Origin: Blattabacterium cuenoti
GTDB lineage: Bacteria > Bacteroidota > Bacteroidia > Flavobacteriales > Blattabacteriaceae
Length of the DNA: 64,000 bases
Direction: 5' to 3'
NCBI RefSeq assembly: GCF_014252375.1
Contig: NZ_CP059221.1
Location: forward strand, 506,001-570,000
A program made the translations under genes and the position numbers. Positions 1 to 64,000 of this stretch are shown piece after piece (the stretch's first letter is position 1; each line of letters opens with the position of its first letter). The notes beneath the pieces were generated by a model. The model was not told the DNA's origin and did not search any database. It was given only the letters and a program-made list of their open reading frames with translations.

Positions 1-2599
1 TTTTTCCTATATTAAAACTTATTTTCCATTTTTTATAAAAATTATCTTCTATTGAACTTAATGGATATGAAAAGTCTATTCCAAGTATTCCAAATGGAGA
101 ACAAAGACAACGTAATCCAAATCCAAGAGATTTATTCATTTCTAATGATGTTAAAGATTTATAAGAATTTCCAATATTTCCAGCTTCTATAAAAGAATTT
201 AACCATGTTTTAAAATTATTACTTGATCCATTTATTAAATAATGCATTTCTAATGAAATTTTTTTATAACTAGTACCTCCATTTTTAGACATTTTATAAA
301 ATGAATTATTTTCTGGGAAAGAATATCCCTTTAAAGGAATATGATTCTCTCCAAATTTTTTTGATGTACCACCCATATAAAACATATCGAACGGTGTAAG
401 TTTTCTTCCAGAATCTTTATTGTATACACCTACATGTCCTAACTCACCTTGACATTTTAATACTAAATTTTCTTTAATTTTTTTATAAAAATTTCCAAAT
501 AATTTTAATTTAAAATGTTCTGTCCATATGTTATTACTTTTACTATAATCAAAATGTTTAAAAAATGGAATATCAATTTTTCTTAAACCATTGTTTTTTA
601 TATGCTTTTTTTTTGCAAATGAATTATATTCTTTTTTTTCGAAAAATGAATATGGTGGACTTGATGAGAAATAAAATTTTAATTTTGATCCATCAGTAGG
701 AAAAAAATTATTTGGAGAAATAGTGTTTCTTTTAAAAGATAAAGAACAAAATAAATTATTAAATTTATATAAGTTATTATTATCACATATTTTTATAAAA
801 TCAGTTTCTTTAGGAAAAGTCCATCTTTCTCCATGTATAGAAGTTGATATATTAGAATAAGGATCAATAAATTCTATATCTTTATCTAATCCAATAGACA
901 TTTTAATTTTTCTTAAAAAGAATGGATTTTCTTTATCAATTAAACAATATTTAGTGTTAAATGGAATATCATTTTTTATTAGTTTATTTACAGAATAATT
1001 TGTATCAATTTTTAATGAAGTTGGTTCATCTTTTTTTATCCAAGGTTTTAATAATGAAAGACCAAAAGATTTCATATTTTTTCCAAATTGACTATAAAAT
1101 ATTATTTTATCTCCATCTCCTTGAGGTATTGTTTTCCAAAATTTCCAATTTATAATGTTTTTAATTGAAAAATTATTTAATATAATTTTTAAACCACCAG
1201 TTAATTTTCTTATATCATTTCCTATAATTCCTCCATGAAATTTAAATTCATTATTATCTTTTTCTAATACATGCCATTCTATATCTACAGATTCATCATT
1301 AATAGGAATAATTTCAAAATAAACTTTATCAAAAAGGAATAAATTTTCTATATTATGTAAACTTTCCATAAGTTTTTCAATAGAAAAAATATCTTTATTG
1401 TAAATTTTTATTTCTCTTTTAATTACATAATCTTTAGTAATATTATTACCTAATATTTTTATATTTCTAATATAAACAGGAGAATTTTCTTCTATAAGAA
1501 TATTTATATCAATTTTATTATCATCATCTTTTATTTTTTCTACTGTATTTAAATTAATAAATAAGTGACCTAATTTAAAATAATTATTAACTATACTTGG
1601 TTCTGTTGGATTAAAAATATTTTCTGTTAATTTTGTTTTATCATAAATATTTTCATTGTTATTATATGATATAACTTTTTCTAAATATTTATTACTTACT
1701 TTTTTATTTCCTGTAATATTTATTTTTCCTAAATAATATTTACTTCCTTCAACTATTTTTATTTTAATACCATAGTTTCCTGAACTAGTTTTCCAAACTG
1801 ATTCTAAAAAAACTTTGGCAAACCTATAACCTATAGATTGATATTTTTCTTTTATTTTATCTAAATGTTTATTTATTTGATCACTAACAAATATATGATT
1901 AGGTCTATTTATCAATAATGATAAAAAAGATTTATCCCTATTTATGATACTTAATAATTCTTTATCACTTATTACATTATTTCCATAAAAAACAAATTTT
2001 TCTATTTTAATTTTTTTTCCTTTTTCAATATAAAAAAACAATATATTTTTATCATATTCTTTTTTTATTTCATGATTTATAGTAATTTCATTGTAACCAT
2101 CTTCTTTATAAAAATTTTTTATTTCATTTTCCATTTCTTTAATCATTGATTCAGATATTTTATCTCCGCTTTTTACATTATTTATTTTAGGAAAATCACT
2201 TTTTACAATTAATCCATCACTTTTAAACTGAATATCATGTATTTCATTTAAATCTTTTAAATCAAAAATTAAATCAATTTTATTTTTATATTTATCTTCG
2301 TTATACTTATAAATAGATATATCTTCAAATAATTTACTATCCCAAAGTTTTTTTATAATATTATTTATTTTTATTCCATATGGATCTATTAAAGATCCAG
2401 AACTTATTCCAGATATTTTAGAAACAAATTCTTTATTATATTTTGTATCTCCTTTAATATATATATCATTTATTGTGATATTTATGTTTTTATTTTTTTC
2501 CTCGTTTTCATTGTTGTTGATTTTATCGTTATTATTAGAATACAAGTAATTAATTGATATTATAAAAAATATACAGTAAATAAATAATTTTTTTTTCAT
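1..2599 (-). CDS. bamA: Outer membrane protein assembly factor BamA (Omp85), C-terminus cut by window edge
   Basis: BamA inserts beta-barrel proteins into the outer membrane. The frame opens at an ATG (2597-2599) and stays open to base 1, so about 866 residues are visible and only the last few are missing. The N-terminus is a lysine-rich stretch (MKKK) and a hydrophobic segment, consistent with a Sec signal peptide. POTRA-like repeats follow (for example around VDLIFDLKDLNEIHDIQF-type strands), then a C-terminal part with the GG-T and aromatic/Gly strand pattern of an Omp85 barrel. The downstream neighbour in the opposite sense of the window is uppS (14 bp away, same strand, upstream in transcription), a linkage common in Bacteroidetes. 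Presence of BamA says the cell keeps a protein-bearing outer membrane. TamA is the alternative family member, but length and uppS linkage favour BamA. Confidence 0.85.
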   Translation of the reverse strand, partial: MKKKLFIYCIFFIISINYLYSNNNDKINNNENEEKNKNINITINDIYIKGDTKYNKEFVSKISGISSGSLIDPYGIKINNIIKKLWDSKLFEDISIYKYNEDKYKNKIDLIFDLKDLNEIHDIQFKSDGLIVKSDFPKINNVKSGDKISESMIKEMENEIKNFYKEDGYNEITINHEIKKEYDKNILFFYIEKGKKIKIEKFVFYGNNVISDKELLSIINRDKSFLSLLINRPNHIFVSDQINKHLDKIKEKYQSIGYRFAKVFLESVWKTSSGNYGIKIKIVEGSKYYLGKINITGNKKVSNKYLEKVISYNNNENIYDKTKLTENIFNPTEPSIVNNYFKLGHLFINLNTVEKIKDDDNKIDINILIEENSPVYIRNIKILGNNITKDYVIKREIKIYNKDIFSIEKLMESLHNIENLFLFDKVYFEIIPINDESVDIEWHVLEKDNNEFKFHGGIIGNDIRKLTGGLKIILNNFSIKNIINWKFWKTIPQGDGDKIIFYSQFGKNMKSFGLSLLKPWIKKDEPTSLKIDTNYSVNKLIKNDIPFNTKYCLIDKENPFFLRKIKMSIGLDKDIEFIDPYSNISTSIHGERWTFPKETDFIKICDNNNLYKFNNLFCSLSFKRNTISPNNFFPTDGSKLKFYFSSSPPYSFFEKKEYNSFAKKKHIKNNGLRKIDIPFFKHFDYSKSNNIWTEHFKLKLFGNFYKKIKENLVLKCQGELGHVGVYNKDSGRKLTPFDMFYMGGTSKKFGENHIPLKGYSFPENNSFYKMSKNGGTSYKKISLEMHYLINGSSNNFKTWLNSFIEAGNIGNSYKSLTSLEMNKSLGFGLRCLCSPFGILGIDFSYPLSSIEDNFYKKWKISFNIGK

Positions 2600-2613
2600 T
2601 GAATTTTATAAAA

Positions 2614-3342
2614 TTAAATTTTTCCAAAACGACGTTTTCTTTTTTGATAATTAATTATAGCCTCAATAAAATCTTTTCTTCTAAAATCTGGCCATAAAAT
2701 ATCAGTAAAATATAATTCCGCATAAGCAGATTGCCAAAGTAAAAAATTACTTATACGTTTTTCTCCACTAGTTCGTATTATTAGATCGACATCAGGAAAA
2801 TTTTTAGTATATAAATGATTTTGAAAGAAATAATAATCAATATCCTTTATTTTTAATTCTCTATTGTATACTCTTTTAGCTATATTTTTTGTAGCTCTTA
2901 AAATTTCTTCCCTGGCACTGTAACTTAATGCTAATATTAAAGTCCCAGATTTATTTTTTCTAGTTTTTTTAATGAAAAAAACTAAATTTTTTTGTATACA
3001 TTTAGAAAATTTTGATAATTCTCCTATAATAATTATTCTTAAGTTTTTTTTGTGAATTTTTTCTAAAAAATTTTTTAAATTTTTGTAGAACAATTCCATT
3101 AAACTATTAACCTCTTCTTTAGGTCTATTCCAATTTTCATAAGAAAAAACATATAAAGTTATATATGGAATAGATAATTCCTTACATACGTTTAAAGTAT
3201 CTATTATAGAATAAATACCTTTTTCATGCCCAAATGATCTTATTTTACCTCTTTTTTTAGCCCAACGACCATTTCCATCCATAATAATAGCAACATGATT
3301 AGGTATATTATTATAATCTATTTTTTTTAATAAATTTTCCAT
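2614..3342 (-). CDS. uppS: Undecaprenyl diphosphate synthase (cis-prenyltransferase)
   Basis: UppS condenses isopentenyl diphosphate units onto farnesyl diphosphate to make the C55 carrier lipid for peptidoglycan synthesis. The sequence has the family signature HVAIIMDGNGRWAKKRG near the N-terminus, with the catalytic Asp in MDGNGRW, the downstream YVFSYENWNRP segment, the DLIIRTSGEKRISNFLLWQ block, and the RRFGKI-type end. I chose the ATG at 3342 (protein starting MENLLKK, about 242 residues, the usual length) over one 12 codons upstream, because the extra residues are not part of the family. It lies 14 bp upstream of bamA on the same strand, probably co-transcribed with it and with nadK. 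Confidence 0.95.
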   Translation of the reverse strand: MENLLKKIDYNNIPNHVAIIMDGNGRWAKKRGKIRSFGHEKGIYSIIDTLNVCKELSIPYITLYVFSYENWNRPKEEVNSLMELFYKNLKNFLEKIHKKNLRIIIIGELSKFSKCIQKNLVFFIKKTRKNKSGTLILALSYSAREEILRATKNIAKRVYNRELKIKDIDYYFFQNHLYTKNFPDVDLIIRTSGEKRISNFLLWQSAYAELYFTDILWPDFRRKDFIEAIINYQKRKRRFGKI

Positions 3343-3407
3343 ATAAAAATACGATCGTAATAAAAAATACGTGTACACAAATATAATAATAAATTTTTCA
3401 TATTATT

Positions 3408-4289
3408 TTAATTTCTTTTATCCATTCCCCATAGTAATTTTTCTCTTAATGTTTTATAATAGGTATTTTTATCTTCTTCATATATATATATCCTGAAAGG
3501 AGCTTTTATAATATCCAACTCATTTTCTTTTTTTAAAGAAATTAGTCTTGTATCTATAGATAGTGAATAATACTTTACACGACTATGAATTTTTAGATGT
3601 ATACTTTTATTGTCAGATATAACCAATGGACGTGAAAATAAATTATGTGGAGATATTGGTGTAAGAAGAAAATTATTGTTATCAGGACTAATAATTGGAC
3701 CTCCGCAACTCAAAGAATATCCAGTAGATCCAGTAGGAGTAGATATTATTAATCCATCTGACCAATAAGATGTTAAAAATTCACCATCAATGAATACATC
3801 AATAGTAATCATAGAAACAGTTTTTTCTCTAAAAACAACAATTTCATTTAATGCGAAATTAAATAATTTATTTAAATTATTTTTTGATGTTTTTAATTTT
3901 AATAAACTTCTAGGAATTAGATTCAATTTTTTATTAAAAATATTGTCAATATTTTTAATAAAAACATCTTTGCTGAAAGTCGCCAAAAATCCTAAATTTC
4001 CTGTATTAACTCCAACTATAGGTAGTTTAGAATCTTTAACAAAAGTAATAGCAGATAAAATAGTACCATCTCCACCAAAAGTAAACATTAAATCGAAATT
4101 TTTTATTTCTTCACAACATGAAAATGAAGGTAAATCTAATTTGCAAAATTCTTTGAAAGAATTCAATATACTTAAAAAATATTTTTCTACATATATTTCT
4201 ATTGAATTACTGAAAACATATTTTAAAAATTTATATAAATAAACTACATTATATTTTTCTAATTTTTGTCCATATATAGCTATTTTCAT
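3408..4289 (-). CDS. nadK: NAD kinase
   Basis: NadK phosphorylates NAD to NADP, the cell's only route to NADP. Visible motifs are the GGDGTILSAI diphosphate-binding loop, the GVNTGNLGFLATF segment, and DGLIISTPTGSTGYSLSCGG with the conserved TPTGSTGYS. At 293 residues it has normal family length and starts at an ATG directly followed by the typical MKIAIYG strand. It sits upstream of uppS and bamA on the same strand, in the nadK-uppS-bamA order common in Bacteroidetes, and is divergent from the GHMP kinase gene across a 65 bp spacer. Confidence 0.95.
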   Translation of the reverse strand: MKIAIYGQKLEKYNVVYLYKFLKYVFSNSIEIYVEKYFLSILNSFKEFCKLDLPSFSCCEEIKNFDLMFTFGGDGTILSAITFVKDSKLPIVGVNTGNLGFLATFSKDVFIKNIDNIFNKKLNLIPRSLLKLKTSKNNLNKLFNFALNEIVVFREKTVSMITIDVFIDGEFLTSYWSDGLIISTPTGSTGYSLSCGGPIISPDNNNFLLTPISPHNLFSRPLVISDNKSIHLKIHSRVKYYSLSIDTRLISLKKENELDIIKAPFRIYIYEEDKNTYYKTLREKLLWGMDKRN

Positions 4290-4354
4290 TATTTATTTTT
4301 ATGTATAATGTTTAATACATAAATTTACTTAATCAAAATTTTTTAATTTTAATA

Positions 4355-5302
4355 TTGTTAATAAATAAAAATAAAAAGTTATCTATATTTCCTTCAAAAA
4401 TATTATTATTTGGAGAATATGGAATATTAAAAAATTATACAGGATTTTCAATACCTAATTATGAATATAAAGGATATTTAAAATTTTATTCTAAATTAGA
4501 TAAAAACGTTATAAATTCTAATAATGAAATAAGAAAATTTTTTAATTTTTTAAAAATTAAAAAATTTAATATTATAAATTTGGAAAAATTAGATAAAGAT
4601 TTAAAAAAAGGAATATATTTTAAATCAAATATTCCACAAAAATATGGAATAGGTAGTTCTGGATCATTAGTTGCAGCTATTTATGATAGATATCTAATGT
4701 ATAAAACATCTATTTGTAATAAAAATTTAATTTTTATAAAAAATATTTTTAGTAATATGGAATCTTTTTTTCATGGAAAAAGTTCTGGAATTGATCCTTT
4801 AATATGTTATTTAAAAAAACCAATATTAGTTAAATCAAATAAACATATATCTACCATAAACATAAATATAAAAATGTTTAATAATAAAAATAAAAATAAT
4901 GGAGGAATTTTTTTAATAAATTCTGGATTACAAAGTAATACTAAAAAAATGAATAATCTTTTTATAAAAAAGATAAAAGAACATAATTTCAAAAAAATCA
5001 TGGATCAAGAATATGAAAAATATAATGTTAAATGTATTTATTCTTTTATTAATAGAGATTATAAAACTTTATTAGAAAATATAAAAAAATTATCAATTTG
5101 GATATTTAATAATATTAAACAAATGATACCTAAAAATATGTTAAAAATATGGATAAATGGAATAAAAAATGATAATTATTATTTAAAATTATGTGGATCA
5201 GGTGGTGGAGGTTTTTTTTTAGGATTCACAAAAGATTATACAAAATTAAATAATGAATTTGAATTAAATAAATATATAAGAAAAATAATTTTTTATTTTT
5301 AA
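4355..5302 (+). CDS. GHMP-superfamily kinase, GYDIA-like (mevalonate kinase-related)
   Basis: This is a small-molecule kinase of the GHMP fold. The N-terminus carries SKILLFGEYGILKNYTG, the ATP-loop region reads IPQKYGIGSSGSLVAAIYDRY, and FFHGKSSGIDPLICYL is characteristic of the flavobacterial GYDIA family, which I recall as mevalonate-kinase related. LKLCGSGGGGFFLGF near the C-terminus is the third GHMP motif. The substrate is not established for this subfamily; mevalonate kinase would be the first guess. The start is TTG at 4355 and no ATG lies near the first conserved block, so an initiator of ATT or further upstream is possible. The next gene begins 2 bp after its stop, suggesting one transcript. 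Confidence 0.75.
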   Translation: MLINKNKKLSIFPSKILLFGEYGILKNYTGFSIPNYEYKGYLKFYSKLDKNVINSNNEIRKFFNFLKIKKFNIINLEKLDKDLKKGIYFKSNIPQKYGIGSSGSLVAAIYDRYLMYKTSICNKNLIFIKNIFSNMESFFHGKSSGIDPLICYLKKPILVKSNKHISTININIKMFNNKNKNNGGIFLINSGLQSNTKKMNNLFIKKIKEHNFKKIMDQEYEKYNVKCIYSFINRDYKTLLENIKKLSIWIFNNIKQMIPKNMLKIWINGIKNDNYYLKLCGSGGGGFFLGFTKDYTKLNNEFELNKYIRKIIFYF

Positions 5303-5304
5303 GT

Positions 5305-6027
5305 ATGTGTTTAAATAAAAAAATTAGATTAAACCGTTATTTATCTCAATCAGGTATTTCTTCTAGAAGAGAAGCAGATAAATTAATTCAATCAGGTTCT
5401 GTTGAAGTTAATGGAAAAGTTATATCTAAATTAGGAACTAATATAGATATAAAAGATATTGTAAAATTTAATGGAAATAGAATAAGAATACAAAATAAAG
5501 TTTATTTATTAATTAATAAACCTAAAGGATTTATTACTACAACAAAAGATCAATTTAATAGAAAAACAGTTATGGATTTAATTCCAAATATTTTTCATGG
5601 AAAAAAATTATTTCCTGTAGGTAGATTAGATTCTAATACAAAAGGAGTATTAATTATTACAAATGATGGAAATATATCAGAAATATTAACTCATCCTAAA
5701 TATGATATACAAAAAATTTATAACGTTACTTTAAATAAAAAAATTGATGATAATGATATTAAAGTTATTTTAAGTGGAAAAATTTTTTTAAAAGAAGGAA
5801 GGGTAAAAGTAAAATTTATAAGAAAAATAAAAAATAATAAAATAAAGATAGGATTATGTTTAGGATGGAACAGAATAATAAGAAGAATTTTTAATAAATT
5901 AAATTATAAAATAACTGAGTTAGAAAGAATTTTTTTTGGAAAATTTTCTAATAAAAATATTAAAATAGGAAATTTTATAAAATTAGATAATAATTTAATG
6001 ATTGATTATCTTAAGTTAAAAAAATAA
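5305..6027 (+). CDS. rluB: Ribosomal large-subunit pseudouridine synthase, RluB/RsuA family
   Basis: The protein modifies a uridine of rRNA to pseudouridine. An N-terminal S4 RNA-binding domain (IRLNRYLSQSGISSRREAD, residues about 7-60) is followed by the catalytic domain with LLINKPKGFITTT and FPVGRLDSNTKGVLIITNDG, where the Asp of GRLD is the catalytic residue. At 240 residues it is a compact family member. The C-terminus KLNYKITELERIFFG matches the usual RxLxRxxxG end. Its ATG lies 2 bp after the GHMP kinase stop. RluB is the likeliest assignment, but RluB, RluE, RluF and RsuA cannot be separated with certainty by eye. Confidence 0.85.
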   Translation: MCLNKKIRLNRYLSQSGISSRREADKLIQSGSVEVNGKVISKLGTNIDIKDIVKFNGNRIRIQNKVYLLINKPKGFITTTKDQFNRKTVMDLIPNIFHGKKLFPVGRLDSNTKGVLIITNDGNISEILTHPKYDIQKIYNVTLNKKIDDNDIKVILSGKIFLKEGRVKVKFIRKIKNNKIKIGLCLGWNRIIRRIFNKLNYKITELERIFFGKFSNKNIKIGNFIKLDNNLMIDYLKLKK

Positions 6028-6055
6028 ATAAATCTATTTATTAAATTGTTTCTTT

Positions 6056-6481
6056 ATGAAAAAAATTAATATAATTAACGGGCCAAATTTAAATCTTATA
6101 GGAATTAGAGAAAAAAATTTATATGGTAAAAAAAATTTTTTAGATTATTTAAATTTACTAAGAAAAAAAAAAATTTTTTCTAATTTCAAAATTGATTATT
6201 ATCAAAATAATTGTGAAGGAAAAATTATAGATTATTTACATTATGTAGGATTTAAGTCAAATGGTATAATTTTAAATGCTGGAGCATATACTCACACTTC
6301 AATAGGTATTGCTGACGCGATTAAATCAATTTCAACTCCTGTTATAGAAGTTCACATATCAAATATTTATTCTAGAGAAGAATTTAGAAGAAAATCATAC
6401 ATTAGTAATGTATGTAATGGAACTATTTTAGGTTTTGGATTAAAATCATATGAATTAGGAATTATTAGTTTTATGATTTAA
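6056..6481 (+). CDS. aroQ: 3-dehydroquinate dehydratase, type II
   Basis: AroQ converts 3-dehydroquinate to 3-dehydroshikimate in the shikimate pathway for aromatic amino acids. The 141-residue protein has the complete type II signature: INGPNLNLIGIREKNLYG with the catalytic Tyr, NAGAYTHTSIGIADAI with the substrate-binding Asn, and VIEVHISNIYSREEFRRKSY with the catalytic His. It follows the rluB-like gene by 28 bp on the same strand. Retention fits an endosymbiont that supplies aromatic amino acids to its host, though other aro genes are not in this window. Confidence 0.95.
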   Translation: MKKINIINGPNLNLIGIREKNLYGKKNFLDYLNLLRKKKIFSNFKIDYYQNNCEGKIIDYLHYVGFKSNGIILNAGAYTHTSIGIADAIKSISTPVIEVHISNIYSREEFRRKSYISNVCNGTILGFGLKSYELGIISFMI

Positions 6482-6503
6482 TTTAATAAAAAATACAAAA
6501 TTA

Positions 6504-7256
6504 TTAATAATGGAATCTTGATAACCATTTTTCCAAAATTTTTCTAAATTTTATAGGACTTTCCATCATAGGAACATGTCCGCATTTATCTATCCAATGT
6601 AATTCAGAATTTGGTAATAATTTATGAAATGATAATGCAACATCAGGAGGTGTTACATTATCCTGTTTTCCCCATATTATACAAACTGGTTTATATATTT
6701 TTGATAAATCTTTTGACATATTATACTTCATTGCACTTTTAGCTAAATATAATATTTTAATGCTTTTTTTTTTATCATTAACAATATTAAAAATTTCATC
6801 TACCAATTCTTTAGTAGCCATTTTAGGATTATAGAATACTTCTTGAGATTTTTTTTTAATATATTCATAATTTTCTCTTTTTGGAAATGCATCTCCAAAA
6901 GATTTTTCAAATAAACCAGAACTTCCTGTTAATACAACAGAATGAACTAGATCTAGTTTAGTTTTAGCTATAATTAAAGCAATATGTCCACCAAGAGAAT
7001 TACCAATTAATGTGGCATTTTTTATATTAATCCTTAATAAAAATTTTATTATATATTCAGATAAAGTTGAAATATTAGTTGAAAATAAAGGCATATTATA
7101 AATTGGTAAATATGGCATAATAACTTTGTATCCTTTTTTTGGAAAAAAATCAAAAATAGATTTAAAATTACTTAGTCCACCCATTAATCCATGAAGTAAA
7201 ACTAAAGGATGACCTTCTCCTTTAATTATATGATTTATAATATTTTTTTTATCCAT
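6504..7256 (-). CDS. Alpha/beta hydrolase
   Basis: A 250-residue alpha/beta-hydrolase with a complete catalytic triad: the nucleophile elbow GNSLGGH (Ser), the acid in IIWGKQDNVTPP (Asp), and the His in IDKCGHVPMMESP. The oxyanion loop PLVLLHGLMGG is also present. Flavobacterial genomes carry a close homologue annotated only as alpha/beta hydrolase. The substrate cannot be inferred. It is 12 bp downstream of rnc on the same strand, so it may be the last gene of the acpP-fabF-rnc transcript. Confidence 0.85.
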   Translation of the reverse strand: MDKKNIINHIIKGEGHPLVLLHGLMGGLSNFKSIFDFFPKKGYKVIMPYLPIYNMPLFSTNISTLSEYIIKFLLRINIKNATLIGNSLGGHIALIIAKTKLDLVHSVVLTGSSGLFEKSFGDAFPKRENYEYIKKKSQEVFYNPKMATKELVDEIFNIVNDKKKSIKILYLAKSAMKYNMSKDLSKIYKPVCIIWGKQDNVTPPDVALSFHKLLPNSELHWIDKCGHVPMMESPIKFRKILEKWLSRFHY

Positions 7257-7268
7257 TAAACAATATTA

Positions 7269-7970
7269 TTATATTTTTTCTATTATATGTTTTTTTTTAA
7301 TAACAGAATATGCGTTTTTAGCTGCCATTTCTTCTGATTTTTTTTTCGAAAAACCTCTACCAATAGATTTAATATTGCAATTAGATATATTAAATTTTGA
7401 TAAAAAAATAATTCTATTATTTTTTTTTTCTTTCTTTTCAAGAAAAGTATGAAAATTTATAAAAAATTTATTTTTTTGACACCATTCCATAATCCATACT
7501 TTATAACTATAAATTTCATTTTGTAGCTTATTCATATCTACTTTAGATAATATTTTTTCATATATAAAATTTTTACATTCTATAATACCTATTTCTATAT
7601 ATATAAATCCTATTAATGCTTCAAGTATATTTCCTAACACATTGTTATTAAACAAATTATTTTTTGGTAAAAATATTTTTTCTAATGAAAGTCTTTTAGA
7701 TATATTATTTAAATTTTTTCTACAAACAATTTTAGATCGTATTTTGGTAAGATCTCCTTCTTTTTTTTTAGGTAAATTTTTATATAAAAAATGTGATATT
7801 ATAGTATTTAAAATTGAATCTCCTAAAAATTCTAATCTTTGAAAATTAATAGAATAATATTTATTTATATTTCTTTTTTTAGTAGAAAAATTATATATAA
7901 AAGCTTCTTTTAAAAGAAGAACATTTTTTTTTGTTTTAAATCCTAATATTTTATTTATTTTATCAATCAC
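7269..7970 (-). CDS. rnc: Ribonuclease III
   Basis: RNase III cleaves double-stranded RNA in rRNA and mRNA processing. The catalytic domain shows QRLEFLGDSILNTIISHFL and NILEALIGFIYIE, which carry the conserved Glu and Asp metal ligands, and the C-terminal dsRNA-binding domain ends with SIGRGFSKKKSEEMAAKNAY. At 233 residues the length is normal. The start codon is GTG (7968-7970), reading MIDKINKILG. The gene follows fabF by 23 bp, so acpP-fabF-rnc forms the operon usual in Bacteroidetes. Confidence 0.93.
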   Translation of the reverse strand: MIDKINKILGFKTKKNVLLLKEAFIYNFSTKKRNINKYYSINFQRLEFLGDSILNTIISHFLYKNLPKKKEGDLTKIRSKIVCRKNLNNISKRLSLEKIFLPKNNLFNNNVLGNILEALIGFIYIEIGIIECKNFIYEKILSKVDMNKLQNEIYSYKVWIMEWCQKNKFFINFHTFLEKKEKKNNRIIFLSKFNISNCNIKSIGRGFSKKKSEEMAAKNAYSVIKKKHIIEKI

Positions 7971-7993
7971 TGATTAAATTTTTATATTTTTTT

Positions 7994-9253
7994 TTAATTT
8001 TTTTTGAATAAAATACAAACGTTATGACCACCAAATCCAAATGTATTACACATACTAATATTTATTTCCTTTTTAATTGATTTATTAGGAATAAAATTAA
8101 TTTTTTGATCTATTTTTTTGTCAATTTTAAATAAATTAATAGTTGGTGGAATTATTTTTTTTGTCAACGGTAATATAGTTGCAATAGATTCTATTACTCC
8201 AGCTGCTCCTAATAAATGTCCAGTCATTGATTTTGTAGAATTAATATTTATTTTATATAAATTTTTTTTAAATACATTTTTTATAGCTTTTATTTCTGCA
8301 ATATCTCCTAATTTTGTAGATGTTCCATGAGAATTAATGTAATCTACATCTATAGACTTAATCTTAGCGTCCTTTATAGCAGATTTCATTGCTAAAATAA
8401 CCCCTTTCCCGTCAGGATGTGGAGCTGTAATATGATATGCATCTCCAGACATTCCTATTCCTATCAATTCTGCATATATATTAGCACCTCTTTCTTTAGC
8501 GTGAAAATATTCTTCTAAAATTAAACATCCAGCACCTTCACCTAAAACAAAACCATCTCTATCTTCATCAAATGGCCTAGATGCTGTTTTATAATCATAA
8601 TTTCTTGTAGATAATGCATTTAATGCATTAAATCCACCTACACCACTTTGTGTTATTGCTGCTTCTGATCCCCCAGTTATCATTACATCAGCTTTACCTA
8701 AACAAATTAAATGATAAGCATCAACAATTGCATTAGATGATGAAGCACAAGATGAAACCGTAGCATAATTAGGGCCATGTAATCCATAGTTTATGGATAT
8801 TAATCCAGCAGTAATATCTATAAGCATTTTTGGAATAAAAAATGGACTAAATCTAGGATAATAATTTCTGTTAACATGATTAATTATTGAATTTTCTAAA
8901 TTCAATAACCCACCTATTCCAGATGCCCAAACTACACCAATTCTATCTTTTTTTTCGTTTGAAAAGTTTATTCCACTATTTTTTATAGCTTCTTCGGAAG
9001 CTATAATACCATATTGTGCGCAAGGATCTAATTTTTTTATTTCTTTTTTAGAAAAGAATATTTTTGGATCATAATTTTTTAATTCACAAGCAAACTTTGT
9101 TTTATATTTTTTAGTGTCAAAATATGTAATAGGATAAGTACCACTTATTCCATCAATTAATGATTTCCAATAGTCTTTAACGTTGTTTCCTATAGGAGTA
9201 ATAGATCCTATCCCAGTTATTACTACTTTTTTTAATCCATATTTATTATACAT
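7994..9253 (-). CDS. fabF: Beta-ketoacyl-ACP synthase II
   Basis: FabF elongates acyl chains by condensing acyl groups with malonyl-ACP. The Cys-His-His triad is visible: the nucleophile Cys in TVSSCASSSNAIVDAY, the first His in NSHGTSTKLGD, and the second in STKSMTGHLLGAAGV. The glycine-rich tail MCNTFGFGGHNVCILF is intact. The 419 residues match family length. It lies 26 bp downstream of acpP, the gene for its carrier protein substrate. Confidence 0.96.
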   Translation of the reverse strand: MYNKYGLKKVVITGIGSITPIGNNVKDYWKSLIDGISGTYPITYFDTKKYKTKFACELKNYDPKIFFSKKEIKKLDPCAQYGIIASEEAIKNSGINFSNEKKDRIGVVWASGIGGLLNLENSIINHVNRNYYPRFSPFFIPKMLIDITAGLISINYGLHGPNYATVSSCASSSNAIVDAYHLICLGKADVMITGGSEAAITQSGVGGFNALNALSTRNYDYKTASRPFDEDRDGFVLGEGAGCLILEEYFHAKERGANIYAELIGIGMSGDAYHITAPHPDGKGVILAMKSAIKDAKIKSIDVDYINSHGTSTKLGDIAEIKAIKNVFKKNLYKININSTKSMTGHLLGAAGVIESIATILPLTKKIIPPTINLFKIDKKIDQKINFIPNKSIKKEINISMCNTFGFGGHNVCILFKKN

Positions 9254-9279
9254 AAAATAAAATTATAATGCTTTAAGCA

Positions 9280-9528
9280 TTATATATTTTTATTTTTTAG
9301 TAGATTTTTTATAGCAGATGTAGCTTCTCCTACTGTTGTTATTTTTTCTGCTATTTCGTCAGAAATACTAATTTCAAATTCTTTTTCAAATTCCATAATA
9401 AGTTCAACTATATCTAATGAATCTGCACCTAAATCATTAGTAAAACTAGAATTAGGATTAATACTAGCCTCTTCTACACTTAATTTATCTACAATTATAG
9501 AATTAACTCTAGATACAATATCAGACAT
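9280..9528 (-). CDS. acpP: Acyl carrier protein
   Basis: ACP carries growing fatty acids on a phosphopantetheine arm attached to the Ser of the DSL motif, here [18 protein letters not shown]. The 82-residue acidic helical protein has normal length and the C-terminal helices typical of ACP. It is the first gene of acpP-fabF-rnc, divided from ribE upstream by about 70 bp of AT-rich spacer that may hold the promoter. Confidence 0.96.
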
Positions 9529-9598
9529 AATATTATTTTTTAATGTTGCAAAATTAGTAAACTTTTATAATAAATTTATAATAAATTTTTATAAAAAA

Positions 9599-10180
9599 TT
9601 ATTTTTTTAAAAATTTTTCTATATATTTTCCAATTATATCAAACTCTATATTAACTACATTTCCTACTTTTAGGAAATGTAAATTTGTATTAATATAAGT
9701 ATATGGTATAATAGATACACTAAATATATATTTTTCAAAACTTACTATAGTTAGACTTATACCATTAACAGTGATAGATCCTTTTTTTATAACATATTTT
9801 AATATATTTTTGCATTTAAAATAAAACAACCAACTCCCATTAAGTTTAACTATTTTAAAAACATTAGCAGTAGTATCTACATGTCCTTTAACTAAATGGC
9901 CATCTATTCTACTATTAATTAATAAACTTCTTTCCAAATTTACCAAATCTTTTCTTTTTAAGAAACGTATATTAGTGCAACATATAGTTTCTTCAGAAAC
10001 TGAAACTAAATAATTATAACTAAAAATATTATATACAGTCAGACATATACCATTATGAGAAATACTTTGCCCCAGTCTAATTTTATTATAAAATGGATTA
10101 TAAAATTCAATAAATAATTTTTTTTTATAGTAATATAATTTATTTACTTTTACTATATGTTCTATAATCCCAGTAAACAT
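9599..10180 (-). CDS. ribE: Riboflavin synthase, alpha subunit
   Basis: The enzyme dismutates two molecules of 6,7-dimethyl-8-ribityllumazine to riboflavin. The protein starts with the family hallmark MFTGIIEHIVKV and consists of two lumazine-binding repeats. The first contains SISHNGICLTVYNI and the second SITVNGISLTIVSF; GHLVKGHVDTTA links them. At 193 residues the length is normal. It stands on the same strand as atpDC (29 bp gap). Together with ribF at 12 kb it shows the cell makes its own flavins. Confidence 0.93.
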   Translation of the reverse strand: MFTGIIEHIVKVNKLYYYKKKLFIEFYNPFYNKIRLGQSISHNGICLTVYNIFSYNYLVSVSEETICCTNIRFLKRKDLVNLERSLLINSRIDGHLVKGHVDTTANVFKIVKLNGSWLFYFKCKNILKYVIKKGSITVNGISLTIVSFEKYIFSVSIIPYTYINTNLHFLKVGNVVNIEFDIIGKYIEKFLKK

Positions 10181-10209
10181 ATTAAGTTTTTAAAGTTAAA
10201 AATAAATCC

Positions 10210-11936
<1,727 letters not shown>

Positions 11937-12018
11937 TTATATACCATTTATAATTTTATTATATAATATAATCATTATTTCTATCTTTATATTTGTATTT
12001 AAAGAAAAATAAAAAATT

Positions 12019-12951
12019 TTGAAAATTTATTCATTTATCGATGAATTTCATTCTTCAATTCCATGTGTTTTAACTATAGGAATTTTTGATGGAGTTCATA
12101 TGGGTCATAAAAAAATAATTCAAAATTTAGTATTTGAATCTGGAAAAAAATATTCTTCAGTTTTAATTACATTTAATCCACATCCTAAAGAAATAATTTC
12201 TTATAATAAGAATAAATTTTATTATCTTAATACTGTAAAAGAAAAAATATTTTTTTTTAAAAAAATTGGAATAGATAATTTGATTATACATCCATTTACT
12301 AAAGAATTTTCAAAATTGAAAATGCAAGATTTTTTTTATACGTTTTTAAGTTCTAAATTTTGTATAAAAAAAATTATCATAGGATATGATTTTCATATAG
12401 GAAACGATAGATATAAATCTTTAAATAGATTAAAAAATTTATCAGAAATTTTTCAATTTAAATTCAATATAATATCTCCTTATAAAATTGATAATAAAAT
12501 TATTAGTTCAACTAAAATAAAAAATTCAATTATTATAGGTAATATAGAATGGGCTAATAAAGCTTTAGGATATTTTTATACATTATCTGGTTATATTATA
12601 AAAGGTAAGGGAATAGGAAAAATTATTAATTTTCCAACATCTAATATAAAGGTTGATTCAAAAAAATTGATACCAAAAAATGGAGTTTATGCAGTAAAAA
12701 TTCGTTATAAAAATAGTTATTATAATGGCATGATGAATATAGGAACTAATCCTACTATTGATGATAGCAATAATAAAATTAAAATAGAAACAAATATATT
12801 TAATTTTTCAAAAAATATTTATGGAGAAAAAATTGATATTTTAATCATAAAAATGATTCGTGAAGAAATTAAATTTTCTTCAATAGAAAAATTGAAAACA
12901 CAAATTATAAAAGATAAAAAAATTATTGTGAAATTTTTATCAAAAATATGA
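12019..12951 (+). CDS. ribF: Bifunctional riboflavin kinase / FAD synthetase
   Basis: RibF phosphorylates riboflavin to FMN and adenylylates FMN to FAD. The N-terminal nucleotidyltransferase domain shows LTIGIFDGVHMGHKKI and FNPHPKEII; the C-terminal flavokinase domain (from about residue 185) has GKGIGKIINFPTSNI with the PTxN motif, then GVYAVKI and MMNIGTNPT. The 310 residues are of normal length. The frame starts at TTG (12019) directly before the conserved first strand; I see no in-frame ATG before the motif. Confidence 0.92.
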   Translation: MKIYSFIDEFHSSIPCVLTIGIFDGVHMGHKKIIQNLVFESGKKYSSVLITFNPHPKEIISYNKNKFYYLNTVKEKIFFFKKIGIDNLIIHPFTKEFSKLKMQDFFYTFLSSKFCIKKIIIGYDFHIGNDRYKSLNRLKNLSEIFQFKFNIISPYKIDNKIISSTKIKNSIIIGNIEWANKALGYFYTLSGYIIKGKGIGKIINFPTSNIKVDSKKLIPKNGVYAVKIRYKNSYYNGMMNIGTNPTIDDSNNKIKIETNIFNFSKNIYGEKIDILIIKMIREEIKFSSIEKLKTQIIKDKKIIVKFLSKI

Positions 12952-12973
12952 ATAATGCTTCAATTTATAAAAA

Positions 12974-15499
12974 ATGAAAAATAGTAAAAAATTTATTTTT
13001 TTATCACAATATAATTTTAATATAAAATTTCTATTAAAAAATTTAAAATTTTTTACTATAAAAGAATTTATGGAATTTTTATCTGGATTAAAAAGTATAA
13101 ATGAAAATGAAACTATTTTATACTTTTTCTCTATTCTAGAAAAGAAAGATATAAATAACTTTAAAACAGAATATATACCATGTATACTAAATAATTTTCA
13201 AAATATAGATATTAACTTAATTAATATAAAAAATTTTTCTCAATATTTTACTTCAGAAGAATCGATAAAAAATTATAATTTATGTAAAGAAAAAATAAAT
13301 AAATATTATTTTAAATTTAAATCTTTTTTATTAAAAAAAAATATAGCTTATAATGCTATGTTATTCAACATAAGCATTAAATATTTAAAAGATATTGATT
13401 TTATATATAAAAAAAAATTAAATGAAATAGTTTTTTTTTGTGATAAAAATTATATTTTTAATACATTGGAAAAAAAGATTGTAGAAGAAATTCTTTTTAA
13501 AAATAAAGTTTATTATAATAATAAATGTCAATTAAGATTTGAATTAAAAGATAAGGTTTTTAATTATAAATATTTTAAAAATTTAAGAATTATAAATGTA
13601 AATAATGAAATAGAACAAATTAAAATAGTAGAAAATATAATAAAAAAATCTTCAAAAAATAAAAAAATATTATTAATATTAGGAAATAACAATTTGTTAA
13701 TTCCTATTATTAACACATTTTTTATAAAAAAAAATAATATTAATATATCATTTGATATAGATTATCCATTTAAAATTATTCCTATTAATTATACTTTTAT
13801 TTCTATATTTAATTTATTATTAAATAAAGATAAACTTAAAAAATTCATTAAAAATGATATAATTAAAGTTTTATCAAATGGATATATTAAAAAATTTTTT
13901 ATAGAAACAAAATTTTTATTAAAAATATTTAATAAAAAAAAATATAATATTGATTATATCTCGTTTAATTCAATAAAGAAATTTTTAGTAAATACTGACA
14001 TTGAAATTATATTTAAAATATATACAAATAAAACTTATTCTATTTTAAAAGGTTTAATAAGTTTCATAAGAAAATTAAAAAATTTTCTTATGAAAAAAAA
14101 TTCTAATAAACATTTTATAGAATTAAAATTTATTTCTAAAATAGAATATTATATGCAAAAGTTAAAAATATTAACAAGGAAAAAAAAATATTTATTCAAT
14201 GGAATAAAAGATATATATAATATATATAATCAATTTATTAATACTGAAAATATTGAATTTAAATTCAATAAATGTTATAAACATTATAATAAATCTTTAT
14301 TTATAACTGAATTTAAAAATTTTTATTTTGATAAATTTGATATTTCGATAATTACATCATTAAATAATGGTATAATTCCTCCTAGACAAAAAAATAATAA
14401 TTTGTTTTATTATGATAATACTAAAACAATATACAATGATAAATATTTTATTTTATTATTTAATAAAATATGTCAAATTTCTAAAAATACATATGCAATA
14501 TATAAAAGTAATCCCGATGAAATCAGTTCTGGAGAAAAAAGTGGTTTTATTAATAATATAATATATAATTATAAAATTAAAACAAAAAAATACAATTTTC
14601 CTTTTGCTTCAAATGAAAATATAAGAAATCCAATTTCAATAATAAAAACAAATCTTATTAATAAACAATTAAATGAAATTTGTATTAATGGAATATCTCC
14701 ATCTTCTATAAATTTATATAATTATAATCCTATATCATTTTATTTAAAAAAAATACTAAAAATAAATAATTTAGAATCGTCATATAAAACTGAAATTGGA
14801 AAAATTATACATTATATATTAAAAAAATTATATTATAATAATATAGCAAGTTTTCTTAATAAAAAAAAAATAAATATAATTAAAAAAATTATTGATGATG
14901 AAATTAATAATTTTTTTATAAAAAAAAATATTTCTTTTTTTGAAGAAAAACCAGAAATAACTAAATTTTTAATAAAAAGTTATATAATAAAATTTGTTGA
15001 ATTAGATGAAAAATTAATTAAAGAAGGAAATAAGATATTTCTAAATAAACTAGAACATAAATTTTCTACATTTTTAAGTATAAAAAAATCAAAAAATATT
15101 ATTATACATGGAATATTAGATCGTGTAGATAAATATAATGGAATTAATAGAATTATTGATTATAAAATAGGAAAATTTCAATTTAAAGAAATAAATGTCT
15201 CAAATAATAATATTCAAAAAATTTTTGAAGATCCTAAATATCATAATATAATGCAATTAATATTTTATATTTATTTATGGTTCAAATATGATATAAAAAA
15301 TCAAAAATCACCAGTTACAGTAGCAATTTTATCTCCTAATAAATATAATATAATATCAAAAATTTTAATAAATTTTTTTGATAAAAAAGAACCATATATA
15401 ATGTATAAAGATTATATAAAAAATTTTCTTCCATTTCTTTCTGAAAGAATAAATAATATTTTAGATATAAAAAAATCAATTATAGAAAAAATTTACTGA
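12974..15499 (+). CDS. AddB-like PD-(D/E)XK nuclease, N-terminally shortened
   Basis: An 841-residue, very Asn/Lys/Ile-rich protein. Bacteroidetes carry a ~900-residue AddB/RexB-like partner of a RecB-type helicase-nuclease, and this matches it: the start MKNSKKFIFLSQYNFN aligns with the region normally some 40 residues in, followed by FTIKEFMEFLSGL. The C-terminal nuclease motifs look intact: TEIGKIIHYILKKLY (His), HGILDRVDKYNG (Asp), RIIDYKIGKF (D-x-K) and MQLIFYIYLW (Q-xxx-Y). A working nuclease therefore seems possible, probably in recombinational repair. Its helicase partner is not in this window. The last 7 bases overlap the end of leuB on the other strand. Confidence 0.7.
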   Translation: MKNSKKFIFLSQYNFNIKFLLKNLKFFTIKEFMEFLSGLKSINENETILYFFSILEKKDINNFKTEYIPCILNNFQNIDINLINIKNFSQYFTSEESIKNYNLCKEKINKYYFKFKSFLLKKNIAYNAMLFNISIKYLKDIDFIYKKKLNEIVFFCDKNYIFNTLEKKIVEEILFKNKVYYNNKCQLRFELKDKVFNYKYFKNLRIINVNNEIEQIKIVENIIKKSSKNKKILLILGNNNLLIPIINTFFIKKNNINISFDIDYPFKIIPINYTFISIFNLLLNKDKLKKFIKNDIIKVLSNGYIKKFFIETKFLLKIFNKKKYNIDYISFNSIKKFLVNTDIEIIFKIYTNKTYSILKGLISFIRKLKNFLMKKNSNKHFIELKFISKIEYYMQKLKILTRKKKYLFNGIKDIYNIYNQFINTENIEFKFNKCYKHYNKSLFITEFKNFYFDKFDISIITSLNNGIIPPRQKNNNLFYYDNTKTIYNDKYFILLFNKICQISKNTYAIYKSNPDEISSGEKSGFINNIIYNYKIKTKKYNFPFASNENIRNPISIIKTNLINKQLNEICINGISPSSINLYNYNPISFYLKKILKINNLESSYKTEIGKIIHYILKKLYYNNIASFLNKKKINIIKKIIDDEINNFFIKKNISFFEEKPEITKFLIKSYIIKFVELDEKLIKEGNKIFLNKLEHKFSTFLSIKKSKNIIIHGILDRVDKYNGINRIIDYKIGKFQFKEINVSNNNIQKIFEDPKYHNIMQLIFYIYLWFKYDIKNQKSPVTVAILSPNKYNIISKILINFFDKKEPYIMYKDYIKNFLPFLSERINNILDIKKSIIEKIY

Positions 15500-16543
15500 T
15501 TAACTATATATTTTGCAATATAATCACCCACATAATCAGTAGTACATGGATTACTTTTATTTATATCTTCTGTTGAAATTCCACATAAAATAGAATTTTT
15601 TACTGCCTTAAATAATAAATTTTTTTCTTTACACATACCAAAATAATCTAACATCATTCCAACTGATAGTATAGCCCCTATTGGATTAGCTATATTTTTT
15701 CCTTTTGCTTCTGGATAAGATCTATGTATTGGTTCAAACATAGATTTATTATCTCCAATAGATGCAGAAGGTAATAAACCTAATGATCCACTTATTAAAC
15801 TAGATTCATCTGATAAAATATCTCCAAACATATTATCTGTTAATATAATATCAAATTTATGAGGATTTTTAATAACTTGAATGGTAGCATTATCAATATA
15901 TAAAAAATCTAATTTAACACTTGGATAAGTTAAACTAATTTCACATACAACTTCACGCCATAATTTAGAAGTTTCTAATACATTTGACTTATCTACTAAT
16001 GTAATTTTTTTTTCTCTTTTTAAAGAATCTTCAAATGCTATTTTTGCAATTCTTTCAATTTCTTTTTTAGAATAATTACAACAATCATAAGCTTCATTTT
16101 TTGACCTACCTTTTTTACCAAAATAAATACTACCTGTTAATTCTCTATAAATTAAAAAATTTGATTTTTTTATATATTCTTTTTTTATAGGAGAATTATC
16201 AATTCCTGAAAAAAAAAATTATAGGACGTATATTACAATATAAATTCATTCTTTTTCTTAATTTTAATAATCCATCTTCAGGACTCATACCAATTGGATA
16301 AAAATTATTTTTATTGTCACCTACACAACCAAATAATACTGAATCTGCTTTTATACAAGCATTTATAGTTTCATTTGAAATAGGATTATTATTTTTTTCT
16401 ATGGAAGCATTTCCTACTAAAAAATTTTTATAATAAAATTTATGTCCATATTTTTTTTCAATAGCATTCAATACTTTTAAAGCTTGTTTCATTATTTCAT
16501 GACCTATTCCATCACCTTCTATAATAGCAATATATTTACTCAT
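15493..16543 (-). pseudogene. leuB: 3-isopropylmalate dehydrogenase, frameshifted at a poly-T tract
   Basis: LeuB oxidises 3-isopropylmalate in leucine synthesis. The frame from the ATG at 16543 gives IEGDGIGHEI and the RKRMNLYCNIRPI block, then meets TGA at 16199-16201. The cause is a run of ten T in the coding strand (A10 at 16209-16218): with one T fewer the reading runs without a stop to 15493. The restored part contains RELTGSIYFGKKGR, TLVDKSNVLETSKLWREV, LTDNMFGDILSDESS and PIHRSYPEAKGKNIANP. The restored protein would be 349 residues, the normal length, with active-site residues intact. It overlaps leuD by 4 nt. Because everything else is intact, slippage rescue or a sequencing error remain possible besides true loss. 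Confidence 0.85.
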
Positions 16544-17121
16544 TTTATATAAAAATATTTTTTTTCAAAATTAATTATATCATCTTTTATAGACAATAAA
16601 AAATCTATGTCATCATATCCATTTAAAAAACAATTTTTTTTATATGGATGAATATAAAAATATTCATTTTCATTTGTTTTTATTATAGATATTATTTGAT
16701 TAAATAAATCAATCTTTATTTTTATTTTATTGTCTAATATTATTAAATCAAATAATCTTTTAAGAAAAAAGTTAGAAACTTCTACAGTTAATAATCCATT
16801 ATTTAAAGCATTATCTTTAAATATATCAGCAAAAGAACTAGATATAACTACTTTAAATCCATAATCTATAATTGCCCATACTGCATGTTCTCTACTTGAT
16901 CCACATCCAAAATTTTTACCAGATAAAAGAATACTTCCACAAAAGTTATTATTATTCAATATAAAATTTCTATAATTTTTACGCCAATCTATGAAAAGAT
17001 ATTTACCATATCCTATATTATCTACTTTTTTTAAGTACCTAGATGGAATAATTTGATCTGTATCTATGTTATCTATTGGAATAGGAATAACTGTACTTGT
17101 TAATATTTTAAACTTATCCAT
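16540..17121 (-). CDS. leuD: 3-isopropylmalate dehydratase, small subunit
   Basis: LeuD is the swivel-domain subunit that with LeuC isomerises 2- to 3-isopropylmalate. The 193-residue protein has [18 protein letters not shown] near the N-terminus and the substrate-binding loop [17 protein letters not shown]. Length and motifs are normal and the frame is uninterrupted, in contrast to its partner leuC and neighbour leuB. Its TGA overlaps the leuB ATG (ATGA), and its ATG lies 17 bp after the leuC stop, showing one operon. Confidence 0.95.
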
Positions 17122-17138
17122 AAAAAATTTTGTTATTT

Positions 17139-18526
17139 TTAAGATATTTTTTCTATATCTATTATTTTTCCTTCTATAGCTATAATAGCTGCAATTAAAG
17201 GACTAACCAATAGAGTTCTTGATTTAGGACCTTGTCTTCCTTCAAAATTTCTATTAGAAGTAGAAATACAATATTCATATGGTGGTATTTTATCTTCATT
17301 CATTCCTATACAAGCAGAACATCCAGGTTTACGAAAATCTAATCCAGATTTATTAAATATTATATCTAATCCTTCTTTTTTTGCTTCATTCATTACTTTA
17401 TTTGATCCAGGAACAATCATTACATTAGTATTATTTGCTTTTTTTTTACCTTTTACAATAGATGCTACTAATCTTAGATCTTCTATTCTAGAATTAGTAC
17501 AACTTCCTATAAAAATATAATTAATTTTTTTACCTATTAAAGATTCTCCAGGTAAAAACCCCATATATTTTATAGATTTATTCCAATTTTTTGAACCATT
17601 TTTTGGAATAAAACCTTTTATTTTAATTCCCATTCCTGGATTAGTACCATATGTAATCATAGGTTCTATTTCATCAGCATTGAATACAAATTCTTTGTTA
17701 AATACTTTATTTGAATCTGTTTTTAATGATTTCCAATATTCTAATATTTTTTTATTTTTTTTTATAAATTTTATTCCTAATTTATCTGTTATGTAATCTA
17801 AAGTTATTTTATCTGGAGAGATTAATCCGCCTTTTGCTCCCATTTCTATACTCATGTTACAAATGGTCATTCTTCCTTCCATGCTAATGTTATTAAAAAC
17901 TGATCCTGAATATTCTATAAAATGTCCTCTACCTGAATTTACTCCTAATTTTGAAATAATATATAAAATAATATCTTTTGGAGTTGATCCATTTTTTAAA
18001 TTTCCATTAATAGAAATTCTCATTTGTTTTGGTTTATTTAATAATAAACATTGTGTAGCCATTACCATAGTAATTGACTAGTTCCAATACCAAAAGCAAT
18101 ACTACCAAAAGCTCCATGTGTAGAAGTGTGACTATCTCCACATACAATTGTCATACCAGGTAATGAGTAACATAATTCTGGACCAATAACATGAACAATA
18201 CCATTATTTTTATGTCCTAATTCATATATTTTTTTTATTCCAAATTTTTTGCAATTTTTTGTTAATAAGTTTATTTGTTTTTTAGATAAACAATCTGAAA
18301 TAATTTTTTGATTTTTTGTAGGAACATTATGATCTGCTGTTGCTATAATTTTATTAGGTCTTAATATAGATAAATTTCTTTTTTTTAATTCCAGGAAAGA
18401 TTGCGGACTTGTTACTTCATGTATATAATGCCTATCTATGTAAATAATGTATAAATTATTAGTTAATTTTTTAACTACGTGACAGTCCCAAATTTTATCG
18501 AACAAAGATTTTGATGTTTTTAACAT
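17139..18526 (-). pseudogene. leuC: 3-isopropylmalate dehydratase, large subunit, split by a frameshift
   Basis: LeuC carries the 4Fe-4S cluster of isopropylmalate isomerase. The first part (18062-18526, 154 residues) covers HEVTSPQSFLELKK through GMTIVCGDSHTSTHGAFG to GTSQLLW and stops at TAA. The second (17139-18068, 309 residues) opens at an ATG overlapping that stop by 7 nt and reads MVMATQCLLLNKPKQMRI onward, with FIGSCTNSRIEDL and PGCSACIGMNEDK holding the cluster cysteines. Family proteins read roughly SQVEMVMATQ across the joint, so one base is missing in a five-base stretch, not in a long homopolymer. The combined length (about 460) is normal. The ATG placed over the stop could allow reinitiation and a two-piece protein; decay is the simpler reading. 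Confidence 0.85.
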
Positions 18527-19705
18527 TTATAAATTTAAAGTTTTATTATTTAAACAAGCTTTTTCAATTATTATTCTTAATTCTTTATTATTTATTTCAT
18601 TTTTTTTATCCGCATATTCTATAAAAATAGAGTAAATTTTATCTAAAGAATTTTTACTTAAATTATATCCTAATTTTTTATAACGATAATTTAAAGCTGC
18701 TCTTCCGCTTTTAGATGTAAGAATTATTGATGATTTATTTAAACCAATTTCTATAGGATCAATAATCTCATATGTTTCTTTTTTTTTAATTACACCATCT
18801 TGATGAATACCTGAAGAATGAGAAAATGCATTTAATCCTACTATCGCTTTATGTGGTTGTATTTTAATACCTGTATGATTAGATACTAATTTGCTTATAT
18901 ATGATAAAAATTTAGTATTAATATTAGAAAATAAATTTAAATAATTATTTTTTTTTATAATCATAACTATTTCTTCTAAAGATGTATTTCCAGCTCTTTC
19001 TCCAATTCCATTTATAGTACATTCAACTTGTTGTGCACCATTAATTATACCGTATAGTGAATTAGCTGTAGCTAATCCTAAATCGTTATGACAATGAGTA
19101 GATAATGAAATTTTATCGATTCCTTTTACATTTTCTTTTAAAAATCGTATTTTTTTACCATAATTTTCTGGTAAACAAAACCCTGTTGTATCAGCTATAT
19201 TTATTACAGTAGCACCATATTTTATAACATTTTCGCAAATTTTTGCTAAAAAATCATTTTCTGTTCGTCCAGCATCTTCTGCATAAAATTCAACATCTTC
19301 TACAAACTTTTTTGCATACTTTACTGCATTTATAGCTAGATCCATAATTTTATCTTTATTACTATTAAATTTATAACGTATATGACAATTAGATGTACCT
19401 ATTCCTGTATGAATCCTAGGGTTTTTAGCAAATTTTAAAGAATTTGCTGCAATTTCTATATCTTTTTTTAAAGCTCTTGATAATGCACATATAGTTGTAT
19501 TAGATATAGATTTAGATATTTCTTGTACTGAATTAAAATCTAATGGACTAGATATTGGAAATCCAGCCTCAATTACATCCACACCTAATTCTTCTAATTT
19601 TTTTGCTATTTCTATTTTTCTTTTAATATTTAATTTACATCTTGGAGATTGTTCTCCGTCTCTTAATGATGTATCAAAAATTTTAATCCTTCTTTTTACT
19701 ATCAT
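18527..19705 (-). CDS. leuA: 2-isopropylmalate synthase, short form
   Basis: LeuA condenses acetyl-CoA with 2-oxoisovalerate, the committed step of leucine synthesis. The TIM-barrel motifs are all present: [36 protein letters not shown] with the metal-binding His pair, and [19 protein letters not shown]. At 392 residues it lacks the C-terminal regulatory domain of ~120 residues found in longer IPMS enzymes, so it should not be feedback-inhibited by leucine; short forms are usual in Bacteroidetes. Its TAA is immediately followed by the leuC ATG. It is the first gene of the leuACDB unit and its frame is intact. Confidence 0.94.
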
Positions 19706-19774
19706 CCTCCATTAACTCAGTTAAATAATTTTCAAAACTATTTTTTATAAAAATAAAATGAAAACAAATTATTT

Positions 19775-19809
19775 AGATATTTACAATATCTAACTATATA
19801 TAATAGTTA
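19775..19809. promoter_or_regulatory. Two adjacent short palindromes in the leuA upstream spacer
   Basis: The 148 bp between the divergent leuA (left) and the TPR-like gene (right) contain two perfect inverted repeats in tandem: AGATATT-TAC-AATATCT (19775-19791) and TAACTAT-5 nt-ATAGTTA (19791-19809). They lie about 70-105 bp before the leuA start. They could be operators, parts of promoters or chance in AT-rich sequence. No poly-T run marks them as a terminator. Confidence 0.25.
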
Positions 19810-19853
19810 ATTATATATCTATTAATCAATAGAAGTATTACAAATTAATTACA

Positions 19854-21403
19854 ATGCCTAGTAATAAAAAAAATTATTTTGATTATCTTTTTTTTCTTAT
19901 TAAGAATCTTTCTAAATCTGAAAAAAGAAATTTTAGAATATATGTTAATCGTATTAAAAAAAATAAATGTTATAAATATTTAGAATTATTTGAAATAATA
20001 AATAGTATTAATATTTTTTAAAAAAAACTACTATAAGTAAGAAACAATTATCAAATGTAAAATCTAATCTTTATAAACAAATATTGGTAAGTTTAAAAAT
20101 GAATCTTGCTAAAAACAACTTCTATATTAAAATACGTGAATATTTAGATTTTTCTAAAATATTGTATAATAAAGGATTATATAGACAAAGCTTAAAATTT
20201 TTAAAAAAATCTAAAACTATTGCTACATATTATGAATGTAATACAATTTTATTAGAATTAATAGAATTTGAGAAAATGATAGAATCTCAACATATAACTA
20301 GAAGTGGTTGTTCTAGATCTATGGATTTATCTATAAATTCAAATAATTTAATATATAAAATTAAATGTAAAAACGATTTATCTAATTTATCACTAGAGTT
20401 GTATTCATTATATTTAAAAGTAGGATATGTAAGAAATGAAAAAGATAAAATATTTATAGAAACTTATTTTAGAACTAAAATACCAAAATTTAATTTTTAC
20501 CAGTTAGGTTTTTATGAAAAATTATTTTTTTATCAAGCTAATATATGGTATCATTATATACAACAAGATTTTTTAATGTGCTATAAAATTTCATTTAAAT
20601 TAGTAAGATTTTTTCAAAATAAAAATAATATAAAATATAAAAAAATAATTCCAATTAGTTATTTAAAAGGATATCATTATTTACTAGATTCTTTATTTTG
20701 TATGAATTTTTATTCAGAATTCAATTCTGTATTAAAACAATTTGAACAAGAAATATCAAATGGAGATATAATAATAAATGAGAATACTAAAATTTTTATT
20801 TTTATTTATAAATATACTAATCGTATTAATAAACATTATATGGAAGGATCATTTTCTATAGGAATAAAGAAATTAATTCCATCGTTTTTAAAAAAATTTA
20901 AAATAATTTATAAAAAAATGGATCCTCATTATATAATTATTTTTTACTATAAAATTGCTTGTTTATACTTTGGAAGTGGTGATAATAAAAATACTATATT
21001 TTTTTTGTTAAAGATTATTGATAATAAAAGAAATAATTTAAGAAATGATTTACAATGTTTTTCTAGGTTATTATATATAATTGCATTATATGAAAGTGGA
21101 ATAGATGAATATTTAGATCAAAAAATTAAGTCTACTTATAAATTTTTTATTAAAATGGATGATTTATTTTTTGCACAAAAAGATATTATTAATTTTTTTA
21201 AAAATTTAAGAAAATCGTATCCAAGTCAAATAAAAAATCAGTTTAGAAAATTAAAAAATAGATTAGTTAAATATTATGATCATCCTTATGAAAAAAGGAT
21301 ATTTTTATATTTAGATATTATATCATGGTTATCCGCAAAAATAGAAAATAAAACTGTTGAATCAATTGTAAAAGAAAAGTTTATAAAAAATTTAAAAAAA
21401 TAA
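19854..21403 (+). pseudogene. Conserved Bacteroidetes TPR-like protein, frameshifted near the N-terminus
   Basis: Flavobacteria encode a ~500-residue helical-repeat protein of unknown function beginning with a motif like YLxxLIxxLSKSEKRxF. Here ATG 19854 gives KKNYFDYLFFLIKNLSKSEKRNFRIYVNR-type sequence and stops at TAA 20019-20021, just after a T6 run. The next frame is open from 20012 to the stop at 21403, reading KKTTISKKQLSNVKSNLYKQ and later ILYNKGLYRQSLKFLKKSK, which fits the family without a gap. One added T in the T6A8 tract (20014-20027) restores 516 codons. If lost, translation could restart at TTG 20084 (439 residues). The helices are amphipathic and repeat-like; no catalytic motif is visible. 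Confidence 0.7.
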
Positions 21404-21408
21404 ATTAA

Positions 21409-21761
21409 TTATTTTATATAAAGAAATGTTTGAATAATAAGTATCATAAAATATGATAATATAAAATTAACAAAGTTATAGAAATTATCTTTTGATTTAT
21501 GCAGATAATAGAAAAAAAAACAAATACTAAGTGCAAGTTTAAATATCTCTGATAAAATATAAATAATTATAAAAATATTATTTTTTTTTTCTATTTTGAA
21601 ATATAAACATAAAAAAAAAATACACTATTTATAGGAAGTAAAAAAGTATATAATTTTATTATAAAAAATGGATGTTTTTTTAAAAATATTGTATTAAACA
21701 ATATATGAAAAAAAGATATAATAAAAGTTATAATATTATATAATATAATTTTCTTTATCAT
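21409..21761 (-). pseudogene. Small four-helix membrane protein, frameshifted at a T10 tract
   Basis: The 380 bp between the TPR-like gene and tyrS are not empty. From ATG 21761 the minus strand encodes MIKKIILYNIITFIISFFHI and continues to a run of ten T (A10 at 21611-21620 on the plus strand), after which the frame soon meets a stop. One extra T gives an open frame to TAA at 21409: LLPINSVFFFLCLYFKIEKK, YILSEIFKLALSICFFFYYL and MILIIQTFLYIK. The result is 117 residues with about four membrane segments separated by charged loops. It resembles in size and layout the DUF6168-type proteins linked to ATP synthase genes in Flavobacteria, but I cannot confirm this. The stop lies 5 bp from the convergent TPR-like gene. 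Confidence 0.5.
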
Positions 21762-21783
21762 TTTTAATTTTTATATTTTAATC

Positions 21784-23052
21784 ATGAAAAATATTATAGA
21801 TGAATTAATATGGAGAGGATTAATACAAAACAGTGTTCCCAATCTAAAAAATATTTTAAAAAAACCTATTACTATTTATGTTGGATTTGATCCAACATCT
21901 AATTCACTTCATATAGGAAATCTTTTAATTATTATTACCTTAATTCATTTTAAAAAATTTGGATATAACACAATAATATTAATTGGAGGTGCTACTGGTC
22001 TTATAGGAGATCCATCTGGAAAAGAATCCGAAAGAAAAATATTGAATAAAAGTATATTAAAAACAAACATAATATCTATAAAAATTCAAATATATAAACT
22101 TTTTAAGTCTTTTTCAGAAAAAATAGAATTATTAAATAATTTTGATTGGATAAAACAAATATCTTTTATTGATTTTATTAGAAAAGTAGGTAAATATCTT
22201 TCTGTAAATTATCTAATTTCTAAAGATTCTGTAAAACATAGAATGGAAAATGGAATTTCTTTTAATGAATTTTCTTATTCTCTTATACAAGGATATGATT
22301 TTTATTATTTAAATAAAACAAAAAATTGTAAACTCCAAATTGGTGGATCAGATCAATGGGGTAATATTACATTAGGAATTGAATTAATAAGAAAAAAAAC
22401 TGGTAAAAAAGTATATGGTTTCACTATACCATTAATAATTAGAAACAATGGAATAAAATTTGGAAAAAGTAATAGAGTAGAAGATAATATATGGTTAGAT
22501 GAAAATAAAACCTCTCCATATAAATTTTATCAATATTTTATAAATCTATCAGACATAGAAATAGAAAAGTATATAAAAATGTATTCTTTTCTATCTAAAG
22601 AAAAAATAGAATATTTAATTGCAAAACATAAAGAAAATCCAGAAAAAAGATTATTACAAAAAAAATTATCTACTGAATTAACTAAATTAGTACATGGAGA
22701 TGAAAAATATAAAGAAATACTAAATGTAGTATCAATCTTATTTGATAAAAACTATAAGAATATAAAATTTTTAGGAAAAGAAGATTATATCTCTATTTAT
22801 AATAATATTCCAAATAATATTTTAAGTAAAAAAGAATTTAATAACGGAATTTATTTATCAAATCTTTTAAAAAAAAGCGGACTAATTAATTCTAATAGTG
22901 AATCAATTCGTGCTATAAAAAATAATTCAATTTATGTTAATAAAATTTCTATAAAAAAAGATATATTAATAGATGAAAGACATATAATAGGTAAAAAATA
23001 TATAATACTACAATATGGTAAAAAGAATTTTTTTATATTAATAATAAAGTAA
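21784..23052 (+). CDS. tyrS: Tyrosyl-tRNA synthetase
   Basis: TyrS charges tRNA-Tyr. The class I signatures are SNSLHIGNLLIIITL (HIGH-like) and NNGIKFGKSNR (KMSKS-like, KFGKS). TVYVGFDPTSNSLH-type N-terminal sequence, the QIGGSDQWGNITLGIELIR substrate pocket and a C-terminal S4 domain (residues about 350-422) are present. The 422-residue length is normal for the TyrRS found in Bacteria. Confidence 0.96.
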   Translation: MKNIIDELIWRGLIQNSVPNLKNILKKPITIYVGFDPTSNSLHIGNLLIIITLIHFKKFGYNTIILIGGATGLIGDPSGKESERKILNKSILKTNIISIKIQIYKLFKSFSEKIELLNNFDWIKQISFIDFIRKVGKYLSVNYLISKDSVKHRMENGISFNEFSYSLIQGYDFYYLNKTKNCKLQIGGSDQWGNITLGIELIRKKTGKKVYGFTIPLIIRNNGIKFGKSNRVEDNIWLDENKTSPYKFYQYFINLSDIEIEKYIKMYSFLSKEKIEYLIAKHKENPEKRLLQKKLSTELTKLVHGDEKYKEILNVVSILFDKNYKNIKFLGKEDYISIYNNIPNNILSKKEFNNGIYLSNLLKKSGLINSNSESIRAIKNNSIYVNKISIKKDILIDERHIIGKKYIILQYGKKNFFILIIK

Positions 23053-23061
23053 TGTATAAAA

Positions 23062-23958
23062 TTAATATCCAAGATTTTTTAATTTTTTATAATTATTTCT
23101 CCAATTTTTGGATACTTTAACAATTAATTCTAAACTTATTTTTTTACAAAAGAATAAACTTATTTTTTTTTCAGAAAAATATTTCAATATTTTAATAGAT
23201 TTTTTATTTTTTCCTATTAAAATAGTTTTTTGAGAATTTTTTTCTACATATATAATTGAATATATATAAGTAGTATTTGTTTTTTTTTCTAAAAATTCAG
23301 TTTTTATTTCTACAGAATATGGTATTTCTTGTTTATAAAAATTAAATATCTCTTTTCTTATTATTTCATTAATAAAAAAATTATCATTTCTATCACTTAA
23401 TAAATTTTTAGGATAAAATGGCATGTGTTTAGGCAAAAATTTATAAATTTTATCCATAAGTAAATCTTTATTTATATTTTTTAACGCAGATATAGGTAAT
23501 ATTTCTATGTTAGGAAAAATATTACTCCAGTGATTAATTGTTTTATACAAAATATTTTGTCTATATTCTAATCCTATTTTATCAATTTTATTTATTAATA
23601 TAATTATTGGGATTTTTGATATTATTTCCTTAAATTTTTTATAAAATATTTGTGGGATATCTGGATATTTTCCTAATTCAGTAACTAATAATATTATATC
23701 TGCATCCTCAAATGATTTTTTGATATATTGCATCATTATTTTATGTAAAATATATTTTTTTTTTTCTAAAAAACCAGGAGTATCAGAAAAAATAATTTGT
23801 AACTTTGGTTTATTTAAAATACCAAATATTCTATGTCTAGTAGTTTGTACTTTTTTTGTAATAATTGATATTTTTTTATCCAAAATTGAATTTATTAAAG
23901 TAGATTTTCCTACATTAGGAAATCCTATAATATTAACAAAACCAGATCTATAATTCAA
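23062..23958 (-). CDS. era: GTPase Era
   Basis: Era is an essential GTPase that binds 16S rRNA and aids 30S assembly. G1 is GFPNVGKSTLINS, G2 lies at KVQTTRHRIFG, G3 is FSDTPGF, G4 is LINKIDKI and G5 lies near ILPISALKN. The C-terminal KH domain follows from about residue 205, including KTILIGKNKKSIKILKYFSE with the GxxG loop. The 298 residues are normal. It lies 7 bp downstream of clpB on the same strand. Confidence 0.94.
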   Translation of the reverse strand: MNYRSGFVNIIGFPNVGKSTLINSILDKKISIITKKVQTTRHRIFGILNKPKLQIIFSDTPGFLEKKKYILHKIMMQYIKKSFEDADIILLVTELGKYPDIPQIFYKKFKEIISKIPIIILINKIDKIGLEYRQNILYKTINHWSNIFPNIEILPISALKNINKDLLMDKIYKFLPKHMPFYPKNLLSDRNDNFFINEIIRKEIFNFYKQEIPYSVEIKTEFLEKKTNTTYIYSIIYVEKNSQKTILIGKNKKSIKILKYFSEKKISLFFCKKISLELIVKVSKNWRNNYKKLKNLGY

Positions 23959-23965
23959 AATTATT

Positions 23966-26566
23966 TTATTTATTTCTAAAAATTATACCATTTTCTTTAA
24001 AAAAATCTATTAAAATATTATTATTTTTTTTTATACCTCCTTTAAGTATTTCTTTTGATAAATTATCTAATATATCATGTTGAATTACTCTTTTTAAAGG
24101 TCTAGCTCCAAAATTAATATCATATCCTTTTTCCGATAAATATTCTATTGCATCATTTGTTATTTCTATATTAATATTTTTTTTTAATAACAATTGTTTT
24201 AATTTTATAATTTGTAATTTAACTATATCTTTAATTTCATTTCTAGATAAAGGTTTAAATAATATAATTTCATCAATACGATTAATAAATTCAGGTCTAA
24301 CCAAACTTTTTAACAAGTCAATTAAATATTTTTTAGTATTTTCTATTCCATTAACAGATATTATATTCCTATGTAAATTCTCATGAATTATATCTGATCC
24401 TATATTAGAAGTCATTATAATAATAGTATTAGTAAAATTTACAGTTCTACCTTTATTGTCTGTCAATCTTCCATCATCTAAAACCTGCAAAAGAATATTA
24501 AAAATATCAGAATGTGCTTTCTCTATTTCATCTAATAAAATAACACTGTATGGTCTACTTCTAACAGATTCTGTTAATTGTCCGCTTTCATCATAACCAA
24601 CATATCCTGGAGGTGCACCAATCAGTCTACTTATAGAATGTCGTTCTTGATATTCACTCATATCTATACGAATCATATTATTCTCATCATCAAATAAATA
24701 TTCTGTTATAGTTTTAGCTAATTCTGTTTTTCCTATACCTGTTCCTCCCATAAATAAAAAAGATCCTATAGGTCTTTTTTCGTCTTGTAATCCAGCTCTA
24801 GATCTCCTTATTGCATTAGATATAGATTTTATAGCATAATTTTGCCCAATAACTCTATTATGTAATTTATTTTCCAATAATAATAATTTTTTTCTTTCAT
24901 TTTCAAGCATTTTTGTAATAGGAATACCTGTCCATTTTGATACTATTTGAGCAATATCTTCTTTAGATACTTCTTCACGTATCATTTTTTTTCCTTTATC
25001 TTCTTGCTTTTTTAACTCTTTTTCAAAAAATTTAATTTTATTTTCTTCTTCTTTAATTTTTCCATATCTTAATTCTGCTACTTTTCCGTAATCTCCTATT
25101 CTTTCAGATTGTTCTGCTTCAAATTTAAAATTTTCTATTTTATCTTTAGACTTTTGTATTCCCTCAACTAAATCTTTTTCACTTTGCCATTGAGATTGTA
25201 ATTCTATTTTTTTTTCATTTAACTTATATAATTCTTTTTTTAATGGAACTAATTGTTTTTCGTCTTTTTCTCTCTTTAATGTTTCTATTTGTATTTCCAT
25301 TTGCATAATTTTTCTATACAATACATCTAATTCTTCTGGTTTAGAATTAATTTCCATTCTTAATTTAGAAGCTGCTTCATCAATTAAATCTATGGCTTTA
25401 TCTGGTAAATATCTTTCATTTATATATCTTTTAGATAACTTTACTGCCGCAATTATTGATTCATCTTTAATCATAACCTTATGATGACTCTCATATTTTT
25501 CTTTTATTCCACGTAATATAGATATAGCATCAGGAATTGTAGGTTCACTAACATATACTTGTTGAAATCTTCTTTCTAGTGCTTTATCTACTTTAAAATA
25601 TTTTTGATATTCATTTAATGTTGTGGCTCCTATAGATCTTAATTCTCCTTTTGCTAAGGCTGGTTTTAAAATATTAGCTGCATCAATTGAACCATTACCA
25701 CCTCCTGCACCAACTAAAGTATGTATTTCGTCTATAAATAATATTATTTCTCCATTTGAAGAAATTACTTCTTTTATTACTGATTTTAATCTTTCTTCAA
25801 ATTCTCCTTTATATTTAGCACCAGCAACTAATAATGCCATATCTAATGAAAAAACTTTCTTAGTTTTCAAATAATCTGGAATATCTCTACTAATAATTCT
25901 ATGCGCTAATCCTTCAGCAATAGCTGTTTTTCCAACTCCAGGTTCACCTATTAATAAAGGATTATTTTTTGTTCTTCTAGATAAAATTTGTAGTACTCTA
26001 CGTATTTCTTCATCTCTTCCAATAACCGGATCTAATTTACCTTTTAATGCTAAATCATTTAAATTTTTAGCGTATTTTTCTAAAACATTATAAATTTTTT
26101 TTTCATAAAAAGATGTTATATTTCCACTTTTTTTTCTAATATTATTAATTACAAATTTAATATTTTTTTCTGTTACTCCTTGTTCTTTAAATAATTGACT
26201 ACATTTATCGTCAGTAATAAAAATACCATATAGAAAATGTTCTGAAGATATAAATTTATCTTTTAAACTATCAGCAAAATTTTTTGCTATACTAATCATT
26301 TTAATTACTCCTTCACTTAAATGTTGATTAAATATTTCACTAACTATTTTAGGATATGAGGAAATTATTCTATCTAATCCAATTATAATTAAATAAAAAT
26401 CAACTTTTAATTTTTTGAAAATTAATGGAATAATATTTTTTTCAATTTTTATCATTGATTTTAAAATATGTGAATTTTCAATAGATTGATTAGAATTATT
26501 TAATGCTATATTTTGTGATTCTTGTATAATTTCTTTAGATTTTATTGTAAAATTATTGAAGTTCAT
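23966..26566 (-). CDS. clpB: ATP-dependent disaggregase ClpB
   Basis: ClpB is a hexameric AAA+ chaperone that with DnaK rescues aggregated proteins. The order is N-terminal Clp repeat domain (1-145), first AAA+ module with GEPGVGKTAIAEGLAHR and LFIDEIHTLVGAGGG, the long coiled-coil middle domain (about 400-525, rich in Lys/Glu) that distinguishes ClpB from ClpA and ClpC, and the second AAA+ module with MGGTGIGKTELAKTI and VILLDEIEKAH. All Walker and arginine-finger regions seem intact in 866 residues. It is divergent from prfB across 60 bp. Confidence 0.96.
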   Translation of the reverse strand: MNFNNFTIKSKEIIQESQNIALNNSNQSIENSHILKSMIKIEKNIIPLIFKKLKVDFYLIIIGLDRIISSYPKIVSEIFNQHLSEGVIKMISIAKNFADSLKDKFISSEHFLYGIFITDDKCSQLFKEQGVTEKNIKFVINNIRKKSGNITSFYEKKIYNVLEKYAKNLNDLALKGKLDPVIGRDEEIRRVLQILSRRTKNNPLLIGEPGVGKTAIAEGLAHRIISRDIPDYLKTKKVFSLDMALLVAGAKYKGEFEERLKSVIKEVISSNGEIILFIDEIHTLVGAGGGNGSIDAANILKPALAKGELRSIGATTLNEYQKYFKVDKALERRFQQVYVSEPTIPDAISILRGIKEKYESHHKVMIKDESIIAAVKLSKRYINERYLPDKAIDLIDEAASKLRMEINSKPEELDVLYRKIMQMEIQIETLKREKDEKQLVPLKKELYKLNEKKIELQSQWQSEKDLVEGIQKSKDKIENFKFEAEQSERIGDYGKVAELRYGKIKEEENKIKFFEKELKKQEDKGKKMIREEVSKEDIAQIVSKWTGIPITKMLENERKKLLLLENKLHNRVIGQNYAIKSISNAIRRSRAGLQDEKRPIGSFLFMGGTGIGKTELAKTITEYLFDDENNMIRIDMSEYQERHSISRLIGAPPGYVGYDESGQLTESVRSRPYSVILLDEIEKAHSDIFNILLQVLDDGRLTDNKGRTVNFTNTIIIMTSNIGSDIIHENLHRNIISVNGIENTKKYLIDLLKSLVRPEFINRIDEIILFKPLSRNEIKDIVKLQIIKLKQLLLKKNINIEITNDAIEYLSEKGYDINFGARPLKRVIQHDILDNLSKEILKGGIKKNNNILIDFFKENGIIFRNK

Positions 26567-26626
26567 AATTAAATATGTAAAATTTTTTGTTATTAAAATA
26601 ATTTTTAAAATTTATATTTAATTTAA

Positions 26627-27712
26627 ATGATAAAAAAAGAAGAAATAAAGTTCATATCAAAAAGAATTAATCAAATACATAAAATACTTAGAATAGATAA
26701 ACTAAAAAAAGAATTTTGCGAAAAACAGAAAAAAATAAATAATATAAATTTTTGGAAAAAAAATAAAAGAAATTCAAAAAATATATATAAACAAATTAGT
26801 AAAATTAAAGTATGTATTGATAAATTTTCAAAAATTAAAGAAGCGTTTGAAGAATTGAAAATAATATATTCAATTTCTGTAGAAGATAATTCATACAAAG
26901 AATATAAAAATCAATTATATAAAATTAATAGTTTAATATCAAATTTAGAATTAAATAGTATGTTTTCTGAAGAAGATCATTTGAGTGCTATATTACAAAT
27001 TTCTTCTGGTGCAGGGGGAACAGAAAGTTGTGATTGGACTTCAATGCTAACTAGAATGTATATTATGTGGGCAGAAAAAAATAATTTTATGACAAATAAA
27101 ATACATTATTTGTATGGAGATGTTACTGGAATTAAATCTATTACATTAGAAATAAATGGAAAATATGCATTTGGATATTTAAATGGGGAAAATGGAGTTC
27201 ATAGATTAGTAAGAATATCTCCATTTGATAGTAACTCAAGAAGACATACATCATTTTCTTCTGTTTATGTTTATCCAATTGTAAATAATGAAATTAATAT
27301 AGAAATAAAAAATTCAGATATTCAATGGGAAACCTTTAGGTCTGGGGGGGCTGGTGGACAAAATGTAAATAAAGTAGAAACTGGTGTAAGATTACGTCAT
27401 TTACCTACAGGAATAATTATAGAAAATACAGAGTCTAGATCTCAAATACAGAATAGAGAAAAAGCTATAAAACTTTTAAAATCAAGGTTATTTGAGATAG
27501 AAATAAAAAAAAAAAATAGTAAAAAAGAAAAAATAAAATCTGAAAAAAAAAAAATAGAATGGGGGTATCAAATACGAAATTATATTATGCATCCATATAA
27601 ATTAGTGAAAGATCTAAGAACTAATTATGAAACTTCAGATATACAATCTGTAATGAATGGAGATATAAATATTTTTTTAGAAAAATTTATAATGTTAAAA
27701 AAACAGCTATAA
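26627..27712 (+). CDS. prfB: Peptide chain release factor 2, without the programmed frameshift
   Basis: RF2 terminates translation at UAA and UGA. The SPF stop-recognition tripeptide is seen in [15 protein letters not shown] and the catalytic GGQ in [16 protein letters not shown]. Many bacteria control RF2 by a +1 frameshift near codon 25; here the matching region reads on in one frame ([17 protein letters not shown]), so this autoregulation is absent. A run of twelve A (27505-27516) encodes part of a lysine-rich segment and is intact in frame. The 361-residue length is normal. TGA is used as stop in this window (for example leuD), consistent with an RF2. Confidence 0.95.
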
Positions 27713-27728
27713 AAGTTATTATAATTTA

Positions 27729-29126
27729 ATGAAAATAAGATATATTGATTTAATAGATCAAACTTTTGAATTTCCGACTGAAGAATTTTCTATTAAAAAT
27801 AATTTACTAGAATTTCATAAAATTCCATTAATGGAACTTATAAAAAAATATGGAACACCACTAAAATTCACATATTTACCTAAAATATCTCAAAATATAA
27901 AAAACGCAAAAAAGTGGTTTAAAAAAGCAATTCATTCTAACCATTATAATAATAAATATACTTATTGTTTTTGTACTAAAAGTTCTCATTTTTCATTTAT
28001 TTTAGAAGAAGTACTAAAAAATAATATTAGTATAGAAATTTCATCTGCTTATGATATAGATATAGTAAAAAATATTTATAAAAAAGGAAAAATTGATAAG
28101 AATATGGAGATTATATGTAATGGATTTAAAACTGAAAATTACATATATAATATATCAGAATTAATTAATAATGGATTTTATAATACTGTACCTATACTTG
28201 ATAATTATGATGAATTAGAAAAACTTAGTTCAACTATTAATTCATCTTTTAAATTAGGAATACGAATAGCTTCTGAAGAAGAACCTAAATTTGAATTTTA
28301 TACATCTAGATTAGGAATAGGATATAAAGATATTATTATATTTTATTTGAATAAAATTAAAAATAATTCAAAAGTAGAATTAAAAATGTTGCATTTTTTT
28401 ATAAATACAGGAATAAAAGATACCGCTTATTATTGGAATGAATTATTTAAATGTTTACATATTTATGCAAAATTAAAAAAAATAGCTCCTGAATTGGAAA
28501 TATTAAATATAGGTGGTGGGTTTCCAATAAAAACATCTATGTCATTTAAATATGATTACGAATACATGGCGAATGAGATTATTTATCAAATAAAAAAATT
28601 TTGTCAAGAAGAAAATGTATCTGTTCCTCATATATATACAGAATTTGGTTCTTATACAGTAGGAGAAAGTGGAGGAATTTTATATAAAATATTAAATCAA
28701 AAATGTCAAAATGATAGAGAAAAATGGAATATGATAAATAGTTCATTTATGACTACACTTCCTGATACTTGGGCAATAAGTAGAAGATTTATTATGCTAG
28801 CGATAAATCGTTGGAATTATTCTTACGAGAGAGTTTTTTTAGGAGGATTAACATGTGATAGTGATGATTATTACAATTCAGAACAACATATAAATGCTAT
28901 ATATCTTCCTAGTTTTTGTAAGAATGCTCCATTATATATAGGATTTTTTAATACAGGTGCGTATCAAGATACAATTAGTGGATATGGAGGAGTTCATCAT
29001 TGTTTAATACCTCAACCTATTCATGTTTTAATAGATAAAAATAAAAAAAATTTTATATATAAAATTTTTAGAAAAAATCAAAAACCAAAAGATATATTAA
29101 AAATATTGGGATATAAAAAAATATGA
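27729..29126 (+). CDS. speA: Arginine decarboxylase (PLP-dependent)
   Basis: The enzyme converts arginine to agmatine, the first step of putrescine synthesis by the agmatine route. The fold-III PLP segment YCFCTKSSHFSFILEEVL followed by ISIEISSAYDIDI is typical for the flavobacterial 460-470-residue family; LEILNIGGGFPIKTS is the glycine-rich phosphate-binding loop and HIYTEFGSYTVGESG and FLGGLTCDSDDYYN are further active-site blocks. The next gene, agmatinase, overlaps by 4 nt, which strongly supports arginine as substrate. The exact substrate is inferred from family and context. Confidence 0.9.
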   Translation: MKIRYIDLIDQTFEFPTEEFSIKNNLLEFHKIPLMELIKKYGTPLKFTYLPKISQNIKNAKKWFKKAIHSNHYNNKYTYCFCTKSSHFSFILEEVLKNNISIEISSAYDIDIVKNIYKKGKIDKNMEIICNGFKTENYIYNISELINNGFYNTVPILDNYDELEKLSSTINSSFKLGIRIASEEEPKFEFYTSRLGIGYKDIIIFYLNKIKNNSKVELKMLHFFINTGIKDTAYYWNELFKCLHIYAKLKKIAPELEILNIGGGFPIKTSMSFKYDYEYMANEIIYQIKKFCQEENVSVPHIYTEFGSYTVGESGGILYKILNQKCQNDREKWNMINSSFMTTLPDTWAISRRFIMLAINRWNYSYERVFLGGLTCDSDDYYNSEQHINAIYLPSFCKNAPLYIGFFNTGAYQDTISGYGGVHHCLIPQPIHVLIDKNKKNFIYKIFRKNQKPKDILKILGYKKI

Positions 29127-29983
29127 AAATAAAAAAAAATTTTTCTAATATATCATACAAATATTCAAATTTAAAAAATTCCAATATAGTTATAATTCCG
29201 GTACCATATGATTATACACAAACATGGAAAAAGGGGGCTAAATATGGACCTAACGCATTTTTTAATGCATCTAATTACATAGAATTATATGATATTGAAA
29301 CTGATTATGAAGTTTATAAGAAAGGTATATTTGTTACTCCTTATATAAAAACAAACTCAAATTCATCAGAAGAAATGGTTAAGAAAGTTTATTATATAAC
29401 AAAAAAATTTTTATCAAAAAAAAAATTTATCACATTAATAGGAGGAGATCACTCTATATCAATAGGTAGTATTCGTGCTTTTGGTGAAAAATATTCAGAT
29501 ATTAGTATTCTTCATATGGATGCACATGCAGATTTAAGACCAATATATAATGGTAATCCATATAATCATGCATGTTCTATGCATGAAGCTTCAAAAAAAC
29601 ATTCTCTAATACAAGTAGGTATACGTAGCATGGATATAATAGAAAAAAATTTTATTCAAAAAAAAAATATATTATACATGCATAATATTTTTAATTGTAA
29701 TAACGACTCTTGGATTGATGATATTATTAATAAGTTATCTTACAATGTATTTATTAGTATTGATATAGATGTTTTTGATCCTAGTATAGCACCTGCTACT
29801 GGTACTCCTGAACCTGGTGGATTAGACTGGTACACTAGTTTAAAATTATTTAAAAATGTTTTTAATATAAAAAATGTAGTAGGATTTGATATTGTTGAAC
29901 TTTTACCACATAAAAATGAATTTCGTACAGATTTTTTAGCAGTAAAACTATTTTATAAATTATTATCTTATAAATTTTATTAA
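29123..29983 (+). CDS. speB: Agmatinase (ureohydrolase family)
   Basis: The protein hydrolyses agmatine to putrescine and urea with two manganese ions. Metal ligands are visible in TLIGGDHSISIG (His), LHMDAHADLRP (Asp, His, Asp) and SIDIDVFDPSIAPATGTPEPGG (two Asp). The 286 residues are normal. Its ATG overlaps the speA stop by 4 nt, so both are translated together. Arginase is the alternative ureohydrolase, but speA coupling favours agmatinase. The urea would be a substrate for urease, which Blattabacterium is known to have; urease genes are not in this window. Confidence 0.88.
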   Translation: MKIKKNFSNISYKYSNLKNSNIVIIPVPYDYTQTWKKGAKYGPNAFFNASNYIELYDIETDYEVYKKGIFVTPYIKTNSNSSEEMVKKVYYITKKFLSKKKFITLIGGDHSISIGSIRAFGEKYSDISILHMDAHADLRPIYNGNPYNHACSMHEASKKHSLIQVGIRSMDIIEKNFIQKKNILYMHNIFNCNNDSWIDDIINKLSYNVFISIDIDVFDPSIAPATGTPEPGGLDWYTSLKLFKNVFNIKNVVGFDIVELLPHKNEFRTDFLAVKLFYKLLSYKFY

Positions 29984-29995
29984 TTAAAAATATAT

Positions 29996-30733
29996 ATGGA
30001 AAATAATAAAATTATTATTTCTATTGATGGATTTTCTTCATCTGGTAAAAGTACTTTATCAAAAATAATATCAAAAAAATTACATTATAAATATATAGAT
30101 ACTGGCGCAATTTATAGATGTATTACATTACTAGCAATAAGAAAAAATGTATTTAATAGTGATTTATGGAATATTAATAATTTTATTCCATTTATAAAAA
30201 ATTTAAAATGGAAATTTTATTGGAATGATAAATTAGATAATATGAATATTATTTTAAATAATGAAAAAATTAAAGATGAAATTAGATCAATGGAGGTAAC
30301 AAAAAAAGTTCCATTAATATCTAGAATACCAGAAATAAGAAAAATATTAACTTCTATACAAAAAAATATTGGGGATAAAAAAGGAATTGTAGTTGATGGA
30401 AGAGATATTGGAAATTGTATTTTTCCTGAATCAGAATTAAAATTTTTTATTAATGGATCTTTAGAAACTCGTTCTTATAGAAGATATAAAGACTTTATAA
30501 AAAAAGGAATAAGAGAAATTTCTTATGAAGATATAAAAAACAATATTTTATATAGAGATGAAATTGACATTAATAGAATAATTTCTCCTTTGAAAAAATC
30601 TTTTAATCATATAGAAATAGATAATAGTTTATATTATAATGATAAAATAAATTTAATTTTAAAAATTATTAATAAAAAAATTCATGCAACTTTTAAAAAA
30701 AAAAATAATAATAGTAACAGGAGGATCAGGTGA
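29996..30733 (+). CDS. cmk: Cytidylate kinase
   Basis: Cmk phosphorylates CMP and dCMP. The P-loop ISIDGFSSSGKSTLSKIISK lies at the N-terminus, YIDTGAIYRCITL is the NMP-binding segment, and GIVVDGRDIGNCIFPESELKFF with DEIDINRIISPLKK are the remaining conserved blocks. The 245-residue protein is slightly long: its final ~16 codons run into fabG (50 bp overlap), so the tail IHATFKKKNNNSNRRIR is probably an extension caused by a lost stop codon. It follows speB by 12 bp. Confidence 0.94.
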   Translation: MENNKIIISIDGFSSSGKSTLSKIISKKLHYKYIDTGAIYRCITLLAIRKNVFNSDLWNINNFIPFIKNLKWKFYWNDKLDNMNIILNNEKIKDEIRSMEVTKKVPLISRIPEIRKILTSIQKNIGDKKGIVVDGRDIGNCIFPESELKFFINGSLETRSYRRYKDFIKKGIREISYEDIKNNILYRDEIDINRIISPLKKSFNHIEIDNSLYYNDKINLILKIINKKIHATFKKKNNNSNRRIR

Positions 30734-31421
30734 TATAGGTCAATCTATAGTAAAGAAATTTGTTAAACATGGAGCTATTGTAATTTTTACATTTTTTTCT
30801 TCAAAAAAAAACGCAAAAAATTTGGAAAAAAAACTAAAAGGAATGGCAATAGGATATAAAGTTAATTTATCAAATAGTAATTCATCAAAGGAATTTATTA
30901 AAACTATAATAAAAAAATATGAATTCGTAGATATATTAGTTAACAATGTTGGAATTGTAAGAGATTCTTTTTTAATAAGAATGTCTGATGATAATTGGAA
31001 TGATGTAATAAAAACAAATCTTTATTCTATTTTTAATATTACTAAATATGTAATTTATTATTCTATGATAAAAAGAAAAAGTGGAAATATTATTAATATG
31101 AGTTCTATTGTTGGAATAACAGGTAATTCTGGACAATCTAATTATGCTGCTTCTAAAGCAGGTATTATTGGTTTTACTAAATCAATTGCTAAAGAATTTG
31201 GTAAAAAAAATATTCGTTGTAATGTTATAGCACCTGGATATATACATACTAAAATGAATTACAATTTAAAAGAAAATATAAAAAATAATTGGATAAAAAA
31301 AATACCATTAGGTAGACCTGGTACTGTAGAAGAAGTATCAAATTGTATTTTATTTCTTGCCTCAGATCTTTCTAGTTATATTACTGGTTCAGTAATAAAC
31401 GTAAATGGTGGATTAATATAA
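30684..31421 (+). CDS. fabG: 3-oxoacyl-ACP reductase
   Basis: FabG reduces beta-ketoacyl-ACP with NADPH. It is a classical short-chain dehydrogenase: VTGGSGDIGQSIVKKF binds the cofactor, ILVNNVGIVRDSF holds the NNxG, and the Ser-Tyr-Lys triad sits in INMSSIVGITG and QSNYAASKAGIIGFTKS. The 245-residue length is normal. The ATG at 30684 lies inside cmk, and an A11 run (30695-30705) occupies codons 4-8. A SDR of other specificity is possible but length and NVIAPGYIHTKMN favour FabG. Confidence 0.9.
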   Translation: MQLLKKKIIIVTGGSGDIGQSIVKKFVKHGAIVIFTFFSSKKNAKNLEKKLKGMAIGYKVNLSNSNSSKEFIKTIIKKYEFVDILVNNVGIVRDSFLIRMSDDNWNDVIKTNLYSIFNITKYVIYYSMIKRKSGNIINMSSIVGITGNSGQSNYAASKAGIIGFTKSIAKEFGKKNIRCNVIAPGYIHTKMNYNLKENIKNNWIKKIPLGRPGTVEEVSNCILFLASDLSSYITGSVINVNGGLI

Positions 31422-31425
31422 ATTT

Positions 31426-33122
31426 ATGTATTCAAATAAGAAAACAGTACAAATATTAGGAGAAGTTTTAAAATCAAAATTAATTTTCAATATTATTATA
31501 TCACCTGGATCAAGAAATGCTCCAATTATTATACATTTTACTCAAAATAAATTATTTAAAACTTATAGTATTGTAGATGAAAGATGTGCAGGTTTTTTTG
31601 CTTTAGGTATGGCTCAAAAATTAAAAAAACCTGTTGTAATTAGTTGTACCTCTGGATCTTCTGTAGTAAATTATTTTCCTTCAATAATAGAATCCTTTTA
31701 TCAAAATATTCCTATTATAATTGTTACAGCAGATCGTCCTAAAGAATTTATTACGATATATGATGGACAATCTATGAATCAGGAAAATATTTTTCAAAAT
31801 TATGTAATAAAATTCACTCAATTAACTGAAGATGAATCTAAAAGGGGGATATGGTATAATAATAAATTAATTAATGAATCAATAAATGAATGTATTTTAA
31901 AAAATAAACCTATACACATAAATATACCTTTTTCCGAACCACTTTATGGTATTACTAATAAAATAAAAATACATATTAATATTGTAAAAACTTTTTATAC
32001 AGAAACATATATTAAAAAAAAAATCAATTTTTAAATGAAAAAAAAATATGGAATAAATGTAAAAAAAAGATGATATTATTAGGATTAAATAATTTTATTA
32101 ATAAAACTAAACTTACTAAAGTTTTAAAAAAAATTAGTTTAGATGAATCAATAATTATTTTTTCTGAAACAACTTCACAAATAAATAGTAATAAATTATT
32201 TTCTAATATAGATCAAATTGTTTATGGTATAGACATAAATAAATGGATAAAAATATTAAAACCAAATATTTTATTAACAATAGGAATAAATATATTATCT
32301 AAAAATATAAAATATTTATTAAGAAAATTCCCACCTAAATATCATTGGCATCTTGGTAATAATTGTAAAAATTATCCTGATACTTATTTTAAATTAAGTT
32401 CATACTGGAATATAAATCCTGAATATTTTTTTAAAATAATTGAAAAAAATAAAAATTTTCCTAACTCTAATTATAAAAGAACTTGGGAAGTTTTAATAGA
32501 AGATAAAATAAAAAAGCAAAATTTTTTTATAAAAAAAGAAAAAAATTTTTCAGATTTAAAAGCTCTTTTTTTTATTTTTTCTAAAATTCCTAAAAAATCT
32601 ATTTTACAATTAGGAAATAGTATGATTATAAGATATTACCAATTATTTATTAGTAAAAGAAAATATAAAATACAATCTTATTGTAATAGAGGCATATCAG
32701 GAATAGATGGTAGTGTATCAACCGCAATAGGATATTCAATAGTAAGCAAAAAAATTGTAACATTAATTATTGGAGATATAAGTTTTTTTTATGATAGTAA
32801 TGCCTTATGGAATAATTATACACCAAAAAATTTTAGAATAATACTTATAAATAACAAATGTGGAAATATTTTTAAAATAATTTTAAATAAAAAATTTTCA
32901 AAAAAAACATTTAATTTTTTTGAAACAAAACATAATTTATGTGCATATGAATTATGTAAAATGTATAAATGGAATTATAATAAAGTATCTGATTTAAATA
33001 GATTAAGATATATTTTATCATTTTTTTGGAAGAAATCCAATTATCCATTTTTATTAGAAATAGATACAAAAAATTGTAATAATGAAAATATTTTTAGAAA
33101 CTTTTTATATAGTTCTAAATGA
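31426..33122 (+). pseudogene. menD: Menaquinone biosynthesis SEPHCHC synthase, frameshifted
   Basis: MenD, a thiamine-diphosphate enzyme, joins isochorismate and 2-oxoglutarate in menaquinone synthesis. The first part (31426-32034) has IISPGSRNAPIIIHF, VDERCAGFFALGMAQ with the cofactor-activating Glu, and SCTSGSSVVNYFPS. The second (32070-33122 from its first ATG) has YCNRGISGIDGSVSTAIGYS and LIIGDISFFYDSNALWNN, the ThDP-Mg motif. The first stops at TAA 32032-32034 behind a T5 run; one added T joins it to an open frame reading LNEKKIWNKCKKKMILLGLN, just as the family reads (xIWNxxKKKMIL). The joined length of about 565 is normal and all cofactor motifs are retained. Menaquinone is the respiratory quinone in this group, so loss would matter; rescue or sequencing error should be considered. 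Confidence 0.85.
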
Positions 33123-33708
33123 AAAAAAATTCTTAAAAAAATTTTAATTCTAGAAAATATTTCTCTAAAATATATTTTACTACTATAAGTAGTTAAATTT
33201 TTAGCATTAAATGCTACCACATCTAATCCTAGATATTTTCCAAAAAAAATTGCTCTTTCATTATGAAATTTTTGAGACACAATTGTAAATTTTTTTTGAT
33301 GAAAAATTTTATAGGCTCTTATTATAGAATTCATTGTATTAATTCCATATAAATCTTCATATATAATATTTGATGGTATTCCTCTTTTTATTAGTTCTAT
33401 TTTCATCATTTTTGGTTCATTATAATTTTCTTCTTTATTATCTCCACTAACAATAATATATTGTATTTTTTTTTTATAAAAAAGTAATTGAATTGCATCC
33501 ATTCTGGATTTAAAGTAATAATTTACTCCACCTCCATGTAAATACTTTGATGTACCTAATACTATTCCAAAATTATTATATGGAATTTTTTCAATAGAAT
33601 CATAATTTTTATTTCTTGATGTAAAACTTATTAAAAAATAAGAAAATATGACTATTGAAATAATAATAAAAAAAATACACATATTAATTTTTTTATTAAT
33701 TTTTTCAT
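33041..33708 (-). CDS. SanA/YdcF-like membrane-anchored protein (DUF218), start possibly frameshifted
   Basis: A DUF218 protein with one N-terminal membrane anchor. The core reads FGIVLGTSKYLHGGGVNYYF, IIVSGDNKEENYNEPKMM, IYEDLYGINTMNSIIRAYKI and TIVSQKFHNERAIFF, as in E. coli SanA, linked to envelope barrier function. The uninterrupted frame begins at ATG 33682 inside the hydrophobic segment. A better N-terminus starts at ATG 33708 (MKKLIKKLICVFF) and joins this frame if one T is added to a T8 tract (33668-33675), giving the charged-then-hydrophobic anchor usual in the family. The C-terminal 82 bp overlap the end of menD on the opposite strand, suggesting a lost stop codon. The biochemical role of the family is not established. 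Confidence 0.75.
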
Positions 33709-33729
33709 ATCTATTTATTTATATTATAT

Positions 33730-36700
33730 TTAATCATCAGAATATTCTATAATCCATTTTCCTTGTTTCAAAAAAAAATCATATTGTTTAAATTTAATTA
33801 TTTTCATTTCTCCAGTATCAATATTACGAATATTAATTCTATTATTTCTACCAAGTTTATTTTTATCATTTTCAAATATAGATGATAAACTATTTATTAA
33901 TAAATTAGATTTAAATAAAAAAGAAAGTATTTTTTTATTAATATCATAAATTCTATCTTGAAATAAATTAAATGCATTTTGTTTATAAACTATAAGAGGA
34001 TCTTTTTGTTCAAAAACTGCATTTTGAACTGAAAATCTTAAACTATCCATTTCTTTTAAATGATCTCTCCATGTTTCATCTACAAAAAATAATATAGATT
34101 TTTTTTCAAGTTCTAAGAATAATGATTTTCCTTTAGTAATATTAAAATCATTTAAACTAGATGTGCATAAAATATTTCTATTTCCATTAGAAAACATTAC
34201 TTGTATTTGATATAAATCTATATTTTTATAAATTTTTTCATATATATATGGATTTATATAATTTGTAATTATATTTTTTTTTCTTTTTTCATAATATTCT
34301 ACAATATAATCATGAACATTTTCAACATAATCTATTCTATTTAGAAAAAATTGATCTTTTTCTATTAAACATTCAATACCAAATATTTGAAAAAAATCAA
34401 ATCTTAAATTATCAAAATTATTATTAGATTTATTCATATAAATCATAATCTTCAATAAAACATATATCATATTTGATATATCTAAATCTAATTTATCCCC
34501 ATACAATGCATTTTTTCTCTTTTTATAAATAAATTCTCTTTGTTTATTAATAACATCATCATAGTCTAATAATCGTTTTCTAATACTAAAATTATTGTCT
34601 TCTATTTTTTTTTGAGCTTTTTCAATAGATTTTGTTAATAAAGAATGTTGAATAACATCTCCTTCTTTATGACCAAATTTATCCATTAATCTAGAAAGTC
34701 TTTCTGAATCAAAAAATAAACGTATCAAATCATCTTCTAAAGATATGTAGAATTGACTACTACCTGGATCTCCTTGTCTTCCAGATCTTCCTCTTAATTG
34801 ATTATCTACTCTTCTAGAATCATGTCTTTCTGTTCCTAAAACAGCTAATCCTCCATTATTTATTACTTCTTTACATAATTTAATATCTGTACCTCTTCCA
34901 GCCATATTTGTAGCTATTGTTACATAACCTGGTAAACCAGCTTTTGCTATTATTTCTGCTTCTTTTTCATGTAATTTAGCGTTTAAAACATTATGTTTTA
35001 TTTTTCTAAAATTTAATGTTCTACTCAATAATTCTGATACCTCTACAGAAGTAGTACCAACTAAAACAGGACGATTTTCTTTTCTAGAAAGAGAAATAAT
35101 TTTTTCTATTATAGAATTATATTTTTCTCTCTTTGTTTTAAAAACAAGATCTTGTAAATCTATTCTTTTTATAGGATTATGAGTAGGTATGACCACAACA
35201 TCTAGTTTATAGATATGCCAAAATTCTCCTGATTCTGTTTCTGCAGTTCCTGTCATTCCAGATATTTTTTTATACATTCTGAAATAATTTTGTAAAGTTA
35301 TAGTAGCAAAAGTTTGACTAGAAGATTCTACATATACATTTTCTTTTGCTTCTATAGCTTGATGTAAACCATCAGAATAACGTCTTCCTTCCATAATTCT
35401 ACCTGTTTGTTCATCAACTATTTTAACTCTATTTCCTAGTACAACATAATCTATGTCTTTTTCAAATAATGTATAAGCTTTAAGTAATTGATTTATAACA
35501 TGTATTCTTTGAGATTTAATAGAAAAATCTTTAATTAAAAAATCTTTTTCTTTTATTTCATCTTCTTTTGATAAATTTTTATTTTCTATATTATAAATTT
35601 CTAAGTTAATATCTGATAATATAAAAAATTTTTGATCTTCTATATTTCTAGATAAAAATTCTATACCTTTATCTGTTAGTTCTACTGTATTATTCTTCTC
35701 ATCAATTACAAAATATAATTCTTTATCTACTTTATACATTTCTTTTCCATAATCTTGTATATATTGTCCTTCTACTTTTTGTAAAAATGAACGAATATTT
35801 TTTTCACTTAGAAATTTAATTAAAGATTTTTTTTTTGGTAATCCTCTATATGCTTGAAGTAATCTAAATCCACCTAATCTAATTTTTTTGTTTTTTATTA
35901 AATTTTTAGATTCTTTTATAAAAAAATTTACTATTGAATTTTGTTTCTTTACTAAATTTTTTACTTTGTCCTTAAATATTTCAAATTCTTTTTTATTGTC
36001 TTTATCAGAATCTACAGGTCCTGATATTACTAATGGCGTCCGTGCCTCATCTATTAATACAGAATCTATTTCATCTATTATTGCATAATTTAAATTTCTT
36101 TGAACTAAATCTTTTTTATTATTTACCATATTATCACGTAAATAATCAAATCCAAATTCATTATTTGTTCCATAAGTTATATCAGCTATATATGCATTTT
36201 TACGCATTTTGATATTATTATAAGAATAATTATCAATACAATCTACTCTCAATCCATGAAACTCCATTAGTGGAGCCATCCATTCAGTATCTCTTCTAGA
36301 TAGATAATTATTTACTGTAACAATATGAACTCCTTTTCCTGATAAAGCGTTAAGATAAGCAGATAAAGTAGCTACAAAAGTTTTTCCTTCTCCTGTAGCC
36401 ATTTCTGCTATTTTTCCTTGATGTAAAATTATCCCACCCATTAATTGTACATCGTAATGTACCATATCCCAAATAATATTTTTACCATATGCATTCCATT
36501 TGTTTTCCCAAATAGAATTTTCTTTATGTAAATAAATATAAGATCTTATTTTCGATAATTCTTTATCTAAAGAAGTTGATTTTACTACAATTTTTTTATT
36601 TTTTTTGAAACGTTTTGCAGTTTCTTTAATAATAGCAAATGATTCTGGTAGTATTTTTAATAAAATTTGTTGTTCAGTTTTATATGATTTTTCTCTAATT

Positions 36701-36975
36701 TCTTCTATAGATGAGTATATCTTTTCTAAGATTGGGACAGAACAACTTTCTCTTGATTTTTCTAATAATATTTTTTCTTTTTGGTCAAATTCTTTTAAAT
36801 TATTTTTTATAAACTTTTTCAGTAAAAAAGTTTTATTTCTTAGTTCATCATTAGATAATGAACATATTACTTTAGTTTTTTCTTTTATTTGATCTAAAAT
36901 TTTTTCTACTTCTTTTAGATCTTTTTCATTTTTATTTAATAAAAGCTTGTTTAATAATTTCTTTATAAAATTCAT
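33730..36975 (-). CDS. secA: Preprotein translocase ATPase SecA
   Basis: SecA drives export through SecYEG. The first nucleotide-binding fold shows MATGEGKTFVATLSAYL and IDEIDSVLIDEARTPLVISG, the second ATNMAGRGTDIKLCKEV and DNQLRGRSGRQGDPGSSQFY. The preprotein cross-linking insertion between residues about 230 and 420 is longer than in E. coli, as is typical for the 1080-1110-residue SecA of Bacteroidetes. The zinc-binding Cys-rich tail is not present; the protein ends GKWIIEYSDD. It is a single long gene with 21 bp to the SanA-like gene downstream. Confidence 0.96.
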   Translation of the reverse strand: MNFIKKLLNKLLLNKNEKDLKEVEKILDQIKEKTKVICSLSNDELRNKTFLLKKFIKNNLKEFDQKEKILLEKSRESCSVPILEKIYSSIEEIREKSYKTEQQILLKILPESFAIIKETAKRFKKNKKIVVKSTSLDKELSKIRSYIYLHKENSIWENKWNAYGKNIIWDMVHYDVQLMGGIILHQGKIAEMATGEGKTFVATLSAYLNALSGKGVHIVTVNNYLSRRDTEWMAPLMEFHGLRVDCIDNYSYNNIKMRKNAYIADITYGTNNEFGFDYLRDNMVNNKKDLVQRNLNYAIIDEIDSVLIDEARTPLVISGPVDSDKDNKKEFEIFKDKVKNLVKKQNSIVNFFIKESKNLIKNKKIRLGGFRLLQAYRGLPKKKSLIKFLSEKNIRSFLQKVEGQYIQDYGKEMYKVDKELYFVIDEKNNTVELTDKGIEFLSRNIEDQKFFILSDINLEIYNIENKNLSKEDEIKEKDFLIKDFSIKSQRIHVINQLLKAYTLFEKDIDYVVLGNRVKIVDEQTGRIMEGRRYSDGLHQAIEAKENVYVESSSQTFATITLQNYFRMYKKISGMTGTAETESGEFWHIYKLDVVVIPTHNPIKRIDLQDLVFKTKREKYNSIIEKIISLSRKENRPVLVGTTSVEVSELLSRTLNFRKIKHNVLNAKLHEKEAEIIAKAGLPGYVTIATNMAGRGTDIKLCKEVINNGGLAVLGTERHDSRRVDNQLRGRSGRQGDPGSSQFYISLEDDLIRLFFDSERLSRLMDKFGHKEGDVIQHSLLTKSIEKAQKKIEDNNFSIRKRLLDYDDVINKQREFIYKKRKNALYGDKLDLDISNMIYVLLKIMIYMNKSNNNFDNLRFDFFQIFGIECLIEKDQFFLNRIDYVENVHDYIVEYYEKRKKNIITNYINPYIYEKIYKNIDLYQIQVMFSNGNRNILCTSSLNDFNITKGKSLFLELEKKSILFFVDETWRDHLKEMDSLRFSVQNAVFEQKDPLIVYKQNAFNLFQDRIYDINKKILSFLFKSNLLINSLSSIFENDKNKLGRNNRINIRNIDTGEMKIIKFKQYDFFLKQGKWIIEYSDD

Positions 36976-37017
36976 TAATATGTGTGAAAAAATTAATATT
37001 TATCCATTGTTTATTCT

Positions 37018-37251
37018 TTAAAGTTCGTATTCATCTCTATTCCAATAAAAATCCTCATCATCACGAGGATAATCAGCCCATATATCTTCAATTGATTCAA
37101 AAATTTCTCCTTCTCCATTTTCTAGTTGTTGCAAGTTTTCAACTACTTCTAATGGAGCACCAGTCCTAATTGCAAAATCTATAAGTTCTTCTTTTGTTGC
37201 TGGCCAAGGTGCGTCTTCTAAGTGAGAAACTAATTCTAAAGTCCAATACAT
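37018..37251 (-). CDS. DUF2795 domain protein
   Basis: A 77-residue acidic protein, highly conserved in Flavobacteria: MYWTLELVSHLEDAPWPATK, FAIRTGAPLEVVENLQQLE, and a tail rich in Asp, Glu and Trp. The strict conservation against an AT-driven background (several Trp and Pro retained) suggests strong selection, yet the function is unknown to me. It lies 42 bp upstream of secA on the same strand, so it may be co-transcribed with it. Confidence 0.85.
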   Translation of the reverse strand: MYWTLELVSHLEDAPWPATKEELIDFAIRTGAPLEVVENLQQLENGEGEIFESIEDIWADYPRDDEDFYWNRDEYEL

Positions 37252-37383
37252 AATAATTGTAATATTTTAAAACAAAAAGGTAATATTCTTAATTTTTATA
37301 TATTTGATTTTCAAAAATCAATGAATCTTTTTTTTACAAAAACACAAGATAAAAATAGTGAATTTAAATTACAAATAAATTAT

Positions 37384-38337
37384 ATGAAAAAATTTCCTAA
37401 AATTATTTTTATAGGATCTGATAAATTTTCTGTTTCTTCTTTAAAAGAATTATATATAAAAAAATATAATATTGTTGGAATAATTACTAATCCAGACAAT
37501 AAGAAATATAATCCTGTAAAAATATATTCATTAGAAAAAAAAATAACATTGTTACAACCTAAAAAATTATTAGACCCAATATTTATAAAAAAAATAAAAA
37601 TTATTAATGCTGATTTATATATAGTTGTTTCTTTTAAATTTCTTCCAAAAAAAATATGGAATCTTCCCAAACTTGGGACAATTAATTTACATCCATCTTT
37701 GTTACCTAAATATCGGGGAGCAGCTCCAATTAATTGGGTGATAATTAATGGAGAAAATAGAACTGGATTAACTGTTTTTTTTGTAGAAGAAAAAATAGAT
37801 TGTGGTAAAATAATATTACAAAAAGAAATAAAAATAGAAGATAATGAAACAGCTGGTGAATTGCAAGAAAAATTACAATATTATAGTGGATCAATAATTA
37901 TATCAAGCATAAATAAAATTTTAAAAAATAAAAATTTTTCCAATGAAAGAAAAAAAATGTATTACATAAAAAATGATGATAAAATACATACAAAAAATGC
38001 TCCAAAAATATATACAAAAGATTGTAGAATTAAGTGGTCTTTATCTATTGATACTATTTATAATAAAATAAGGGGATTAAGTCCATCTCCTTCAGCATGG
38101 ACATTATTATATTTAAATAAAAAATTTTATAGATTTAAAATATTTTTTGTTAAAAAAGAAAAAAAAATTCATAATTATTCAATAGGATTGGTATTTATAA
38201 ATTTATATAATATGTTTATATCTGTTAAAGAAGGATTTATTAATATTTTAGAATGTCAAATAGAAGGTAAAAAAAAAATGAATATAAAAAAATTTATTAA
38301 TGGAATAAAAATAAAAAAAAATCTATTTGTTAAATAA
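37384..38337 (+). CDS. fmt: Methionyl-tRNA formyltransferase
   Basis: Fmt formylates initiator Met-tRNA. Catalytic sequence is visible in LHPSLLPKYRGAAPINWVI, with Asn and His of the formyl-transfer site (NLHPSLLP), followed by GLTVFFVEEKIDCGKII; the C-terminal domain contains RGLSPSPSAWTLLY. I chose ATG 37384 (MKKFPKIIFIGSDKF), giving 317 residues, the family length. The frame also has an ATG at 37321, but the extra 21 residues precede the first Rossmann strand and are not expected. Presence of fmt shows formylated initiation is kept. Confidence 0.92.
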   Translation: MKKFPKIIFIGSDKFSVSSLKELYIKKYNIVGIITNPDNKKYNPVKIYSLEKKITLLQPKKLLDPIFIKKIKIINADLYIVVSFKFLPKKIWNLPKLGTINLHPSLLPKYRGAAPINWVIINGENRTGLTVFFVEEKIDCGKIILQKEIKIEDNETAGELQEKLQYYSGSIIISSINKILKNKNFSNERKKMYYIKNDDKIHTKNAPKIYTKDCRIKWSLSIDTIYNKIRGLSPSPSAWTLLYLNKKFYRFKIFFVKKEKKIHNYSIGLVFINLYNMFISVKEGFINILECQIEGKKKMNIKKFINGIKIKKNLFVK

Positions 38338-38424
38338 CAATTATAACAATTAGATATTAGTTATTTATTATATTTGTTTCTATTAATTATAATCTTGTTT
38401 TATAATTAATTAAAATTTACAATT

Positions 38425-38691
38425 ATGAATAAAACAGAATTGGTTAATTCAATAGCAGAAAAAACTGGAATAACAAAAATAAAAGCAAAAAGCGTTACTG
38501 ATGCACTTATTAAAACAATAATTGAATCTTTGAAAAAAGGAGAGAAAGTTACTCTTGTTGGATTTGGAACATTTTCTGTGGTAAAAAGAAATCCTAGAAA
38601 CGGTGTTAATCCTAGAACTGGAAAAAAAATATATATTCCTGGAAAAAAAGTAGCTAAATTTAAAATAGGAGCAGAATTAACAAACTTATAA
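38425..38691 (+). CDS. hup: DNA-binding protein HU
   Basis: HU is a small histone-like DNA-bending protein. The 88 residues match the family from MNKTELVNSIAEKTGI to the beta-arm signature VGFGTFSVVKRNPRNGVNP with the intercalating Pro and RTGKKIYIPGKKVAKFK. It stands alone, with an 87 bp upstream spacer containing TATATTTG at 38369-38376, which resembles the Bacteroidetes -7 element TAnnTTTG, although no matching -33 TTG was found. Confidence 0.95.
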   Translation: MNKTELVNSIAEKTGITKIKAKSVTDALIKTIIESLKKGEKVTLVGFGTFSVVKRNPRNGVNPRTGKKIYIPGKKVAKFKIGAELTNL

Positions 38692-38700
38692 ATAAAATTA

Positions 38701-38733
38701 AAAGATAAAGTTTTTACAAAAAACTTTATCTTT
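38701..38733. terminator. Bidirectional intrinsic terminator between hup and pdxH
   Basis: A perfect 15 bp inverted repeat (AAAGATAAAGTTTTT, loop ACA, then its complement) lies between the convergent hup and pdxH. It begins 10 bp after the hup stop and ends 2 bp before the pdxH stop codon. T-rich sequence follows on the plus strand and the mirrored arrangement would serve the minus strand too. The stem is AT-rich, so strength is uncertain, but the perfect symmetry and convergent placement are convincing. Confidence 0.65.
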
Positions 38734-38735
38734 AT

Positions 38736-39383
38736 TTATGGAGATAATCTTCGTATTAACCATTTTTTATTATCTTGTAATTCATAAGATAGTCTATCAT
38801 GTAATCTGTTTGACTTTCCTTGCCAAAATTCCATTTTATACGGATATACTAAGTATCCTCCCCAATAAAAAGGTCTAGTTATATTTTTATTTTCAAAAAA
38901 TTTTTTCCATTTTTTATATTTATTTAATAAATATTTTCTAGATGTAATAATAGAACTCTGTCTAGACGCCCAACATCCTAAATTATTATTAATTGGACGT
39001 TTATTAAAATATATATCAGATTTTTTTCTATCTATTTTAGATGTTACTCCTTTAATTATTATTTGTCTTGATGTTTTTTCCCAAAAAAAAGATAAACAAA
39101 CCCTTGGATAAATTCTAATTGAAATACCTTTAGAACTATAATAGTTTGTATAAAAAATAAAACCTTTATTAGAATATTCTTTTAATAAAACAATTCTAGT
39201 TTCAGGACAACCATCTTTTCCTATAGTAGATAAAGACATTGCATTAATTTCTTTTTTTTTTGATTTATAAAAAGATTTTTCATATTGAAACCAATAATGA
39301 AATAATTGAAATGGATTTCTTGGTATTTTTTGACAGTAATCATTATAGTAATTTTTTCTTAATCCACTTAAATCAATAATCAT
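38736..39383 (-). CDS. pdxH: Pyridoxamine 5'-phosphate oxidase
   Basis: PdxH oxidises pyridoxamine or pyridoxine phosphate to PLP using FMN. Family blocks are TRIVLLKEYSNKGFIFYTNY, PRVCLSFFWEKTSRQIIIKG, MEFWQGKSNRLHDRLSYE and the invariant end RRLSP. The 215 residues are normal. PLP is needed by SpeA, SufS and others in this window. The gene runs convergent to hup and ends beside the shared hairpin. Confidence 0.95.
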   Translation of the reverse strand: MIIDLSGLRKNYYNDYCQKIPRNPFQLFHYWFQYEKSFYKSKKKEINAMSLSTIGKDGCPETRIVLLKEYSNKGFIFYTNYYSSKGISIRIYPRVCLSFFWEKTSRQIIIKGVTSKIDRKKSDIYFNKRPINNNLGCWASRQSSIITSRKYLLNKYKKWKKFFENKNITRPFYWGGYLVYPYKMEFWQGKSNRLHDRLSYELQDNKKWLIRRLSP

Positions 39384-39452
39384 AAAAAAAATATATTAAT
39401 AATATTATATAAAATATAAATATATTATATATTGAAATAAAAAATATATTTA

Positions 39453-39527
39453 GGCGTGATAGCTCAGATTGGTTAGAGCATTGGATTCATAACCCAAAGG
39501 TCGGGGGTTCAATTCCCCCTCACGCTA
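39453..39527 (+). tRNA. tRNA with CAT anticodon (Met or Ile2)
   Basis: A cloverleaf is visible: acceptor GGCGTGA pairs with TCACGCT (the 1-72 pair is G-U) followed by discriminator A, D arm GCTC...GAGC, anticodon loop TTCATAA with CAT at 39488-39490, and T arm GGGGG TTCAATT CCCCC. The anticodon stem lacks the three G-C pairs of initiator tRNA and the acceptor end is paired, so this is not an obvious fMet. Elongator Met and lysidine-modified Ile2 cannot be separated by eye. Confidence 0.9.
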
Positions 39528-39549
39528 TTTTAATAATAAATTTTTCATA

Positions 39550-41661
39550 ATGAAAATATCATTTAATTGGATAAAAAAATATGTATATCCCATAAATTTT
39601 TATGAAAAAAAATTTTTTGAAATATTATCGAATATAGGATTAACAATAAAAAATTATGAAAAAATATATGATAAAGACAATAAAAAAGATTTTATTCTAA
39701 ATATAGAATTTACCCCTAACCGTCATGATATAATGAGTCATTATGGTATAGCAAGAGATATATATGCATTTTTAAAATTTAATAATTATAATATTTCAAT
39801 AAAAGAATTAAAATTATATAAAAATTCGTATAAAACATGTATAAAAAATAATGTTTCAATTTTTTTAGAAGAAAAATTAAAAAAAAATAATTTTTTTATA
39901 AGGTATACTGGAGCATCTATTTTAAACTTAAAAATAGATTCATCTCCTTATTGGTTAACTCATAGTTTAAAATCTATAGGAATTAATAGTGTTAACAATA
40001 TTATTGATATAATAAATTATACAATATCAGAATTAGGTGTACCTATACATTTATTTGATTTAGATAAAATAATAGAAAATAAAATTTTCATAAAAAATTT
40101 AAATAAAAAAAACAACTTTTTAACAGAAAATAATAATCTAATAAAATTAGATGAAAACGAAATAATAATTTCTGATAAACAAGAAATATTATCTTTAGGA
40201 GGAGTATTAAATAATGGAAAATATGGATGTATTGATAAAAATACTAATAATATCTTTATAGGTATTATATGTATTGATCCATCTTATATTTATTTAATAA
40301 GGAAAAAATATCTTTTTAATACAAAATCTCAATTTTTACTTGAGAAAGAAATTGATCCAAATAAAACTATTTATGTATTAAATAGGTTATTTTTTCTTAT
40401 AAAAAAAATAATGAAAATTAATTGTGAAATATCTAAAATTATAGATATCTATCCAAATAGATTAAAACCTATAATTATTAAATTAAACTATGATAAAATA
40501 TCAAAAATAATTGGAGAAAAAATAAAAAAAAAAGATATTAAAAAAATTTTACTTTTATTAAAAGTATATATAAATAAAGAAGAAAAAAATTATTTATTAG
40601 TTTCTATTCCTACATGTAGAACAGATATAAAAAGAGAAATAGATTTAATAGAAGAAATATTACGAATATATGGAATAAGTAATATAAAAGGAATTGATAA
40701 TATTAATTATGTCCCAATTAATTATAATTTATGTACAACAGAAAATGAAATACAAAAAATTATTTCAGAACAGTTGACATATTATGGATTTAAAGAAATT
40801 ATTAGTTCCACTATTAGGAATTATAATGAAAAAGAATTATTTGAACTTAATAAATTAAATAGAAAAATAATAAAAATAATTAATTCTAATATAGATATAT
40901 ATAATAATAAAATATTACGTCCAACTATGTTATTTAGTATGGTAGATTGTATAATATATAATTATAATCATAATAGACATCTTATAAAAGATAATGGAAT
41001 AAAATTATTTGAAATAGGAAAAATTTATTATAATAATAATAATTGTTATATAGAATCTAAAAAACTTATTTTATCTGTATCAGAGATACAAAAAAATTAT
41101 AAAATTTTAGATTTTTTCTATTTAAAAGGAATTATTGAACAAATTTTTAAAAGAATAGGTATTAATGATTATATACAAAAGAATTTAGAACATTCTTTTT
41201 TAGAAAATTGTTTATCAATTTTATATAAAAAAAAATTATTAGTTATTATTGGAAAAATTAAAAATATATACACTAATAATTACGAAATATTTTATTCAGA
41301 ATGGGATTGGGAATATATAATTTCAATAATAATAAATAATAAAATTATATACAAACCTATATCTAAATATCCAATAATAAAAAGAGATATTTCGTTTATT
41401 ATTGATGATAATATATCATTTGAAGAATTAAATAATTTTATTAAAAATGAAAAAAATGAAATAATAAAAAATATATATATATATGATTTATATAGAGGAA
41501 AAAATATTCCAATTTCAAAAAAATCTTATACTATAAGTTTTTATTTTGAGAGTAAAAAAACCACCTTAACAAAAAATTTTATAGATACATATATGAAAAA
41601 GATAGAAATTATTTTAAAAAAACGTTTTCTTATTGAAATAAGAAATAAAAAATTAATTTGA
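39550..41661 (+). CDS. pheT: Phenylalanyl-tRNA synthetase beta subunit lacking the OB (tRNA-bind) domain
   Basis: PheT and PheS form the tetramer that charges tRNA-Phe. At 703 residues it is about 100 short of normal. The N-terminal MKISFNWIKKYV and SNIGLTIKNYEKIYD are followed directly by ILNIEFTPNRHDIMSHYGIARDI, which in other bacteria comes after the EMAP/OB-fold domain of some 100 residues; that domain is missing. Retained are B3/B4 (SPYWLTHSLKSIGINSVNNI), B5 (PTCRTDIKREIDLIEEILR), the synthetase-like core and the C-terminal FDX-ACB domain (KYPIIKRDISFIID). Editing residues in B3/B4 were not examined one by one. Confidence 0.92.
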   Translation: MKISFNWIKKYVYPINFYEKKFFEILSNIGLTIKNYEKIYDKDNKKDFILNIEFTPNRHDIMSHYGIARDIYAFLKFNNYNISIKELKLYKNSYKTCIKNNVSIFLEEKLKKNNFFIRYTGASILNLKIDSSPYWLTHSLKSIGINSVNNIIDIINYTISELGVPIHLFDLDKIIENKIFIKNLNKKNNFLTENNNLIKLDENEIIISDKQEILSLGGVLNNGKYGCIDKNTNNIFIGIICIDPSYIYLIRKKYLFNTKSQFLLEKEIDPNKTIYVLNRLFFLIKKIMKINCEISKIIDIYPNRLKPIIIKLNYDKISKIIGEKIKKKDIKKILLLLKVYINKEEKNYLLVSIPTCRTDIKREIDLIEEILRIYGISNIKGIDNINYVPINYNLCTTENEIQKIISEQLTYYGFKEIISSTIRNYNEKELFELNKLNRKIIKIINSNIDIYNNKILRPTMLFSMVDCIIYNYNHNRHLIKDNGIKLFEIGKIYYNNNNCYIESKKLILSVSEIQKNYKILDFFYLKGIIEQIFKRIGINDYIQKNLEHSFLENCLSILYKKKLLVIIGKIKNIYTNNYEIFYSEWDWEYIISIIINNKIIYKPISKYPIIKRDISFIIDDNISFEELNNFIKNEKNEIIKNIYIYDLYRGKNIPISKKSYTISFYFESKKTTLTKNFIDTYMKKIEIILKKRFLIEIRNKKLI

Positions 41662-41677
41662 TATATTAAATTATAAA

Positions 41678-43117
41678 TTAGTTATTTAATAATTTTTTTA
41701 ATATATTTTTTAATCCAGTTTCTAATTCTATTTTATTTGAAATTTCGTTTATATGAATTCTTTCTTGGTTCATATTATCTCTATAACGTATAGTTACAGT
41801 ATTGTTTTCTATAGTTTTATAATCTACAGTAAAACATAATGGTGTTCCTATTGCATCTTGTCTCCTATATAATTTTCCAATCGAATCTTTATAATCATAA
41901 ATTATATTATGATTTATTTTTTCATTATGAAATATTTTATTTGCAATATCTGGAATTCCATCCTTTTTTACTAATGGTAAAATAGCAGCTTTTACAGGAG
42001 ATAAACAAGGAGGAATTTTTAATATTGTACGTTTTTTTCCATTATCTAATTTTTCTTCTTTTAAAGAAGAAGACAATATAGCCATAAATAAACGATCTAA
42101 TCCTAAAGACGTTTCTATAACATAAGGCGTATATTTAACTTTTTTATTATTATTTATAATAAATTTTTTGTTAGTAAATAATTCATGCTTTTTTAAATCA
42201 AAATCTCTTCTAGAATGAATTCCTTCTAATTCTCTAAAACCAAAAGGATAATTAAATTCTATATCAACACCTAAACTAGCATAATGTGCTAAATTTTTGT
42301 GATCAATTAGTCTGTATTTATTTTTTCCCAAATTTAACGAATTATGCCATTTTAATCGTATATTTTTCCAATATTTATACCATTTTTTTTCTTCTTTTGG
42401 ATTAATAAAAAACTGCATTTCCATTTGTTCAAATTCTCTTAATCTAAAAAGAAATTGTCTTGCAATAATTTCATTTCTAAATGATTTTCCTATTTGAGCT
42501 ATCCCAAATGGGATTTTCATTCTACTGGATTTTTGTACATTTATAAAATTACAAAAAATTCCTTGTGCTGTTTCTGGACGAAGAAATAAATTTTTAGAAT
42601 TTTTTATTTCAAACATCATATTCATAAAATGAATATTTGTCCAAATTTTATCTTTTTTATTTCCACTAATTGGATCATGTATATTTAATTCGTTAATTAA
42701 ATTAATTATATTTAACGTATCTTTTTTTTTAAAATATTCATTTAAACGAATTAAAATTTTATTTATTTGTTCATTATCATTTTTAAAAAATTTTTTTATA
42801 TGATTTTCAATCAATAGATGAACTTGGTACTTTTTTTTAGAATTTTTATTATAAACTAATAATTCTTTGAATTCATCAATATGTCCAGATGACTTTAACA
42901 CATTTGAATGTGTTAATATTGATGAGTCAATTCCAACTATATTTTCATTTAGTTGAGTCATTGATTTCCACCAAAATTCTTTTATATTGTTTTTTAGTTC
43001 TATACCATATTGTCCATAATCATAAATAGCATTTATTCCTCCATAAATTTCATTAGAAGGGAAAATAAATCCATAAGATTTTGAATGAGATATTAAAAAT
43101 TTTAAAAAATTTTTCAT
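41678..43117 (-). CDS. glyS: Glycyl-tRNA synthetase (dimeric type)
   Basis: This is the single-chain alpha2 GlyRS, not the alpha2beta2 form. Class II motif blocks are seen in LRPETAQGIFCNFINV, FGIAQIGKSFRNEIIARQFLFR, REFEQMEMQFF and IETSLGLDRLFMAIL. The C-terminal anticodon domain begins near SPVKAAILPLVKK. The 479 residues are slightly short compared with about 510 elsewhere. It follows trxB by 9 bp on the same strand. Confidence 0.95.
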   Translation of the reverse strand: MKNFLKFLISHSKSYGFIFPSNEIYGGINAIYDYGQYGIELKNNIKEFWWKSMTQLNENIVGIDSSILTHSNVLKSSGHIDEFKELLVYNKNSKKKYQVHLLIENHIKKFFKNDNEQINKILIRLNEYFKKKDTLNIINLINELNIHDPISGNKKDKIWTNIHFMNMMFEIKNSKNLFLRPETAQGIFCNFINVQKSSRMKIPFGIAQIGKSFRNEIIARQFLFRLREFEQMEMQFFINPKEEKKWYKYWKNIRLKWHNSLNLGKNKYRLIDHKNLAHYASLGVDIEFNYPFGFRELEGIHSRRDFDLKKHELFTNKKFIINNNKKVKYTPYVIETSLGLDRLFMAILSSSLKEEKLDNGKKRTILKIPPCLSPVKAAILPLVKKDGIPDIANKIFHNEKINHNIIYDYKDSIGKLYRRQDAIGTPLCFTVDYKTIENNTVTIRYRDNMNQERIHINEISNKIELETGLKNILKKLLNN

Positions 43118-43126
43118 AAAAAATTC

Positions 43127-44071
43127 TTATAATGAATATAAATATTTTTCTAAATCTAATGCTGCCATACATCCACTACTGGCAGAAGTTATAGCTTGTT
43201 TATAATTAGAATCTTTAACATCACCAGCTGCAAAAATTCCTGGGACACTAGTATTTGTTCCTCCATTTTTAACAATTATAAACCCTTTACTATCCAAATC
43301 TAATTTATTCTTAAAAAGAATTGTGTTTGGATAATGACCTATGGCAATAAATAGTCCACTAATTTGTTTTAATTCATAATTTTTTGTATTATAATTAAAT
43401 ATTTTAATACCTTCTAACACATTATCTCCTATAATATCTGATATAGTTGATTTAAATAAAATAGTAATATTATTATTATTTATAACATTATTTTGTAATA
43501 TTTTAGAAGCTTTTAAATAATTTTTTCTAACTAACAAATAAACTTTTTTACAAATTCTTGAGAGATAATTTGCATATTCTAATGCTGTATCTCCACCACC
43601 TACTATTGCTACATTTTTTTTTTTATAAAAAAATCCATCACAAACAGCACAAAAAGAAATACCTGATCCTAATAATTTTTTTTCTTTTTTAATTCCAAGA
43701 GTTTTTGGAGTAGATCCAGTAGCAATAATAATTCCTTTACTCAAAAAAAAATTATTTTTTTCTTTTCCAAAAAATATTTTATGAATTCCACCTACCTTAT
43801 TACTTAAATCTACTTTAAAGGCAGATTCATTTAATATTTTAACATTAAAACGTTCTGCCTGTTTTTTACAATTATCCATAAATTTACTTCCATTAATTCC
43901 ATTTGGAAATCCTAAATAATTATCAATATAATTTGTATTAATTAATTGTCCTCCAGGTAAATTACCAGATAAAATAATTGGATTTAAACCAGATCTAGCT
44001 GCATAAATAGAAGAGGAATAACCTGCTGGTCCAGATCCTATAATTACACAATTATGTATTTTATTATTCAT
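43127..44071 (-). CDS. trxB: Thioredoxin reductase
   Basis: TrxB passes electrons from NADPH through FAD to thioredoxin. The FAD motif CVIIGSGPAGYSSSIYAARSG, the redox-active disulfide CAVCDGFFYKKKNVAIVGGG with the NADPH-binding GGGDTA, and the second FAD motif GIFAAGDVKDSNYKQAITSA are intact. The 314-residue length is normal. The gene lies upstream of glyS and probably shares its transcript. Confidence 0.95.
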   Translation of the reverse strand: MNNKIHNCVIIGSGPAGYSSSIYAARSGLNPIILSGNLPGGQLINTNYIDNYLGFPNGINGSKFMDNCKKQAERFNVKILNESAFKVDLSNKVGGIHKIFFGKEKNNFFLSKGIIIATGSTPKTLGIKKEKKLLGSGISFCAVCDGFFYKKKNVAIVGGGDTALEYANYLSRICKKVYLLVRKNYLKASKILQNNVINNNNITILFKSTISDIIGDNVLEGIKIFNYNTKNYELKQISGLFIAIGHYPNTILFKNKLDLDSKGFIIVKNGGTNTSVPGIFAAGDVKDSNYKQAITSASSGCMAALDLEKYLYSL

Positions 44072-44113
44072 ATTTTTTTTAACTTAATAAACATATTCAA
44101 TTAATAATATAAT

Positions 44114-44545
44114 ATGGATACATTATCTTTTTTTATAAAAAAACATCTTTTTTTAAAAAAAAAGGGGAAAAAAATATATATATACTGTGTGATTAGAAAA
44201 AAATTTTTTCTTTATAAAAAAGAAGAAGTTACACGTCAATATATAATTTTTCTATTGAGAAAAATAAAAAGTTATAGTATTTCAAATATTTTATTAGAAT
44301 TTCCTATATATATAAATAAATTTTTTTATAAAAGATTAGATATTTTAGTAAAAAAAAATAATAAACCTCATATAATTATTGAATGTAAATCAATTTACAA
44401 TATAATAACACAAAAAACATTTGATCAAATATCTTTATATAATACATTTATAAAATCTCCACATTTAATAATAAGTAATGGATTAAAAAATTTTATATTT
44501 AAAAGAAAAAAAAATAAATTTTGTTCCATTAAATTCATTCCTTAA
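44114..44545 (+). CDS. Orphan PD-(D/E)XK protein of the HsdR N-terminal family
   Basis: Flavobacteria carry a stand-alone ~145-residue protein annotated with the type I restriction HsdR_N domain, and this 143-residue gene matches it: RQYIIFLLRKIKSYS in the helical part, then KRLDILVKKNNKPHIIIECKS, which supplies the Asp and the E-x-K of a PD-(D/E)XK nuclease site, and YNTFIKSPHLIISNGLKNFIF. There are no hsdS or hsdM genes near and no translocase domain, so it is not part of a restriction system here. Its role is unknown; the catalytic residues appear intact. Confidence 0.75.
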   Translation: MDTLSFFIKKHLFLKKKGKKIYIYCVIRKKFFLYKKEEVTRQYIIFLLRKIKSYSISNILLEFPIYINKFFYKRLDILVKKNNKPHIIIECKSIYNIITQKTFDQISLYNTFIKSPHLIISNGLKNFIFKRKKNKFCSIKFIP

Positions 44546-44557
44546 TTATCCAATTAA

Positions 44558-45577
44558 TTATTTATTGCTAATTTTATTCATGTAACTAATAAGATCTAAT
44601 AATTTATTTGAATATCCGAATTCATTATCATACCAAGATATTATCTTAATAAAATTTGGAGTTAACATCATGCTTGCATTTGCATCAAATATAGATATTC
44701 TACTATCTCCTAAAAAATCTGTAGAAACTACATTTTCCTCAGTGTATCCTAATATTCCATTTAAATTAGTTTCAGATGCATTTTTCATCTCATATTTTAT
44801 ATCATCATAATTAACATTATTTTTAAGACAAACAGTAAAATCTAATACTGATACATTAGATATTGGAACTCTAAAAGCCATTCCTGTTAATTTCCCGTTT
44901 AAACTAGGTATAATTTTTCCTACTGAATTAGCAGCTCCTGTAGCTGCAGGAATTATATTAATTAATGATGATCTACCAGATCTCCAATCTTTATTTGAAA
45001 CAGAATCTACTACTTTTTGACTAGCTGTACTTGCATGTATAGTAGTCATAAATCCTTTTATTATTCCAAATTTATCATTTAAAACTTTAACAATAGGAGA
45101 TAAACAATTTGTTGTACATGAAGCATTAGATATAATATTATCATTTTTATCTATTTTTTCATGATTAACTCCCATAATAAACATTGGAATATCGTTATCT
45201 TTTGGAGGAGCAGATAATATTACTTTTTTTGCCCCAGATTTAAAATGATTTTTAATAAAATCTCTTGTTAAAAAAAGACCTGTAGATTCAATTACATATT
45301 CTACCCCCATTGTCCCCCATGATAAATTTTCAGGATCTTTTTCATTAGTAACTTTAATTTTATTTCCATTTATAATTAAAAAATTATTTTTTTCAATAAA
45401 AATTTTATTATTTCGGATCTGTTGATGAACAGAATCATGTTTTAATATATAAGATAAATATTCTATAGACATTAAATCATTTATACATAAAACTTCCATA
45501 TTTTTCCTATTTATGGCAGAAAGTAAAATTAATTTACCTATTCTACCAATTCCATTAATTCCTATTTTAATAGACAT
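44558..45577 (-). CDS. gap: Glyceraldehyde-3-phosphate dehydrogenase
   Basis: GAPDH converts glyceraldehyde 3-phosphate to 1,3-bisphosphoglycerate in glycolysis. The NAD-binding start GINGIGRIGKLILLSAI, the Asp after the second strand (VLCINDLMS, typical for NAD), the catalytic ISNASCTTNCLSPIVKVL and ISWYDNEFGYSNKLL are all present. The 339 residues are normal. It runs 18 bp upstream of no other gene on this strand apart from trxB at a distance, and lies downstream of lepA by 18 bp. Confidence 0.96.
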   Translation of the reverse strand: MSIKIGINGIGRIGKLILLSAINRKNMEVLCINDLMSIEYLSYILKHDSVHQQIRNNKIFIEKNNFLIINGNKIKVTNEKDPENLSWGTMGVEYVIESTGLFLTRDFIKNHFKSGAKKVILSAPPKDNDIPMFIMGVNHEKIDKNDNIISNASCTTNCLSPIVKVLNDKFGIIKGFMTTIHASTASQKVVDSVSNKDWRSGRSSLINIIPAATGAANSVGKIIPSLNGKLTGMAFRVPISNVSVLDFTVCLKNNVNYDDIKYEMKNASETNLNGILGYTEENVVSTDFLGDSRISIFDANASMMLTPNFIKIISWYDNEFGYSNKLLDLISYMNKISNK

Positions 45578-45595
45578 ATTATAATTATTTTTTTA

Positions 45596-47386
45596 TCATT
45601 CTTTAATTTTTAGAAAATTTATAAAAGTAGAAGACGGAATTTCAACTTTTCCTAATTTTCTCATTTTTTTTTTACCTTTTTTTTGTTTATATAATAATTT
45701 TTTTTTACGACTAACATCTCCACCATAACATTTATCTATAACATTTTTTCTTAAAGATTTTATATTTTCTCTTGCTACAATTTTTCCAGAAATTGAAGCT
45801 TGAATAGGAATATTAAATTGATGTTTAGGAATTAAACTAGATAATTTCTTACAAATTTTTTTTGCTAACAATTGTGATCTTTCCTTATGTGATAATATTG
45901 ATAATGATTCAATTTTTTCATTATTAATTAATATTACAATTTTTTCTAAATTAGATTGTCTATAACCAATAAAATTATAATCAAATGTAGCATATCCTTT
46001 AGTAACAGTTTTTAGCTTATCATAAAAGTCTAAAATAATTTCTGATAATGGAATTTCGAATAAAATTTGTACTTTTTTATAAGAAAAATACTTTTGATCA
46101 ATCATAATTCCACGTTTTTTTATACACAACGATATTATATTACCAATATAATTTTTTTCAGTAAGAATAGATACTATAACGTAAGGTTCTTCTACTTTTT
46201 TTACTTTTCCAAAGTCTGGAAAATTAGATGGATTACTTACCATAAGTATTTTATTTTCTTTTGTATGAACTTTATAAGAAACATTTGGTATTGTAACTAT
46301 TATAGAAATATCAAATTCTCTTTCTAAACGATCTTTAATTATTTCCATATGTAACATTCCAAGAAATCCACAGTGAAATCCAAAACCCAAAGAAGGAGAA
46401 GATACTGGAGTAAAATAAATAGAAGCATCATTTAATTTTAACTTATCCATAGACTTATGAAGTTCTTCATATCTACTACTGTCTATTGGATAGATACTAG
46501 AAAAAACCATAGGTTTAGATTTTTCTAATTTTTTTATTTTTTTAATTATAGAACAATTAAATTCTATAATTGTATCTCCTACTATAACTTCAGAGCTATT
46601 TTTAATTCCTGATATTATATACCCAACATCTCCTGTACTAATTTTATTTTTAGGTATTTTTTTTAATTTAAGATTACCTATTTCATTAGCAAAAAAAGTT
46701 TTACCTGTTGAAAAAAATTGTAATTTTTGTCCTTTTTTTATGTAACCATTTTTTATTCTAAAAAATATTTCTATTCCTTTAAATGGATTATATTTTGAAT
46801 CAAATATTATTGCTTGTAATGGTGCATTTATGTCTCCTTTAGGAGGAGGTATTTTATTAACTATTTCATCCAAAATTTTTTTTACACCAATTCCAGTTTT
46901 TGCACTAACAATGATAATATCACTCTTTTTACATTTTAACAAATCCATTATTTCTTCTAAAACGTAATTATAATTAATTGAATCACATAAATCTATTTTA
47001 TTTAAAACAGGAATAATTACTAAATTATTATTTAATGCTAAAGAAAGATTAGATACTGTTTGAGATTGAATGCTTTTTGTACAATCTATAACTAATAAAG
47101 CCCCTTCACATGAAGATATAGAACGAGAGACTTCATATGAAAAATCTACATGTCCAGGAGTATCTATTAAATTAAGAGTATATATATCATTTTTATATTT
47201 ATAATTCATTTGAACTGCATGACTTTTAATAGTAATACCTCTTTCTCTTTCTAGTTCCATATCATCTAATAACTGATTTATACTTTTTTTTACTGTATTA
47301 GTTAATTCTAATAATCGATCAGCTAAAGTACTTTTACCATGATCTATATGTGCAATAATACAAAAATTACGAATATAATGAATCAT
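45596..47386 (-). CDS. lepA: Elongation factor 4 (back-translocase)
   Basis: LepA is a ribosome-binding GTPase. The G1 motif FCIIAHIDHGKSTLADRLLE, G2 ERGITIKSHAVQ, G3 IDTPGHVDFSYEVSRS and G4 PVLNKIDL are intact. The specific C-terminal domain ends with KCYGGDVSRKKKLLYKQKKG, where lysines contact the ribosome. The 596 residues are normal. It precedes gap on the same strand, and tRNA-Arg(CCG) lies 25 bp before its start. Confidence 0.95.
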   Translation of the reverse strand: MIHYIRNFCIIAHIDHGKSTLADRLLELTNTVKKSINQLLDDMELERERGITIKSHAVQMNYKYKNDIYTLNLIDTPGHVDFSYEVSRSISSCEGALLVIDCTKSIQSQTVSNLSLALNNNLVIIPVLNKIDLCDSINYNYVLEEIMDLLKCKKSDIIIVSAKTGIGVKKILDEIVNKIPPPKGDINAPLQAIIFDSKYNPFKGIEIFFRIKNGYIKKGQKLQFFSTGKTFFANEIGNLKLKKIPKNKISTGDVGYIISGIKNSSEVIVGDTIIEFNCSIIKKIKKLEKSKPMVFSSIYPIDSSRYEELHKSMDKLKLNDASIYFTPVSSPSLGFGFHCGFLGMLHMEIIKDRLEREFDISIIVTIPNVSYKVHTKENKILMVSNPSNFPDFGKVKKVEEPYVIVSILTEKNYIGNIISLCIKKRGIMIDQKYFSYKKVQILFEIPLSEIILDFYDKLKTVTKGYATFDYNFIGYRQSNLEKIVILINNEKIESLSILSHKERSQLLAKKICKKLSSLIPKHQFNIPIQASISGKIVARENIKSLRKNVIDKCYGGDVSRKKKLLYKQKKGKKKMRKLGKVEIPSSTFINFLKIKE

Positions 47387-47411
47387 ATAAAATAATTTTT
47401 TATAAATGAAA

Positions 47412-47488
47412 TAACCTTGAAGGGATTCGAACCCATACCATAGGAATCGGAATCCTATATTCTGTCCTAAAAATTAAACTACAAGGTT
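47412..47488 (-). tRNA. tRNA-Arg (CCG)
   Basis: Read on the minus strand, the acceptor AACCTTG pairs fully with CAAGGTT and the discriminator is A. The anticodon stem TAGGA/TCCTA closes the loop TTCCGAT, giving anticodon CCG, which reads the arginine codon CGG. The T arm is GGG TTCGAAT CCC. The D loop is long but contains GG. In such an AT-rich genome CGG is rare, yet it occurs (for example in fmt), so the tRNA still has work. Confidence 0.85.
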
Positions 47489-47495
47489 TAGTTTT

Positions 47496-48062
47496 TTAAT
47501 ATTTTTCAAATAAATTAATGGTATCTTCTAATCTATTTTTTATAAATGAAAATATTATTTTTACAATTTTATTATATTTTAAATTTAAAAAATCTATTTC
47601 TTCTTTTTTCCAATTTTCTAAAACATAATTGCAATTATTAAATTTTTCTAAATTATTACCAATTCCAAATTTAAATCTAGTATAATTTGATGTTTTTATT
47701 TCTTTTTCTATACTTTTTAAACCATTATGTCCTCCACTTCCACCTTTTTTCCTAATACGAACTGATCCAAATTTAAGATAAATATCATCAGAAATAACAA
47801 TAATATTTTCTAATAAAATATTTTTTTTTTTCATCCAAAATAATACAGATTTTCCACTATTATTCATATAAGTAGTAGGTTTTAATAAAAGTATATATTT
47901 ATTATTATATTTTAATTTAGATATATAACCAAATTTTTCTTTCTTGAAAAGAATATTATATATTTTTGAAATTTTATTTAAAATAAAAAATCCAATATTA
48001 TGTCTTGTGTTATTATAATTTATTCCAGGATTTCCTAGTCCTATTATTAAAAATCTTGTCAT
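47496..48062 (-). CDS. pth: Peptidyl-tRNA hydrolase
   Basis: Pth releases peptides from prematurely dropped peptidyl-tRNA. Motifs are LIIGLGNPGINYNNTRHNIG with the catalytic His, KPTTYMNNSGKSV, and IRKKGGSGGHNGLKSIEK. The 188-residue length is normal. Its stop lies 8 bp before tRNA-Arg(CCG) on the same strand, so tRNA and pth are probably in one transcript from the sucD or lpxC side. Confidence 0.94.
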   Translation of the reverse strand: MTRFLIIGLGNPGINYNNTRHNIGFFILNKISKIYNILFKKEKFGYISKLKYNNKYILLLKPTTYMNNSGKSVLFWMKKKNILLENIIVISDDIYLKFGSVRIRKKGGSGGHNGLKSIEKEIKTSNYTRFKFGIGNNLEKFNNCNYVLENWKKEEIDFLNLKYNKIVKIIFSFIKNRLEDTINLFEKY

Positions 48063-48071
48063 TTAATAATT

Positions 48072-48959
48072 TTATTCTCCATTTATAACATTATCTACTG
48101 TTAGACCTATTTCATCTGGAGAATAAACTATATGTACTCCAAGTTTTTTTAAAATATCCATTTTTACTTGTGCAGTTTCTATTTTATTTTTTATAATTGC
48201 TCCTGCATGTCCCATTATTTTTCCTTTTGGAGCAGTTTTTCCAGCAATAAAACTTATAATAGGCTTGTTCTTTAATTTATGATAATTAATCATCCATTTA
48301 ATTGCATCTATTTCTTGTTGTCCACCTATTTCTCCAATAATTACAATACAATTAGTGTCACTATCTTCTAAAAATAGTTCTAGAATTTTTTTAATATCTG
48401 TTCCAATAATACTATCTCCACCTACTCCAATTGCAGTAGAAATACCATGTCCCATTTTCATAATTTGATCTGCAGCTTCATATGTTAAAGTCCCAGATCT
48501 AGAGATAATTCCTACATTACCTTTCTTTTTAAAAACAGAATTTGGCATAATTCCTACTTTTGATTCTTCTGGTGAAATAATACCAGGACAATTAGGACCA
48601 ATTAGAATAGTTTTTTTGTTTTTTAAGTAATATTTAATTCTTATCATATCTAATACAGGTATTCCTTCTGTAATGCAAACTATTATTTTTATATTTTCAA
48701 ATATAGATTCTATAATAGCGTCAGTAGAATAATCAGCAGGAACAAAAATTACACTTATATATGCTTCTGTATTATTTACTGCATCTTCAACTGTATTAAA
48801 AACAGGTACATTCATAATTTTTTTACCTCCTTTCCCTGGAGTAACTCCACCAACTATATTAGTACCATAATTTATCATTTGTTCTGTATGAAACATCCCT
48901 TCTCTTCCAGTAATACCTTGTACAATAACCTTATTATTTTTCTTAATTAAAATACTCAT
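48072..48959 (-). CDS. sucD: Succinyl-CoA synthetase alpha subunit
   Basis: SucD with SucC interconverts succinyl-CoA and succinate with ATP formation in the TCA cycle. KVIVQGITGREGMFHTEQMI binds CoA, GPNCPGIISPEESKVGIMP follows, and the phosphorylated His lies in KIMGHAGAIIK. The 295 residues are normal. sucC is not in this window. The gene begins 2 bp after the end of lpxC-fabZ; in many Flavobacteria lpxA and efp stand between these, so the junction looks like a deletion. Confidence 0.95.
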   Translation of the reverse strand: MSILIKKNNKVIVQGITGREGMFHTEQMINYGTNIVGGVTPGKGGKKIMNVPVFNTVEDAVNNTEAYISVIFVPADYSTDAIIESIFENIKIIVCITEGIPVLDMIRIKYYLKNKKTILIGPNCPGIISPEESKVGIMPNSVFKKKGNVGIISRSGTLTYEAADQIMKMGHGISTAIGVGGDSIIGTDIKKILELFLEDSDTNCIVIIGEIGGQQEIDAIKWMINYHKLKNKPIISFIAGKTAPKGKIMGHAGAIIKNKIETAQVKMDILKKLGVHIVYSPDEIGLTVDNVINGE

Positions 48960-48961
48960 AA

Positions 48962-50215
48962 TTAATTTTGTAAATTTATTTTTTTTCGTACTATTTTGGC
49001 TATCATTTCTGCTTCTACAACTATATTTTTTTTTACATATCCAATTCCTTTCATATAAATTATTCCTATTTTAATAGATTCTAGTAAATATACTTTAAGT
49101 ATAATAATATCTCCAGGAACAACTTTATCCTTAAATTTTACTTTTTCTATTTTTATTAAATAAGTTGAATATAATTCAGGATTTTTAACTTTACTTAAAA
49201 TTAATACTCCTCCTACTTGAGCTATTGCTTCAATTTGTAATACGCCAGGCATTATTGGTTCATTTGGAAAATGTCCGTTAAAAAAATATTCATTAATTGT
49301 AACATTTTTTATTCCAATTATTTGATTATCAGTTAATTCTATAATTTTATCTACAAATAAAAATGGAGGTTTATGTGGTAATATTTTTTTTATATTCTTT
49401 ATATTAAGAATTGGTTTTTTGTTTAAATCTATTTTAATAATTTTCAATTTATTTAAAATAATAATTTTTTTTATTAATGTTTTTAATAATTTTATAATTA
49501 TAGCATTATCAGGATTATAAATTATAATTTTTCCTTTTATTTTTATTTCTATTAATGCAAATAAACCTATTATGTCTAATAGAATGTGTTTAACTACTTC
49601 ATTGGTGTCAAAATTATTTGATTTTTCTTTTAATATACAGAATGATCTTGATTTAGCAATTAATTTAAATTGATTTTCTTTTCTAAAAAAAGCATTTTGT
49701 GGATTTATATTATTTGATTCAAAATCTATAAAAATTATTATTTCAAATTTATTAGAAGGAATAACAATAATTTCTCCATCTGTTTTTCTATTTTTTATTG
49801 AAAAGAATTCTTTTATTGAAAAAAATTTTTTTTCTGCATCTTGTTCTATTATACCAACTTTTTCTATGGCATCTACAAATAACTTTGATGATCCGTCTAA
49901 AATAGGTACTTCTACATTATCTAATTCTATAATTACATTATCTAAATCCATACCATTGAGAGCTGCAATAAGATGTTCTACTGTATAAATTTTTAATCCA
50001 TTTTTTTCTAAAATTATTCCTTTATCAATTTCTTTTTGAATAAAAGAATTAAAACTTACCTTTACACAAGGCCTTTTGTATAAATCTACTCTTACAAAGA
50101 TAAATCCTGTAAATATTGGTGCAGGATTTAAAATAATGTTAACTTTTTTTCCAGTATATAAACCAAATCCTTTAAAATAAATCTTTTTTGCAATAGTTTT
50201 TTGTTTTTTAAACAT
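48962..50215 (-). CDS. fabZ: LpxC-FabZ fusion with an eroded LpxC half
   Basis: Bacteroidetes fuse the lipid A deacetylase LpxC to the fatty-acid dehydratase FabZ. The FabZ half (about residues 270-417) is intact: ILPHKPPFLFVDKI, and FNGHFPNEPIMPGVLQIEAIAQ with catalytic His 315 and Glu 329. The LpxC half retains TVEHLIAALNGMDLDN (Glu 80, zinc His 81) and VVKHILLDIIG (His 210, Asp 214), but the Asp of the usual GD after this motif is Leu 218, the PGHA/SGHA catalytic His is replaced (PDNA, Asn 237), and some 28 residues between the SRTF-type motif and His 210 are missing. I infer that LpxC activity is lost and the fusion persists for FabZ. Usual fusion length is about 460; here it is 417. Confidence 0.88.
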   Translation of the reverse strand: MFKKQKTIAKKIYFKGFGLYTGKKVNIILNPAPIFTGFIFVRVDLYKRPCVKVSFNSFIQKEIDKGIILEKNGLKIYTVEHLIAALNGMDLDNVIIELDNVEVPILDGSSKLFVDAIEKVGIIEQDAEKKFFSIKEFFSIKNRKTDGEIIVIPSNKFEIIIFIDFESNNINPQNAFFRKENQFKLIAKSRSFCILKEKSNNFDTNEVVKHILLDIIGLFALIEIKIKGKIIIYNPDNAIIIKLLKTLIKKIIILNKLKIIKIDLNKKPILNIKNIKKILPHKPPFLFVDKIIELTDNQIIGIKNVTINEYFFNGHFPNEPIMPGVLQIEAIAQVGGVLILSKVKNPELYSTYLIKIEKVKFKDKVVPGDIIILKVYLLESIKIGIIYMKGIGYVKKNIVVEAEMIAKIVRKKINLQN

Positions 50216-50255
50216 ATTTTATGTAATATCATATTAGATTATTTTATTTATTTTA

Positions 50256-50342
50256 ATGAAACGTATATTTCTTTTTTCATTAGGATTTCTAATAGGATTT
50301 TCTATACTTTTTATATTTTATATTATAAAATTTATGAAATAA
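50256..50342 (+). CDS. 28-residue membrane micro-ORF upstream of rpmH
   Basis: The frame encodes MKRIFLFSLGFLIGFSILFI and ends after eight more residues: one basic start and one membrane helix. In Flavobacteria a short DUF4258-type gene with a similar N-terminal helix often lies just before rpmH, so this may be its remnant with the soluble part lost. It stands 24 bp before rpmH and is divergent from lpxC-fabZ. It may not be expressed as a functional protein. Confidence 0.35.
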   Translation: MKRIFLFSLGFLIGFSILFIFYIIKFMK

Positions 50343-50366
50343 TTTTTTAAAACTATTAAATTTTTT

Positions 50367-50516
50367 ATGAAAAGAACATTTAATCCTTCTAATAGAAAAA
50401 AAATTAACGTTCATGGATTCATGAAAAGGATGAAAACAAAAAACGGACGTTATATAATATGTAGAAGAAGAAGAAAAAATAGAAAAAAATTAACTGTAAC
50501 AAATTATAAAAAATAA
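50367..50516 (+). CDS. rpmH: Ribosomal protein L34
   Basis: A 49-residue, strongly basic protein: [20 protein letters not shown] at the start, then [20 protein letters not shown], the complete L34 signature. L34 is a component of the large ribosomal subunit. dnaA, rnpA and yidC, its neighbours in many bacteria, are absent here. It ends 2 bp from the convergent M14 peptidase gene. Confidence 0.96.
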
Positions 50517-50518
50517 TT

Positions 50519-51673
50519 TTATATAATATCTGATTCTATATCTCCTATCTTTGGAAAAAAATTTAATATTTTTTCTTTAATTATTTCTTCATAAGAAAAA
50601 AAATTGGATAAATCTCCTATATCAACTATTTTTAGTTCATATTCAATAATTTTTTTTTTATAATTAAACTTTTCAAAATTTTTAAATCCAATTTCTAATG
50701 AAGAAATAGTTCCATTTGTTTTTATTTTTACGTTTCTATATATTTTATCTAATAAAATTTTTTTATTTTTTCTTATATATGAATAAAGTTTATAATTTTT
50801 TTCTATATTATTTTTACAAGAGATTAAGTATAAAGAAATAATAATAGATAAAGTATGATATTTTCTAACAAAATTTTTATTTGTATCTTTTGGATAATTT
50901 CCAGCTTCAATTAATATGTATGAATATCCTTTTTTTTGTAAAAAATCACCAGTTGCATTAGGATAATATTTATTAGAATATCTTCCAACTGAACAAATAG
51001 ATGGAATAATTTTTTTTATTTCTTTTGTTATTTCATATATTATCCCCATAGATTTAATTTTTGAATTATAAATTTTATTTTTACAAATAGATAATGATAA
51101 AGGGGATAAAAAAGATATTATAGCAGGATTAAATTTTTTATTATCAACATTATATATTCTTTTTTGGTCATGAAGATTAAATAATATATTTGGATTTTCT
51201 TTTTTTATCTCTTTGAACAATATATTAATTTCTGGAGATATTAGTTTTATAGAATCTCTGTTTAAATCTATGTTCATAGCATTTCGTCTTTGAAAATATT
51301 CTGATCCATCAGGATTTAACATAGGAATAAAAAAAATAGTAAAATTATCGAAAAATAACTTTATTAGTTTATTATTTTTTTTTTCTAAGAAAAAATTAAG
51401 TATATCAATTATTGATTTTGTTCCTGTTGTTTCATCTCCATGCATTTGAGACCAAAAAAAAATTTTTATTTTTCCGTATCCACATTTTATTTTAAATATT
51501 TTTCTATATTTTACGGAATATCCAGCAGTTTCAATAGAAAAAATTTTTTTATTTCTATATTTTTTTAAAATTTCTATTAAATCAGAATTTTTAAAAATTT
51601 TTGATTTATTTATATTTTTTTCTTTGAAAGAATCATAATCTTTCGCTATTGATTTAATATCAAAAAAAAACAT
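50519..51673 (-). CDS. M14-family zinc carboxypeptidase
   Basis: The zinc site of M14 peptidases is visible: SQMHGDETTGTKSI (His and Glu ligands) and LFNLHDQKRIYN (His ligand), with NPDGSEYFQRRNAMNIDLNRD as substrate-binding region and YILIEAGNYPKD carrying the catalytic Glu. The 384-residue protein is of the usual length for the flavobacterial family. No signal peptide is seen, so it appears cytoplasmic. Peptide or cell-wall turnover are both possible roles; the substrate is unknown. Confidence 0.82.
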   Translation of the reverse strand: MFFFDIKSIAKDYDSFKEKNINKSKIFKNSDLIEILKKYRNKKIFSIETAGYSVKYRKIFKIKCGYGKIKIFFWSQMHGDETTGTKSIIDILNFFLEKKNNKLIKLFFDNFTIFFIPMLNPDGSEYFQRRNAMNIDLNRDSIKLISPEINILFKEIKKENPNILFNLHDQKRIYNVDNKKFNPAIISFLSPLSLSICKNKIYNSKIKSMGIIYEITKEIKKIIPSICSVGRYSNKYYPNATGDFLQKKGYSYILIEAGNYPKDTNKNFVRKYHTLSIIISLYLISCKNNIEKNYKLYSYIRKNKKILLDKIYRNVKIKTNGTISSLEIGFKNFEKFNYKKKIIEYELKIVDIGDLSNFFSYEEIIKEKILNFFPKIGDIESDII

Positions 51674-51774
51674 AATTAAATTTACATAAAACTTTATATT
51701 TATTAATAAAAATTTTTATATACTTCATTTTTATTATACAAATTTTATTATTTTTGTTATTAATAATTGTTATT

Positions 51775-52593
51775 ATGAATATTAAAAATTATTTTAAAAT
51801 AAATTATATCGAAGCGATTCTTTTAGTTATTTCATTTATCACTATAAATTTTTTTAATTCTACTTTAAAAAAAATTTTTAATATTTTTCATTTATCTGAA
51901 AGTGTAATGTTTTCCATATCATATTCTATACCATTTATTTTTCTATTTTCTTTTATTTTTTATCAATCTTATAGAAAAAAACTTTCACTAAATTTATTTT
52001 CTATAAAAATTTCTTCATGGTATGTGTATGCTGTCATTTTTTTTGTAATGTTCAATACTATTATATTAAATGAATATTTATCATCATTAGTTCCAAAAGA
52101 TGGGCCAATATTGGGTAATATGTACAGAGAAATAGAATTCTTTTTAAAGGAAGAAATAAAAAATCCAATGCCTTTTTTATCTACTACTATATTACTAGCA
52201 CCAATTTGTGAAGAAATTTTTTTCAGAGGTATAATATTAAATGGAATGTTAAGAAGTAAAATACATCCATTAAAAGCTATTATATTTTCTTCATTTTTAT
52301 TTGGATTAACACATATGAATCCATGGCAATTAGTAGGAGGGTTATTTATTGGAGCTTTTATAGGATATACTTATTTTATAACTTCTTCAATTTTAGATTG
52401 TATATTACTTCATGTATTTAACAATATGGTGGCGACAATTGGTATATTTTATACAATTAATCATGATATTTTATTAAACGAAAAGAATCCATTTTTTATA
52501 ACTATGTTAGTTATTACTGTAGGTATAATTTTTGTTATTTCAGGATCTTATTTTTTATTTAGACTTAAGACAAAAAAAATAAAAAAAACATAA
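51775..52593 (+). CDS. CPBP family intramembrane protease
   Basis: A 272-residue polytopic membrane protein with the Abi/CPBP (Rce1-like) motifs: APICEEIFFRGIILNGML (EExxxR), FGLTHMNPWQLVGGLFIGAF (FxxxH) and LLHVFNNMVATIGI (HxxxN). These residues form the metal-dependent intramembrane protease site. I chose ATG 51775 (MNIKNYFKINYIEAIL) over a TTG seven codons earlier. The gene abuts rnz with no spacer. Physiological substrates of the family in this group are not known. Confidence 0.85.
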   Translation: MNIKNYFKINYIEAILLVISFITINFFNSTLKKIFNIFHLSESVMFSISYSIPFIFLFSFIFYQSYRKKLSLNLFSIKISSWYVYAVIFFVMFNTIILNEYLSSLVPKDGPILGNMYREIEFFLKEEIKNPMPFLSTTILLAPICEEIFFRGIILNGMLRSKIHPLKAIIFSSFLFGLTHMNPWQLVGGLFIGAFIGYTYFITSSILDCILLHVFNNMVATIGIFYTINHDILLNEKNPFFITMLVITVGIIFVISGSYFLFRLKTKKIKKT

Positions 52594-53514
52594 ATGGAAA
52601 AATCTTCATTAATTGTATTAGGTAATCATTCTTCTATACCAACTAATAAATATCATCATACAACATCTCAAATATTAAATATGAAAGGATTTTATTTTCT
52701 TATTGATTGTGGAGAAGGTACCCAAATACAATTAAGAAAAGCAAAAATAAAATTTAATAAAATTATACATATATTCATATCTCATTTACACGGAGATCAT
52801 TTTTTTGGATTAATAGGTTTATTATCAACGTTTCATCTATTGGGTAGAGAAAAATCATTGACTATTTTTGCTCCAAAAGGATTAAAGGAAATAATTAATA
52901 TTCATTTTAAATGGTCTTATACTAAATTAAATTATATTATTTATTATGTAGAATTATTATCTAATAAAATAGAAAAAATTATGGATAATAGTAAAATAGA
53001 AGTTTTTTCCATACCATTAAAACATAGAATTTATACTAATGGATTTTTATTTAAAGAAAAATTAAGTGATAGAAAATTAAATATAAATGAAATTAATAAA
53101 ATTCCTTCTATTGAAATAGAAGATCTTAAAAATTTAAAATCAGGAAAAGATTTAGAAAAAAAAAATGGAGAAATAATACCAAATTCAAAATTAACATTTG
53201 ATCCTCCTAAAATATTATCTTATGCATTTTGTTCTGATACATCGTATTATATTCCTATTATAGAACATATAAAATATGTAGATTTATTATATCACGAATC
53301 TACTTTTTTAAAAAAAGAAGAAGATAGAGCAGTAAAAACTGGACATTCCACTACAATCGACGCAGCTAATATTGCAAAAAAGGCTAAAGTAAAAAAATTA
53401 TTATTAGGTCATTATTCAAATAGATTTCCAAATATTAAAGAATTTGAAAAAGAAGCAAAAAAAGTTTTTTTTAATACGGAAGCTTCTAAGTCAATAAAAA
53501 AATATTTTTTATAG
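52594..53514 (+). CDS. rnz: Ribonuclease Z
   Basis: RNase Z removes 3' trailers from tRNA precursors. The metallo-beta-lactamase core shows HIFISHLHGDHFFGLIGLL (HxHxDH), AFCSDTSYYIP (Asp), and LLGHYSNRF (His); HEST and KTGHSTTIDAA are the specific tRNase Z motifs. At 306 residues it is the bacterial short form. The ATG directly follows the stop of the CPBP protease gene. Several tRNAs here lack an encoded CCA, which fits 3' maturation by RNase Z. Confidence 0.94.
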   Translation: MEKSSLIVLGNHSSIPTNKYHHTTSQILNMKGFYFLIDCGEGTQIQLRKAKIKFNKIIHIFISHLHGDHFFGLIGLLSTFHLLGREKSLTIFAPKGLKEIINIHFKWSYTKLNYIIYYVELLSNKIEKIMDNSKIEVFSIPLKHRIYTNGFLFKEKLSDRKLNINEINKIPSIEIEDLKNLKSGKDLEKKNGEIIPNSKLTFDPPKILSYAFCSDTSYYIPIIEHIKYVDLLYHESTFLKKEEDRAVKTGHSTTIDAANIAKKAKVKKLLLGHYSNRFPNIKEFEKEAKKVFFNTEASKSIKKYFL

Positions 53515-53536
53515 AAAAAATTATATTAATTAATAA

Positions 53537-53839
53537 TTAATTAACAATGTAAATACTTAATTTAGGTATTTTTTTTATTCTATATCTAAGTTTTTTGTAC
53601 AAAATTCTTTTATATAAAAATAATTTAGATTGTATATAAACAATAATATTTTTTTCTGGAAATGGATAAATATTAATATATATTTTTAATGTATCGTAAT
53701 TAAGTTTAACTTTAATCAAAGTTATTAAAAATTTTTTATAATTACAGTTATTTATAAATTCTTTCTGTAAAATTTCAGATAATTCTATAAAAAAAATTGA
53801 TGATATTTTTTTATTTTTAATTATATTATTTCTATCCAT
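53537..53839 (-). CDS. rbfA: Ribosome-binding factor A
   Basis: RbfA assists 16S rRNA maturation and cold adaptation. The 100-residue protein fits the KH-like family: KKISSIFFIELSEILQKEF, LITLIKVKLNYDTLKIYINI, and KLRYRIKKIPKLSIYIVN, corresponding to the usual LRxRxxPEL-F end. It is shorter than the common 115-130 residues, with the tail missing. The palindrome TTAATTAAT-A-ATTAATTAA at 53526-53544 covers its stop and the space to rnz and may act in termination. Confidence 0.82.
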   Translation of the reverse strand: MDRNNIIKNKKISSIFFIELSEILQKEFINNCNYKKFLITLIKVKLNYDTLKIYINIYPFPEKNIIVYIQSKLFLYKRILYKKLRYRIKKIPKLSIYIVN

Positions 53840-53881
53840 ATTTTTAGAATAATAAAATATTTTAATAACTTTATTATTTAA

Positions 53882-53955
53882 GGTCCCATAGCTCAGCTGG
53901 TTAGAGCATCTGACTCATAATCAGGAGGTCGCTGGTTCAAGTCCAGCTGGGACCA
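53882..53955 (+). tRNA. tRNA with CAT anticodon (Met or Ile2)
   Basis: The acceptor GGTCCCA pairs fully with TGGGACC and the discriminator is A. The D arm is GCTC...GAGC with AGCTGGTTA loop, the anticodon stem CTGA/TCAG closes loop CTCATAA with CAT at 53916-53918, and the T arm is GCTGG TTCAAGT CCAGC. The anticodon stem lacks the three G-C pairs of initiator tRNA. It is convergent with tRNA-Arg(CCT), 4 bp away. Confidence 0.92.
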
Positions 53956-53959
53956 TATA

Positions 53960-54034
53960 TAACTGGAGTGGGATTTAAACCCACAACTTACAGTTTAGGA
54001 AACTATTGTTATATCCTATTTGAACTATCCAGTT
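53960..54034 (-). tRNA. tRNA-Arg (CCT)
   Basis: On the minus strand, acceptor AACTGGA pairs fully with TCCAGTT, discriminator A. The anticodon stem ATAGT/ACTGT closes loop TTCCTAA, giving anticodon CCT, reading AGG. The T arm is GTGGG TTTAAAT CCCAC with an atypical T loop (TTT rather than TTC at its start). The 5' end immediately follows the TAG stop of rpmA, so the tRNA is probably cut from the suf-rplU-rpmA transcript. Confidence 0.88.
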
Positions 54035-54292
54035 CTATTTATTTTCAATAATTGAAACGAACGATTTATTATTTTTCCCTTTTTTAAATTTTACTATTCC
54101 GTTTTTTAATGCATAAAGTGTATGATCCTTCCCTATTCCAACGTTTTTACCTGGATGATGTTTAGTTCCTCTTTGTCTAACTATTATTTTACCTATTGAT
54201 GCATATTGATTACCATATATTTTTACACCTAATCTTCTTCCAGATGAATCTCTTCCATTTCTAGAACTTCCAGCACCTTTTTTTTGAGCCAT
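54035..54292 (-). CDS. rpmA: Ribosomal protein L27
   Basis: L27 reaches the peptidyl-transferase centre of the 50S subunit. The protein begins [20 protein letters not shown] and continues [40 protein letters not shown], the complete L27 pattern in 85 residues. It lies 4 bp after rplU. No N-terminal cleavage extension of the Firmicutes type is present. Its stop touches tRNA-Arg(CCT). Confidence 0.97.
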
Positions 54293-54296
54293 TATT

Positions 54297-54638
54297 TTAT
54301 ATTTTATTTACTTTGTTAAAAGAAATTACTTTTATTTTAGAAAAAATAGGCCTAAATCCATTTTTTGTTTTATAACCTTTTCTTCTTTTCTTTTTAAAAA
54401 TAATTATTTTATTTCCTTTTATATGTTTTAATACTTGAACTTTAACACTTATATTATTTAAATATGGAGTTCCAATATTAATTATTCCATTTTTATAAAA
54501 TAAAAGAATTTTATATATAAAAAATTTATCTCCTAATTTTTTTGATAAAAAAGGAGTATAAACATATTTATTTTCGATAAGTTTAAATTGATTTCCATGA
54601 AAATTAGCAATCACATAATTATCTATAATATCATTCAT
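54297..54638 (-). CDS. rplU: Ribosomal protein L21
   Basis: L21 is a large-subunit protein. It is recognised by [20 protein letters not shown], the [20 protein letters not shown] block and [20 protein letters not shown], the standard L21 C-terminal signature. The 113 residues are normal. Its start overlaps sufS by 8 bp, which joins the suf genes and rplU-rpmA in one probable transcript. Confidence 0.95.
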
Positions 54639-55872
54639 AATATTTTAACATTTTTATTGCTTTTATTAAACTATTAAATAAATAATCAATTTCTTCAAAA
54701 GTATTGTAAATAGAAAAACTAATTCTAATCATTCCATTTACATTGAAAAAATTCATTAATGGTTGCGCACAAAGATATCCAGTTCTAACAGCTATTCCTA
54801 AACGATCTAAAATTGATCCTATATCAAAACAATGTAATTTATTTAAATTAAATGAAATAATACTAGATTTAGTATATATTTTATTTGATTTTCCATATAT
54901 ATATATATTATCAAGTTCATTTAATTTTTTAATTGCGTATTTTACTAATTCTTTTTCATAACAATTAATATTTTTTAATCCTATTTTTTTAATAAAATTT
55001 ATTGCTTCTCCAAGAGAGAATATTCCTTCTATATTTGGAGTACCAGCTTCAAATTTGAATGGTATAGAAGAAAATGTTGTTTTTTTAAAATCAACATTTT
55101 TAATCATTTCTCCTCCAAATTGATAAGGATTTATTCGTTTTAATATATTTTTTTTACCATATAAGATACCAATTCCAGTAGGTCCATACATTTTATGTCC
55201 AGAAAATACATAAAAATCTACATTTAATTTTTGCATGTTAAGACATAAATGTGATACTGCTTGTGCACCATCAATTAAAACCCAAGCTCCTAATTCATGT
55301 GCCTTATTAATAATATATTCTATTGGATTAATTATTCCTAATACATTAGATATATGACATACAGAAACTATTTTTGTTCTTTCCGATATTAATGATTCGA
55401 ATTTATTTAAATCAATTATTCCATTATTATTAATTGGTATAATTTTTAAAATTGATTTTTGCAAATCGCAAATATTTTGCCATGGAACAATATTTGAATG
55501 ATGTTCCATATGAGATATTAATATTTCGTCTCCTTGATTTATAAAATTTCTGATACTATAAGCAATTAAATTAATAGATTCTGTTGTACCTTTTGTAAAA
55601 ATAATTTCTGAATCATGTTTTGCACAAATAAATTTTTTAACTTTTTTTCTTACATTTTCTATTGAAATAGTTGCTTTTTTGGATAAAAAATGCATTGATC
55701 TATGAACATTTGAATTTATTTTTGAATAAAAAAAATTTGAAGATTCAATTACATTTTTTGGTTTATGAGTAGTTGCAGCGTTATCAAGATATATTAATGA
55801 TTTATCATATATTTTCTCTTTCAAAATTGGAAATTGATTTCTAATTTCTTTTATGTTTTTTTTTGATAACAT
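54631..55872 (-). CDS. sufS: Cysteine desulfurase SufS
   Basis: SufS takes sulfur from cysteine for Fe-S assembly using PLP. The Lys that binds PLP lies in YVFSGHKMYGPTGIGILYG, preceded by HMEHHSNIVPWQ and VLIDGAQAVSHL, and the persulfide-forming Cys is in VRTGYLCAQPLMN. The 413 residues are normal for the group II desulfurases. It is 6 bp after sufD. No sufE or sufU is visible in this window, so the sulfur acceptor is either elsewhere or SufBCD directly. Confidence 0.96.
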   Translation of the reverse strand: MLSKKNIKEIRNQFPILKEKIYDKSLIYLDNAATTHKPKNVIESSNFFYSKINSNVHRSMHFLSKKATISIENVRKKVKKFICAKHDSEIIFTKGTTESINLIAYSIRNFINQGDEILISHMEHHSNIVPWQNICDLQKSILKIIPINNNGIIDLNKFESLISERTKIVSVCHISNVLGIINPIEYIINKAHELGAWVLIDGAQAVSHLCLNMQKLNVDFYVFSGHKMYGPTGIGILYGKKNILKRINPYQFGGEMIKNVDFKKTTFSSIPFKFEAGTPNIEGIFSLGEAINFIKKIGLKNINCYEKELVKYAIKKLNELDNIYIYGKSNKIYTKSSIISFNLNKLHCFDIGSILDRLGIAVRTGYLCAQPLMNFFNVNGMIRISFSIYNTFEEIDYLFNSLIKAIKMLKYYE

Positions 55873-55878
55873 TGTTTA

Positions 55879-57180
55879 TTACAAAAATTTCTTTAATTTT
55901 TTATTAATTTTATTACATAAATAATCTCTAATTTTTATATCAATGTTTTTCATTGTTTCATTAACAAAAGAAAATAATAATAAAATTTTACTTTCTTTTT
56001 CATTTATACCTCTAGATTGTAAATAAAATAATTCAGATTTTTTTATATTTCCTATAGTACAACCATGAGAACATTTAACATCTTTAGAAAAGATTGTTAA
56101 TTGAGGTTTTGCGTAAATCTCAGATTTTTCTGACATAAGAATATTATTATTTTTCTGAAATGCATTTATTTTTTTTATATTTTTATCTATATTAATATTT
56201 CCATTAAAAATTCCATTAGATTTTTTAAAAAAAATACTTTTATATAATTGAAAACTGGTTGAATAAGAACATTTATGATCTACAAATGTAGAATTATTTA
56301 TAGATTCATTATTAGATAATATAGAAAGATTATATAAATAAGATTTAGATTTTTTACCATTAGAAATTATATTTAAATTATTATTAATAATTTTTCCTTT
56401 AAACGAAAAAGTATTTATAGTACATGTACTATTTTTTTTTTGATTTAAAAAAGTATTATCTACTATAGATAGATTTTCTATATTATCTTGTATTTTACAA
56501 TAATCAATTTTACTAAAGTCAAGACTATATATTTCATTAACTAAATTTATAAAATTATAGTTTTTTTCATAACATTTATAACTCTCAATTATTTTTACAT
56601 TAGAATTTTTTCCTACTACTATAAGTATTCTCGGATTAAATATTATATATTTTTTTTTTGTAAAAATATGTAATATTTTTATTGGTTTTTTTAAAAAAGT
56701 GTTATCCGGAATTTCAATATAAATTCCATTTTTTGAAAAAATTGTATTTAAACTACAAAATACATTATATTTGTTATTACACAATTTTCCGTAAAAATAT
56801 TTTATTTTATTATTTAATAATTGTTTTATTCCATTATATTTTTCATTATATAAATTAATGTATTCTCCATTTAAGAAAATAAATAAAAATGATTCTTTTG
56901 TTAAAGAAAAAATATTTATATCGTTTTTAATATGATCAATATCATTATAGTAATGACTATTTTTTAGTTTATTATTAGGTATTAATTTATATTTTTTATA
57001 AAAAATTGAGTAAATATTTTTTTCATTCCAATTTTTTATGATTGGCGATTTAAATGAAGGATTAATTCCTTTTTTTATATATGTATTAATATTCTCTTTT
57101 ATTATAAAAGAGAAATGACTATTACTTTCATTATTAATATTTTTTTTTATTAAAAAATTAATTTGATCTTTTAAAATCAT
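55879..57180 (-). CDS. sufD: Fe-S assembly scaffold subunit SufD
   Basis: SufD pairs with SufB in the SufBC2D scaffold. The 433-residue sequence has a poorly conserved N-terminal half and the typical C-terminal beta-helix with AKPQLTIFSKDVKCSHGCTI and LFYLQSRGINEKESK, including the conserved HG and RGI. Its start overlaps the end of sufC by 4 bp. It is more divergent than SufB, as is usual. Confidence 0.92.
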   Translation of the reverse strand: MILKDQINFLIKKNINNESNSHFSFIIKENINTYIKKGINPSFKSPIIKNWNEKNIYSIFYKKYKLIPNNKLKNSHYYNDIDHIKNDINIFSLTKESFLFIFLNGEYINLYNEKYNGIKQLLNNKIKYFYGKLCNNKYNVFCSLNTIFSKNGIYIEIPDNTFLKKPIKILHIFTKKKYIIFNPRILIVVGKNSNVKIIESYKCYEKNYNFINLVNEIYSLDFSKIDYCKIQDNIENLSIVDNTFLNQKKNSTCTINTFSFKGKIINNNLNIISNGKKSKSYLYNLSILSNNESINNSTFVDHKCSYSTSFQLYKSIFFKKSNGIFNGNINIDKNIKKINAFQKNNNILMSEKSEIYAKPQLTIFSKDVKCSHGCTIGNIKKSELFYLQSRGINEKESKILLLFSFVNETMKNIDIKIRDYLCNKINKKLKKFL

Positions 57181-57944
57181 TTATGTTTAATATTATTTAA
57201 TGATTTAATCCAATTATATCCTTTATTTTCAAGTTCATTAACTAATTCTTTTTTTCCAGATATCATAATTTTTCCATCATACAAAACATGTATAATATAT
57301 TCAGAATTAATATAATTTAATAATCTTTTGTAATGTGTAATTATTAATATAGAATTTTTTATACTTTTATAAGTATTAATTCCTTTCGCTATTATTTTTA
57401 TAGCATCTATATCCAAACCTGAATCTATTTCATCTAAAATTGAAAATATTGGATTTAACATTATCATTTGAAATATTTCATTACGTTTTTTTTCTCCTCC
57501 TGAAAATCCATCATTTAAAAATCTATATATAAAATTTTCTTCCATGTTTAATAATGATGAAACATATTTTGATTTAGATAAAATATCTTTGGAAGACATT
57601 TTATCTAATTTATTTTCTTTACGTATTGAGTTAATGGATGTCTTTATAAAATTAATTATGGATACCCCTGGTATTTCTACTGGATTTTGAAAAGATAAAA
57701 ATATACCTAAACATGCACGTTTTTCTGTAGAAATATTTAATAAATCCTTATTTAAAAAATAAATCTTTCCTTTTATAATATTATAATCTGTTTTTCCAGC
57801 TATTATGCTAGCAAGAGTGCTTTTCCCAGATCCATTCGGTCCCATTATAACATGGGTTTCTCCAAAATTAATTTTTAGATTAATTCCTTTAAGAATTTTA
57901 TTTTTTCCTATAGAAACATGTAAATTTTCTATATTTAATAACAT
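57177..57944 (-). CDS. sufC: Fe-S assembly ATPase SufC
   Basis: SufC is the ABC-type ATPase of the Suf scaffold. Walker A is VIMGPNGSGKSTLASIIAGK, the signature is FSGGEKKRNEIFQM, and Walker B is FSILDEIDSGLDIDAIK, all intact, with the H-loop in LIITHYKRLLNYI. The 255 residues are normal. It lies between sufB (15 bp) and sufD (4 bp overlap). Confidence 0.97.
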   Translation of the reverse strand: MLLNIENLHVSIGKNKILKGINLKINFGETHVIMGPNGSGKSTLASIIAGKTDYNIIKGKIYFLNKDLLNISTEKRACLGIFLSFQNPVEIPGVSIINFIKTSINSIRKENKLDKMSSKDILSKSKYVSSLLNMEENFIYRFLNDGFSGGEKKRNEIFQMIMLNPIFSILDEIDSGLDIDAIKIIAKGINTYKSIKNSILIITHYKRLLNYINSEYIIHVLYDGKIMISGKKELVNELENKGYNWIKSLNNIKHK

Positions 57945-57959
57945 ATATTATTATTTAAT

Positions 57960-59390
57960 TTATCCAACAGATCCTTCTAAAGATATTTCTAAAAGTTTTT
58001 GAGCTTCTATAGCAAACTCCATAGGTAATTTTTTTATTATATCACCACTAAATCCATTTACTATTAATGATATAGATTTTTCTATATTAATTCCTCTTTG
58101 ATTACAATAAAAAATTTGTTCTTTCTCAATTTTTGAAGTAGTTGCTTCATGTTCTACTTGAGACGTTGAATTACAGACATTAATAAATGGAAAAGTATGA
58201 GCACCACATTTATTTCCTATTAATAAAGAATCACATTGTGAAAAATTTCTAGAATTTTTTGAATTAGAAGAAATTTTTACTAATCCTCTATAATTATTTT
58301 GAGCTTTTCCAGAAGAAACACCTTTAGATATTATAATACTTTTTGTATTATTTCCTATATGAATCATTTTAGTTCCAGTATCTGATTGTTGAAAATTTTT
58401 TGTTAAAGATAAAGAGTAAAATTCACCTGAAGAAAAATCTCCTTTTAAAATACAAGATGGATATTTCCAAGTAATAGATGAACCAGTTTCTACTTGTGTC
58501 CAAGAAATCTTTGATTTTTTTTCGCATAAACCACGTTTTGTTACAAAATTTAAAACTCCTCCTATACCATTTTTATTTCCAGGATACCAATTTTGTACTG
58601 TAGAATATTTCACTTCTGAATTTTCTAATGCAATTATTTCAACTACTGCAGCATGCAATTGATTTATATTTCTTTTAGGAGCAGTGCATCCCTCTAAATA
58701 ACTAACGTAAGAATTTTTATCTGCTATTATTAAAGTTCTTTCAAATTGTCCTGTAATGATTTCGTTAATTCTGAAATATGTGGATAATTCCATTGGACAT
58801 TTAACATTTTTTGGTATATAACAAAAAGATCCATCTGAAAAAACAGATGAATTTAAAGCAGCATAAAAATTATCTTTTTTTGATACTACGGACCCTAAAT
58901 ATTTCTTTATAAATTTAGGATATTTTATTATAGCCTCATTTATAGAACAGAATATAATTCCTTTTTTTTTTAATTTTTTTTGAAAAGTAGTAAATAATGA
59001 AACGGAATCTAATACTAGATCTGTAGCTATATTTTCTGTATTTTTTTTTTCTTCAATAGATATTCCTAATCTATCAAAAATATTTGATAATTTAGAACTA
59101 GAATTTTTTATATTATTTATTTTAGGGGCAGAATAGTAACTTATTTCTTGAAAATTGGGGATATTATATTTTATATTTGACCATTTAGGTGGACTCATTT
59201 TTTTCCAAAAAGAAAATGATTCCAATCTCCAATCTAACATCCATTTAGGTTCTTTTTTTTTATTTGATATTTCTCTTATAACATTTTCATTTAAACCTAC
59301 GGATAATGTATCTGATTCTATTGATAAAGAAAAACCATATTTATAATCAGAATTATTAAAAGATTTTAATATTTTATTTTTTTTTTTCAT
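57960..59390 (-). CDS. sufB: Fe-S assembly scaffold SufB
   Basis: SufB is the main subunit on which clusters form. Recognisable blocks are [60 protein letters not shown], the beta-helix with [19 protein letters not shown], and the end [20 protein letters not shown]. The 476 residues are normal. Its ATG overlaps the upstream sufA-like gene by 4 bp. Confidence 0.97.
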
Positions 59391-59737
59391 TTATCTACCA
59401 ATGAAAAACTTCTACCACATCCACATGTATGTTTAGCATTAGGATTTTTGAAAAAAAATCCTTTACCATCTAAACCATCTGAATGATCTAATATAGATCC
59501 ATCTAAATATGGAATACTATTTTTATCTACTAAAATATTTATTTCTTTATTTTTAAATAATTTATCTTCTTTTTTTATTTTTTCATCAAAAGATAATTCA
59601 TAAGATATACCTGAACATCCAGTATTTTTTATTCCAAATCTAACGAAAGATTTATTTCTTATAACTCCTTCTTCTTTCATTATTGAAAGAAGTTTATTTT
59701 TAGCTTTTTCAGATATGAATATCATTGTATAATTCAA
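59387..59737 (-). CDS. sufA: A-type Fe-S carrier (SufA/IscA family)
   Basis: A-type carriers deliver clusters to apoproteins such as aconitase. The three conserved Cys are in [19 protein letters not shown] and [13 protein letters not shown]. The 116 residues are usual. It is the first gene of the suf unit in transcription order, with sufB overlapping by 4 bp. SufA and ErpA or IscA cannot be separated with certainty; position favours SufA. Confidence 0.9.
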
Positions 59738-59959
59738 TATTTTAAATTATAACAAATATATGAATATATTTGTAAATTATTTTTAAGTAAATTATTATAT
59801 ACTTTCATATTATTTCCATATTATTAAACCTTTTTATTTTTATGATATTTTACGTTTTACATATTAATTAGTATTTTTTTATCAATTACTTTTTCTATAC
59901 TAATTTTACATAACTCTATTTATATTTTTTTATTTTTTTTGTAAAAAAAATTATTGTTT
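59738..59959. other. 222 bp AT-rich spacer upstream of the suf operon
   Basis: No credible gene is seen on either strand between sufA and the micro-ORF behind lgt. The region has many stops in all frames and long A/T runs. It must contain the promoter of the suf unit, but I find no clear -33/-7 pair. If the micro-ORF once belonged to a longer gene, as lgt-linked genes in Flavobacteria suggest, part of the spacer may be its eroded remainder. Confidence 0.4.
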
Positions 59960-60052
59960 TTATTTCTTTTCATAAGAAAAAGCTAACAATAATAATAACA
60001 TTAATAAAAAACAAACAAAAATTTTATTTATTTTAATTAAATTAATTTTCAT
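59960..60052 (-). CDS. 30-residue hydrophobic micro-ORF coupled to lgt
   Basis: The frame starts at ATG 60052, overlapping the lgt TGA as ATGA, and encodes MKINLIKINKIFVCFLLMLL then LLLAFSYEKK, a basic start and one membrane helix or signal sequence. In Flavobacteria a DUF192-type secreted protein often follows lgt, and this may be the remaining signal peptide of such a gene. The ATGA coupling implies it is translated. No further conserved sequence was found after the stop. Confidence 0.35.
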   Translation of the reverse strand: MKINLIKINKIFVCFLLMLLLLLAFSYEKK

Positions 60053-60906
60053 AAAACTGAAAAAATAAGTAAAAAAATTCCAAAACAAAAAAGTGGAATA
60101 CTAAGACATTGTCCTGTATTCAGATTAAAAAATTTTATAAATTCATTTCCTTGAGGTTCTTTTAAGAATTCTATTAGAAAACGTGAAAACCAAACAAAAA
60201 TAAAAAAAATACCAGAATTTAATCCATTATTTAATTTTTTTACTTTTTTATATATGATTAAAAGTGTTATGAATGTAATTAAATATACAATAGATTCATA
60301 TAATTGTGTAGGATGTCTAGGTATAATCTTCCCGTATTCTTTATCCATTTGTAAAAATTTTACAGCCCATGGGAATCTACAAGGTTTTCCAATTATTTCA
60401 GAGTTAAAAAAATTTCCTATACGAATAAACATTGAAGAAATTGAAATAGCAATACATATTCTATCACATAACCAAATAAAAGATTTATCTTTTAAAAATT
60501 GTTTTTTATATAAAAAATTAGTGAAAAGAATACCTAATGCTGCACCATGACTAGATAATCCTCTATAACCTACAAATTCGTATCCTTTTATAATTCCAAA
60601 CAAAGTTTGATGATAATTTTCTTTTATTGGTAATACTGCTTCAATCCAATGATTAGAAAAATATGAAAGATCATAAAAAACAACTTGTCCTAATCTTGCC
60701 CCTATCAAAGTACCAAAAAAAGTATATCTTAATAATGGATCTAAATATTTACAGTTAATATTATCATTTTCATATATATGATACATTATATACCACCCCA
60801 GTATAAAAGAAATAATAAACATTAGACTATAAATATGAATAGAAATTCCCCTCCATACATTAAATTTATTTATAGGATTCCAATTTATATATTCTATTAT
60901 TTCCAT
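60049..60906 (-). CDS. lgt: Prolipoprotein diacylglyceryl transferase
   Basis: Lgt attaches diacylglycerol to the Cys of lipoprotein precursors in the inner membrane. GARLGQVVFYDL, YRGLSSHGAALGILF with the essential His, RIGNFFNSEIIGKPCRFPWA and RHPTQLYESIVYL are the family signatures, distributed over about seven membrane helices. The 285 residues are normal. It follows yidD by 12 bp. It implies lipoproteins are still made, although no lspA is in this window. Confidence 0.95.
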   Translation of the reverse strand: MEIIEYINWNPINKFNVWRGISIHIYSLMFIISFILGWYIMYHIYENDNINCKYLDPLLRYTFFGTLIGARLGQVVFYDLSYFSNHWIEAVLPIKENYHQTLFGIIKGYEFVGYRGLSSHGAALGILFTNFLYKKQFLKDKSFIWLCDRICIAISISSMFIRIGNFFNSEIIGKPCRFPWAVKFLQMDKEYGKIIPRHPTQLYESIVYLITFITLLIIYKKVKKLNNGLNSGIFFIFVWFSRFLIEFLKEPQGNEFIKFFNLNTGQCLSIPLFCFGIFLLIFSVL

Positions 60907-60918
60907 AATAATTAATTT

Positions 60919-61143
60919 TTATTCAGGAGGATCATAATTCCATTCATTACTTATAAATGGATTACATCTTATGATTCTATTTACTGTCATAAAAATAGAT
61001 TTAAAAATATTCCATTTTTTTAATGATAAAATCATGTATTCTGAACATGTAGGAATATAACGACAATTTTTTCCTATAAAAGGAGATATTGATAATTGAT
61101 AAATTATTAAAATTCTTATTAAAAAAATTTTTAATAAATTCAT
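60919..61143 (-). CDS. yidD: Membrane protein insertion efficiency factor YidD
   Basis: YidD assists YidC-dependent membrane insertion. The 74-residue protein shows IYQLSISPFIGKNCRYIPTC and SEYMILSLKKW with the conserved Cys residues, then NRIIRCNPF. The family is usually 70-90 residues. It lies between acn (3 bp) and lgt (12 bp) on the same strand, a typical flavobacterial neighbour of lgt. Confidence 0.92.
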   Translation of the reverse strand: MNLLKIFLIRILIIYQLSISPFIGKNCRYIPTCSEYMILSLKKWNIFKSIFMTVNRIIRCNPFISNEWNYDPPE

Positions 61144-61146
61144 ATT

Positions 61147-63426
61147 TCATATTAAATTATTTTTTTTTATAAAATTTAATGATGATCCATGTTTAAACCA
61201 TTGAATTTGTTTTTCATTGTATGAATGCTTTGCTAAAATTCTATATTTTTCATTATTTTTTTGAATAATATCTATTATAATATATTTATTAGGGAAAATA
61301 TCTTTTATATTAATATTAAAAATATCTTCTTCTTGTATCTTATAATAATCATATGAATTTAAAAATGTTAAAGCTAGAATTCCTTGTTTTTTTAAATTAA
61401 TTTCGTGTATTCTAGAGAACGATTTTACTAAAACAACACAAACTCCAAAATATCTTGGTTCCATAGCAGCATGTTCCCTAGACGAACCTTCTCCATAATT
61501 TTCTTCTCCAATAATAATACTTTTAATATTATTAGTTTTATAAAATTTTGCAGTAGATGGAACTGTATCATAATTTCCAGTTATGACATTTTTAATGTTA
61601 TTAATTTTATTGTTAAAGTAATTTATAGCTTTTATCAAAAGATTATTTGAAATATTTTCAATATGTCCTCTATATTTTAACCAAGAACCAGCTGTAGAGA
61701 TATGATCAGTAGTACATTTTCCCTTTACCTTTATCAATAATCTAATATTCAAAAAATTTTTTATATCATATGATGGATATGGAGATAAAAATTGCAAACG
61801 TTTTGAATTTTTATTTATTTTTATAGACGTATTTTCATTATTTGGATGTTCATATCCTAATTCTTTTAAACTGAATTTACTTTTTTTAATATTAATTATT
61901 TTTGGTTCTTCTAATTTTACTTTTTCTCCTACTTCATTTATTAATGAATCTTTTCTAGGATCAAAATCTATTCTTCCAGAAAGAACTAATGAAGTAACAA
62001 TTTCTGGTGATGCTATAAAAGCATGTGTTTTTGGATTTCCATCATTACGAGATGAAAAATTTCTATTAAAAGAATGAACAATTGTATTTTTATTATTATT
62101 AATACCCTCTCTTTTCCATTGACCAATACATGGACCACATGCATTATCAAATATTTTAGCTCCAAACTCTTTAAAAGAATTAATAAGTCCATTTTTTTCA
62201 AGCAAATAATAAATTTTATTTGATCCAGGTGACACTAAATATTCAGATTTAATTTTTAATTTTTTCTTTTTTGCTTGACGAATTATATTTATTACTTTTA
62301 ATAAATCTTCTATAGAAGAATTTGTACATGAACCAACTAATCCTACTTCTATTTTATTTGGCCAATTATTTTTTTTGTATTCTTTTTTCATTTTTGATAT
62401 AGGAGTAGATTTATCAGGTGTAAATGGTCCATTTATATGTGGTTCTAAAGTAGATAAATCTATTTTTATAACTTTATCATAAAAATTATTTGGATTATCG
62501 TAAACTTCAATATCTGATTTTAAATAATTATTAATATTATTATCGTCTATAATATTTGATATATATTCTCTATCATTATTTATTAAATAATTTTTCATAT
62601 TAAAATCATAAGGAAATAAAGAAGATGTTGCTCCTAATTCTGCTCCCATATTACATATAGTTGCTTTACCTGTACAAGAAATATTTTTTGTACCATCTCC
62701 AAGATATTCAATGATAGAATTATGTCCACCCGTAACACCTATTTTTCCAGATAATTTCAATATTATATCTTTAGGAGATGCCCATCCACTAATTTTTCCA
62801 CTTAAAATAACTCCTATAAGTTTTGGAACTTTTAATTCTAAAAAATAACCAGACATTATTTCAGAAGCTTCAGCACCACCTATTCCTATTCCTAACATAC
62901 CTAGTCCTCCAGAATTTGGAGTATGTGAATCAGTTCCTACAATTATTCCACCTGGAAATGCATAATTTTCTAATATTACTTGGTGTATAATACCTGAACC
63001 TGGTTTCCAAAATCCTATTTTATATTTATTAGAAGCTGATTTTAAAAAATCATATATTTCTTTATTTTCTTTTTTGGAATTTTTTAAATCCTTTATTTTT
63101 CCATATCTAGCATAAATTAGATGATCACAATGTATAGTTGTTGGAATAAATACTTTATTTTTCTTAGTTTGCATAAATTGCAGTATAGCCATTTGTGCTG
63201 TTGCATCTTGCATTGCAAGATGATCGGGATAAAAATTAAGATATGAAAAGTATTTTTTATTATAAGATTCTAATTCTTTTAATTCATTTATTTTTTTTAT
63301 GTCAATATGAGCATACAGAATTTTTTCTGAATACGTCATTGGTCGATTTATTATTGATTTAACTTTATCAATCTTATATTTAAATTCTGAATAAAATTTT
63401 TGTATTTTTTCAAAATTAAAAATCAT
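61147..63426 (-). CDS. acn: Aconitate hydratase
   Basis: Aconitase isomerises citrate to isocitrate in the TCA cycle. The 4Fe-4S ligands are in LVGSCTNSSIEDLLKV and DNACGPCIGQWKREG; the substrate-binding region reads IIGEENYGEGSSREHAAME, and VGTDSHTPNSGGLGMLGIGI is the N-terminal block. At 759 residues it is the mitochondrial-like type usual in Bacteroidetes, not AcnB. It lies upstream of yidD by 3 bp. Its Fe-S cluster depends on the suf genes nearby. Confidence 0.96.
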   Translation of the reverse strand: MIFNFEKIQKFYSEFKYKIDKVKSIINRPMTYSEKILYAHIDIKKINELKELESYNKKYFSYLNFYPDHLAMQDATAQMAILQFMQTKKNKVFIPTTIHCDHLIYARYGKIKDLKNSKKENKEIYDFLKSASNKYKIGFWKPGSGIIHQVILENYAFPGGIIVGTDSHTPNSGGLGMLGIGIGGAEASEIMSGYFLELKVPKLIGVILSGKISGWASPKDIILKLSGKIGVTGGHNSIIEYLGDGTKNISCTGKATICNMGAELGATSSLFPYDFNMKNYLINNDREYISNIIDDNNINNYLKSDIEVYDNPNNFYDKVIKIDLSTLEPHINGPFTPDKSTPISKMKKEYKKNNWPNKIEVGLVGSCTNSSIEDLLKVINIIRQAKKKKLKIKSEYLVSPGSNKIYYLLEKNGLINSFKEFGAKIFDNACGPCIGQWKREGINNNKNTIVHSFNRNFSSRNDGNPKTHAFIASPEIVTSLVLSGRIDFDPRKDSLINEVGEKVKLEEPKIINIKKSKFSLKELGYEHPNNENTSIKINKNSKRLQFLSPYPSYDIKNFLNIRLLIKVKGKCTTDHISTAGSWLKYRGHIENISNNLLIKAINYFNNKINNIKNVITGNYDTVPSTAKFYKTNNIKSIIIGEENYGEGSSREHAAMEPRYFGVCVVLVKSFSRIHEINLKKQGILALTFLNSYDYYKIQEEDIFNINIKDIFPNKYIIIDIIQKNNEKYRILAKHSYNEKQIQWFKHGSSLNFIKKNNLI

Positions 63427-63551
63427 AGGAATTATTTTTTTTATTTCTTAAAATACATATTTCTTTACAAAAGTTTAAAAAATTATGTATGTATATGTTT
63501 ACAATTAATTGATTATTAAATATAAAAAATATAAACTAATGATTTTTATAT

Positions 63552-64000
63552 TTATTTTACAAATTTTTTTTCTAAATTTACAACTTGAGTAATTTCTAAT
63601 TCGAATTCTTTTGATGCTGTTAATAAATGATCAAAAACATTTGCTTGTATTTGTTCATATTTAATAGATTCAGAAGTTTTAACAAAACAATATAGCTCTA
63701 TAGGTAATCCATAATGATTTGGTTCTAAATGTCTTACCATTAAAGTTTCAGAATTTGATATTTTAGGATGTTGATATAAATATTCTAATGCATATTGTCT
63801 AAAAAGTTCAATATTAGTTAGTCCTTTTGTATTTAAATAAAAATTAGTATGAATATTTTTTTTATAAAAAAAACCTATTTCTTTTTGTTTTTCATTAATA
63901 TAATTTTTTATTAAAAAAATATTCTGAAATTTTTGTAAATCTTCTAAATTACAAAAATAAAATGATTGAATATTAAATAATATAGATCTTTTAATTCTTC
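63552..64000 (-). CDS. MscS-family mechanosensitive channel (YbdG-like), N-terminus cut by window edge
   Basis: The frame is open from the right edge (64000) to the stop at 63552, giving the last 148 residues. The visible part starts RIKRSILFNIQSFYF and includes TNIELFRQYALEYLYQHPKI, MVRHLEPNHYGLPIELYCF and EQIQANVFDHLLTASKEF, the C-terminal cytoplasmic pattern of YbdG-type MscS proteins. They protect against osmotic shock. The pore region lies outside the window, so channel features cannot be checked. Confidence 0.82.
   Translation of the reverse strand, partial: RIKRSILFNIQSFYFCNLEDLQKFQNIFLIKNYINEKQKEIGFFYKKNIHTNFYLNTKGLTNIELFRQYALEYLYQHPKISNSETLMVRHLEPNHYGLPIELYCFVKTSESIKYEQIQANVFDHLLTASKEFELEITQVVNLEKKFVK

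Follow-up and report, generated by a model that had tools for sequence, protein, structure and literature searches.

The lpxC-fabZ locus

The analyzed window is a stretch of 64,000 nucleotides from the 574-kb genome of Blattabacterium cuenoti. Members of Blattabacterium are obligate endosymbionts of cockroaches. The window contains an ORF encoding a fusion of LpxC and FabZ, in which Pfam and NCBIfam profiles place LpxC at residues 5–197 and FabZ/FabA at residues 279–403; 3–255 and 270–417, respectively, are used as working domain limits. The features of the gene and its neighbors are as follows (window coordinates).

48962..50215, minus strand: lpxC-fabZ fusion gene, 417 amino acids, with an LpxC half that is probably catalytically dead (ORF, family profiles, and alignment)
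49841..50209, minus strand: LpxC domain I, residues 3–125, conserved (pooled dN/dS 0.068)
49631..49840, minus strand: first part of LpxC domain II, residues 126–195, relaxed (dN/dS 0.177)
49607..49630, minus strand: collapsed site of the acyl-tunnel insert (7 aligned residues, 58–60 in relatives)
49451..49606, minus strand: second part of LpxC domain II, residues 204–255, relaxed (dN/dS 0.151)
49973..49978, minus strand: Glu80-His81 (Escherichia coli E78 and zinc ligand H79), kept in 37/37 fused genes
49586..49588, minus strand: His210 (E. coli zinc ligand H238), kept
49583..49585, minus strand: Ile211, replacing the substrate lysine K239
49574..49576, minus strand: Asp214 (E. coli zinc ligand D242), kept
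49562..49564, minus strand: Leu218, replacing D246
49505..49510, minus strand: Asp236-Asn237, replacing G264-H265
49409..49450, minus strand: linker, residues 256–269 (the 50 codons preceding the ILPH motif of FabZ contain one TTG and no in-frame ATG)
48965..49408, minus strand: FabZ domain, residues 270–417, with catalytic His315 and Glu329 kept (pooled dN/dS 0.047)
48072..48959, minus strand: sucD, 2 bp past the fabZ stop codon, where lpxA and efp lie in the free-living relative Apibacter
50519..51673, minus strand: M14 carboxypeptidase gene, upstream of lpxC-fabZ, where Apibacter has lpxD

The protein exceeds the cut-off of the bifunctional LpxC-FabZ model NF009667 across both halves (484.4 bits versus 465) and the looser cut-off of the Pfam LpxC family PF03331 (180.9 versus 27), but is below that of the LpxC deacetylase model TIGR00325 (143.4 bits versus 187.25). 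For FabZ, NF000582 is exceeded (151.8 bits versus 113) and TIGR01750 is narrowly missed (146.7 bits versus 155.15); the genome is AT-rich. In fusion order, fold, zinc ligands, and FabZ half, the protein resembles the bifunctional enzyme of Bacteroidota and Chlorobi (NF009667 / PRK13188), a fusion that has been described in Chlorobium (PMC516016). Unlike this enzyme, it is found without an LpxC active site, an acyl tunnel, the lipid A pathway, or lpxD and lpxA as neighbors. A sequence search against solved structures returned no LpxC-FabZ fusion.

BamA, Lgt, and SecA lie in the window, as an earlier note on this DNA had stated. Two further places in the window should be noted. Overlapping ORFs of 309 and 154 amino acids (17139-18068 and 18062-18526, minus strand), the first matching only positions 153–463 of the aconitase family, look like a leuC gene split by a frameshift. 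An ORF of 202 amino acids (31426-32034, plus strand) has only the N-terminal domain of TPP enzymes and is possibly a truncated acetolactate synthase gene; the next ORF (32070-33122) has no family match.

Active site and predicted fold of the LpxC half

The LpxC-FabZ sequence was aligned with those of 20 free-living relatives of the same order, and active-site positions are given in E. coli numbering. Five active-site residues are replaced in the window's LpxC. The Lys following the zinc-binding His is Ile211 (K239I), the Asp of the HxxxDxxGD motif is Leu218 (D246L), the PGH motif is PDN at 235–237 (G264D and H265N), and His20 of the GLHTG motif is Tyr (H19Y). The acyl-tunnel insert (insert II) has 7 residues against 58–60 in the relatives, and the G210 region is deleted. 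The earlier note had already described the loss of the Asp after the zinc motif and of the catalytic His, and both hold in the alignment. It had also described a deletion before the zinc motif, which is present, though its size is about 52 residues rather than about 28. What it missed is that Glu80, His81, His210, and Asp214, corresponding to E78 and the three zinc ligands H79, H238, and D242, are intact.

The same pattern extends through the genus, in which 37 of 49 species have an open LpxC-FabZ fusion and the other 12 have FabZ alone. K239 and/or D246, as well as the insert glycines, are absent from all 37 fused genes, while all of them are present in 20/20 free-living relatives. In contrast, E78 and H79 show no exception among the 37 fused genes; H238 has one (Cys, 36/37 kept) and D242 has two (both Glu, 35/37 kept). 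Thus, four of the four positions comprising E78 and the zinc ligands, and none of the seven other active-site positions, are kept in nearly all fused genes (Fisher p = 0.003). Former-pocket residues 211, 218, 236, and 237 differ among lineages, and no new invariant residue appears there. In the insert region, both length (7–41 residues) and composition vary freely.

A deep mutational scan of E. coli LpxC (PMC9842644) left position 246 without any tolerated substitute for Asp; position 264 tolerates only Gly and Ser, position 265 only His and Gln, and at position 239 Met and Asn are the sole alternatives to Lys. The four substitutions K239I, D246L, G264D, and H265N in the window's protein all introduce residues that the scan rejects. 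Its tolerance table is violated at 3–7 positions in 37/37 fused genes and in 0/20 relatives. H265, tuned by D246, is positioned for protonation of the amine, and K239 participates in substrate binding (PMC6286764). Because the active-site residues are lost and the lipid A pathway is missing, as described below, we infer that the LpxC half is catalytically dead as a deacetylase. A sequencing or frameshift artifact, or chance, is ruled out as the source of these changes, since the same state is found in all 37 fused genomes.

In an AlphaFold model of the window's protein (mean pLDDT 87.6), the two-domain LpxC fold is kept: 249 residues of the LpxC half are aligned with Pseudomonas aeruginosa LpxC (Z 31, rmsd 2.3), and the FabZ half is superimposed on FabZ with a Z of 22.5. 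The LpxC half therefore shares the two-domain fold, E78, H79, H238, and D242 with the LpxC deacetylases (PF03331, TIGR00325), and differs from them in the loss of H19, K239, D246, G264, H265, and insert II, and in its score below the TIGR00325 cut-off. The FabZ half, conserved as the earlier note had claimed, has the invariant catalytic residues His315 and Glu329, the motifs, and the fold of FabZ dehydratases (NF000582); no functional difference from them was found, and it is fused or freed depending on the lineage.

Lipid A genes and repeated loss of LpxC in the genus

Profile searches of the 49 assembled Blattabacterium genomes (estimated completeness 92–99%) found lpxB, lpxK, and kdtA in 0/49, with positive controls in Bacteroides and E. 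coli, and nothing above the cut-off for lpxA and lpxD. The matches to lpxA and lpxD below the cut-off (16–25 bits, partial, mostly in ORFs of about 270–410 amino acids) are taken for other hexapeptide-repeat proteins. Chance absence is unlikely because 49 genomes agree. Among the lipid A genes searched for, the fused LpxC half is the sole survivor, and in Apibacter lpxC-fabZ is flanked by lpxD and lpxA (gene names there were assigned by reading the sequence rather than by family profiles). Since lpxB, lpxK, and kdtA are unmatched throughout and lpxA and lpxD stay below the cut-off, loss of the pathway very probably dates to the common ancestor of Blattabacterium. This agrees with the proposal of the earlier note that lipid A synthesis is gone; intact lpxA, lpxD, or lpxB, which it named as evidence to the contrary, were not found in these searches. 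LPS was removed from the biomass in a metabolic model of two Blattabacterium strains (PMC3287516), and no paper on lpxC of Blattabacterium was found in the literature searched.

The LPS export genes present a different picture. LptF/LptG-type permeases are encoded in 43/49 genomes, as a rule two per genome, and an LptD_2 protein of about 740 amino acids in 36/49. The LptD profile PF04453 misses the Bacteroides control, so that its near absence from the genus is uninformative, and PF19838 was used instead. The window's genome has LptF/LptG genes at G000:C1:295933-297024 and 229508-230548 and no LptD match. This would be an LPS export machine without LPS, its genes being kept while the lipid A genes are found in no genome. 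One LptF/LptG gene is seemingly in pieces in each of three genomes (G031:C1:254912-255966, G013:C1:256103-257154, and G010:C1:333443-334536), so decay may be setting in among the Lpt export genes as well.

The 12 species with FabZ alone represent at least nine independent losses of LpxC on a maximum-likelihood tree built from five genes of one locus (FabZ, SucD, Pth, LepA, and GapA), with loss taken as irreversible. Genome G066, in which pth, lepA, and gapA are absent from the 5.7 kb past sucD unlike in the other genomes, has a local rearrangement. The 12 genomes span a range from well-preserved relics with stop codons and frameshifts (G064 and G034) to complete removal of LpxC. In 11 of them, an ATG lies 13–52 codons ahead of the ILPH motif of the freed FabZ; in the remaining one, G014, the sole candidates are a GTG and an ATG placed 2 codons ahead of ILPH. 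Several of these start codons already exist in fused sister lineages, and a linker ATG is present in many fused lineages that retain LpxC. A single FabZ was found per genome. Its rate relative to control genes shows no difference between lineages with and without LpxC (p = 0.93), and no clear site change in FabZ is shared across the losses. The freed LpxC regions of the sister relics G064 and G034 share 75.6% identity and differ by many indels, against 99–100% identity at codon positions 1 and 2 of their FabZ, indicating that freed LpxC decays fast after separation.

Selection on the fused LpxC half and explanations for its retention

Pooled over 12 independent sister pairs, dN/dS of the fused LpxC is 0.108 (2ΔlnL = 699 against 1). 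The two domains differ: with bootstrap intervals, domain I has 0.068 (0.056–0.094), and 0.022 in the window's own pair, whereas domain II has about 0.166 (0.132–0.201), its two parts having 0.177 and 0.151. The pooled pairs give 0.047 for FabZ and 0.068–0.104 for sucD, lepA, gapA, and pth, so that domain I is as conserved as housekeeping genes. In free-living pairs, some of which are near saturation, the values are 0.030 for domain I, 0.026 and 0.009 for the parts of domain II, and 0.015 for FabZ. With FabZ as the reference, and with the free-living pairs partly saturated, domain I shows no relaxation, against about fivefold relaxation in the catalytic part of domain II. Core columns of the fused LpxC are 96–99.5% hydrophobic, and polar columns remain polar. 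This distribution is consistent with constraint on the fold alone. These values indicate that purifying selection acts strongly on the dead LpxC as long as it is fused; the domain is not merely left over.

The earlier note had explained the retention of LpxC by its fusion, with LpxC serving FabZ as a folding partner. The first part is consistent with our results, in that LpxC appears to survive as one polypeptide with FabZ. The second part finds no support: LpxC is not required by FabZ, because at least nine lineages dropped it and kept FabZ with its rate unchanged. The word "hostage" fits better than "partner". The explanation that we prefer, with a probability of about 0.6, is that the fold of the dead LpxC is kept because the cell would lose FabZ along with a misfolded LpxC. 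An ancestor would have lost the lipid A pathway, including the flanking lpxD and lpxA and, elsewhere, lpxB, lpxK, and kdtA. lpxC could not be deleted, since FabZ, needed for fatty acid synthesis, would be translated as its C-terminal continuation. The catalytic and substrate-binding residues would then have drifted off, while the hydrophobic core, the polar surface, and the zinc ligands would remain selected, as less working FabZ would be obtained if the LpxC half misfolded. Where a start codon in the linker permits translation of FabZ alone, the constraint would end and the LpxC region would decay, as it did at least nine times. We infer here that folding, rather than another task, is the selected property of the LpxC half, and FabZ is presumed essential in Blattabacterium. 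Several points count against this explanation: the conservation of domain I is high for folding alone, E78, although no zinc ligand itself, is invariant among the 37 fused genes, the free-living pairs are partly saturated, and many fused lineages have a linker ATG without loss of LpxC.

It is possible, though rather unlikely, that the dead LpxC has a positive structural task, namely in FabZ assembly or solubility or in docking, which some lineages have replaced or dispensed with. The very low dN/dS of domain I, unrelaxed relative to FabZ, and the retention of the zinc site joining both LpxC domains would be expected of such a task; the nine or more independent losses, the unaltered rate of FabZ after loss, and the lack of a clear shared change in FabZ argue against it. 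In a form that we consider equally unlikely, the LpxC half would be a zinc-bound scaffold for fatty acid synthesis, in assembly or docking, a pseudoenzyme born at the loss of the pathway. The scaffold stays under consideration because domain I is very strongly conserved. The traces expected of a scaffold task, or of a new zinc activity, would be largely the same as those of the selection on folding proposed above. Pseudoenzyme domains of multidomain proteins likewise have lost catalytic residues and kept their fold, and a regulatory or scaffold function is ascribed to most pseudoenzymes described so far. The repeated loss of the Blattabacterium LpxC sets it apart from most of them and argues against a required role.

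A new zinc activity is doubtful. The LpxC half would be a re-purposed metalloenzyme, in which zinc and the base E78 act on a smaller substrate without the acyl tunnel, as suggested by the near-constant E78, H79, H238, and D242, whose exceptions (Cys for His and Glu for Asp) can bind zinc. However, the variable pocket positions have gained no invariant substitute, and relaxation is concentrated in domain II, the main contributor to the pocket. It is highly improbable that LpxC is a neutral relic, in which the frame alone is preserved, since stop codons would block FabZ, and the sequence drifts. The frame open in 37 genomes and the freely drifting insert region accord with this, and for the insert region it holds; for the two folded domains it is refuted by dN/dS far from 1 and by the much faster decay of the released copy in the two relics. 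That LpxC is still an active deacetylase, with lipid A made by unrecognized enzymes, is rejected in view of the active-site residues, among them D246 for which no substitution is accepted in E. coli (PMC9842644), and of the missing pathway, despite the score above the NF009667 cut-off and the LptF/LptG genes.

For annotation, the locus is a warning, as the name of a lipid A enzyme is attached to genes of organisms apparently unable to make lipid A. For genome reduction, it is a natural experiment on how a gene fusion slows decay, with 37 species carrying a seemingly functionless domain and at least nine escapes. It separates catalytic constraint from folding constraint, and the dN/dS of about 0.07–0.17, in a domain left without a known reaction, would directly estimate the cost of folding alone. 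A further prediction is that genes in other reduced genomes are lost more slowly when fused.
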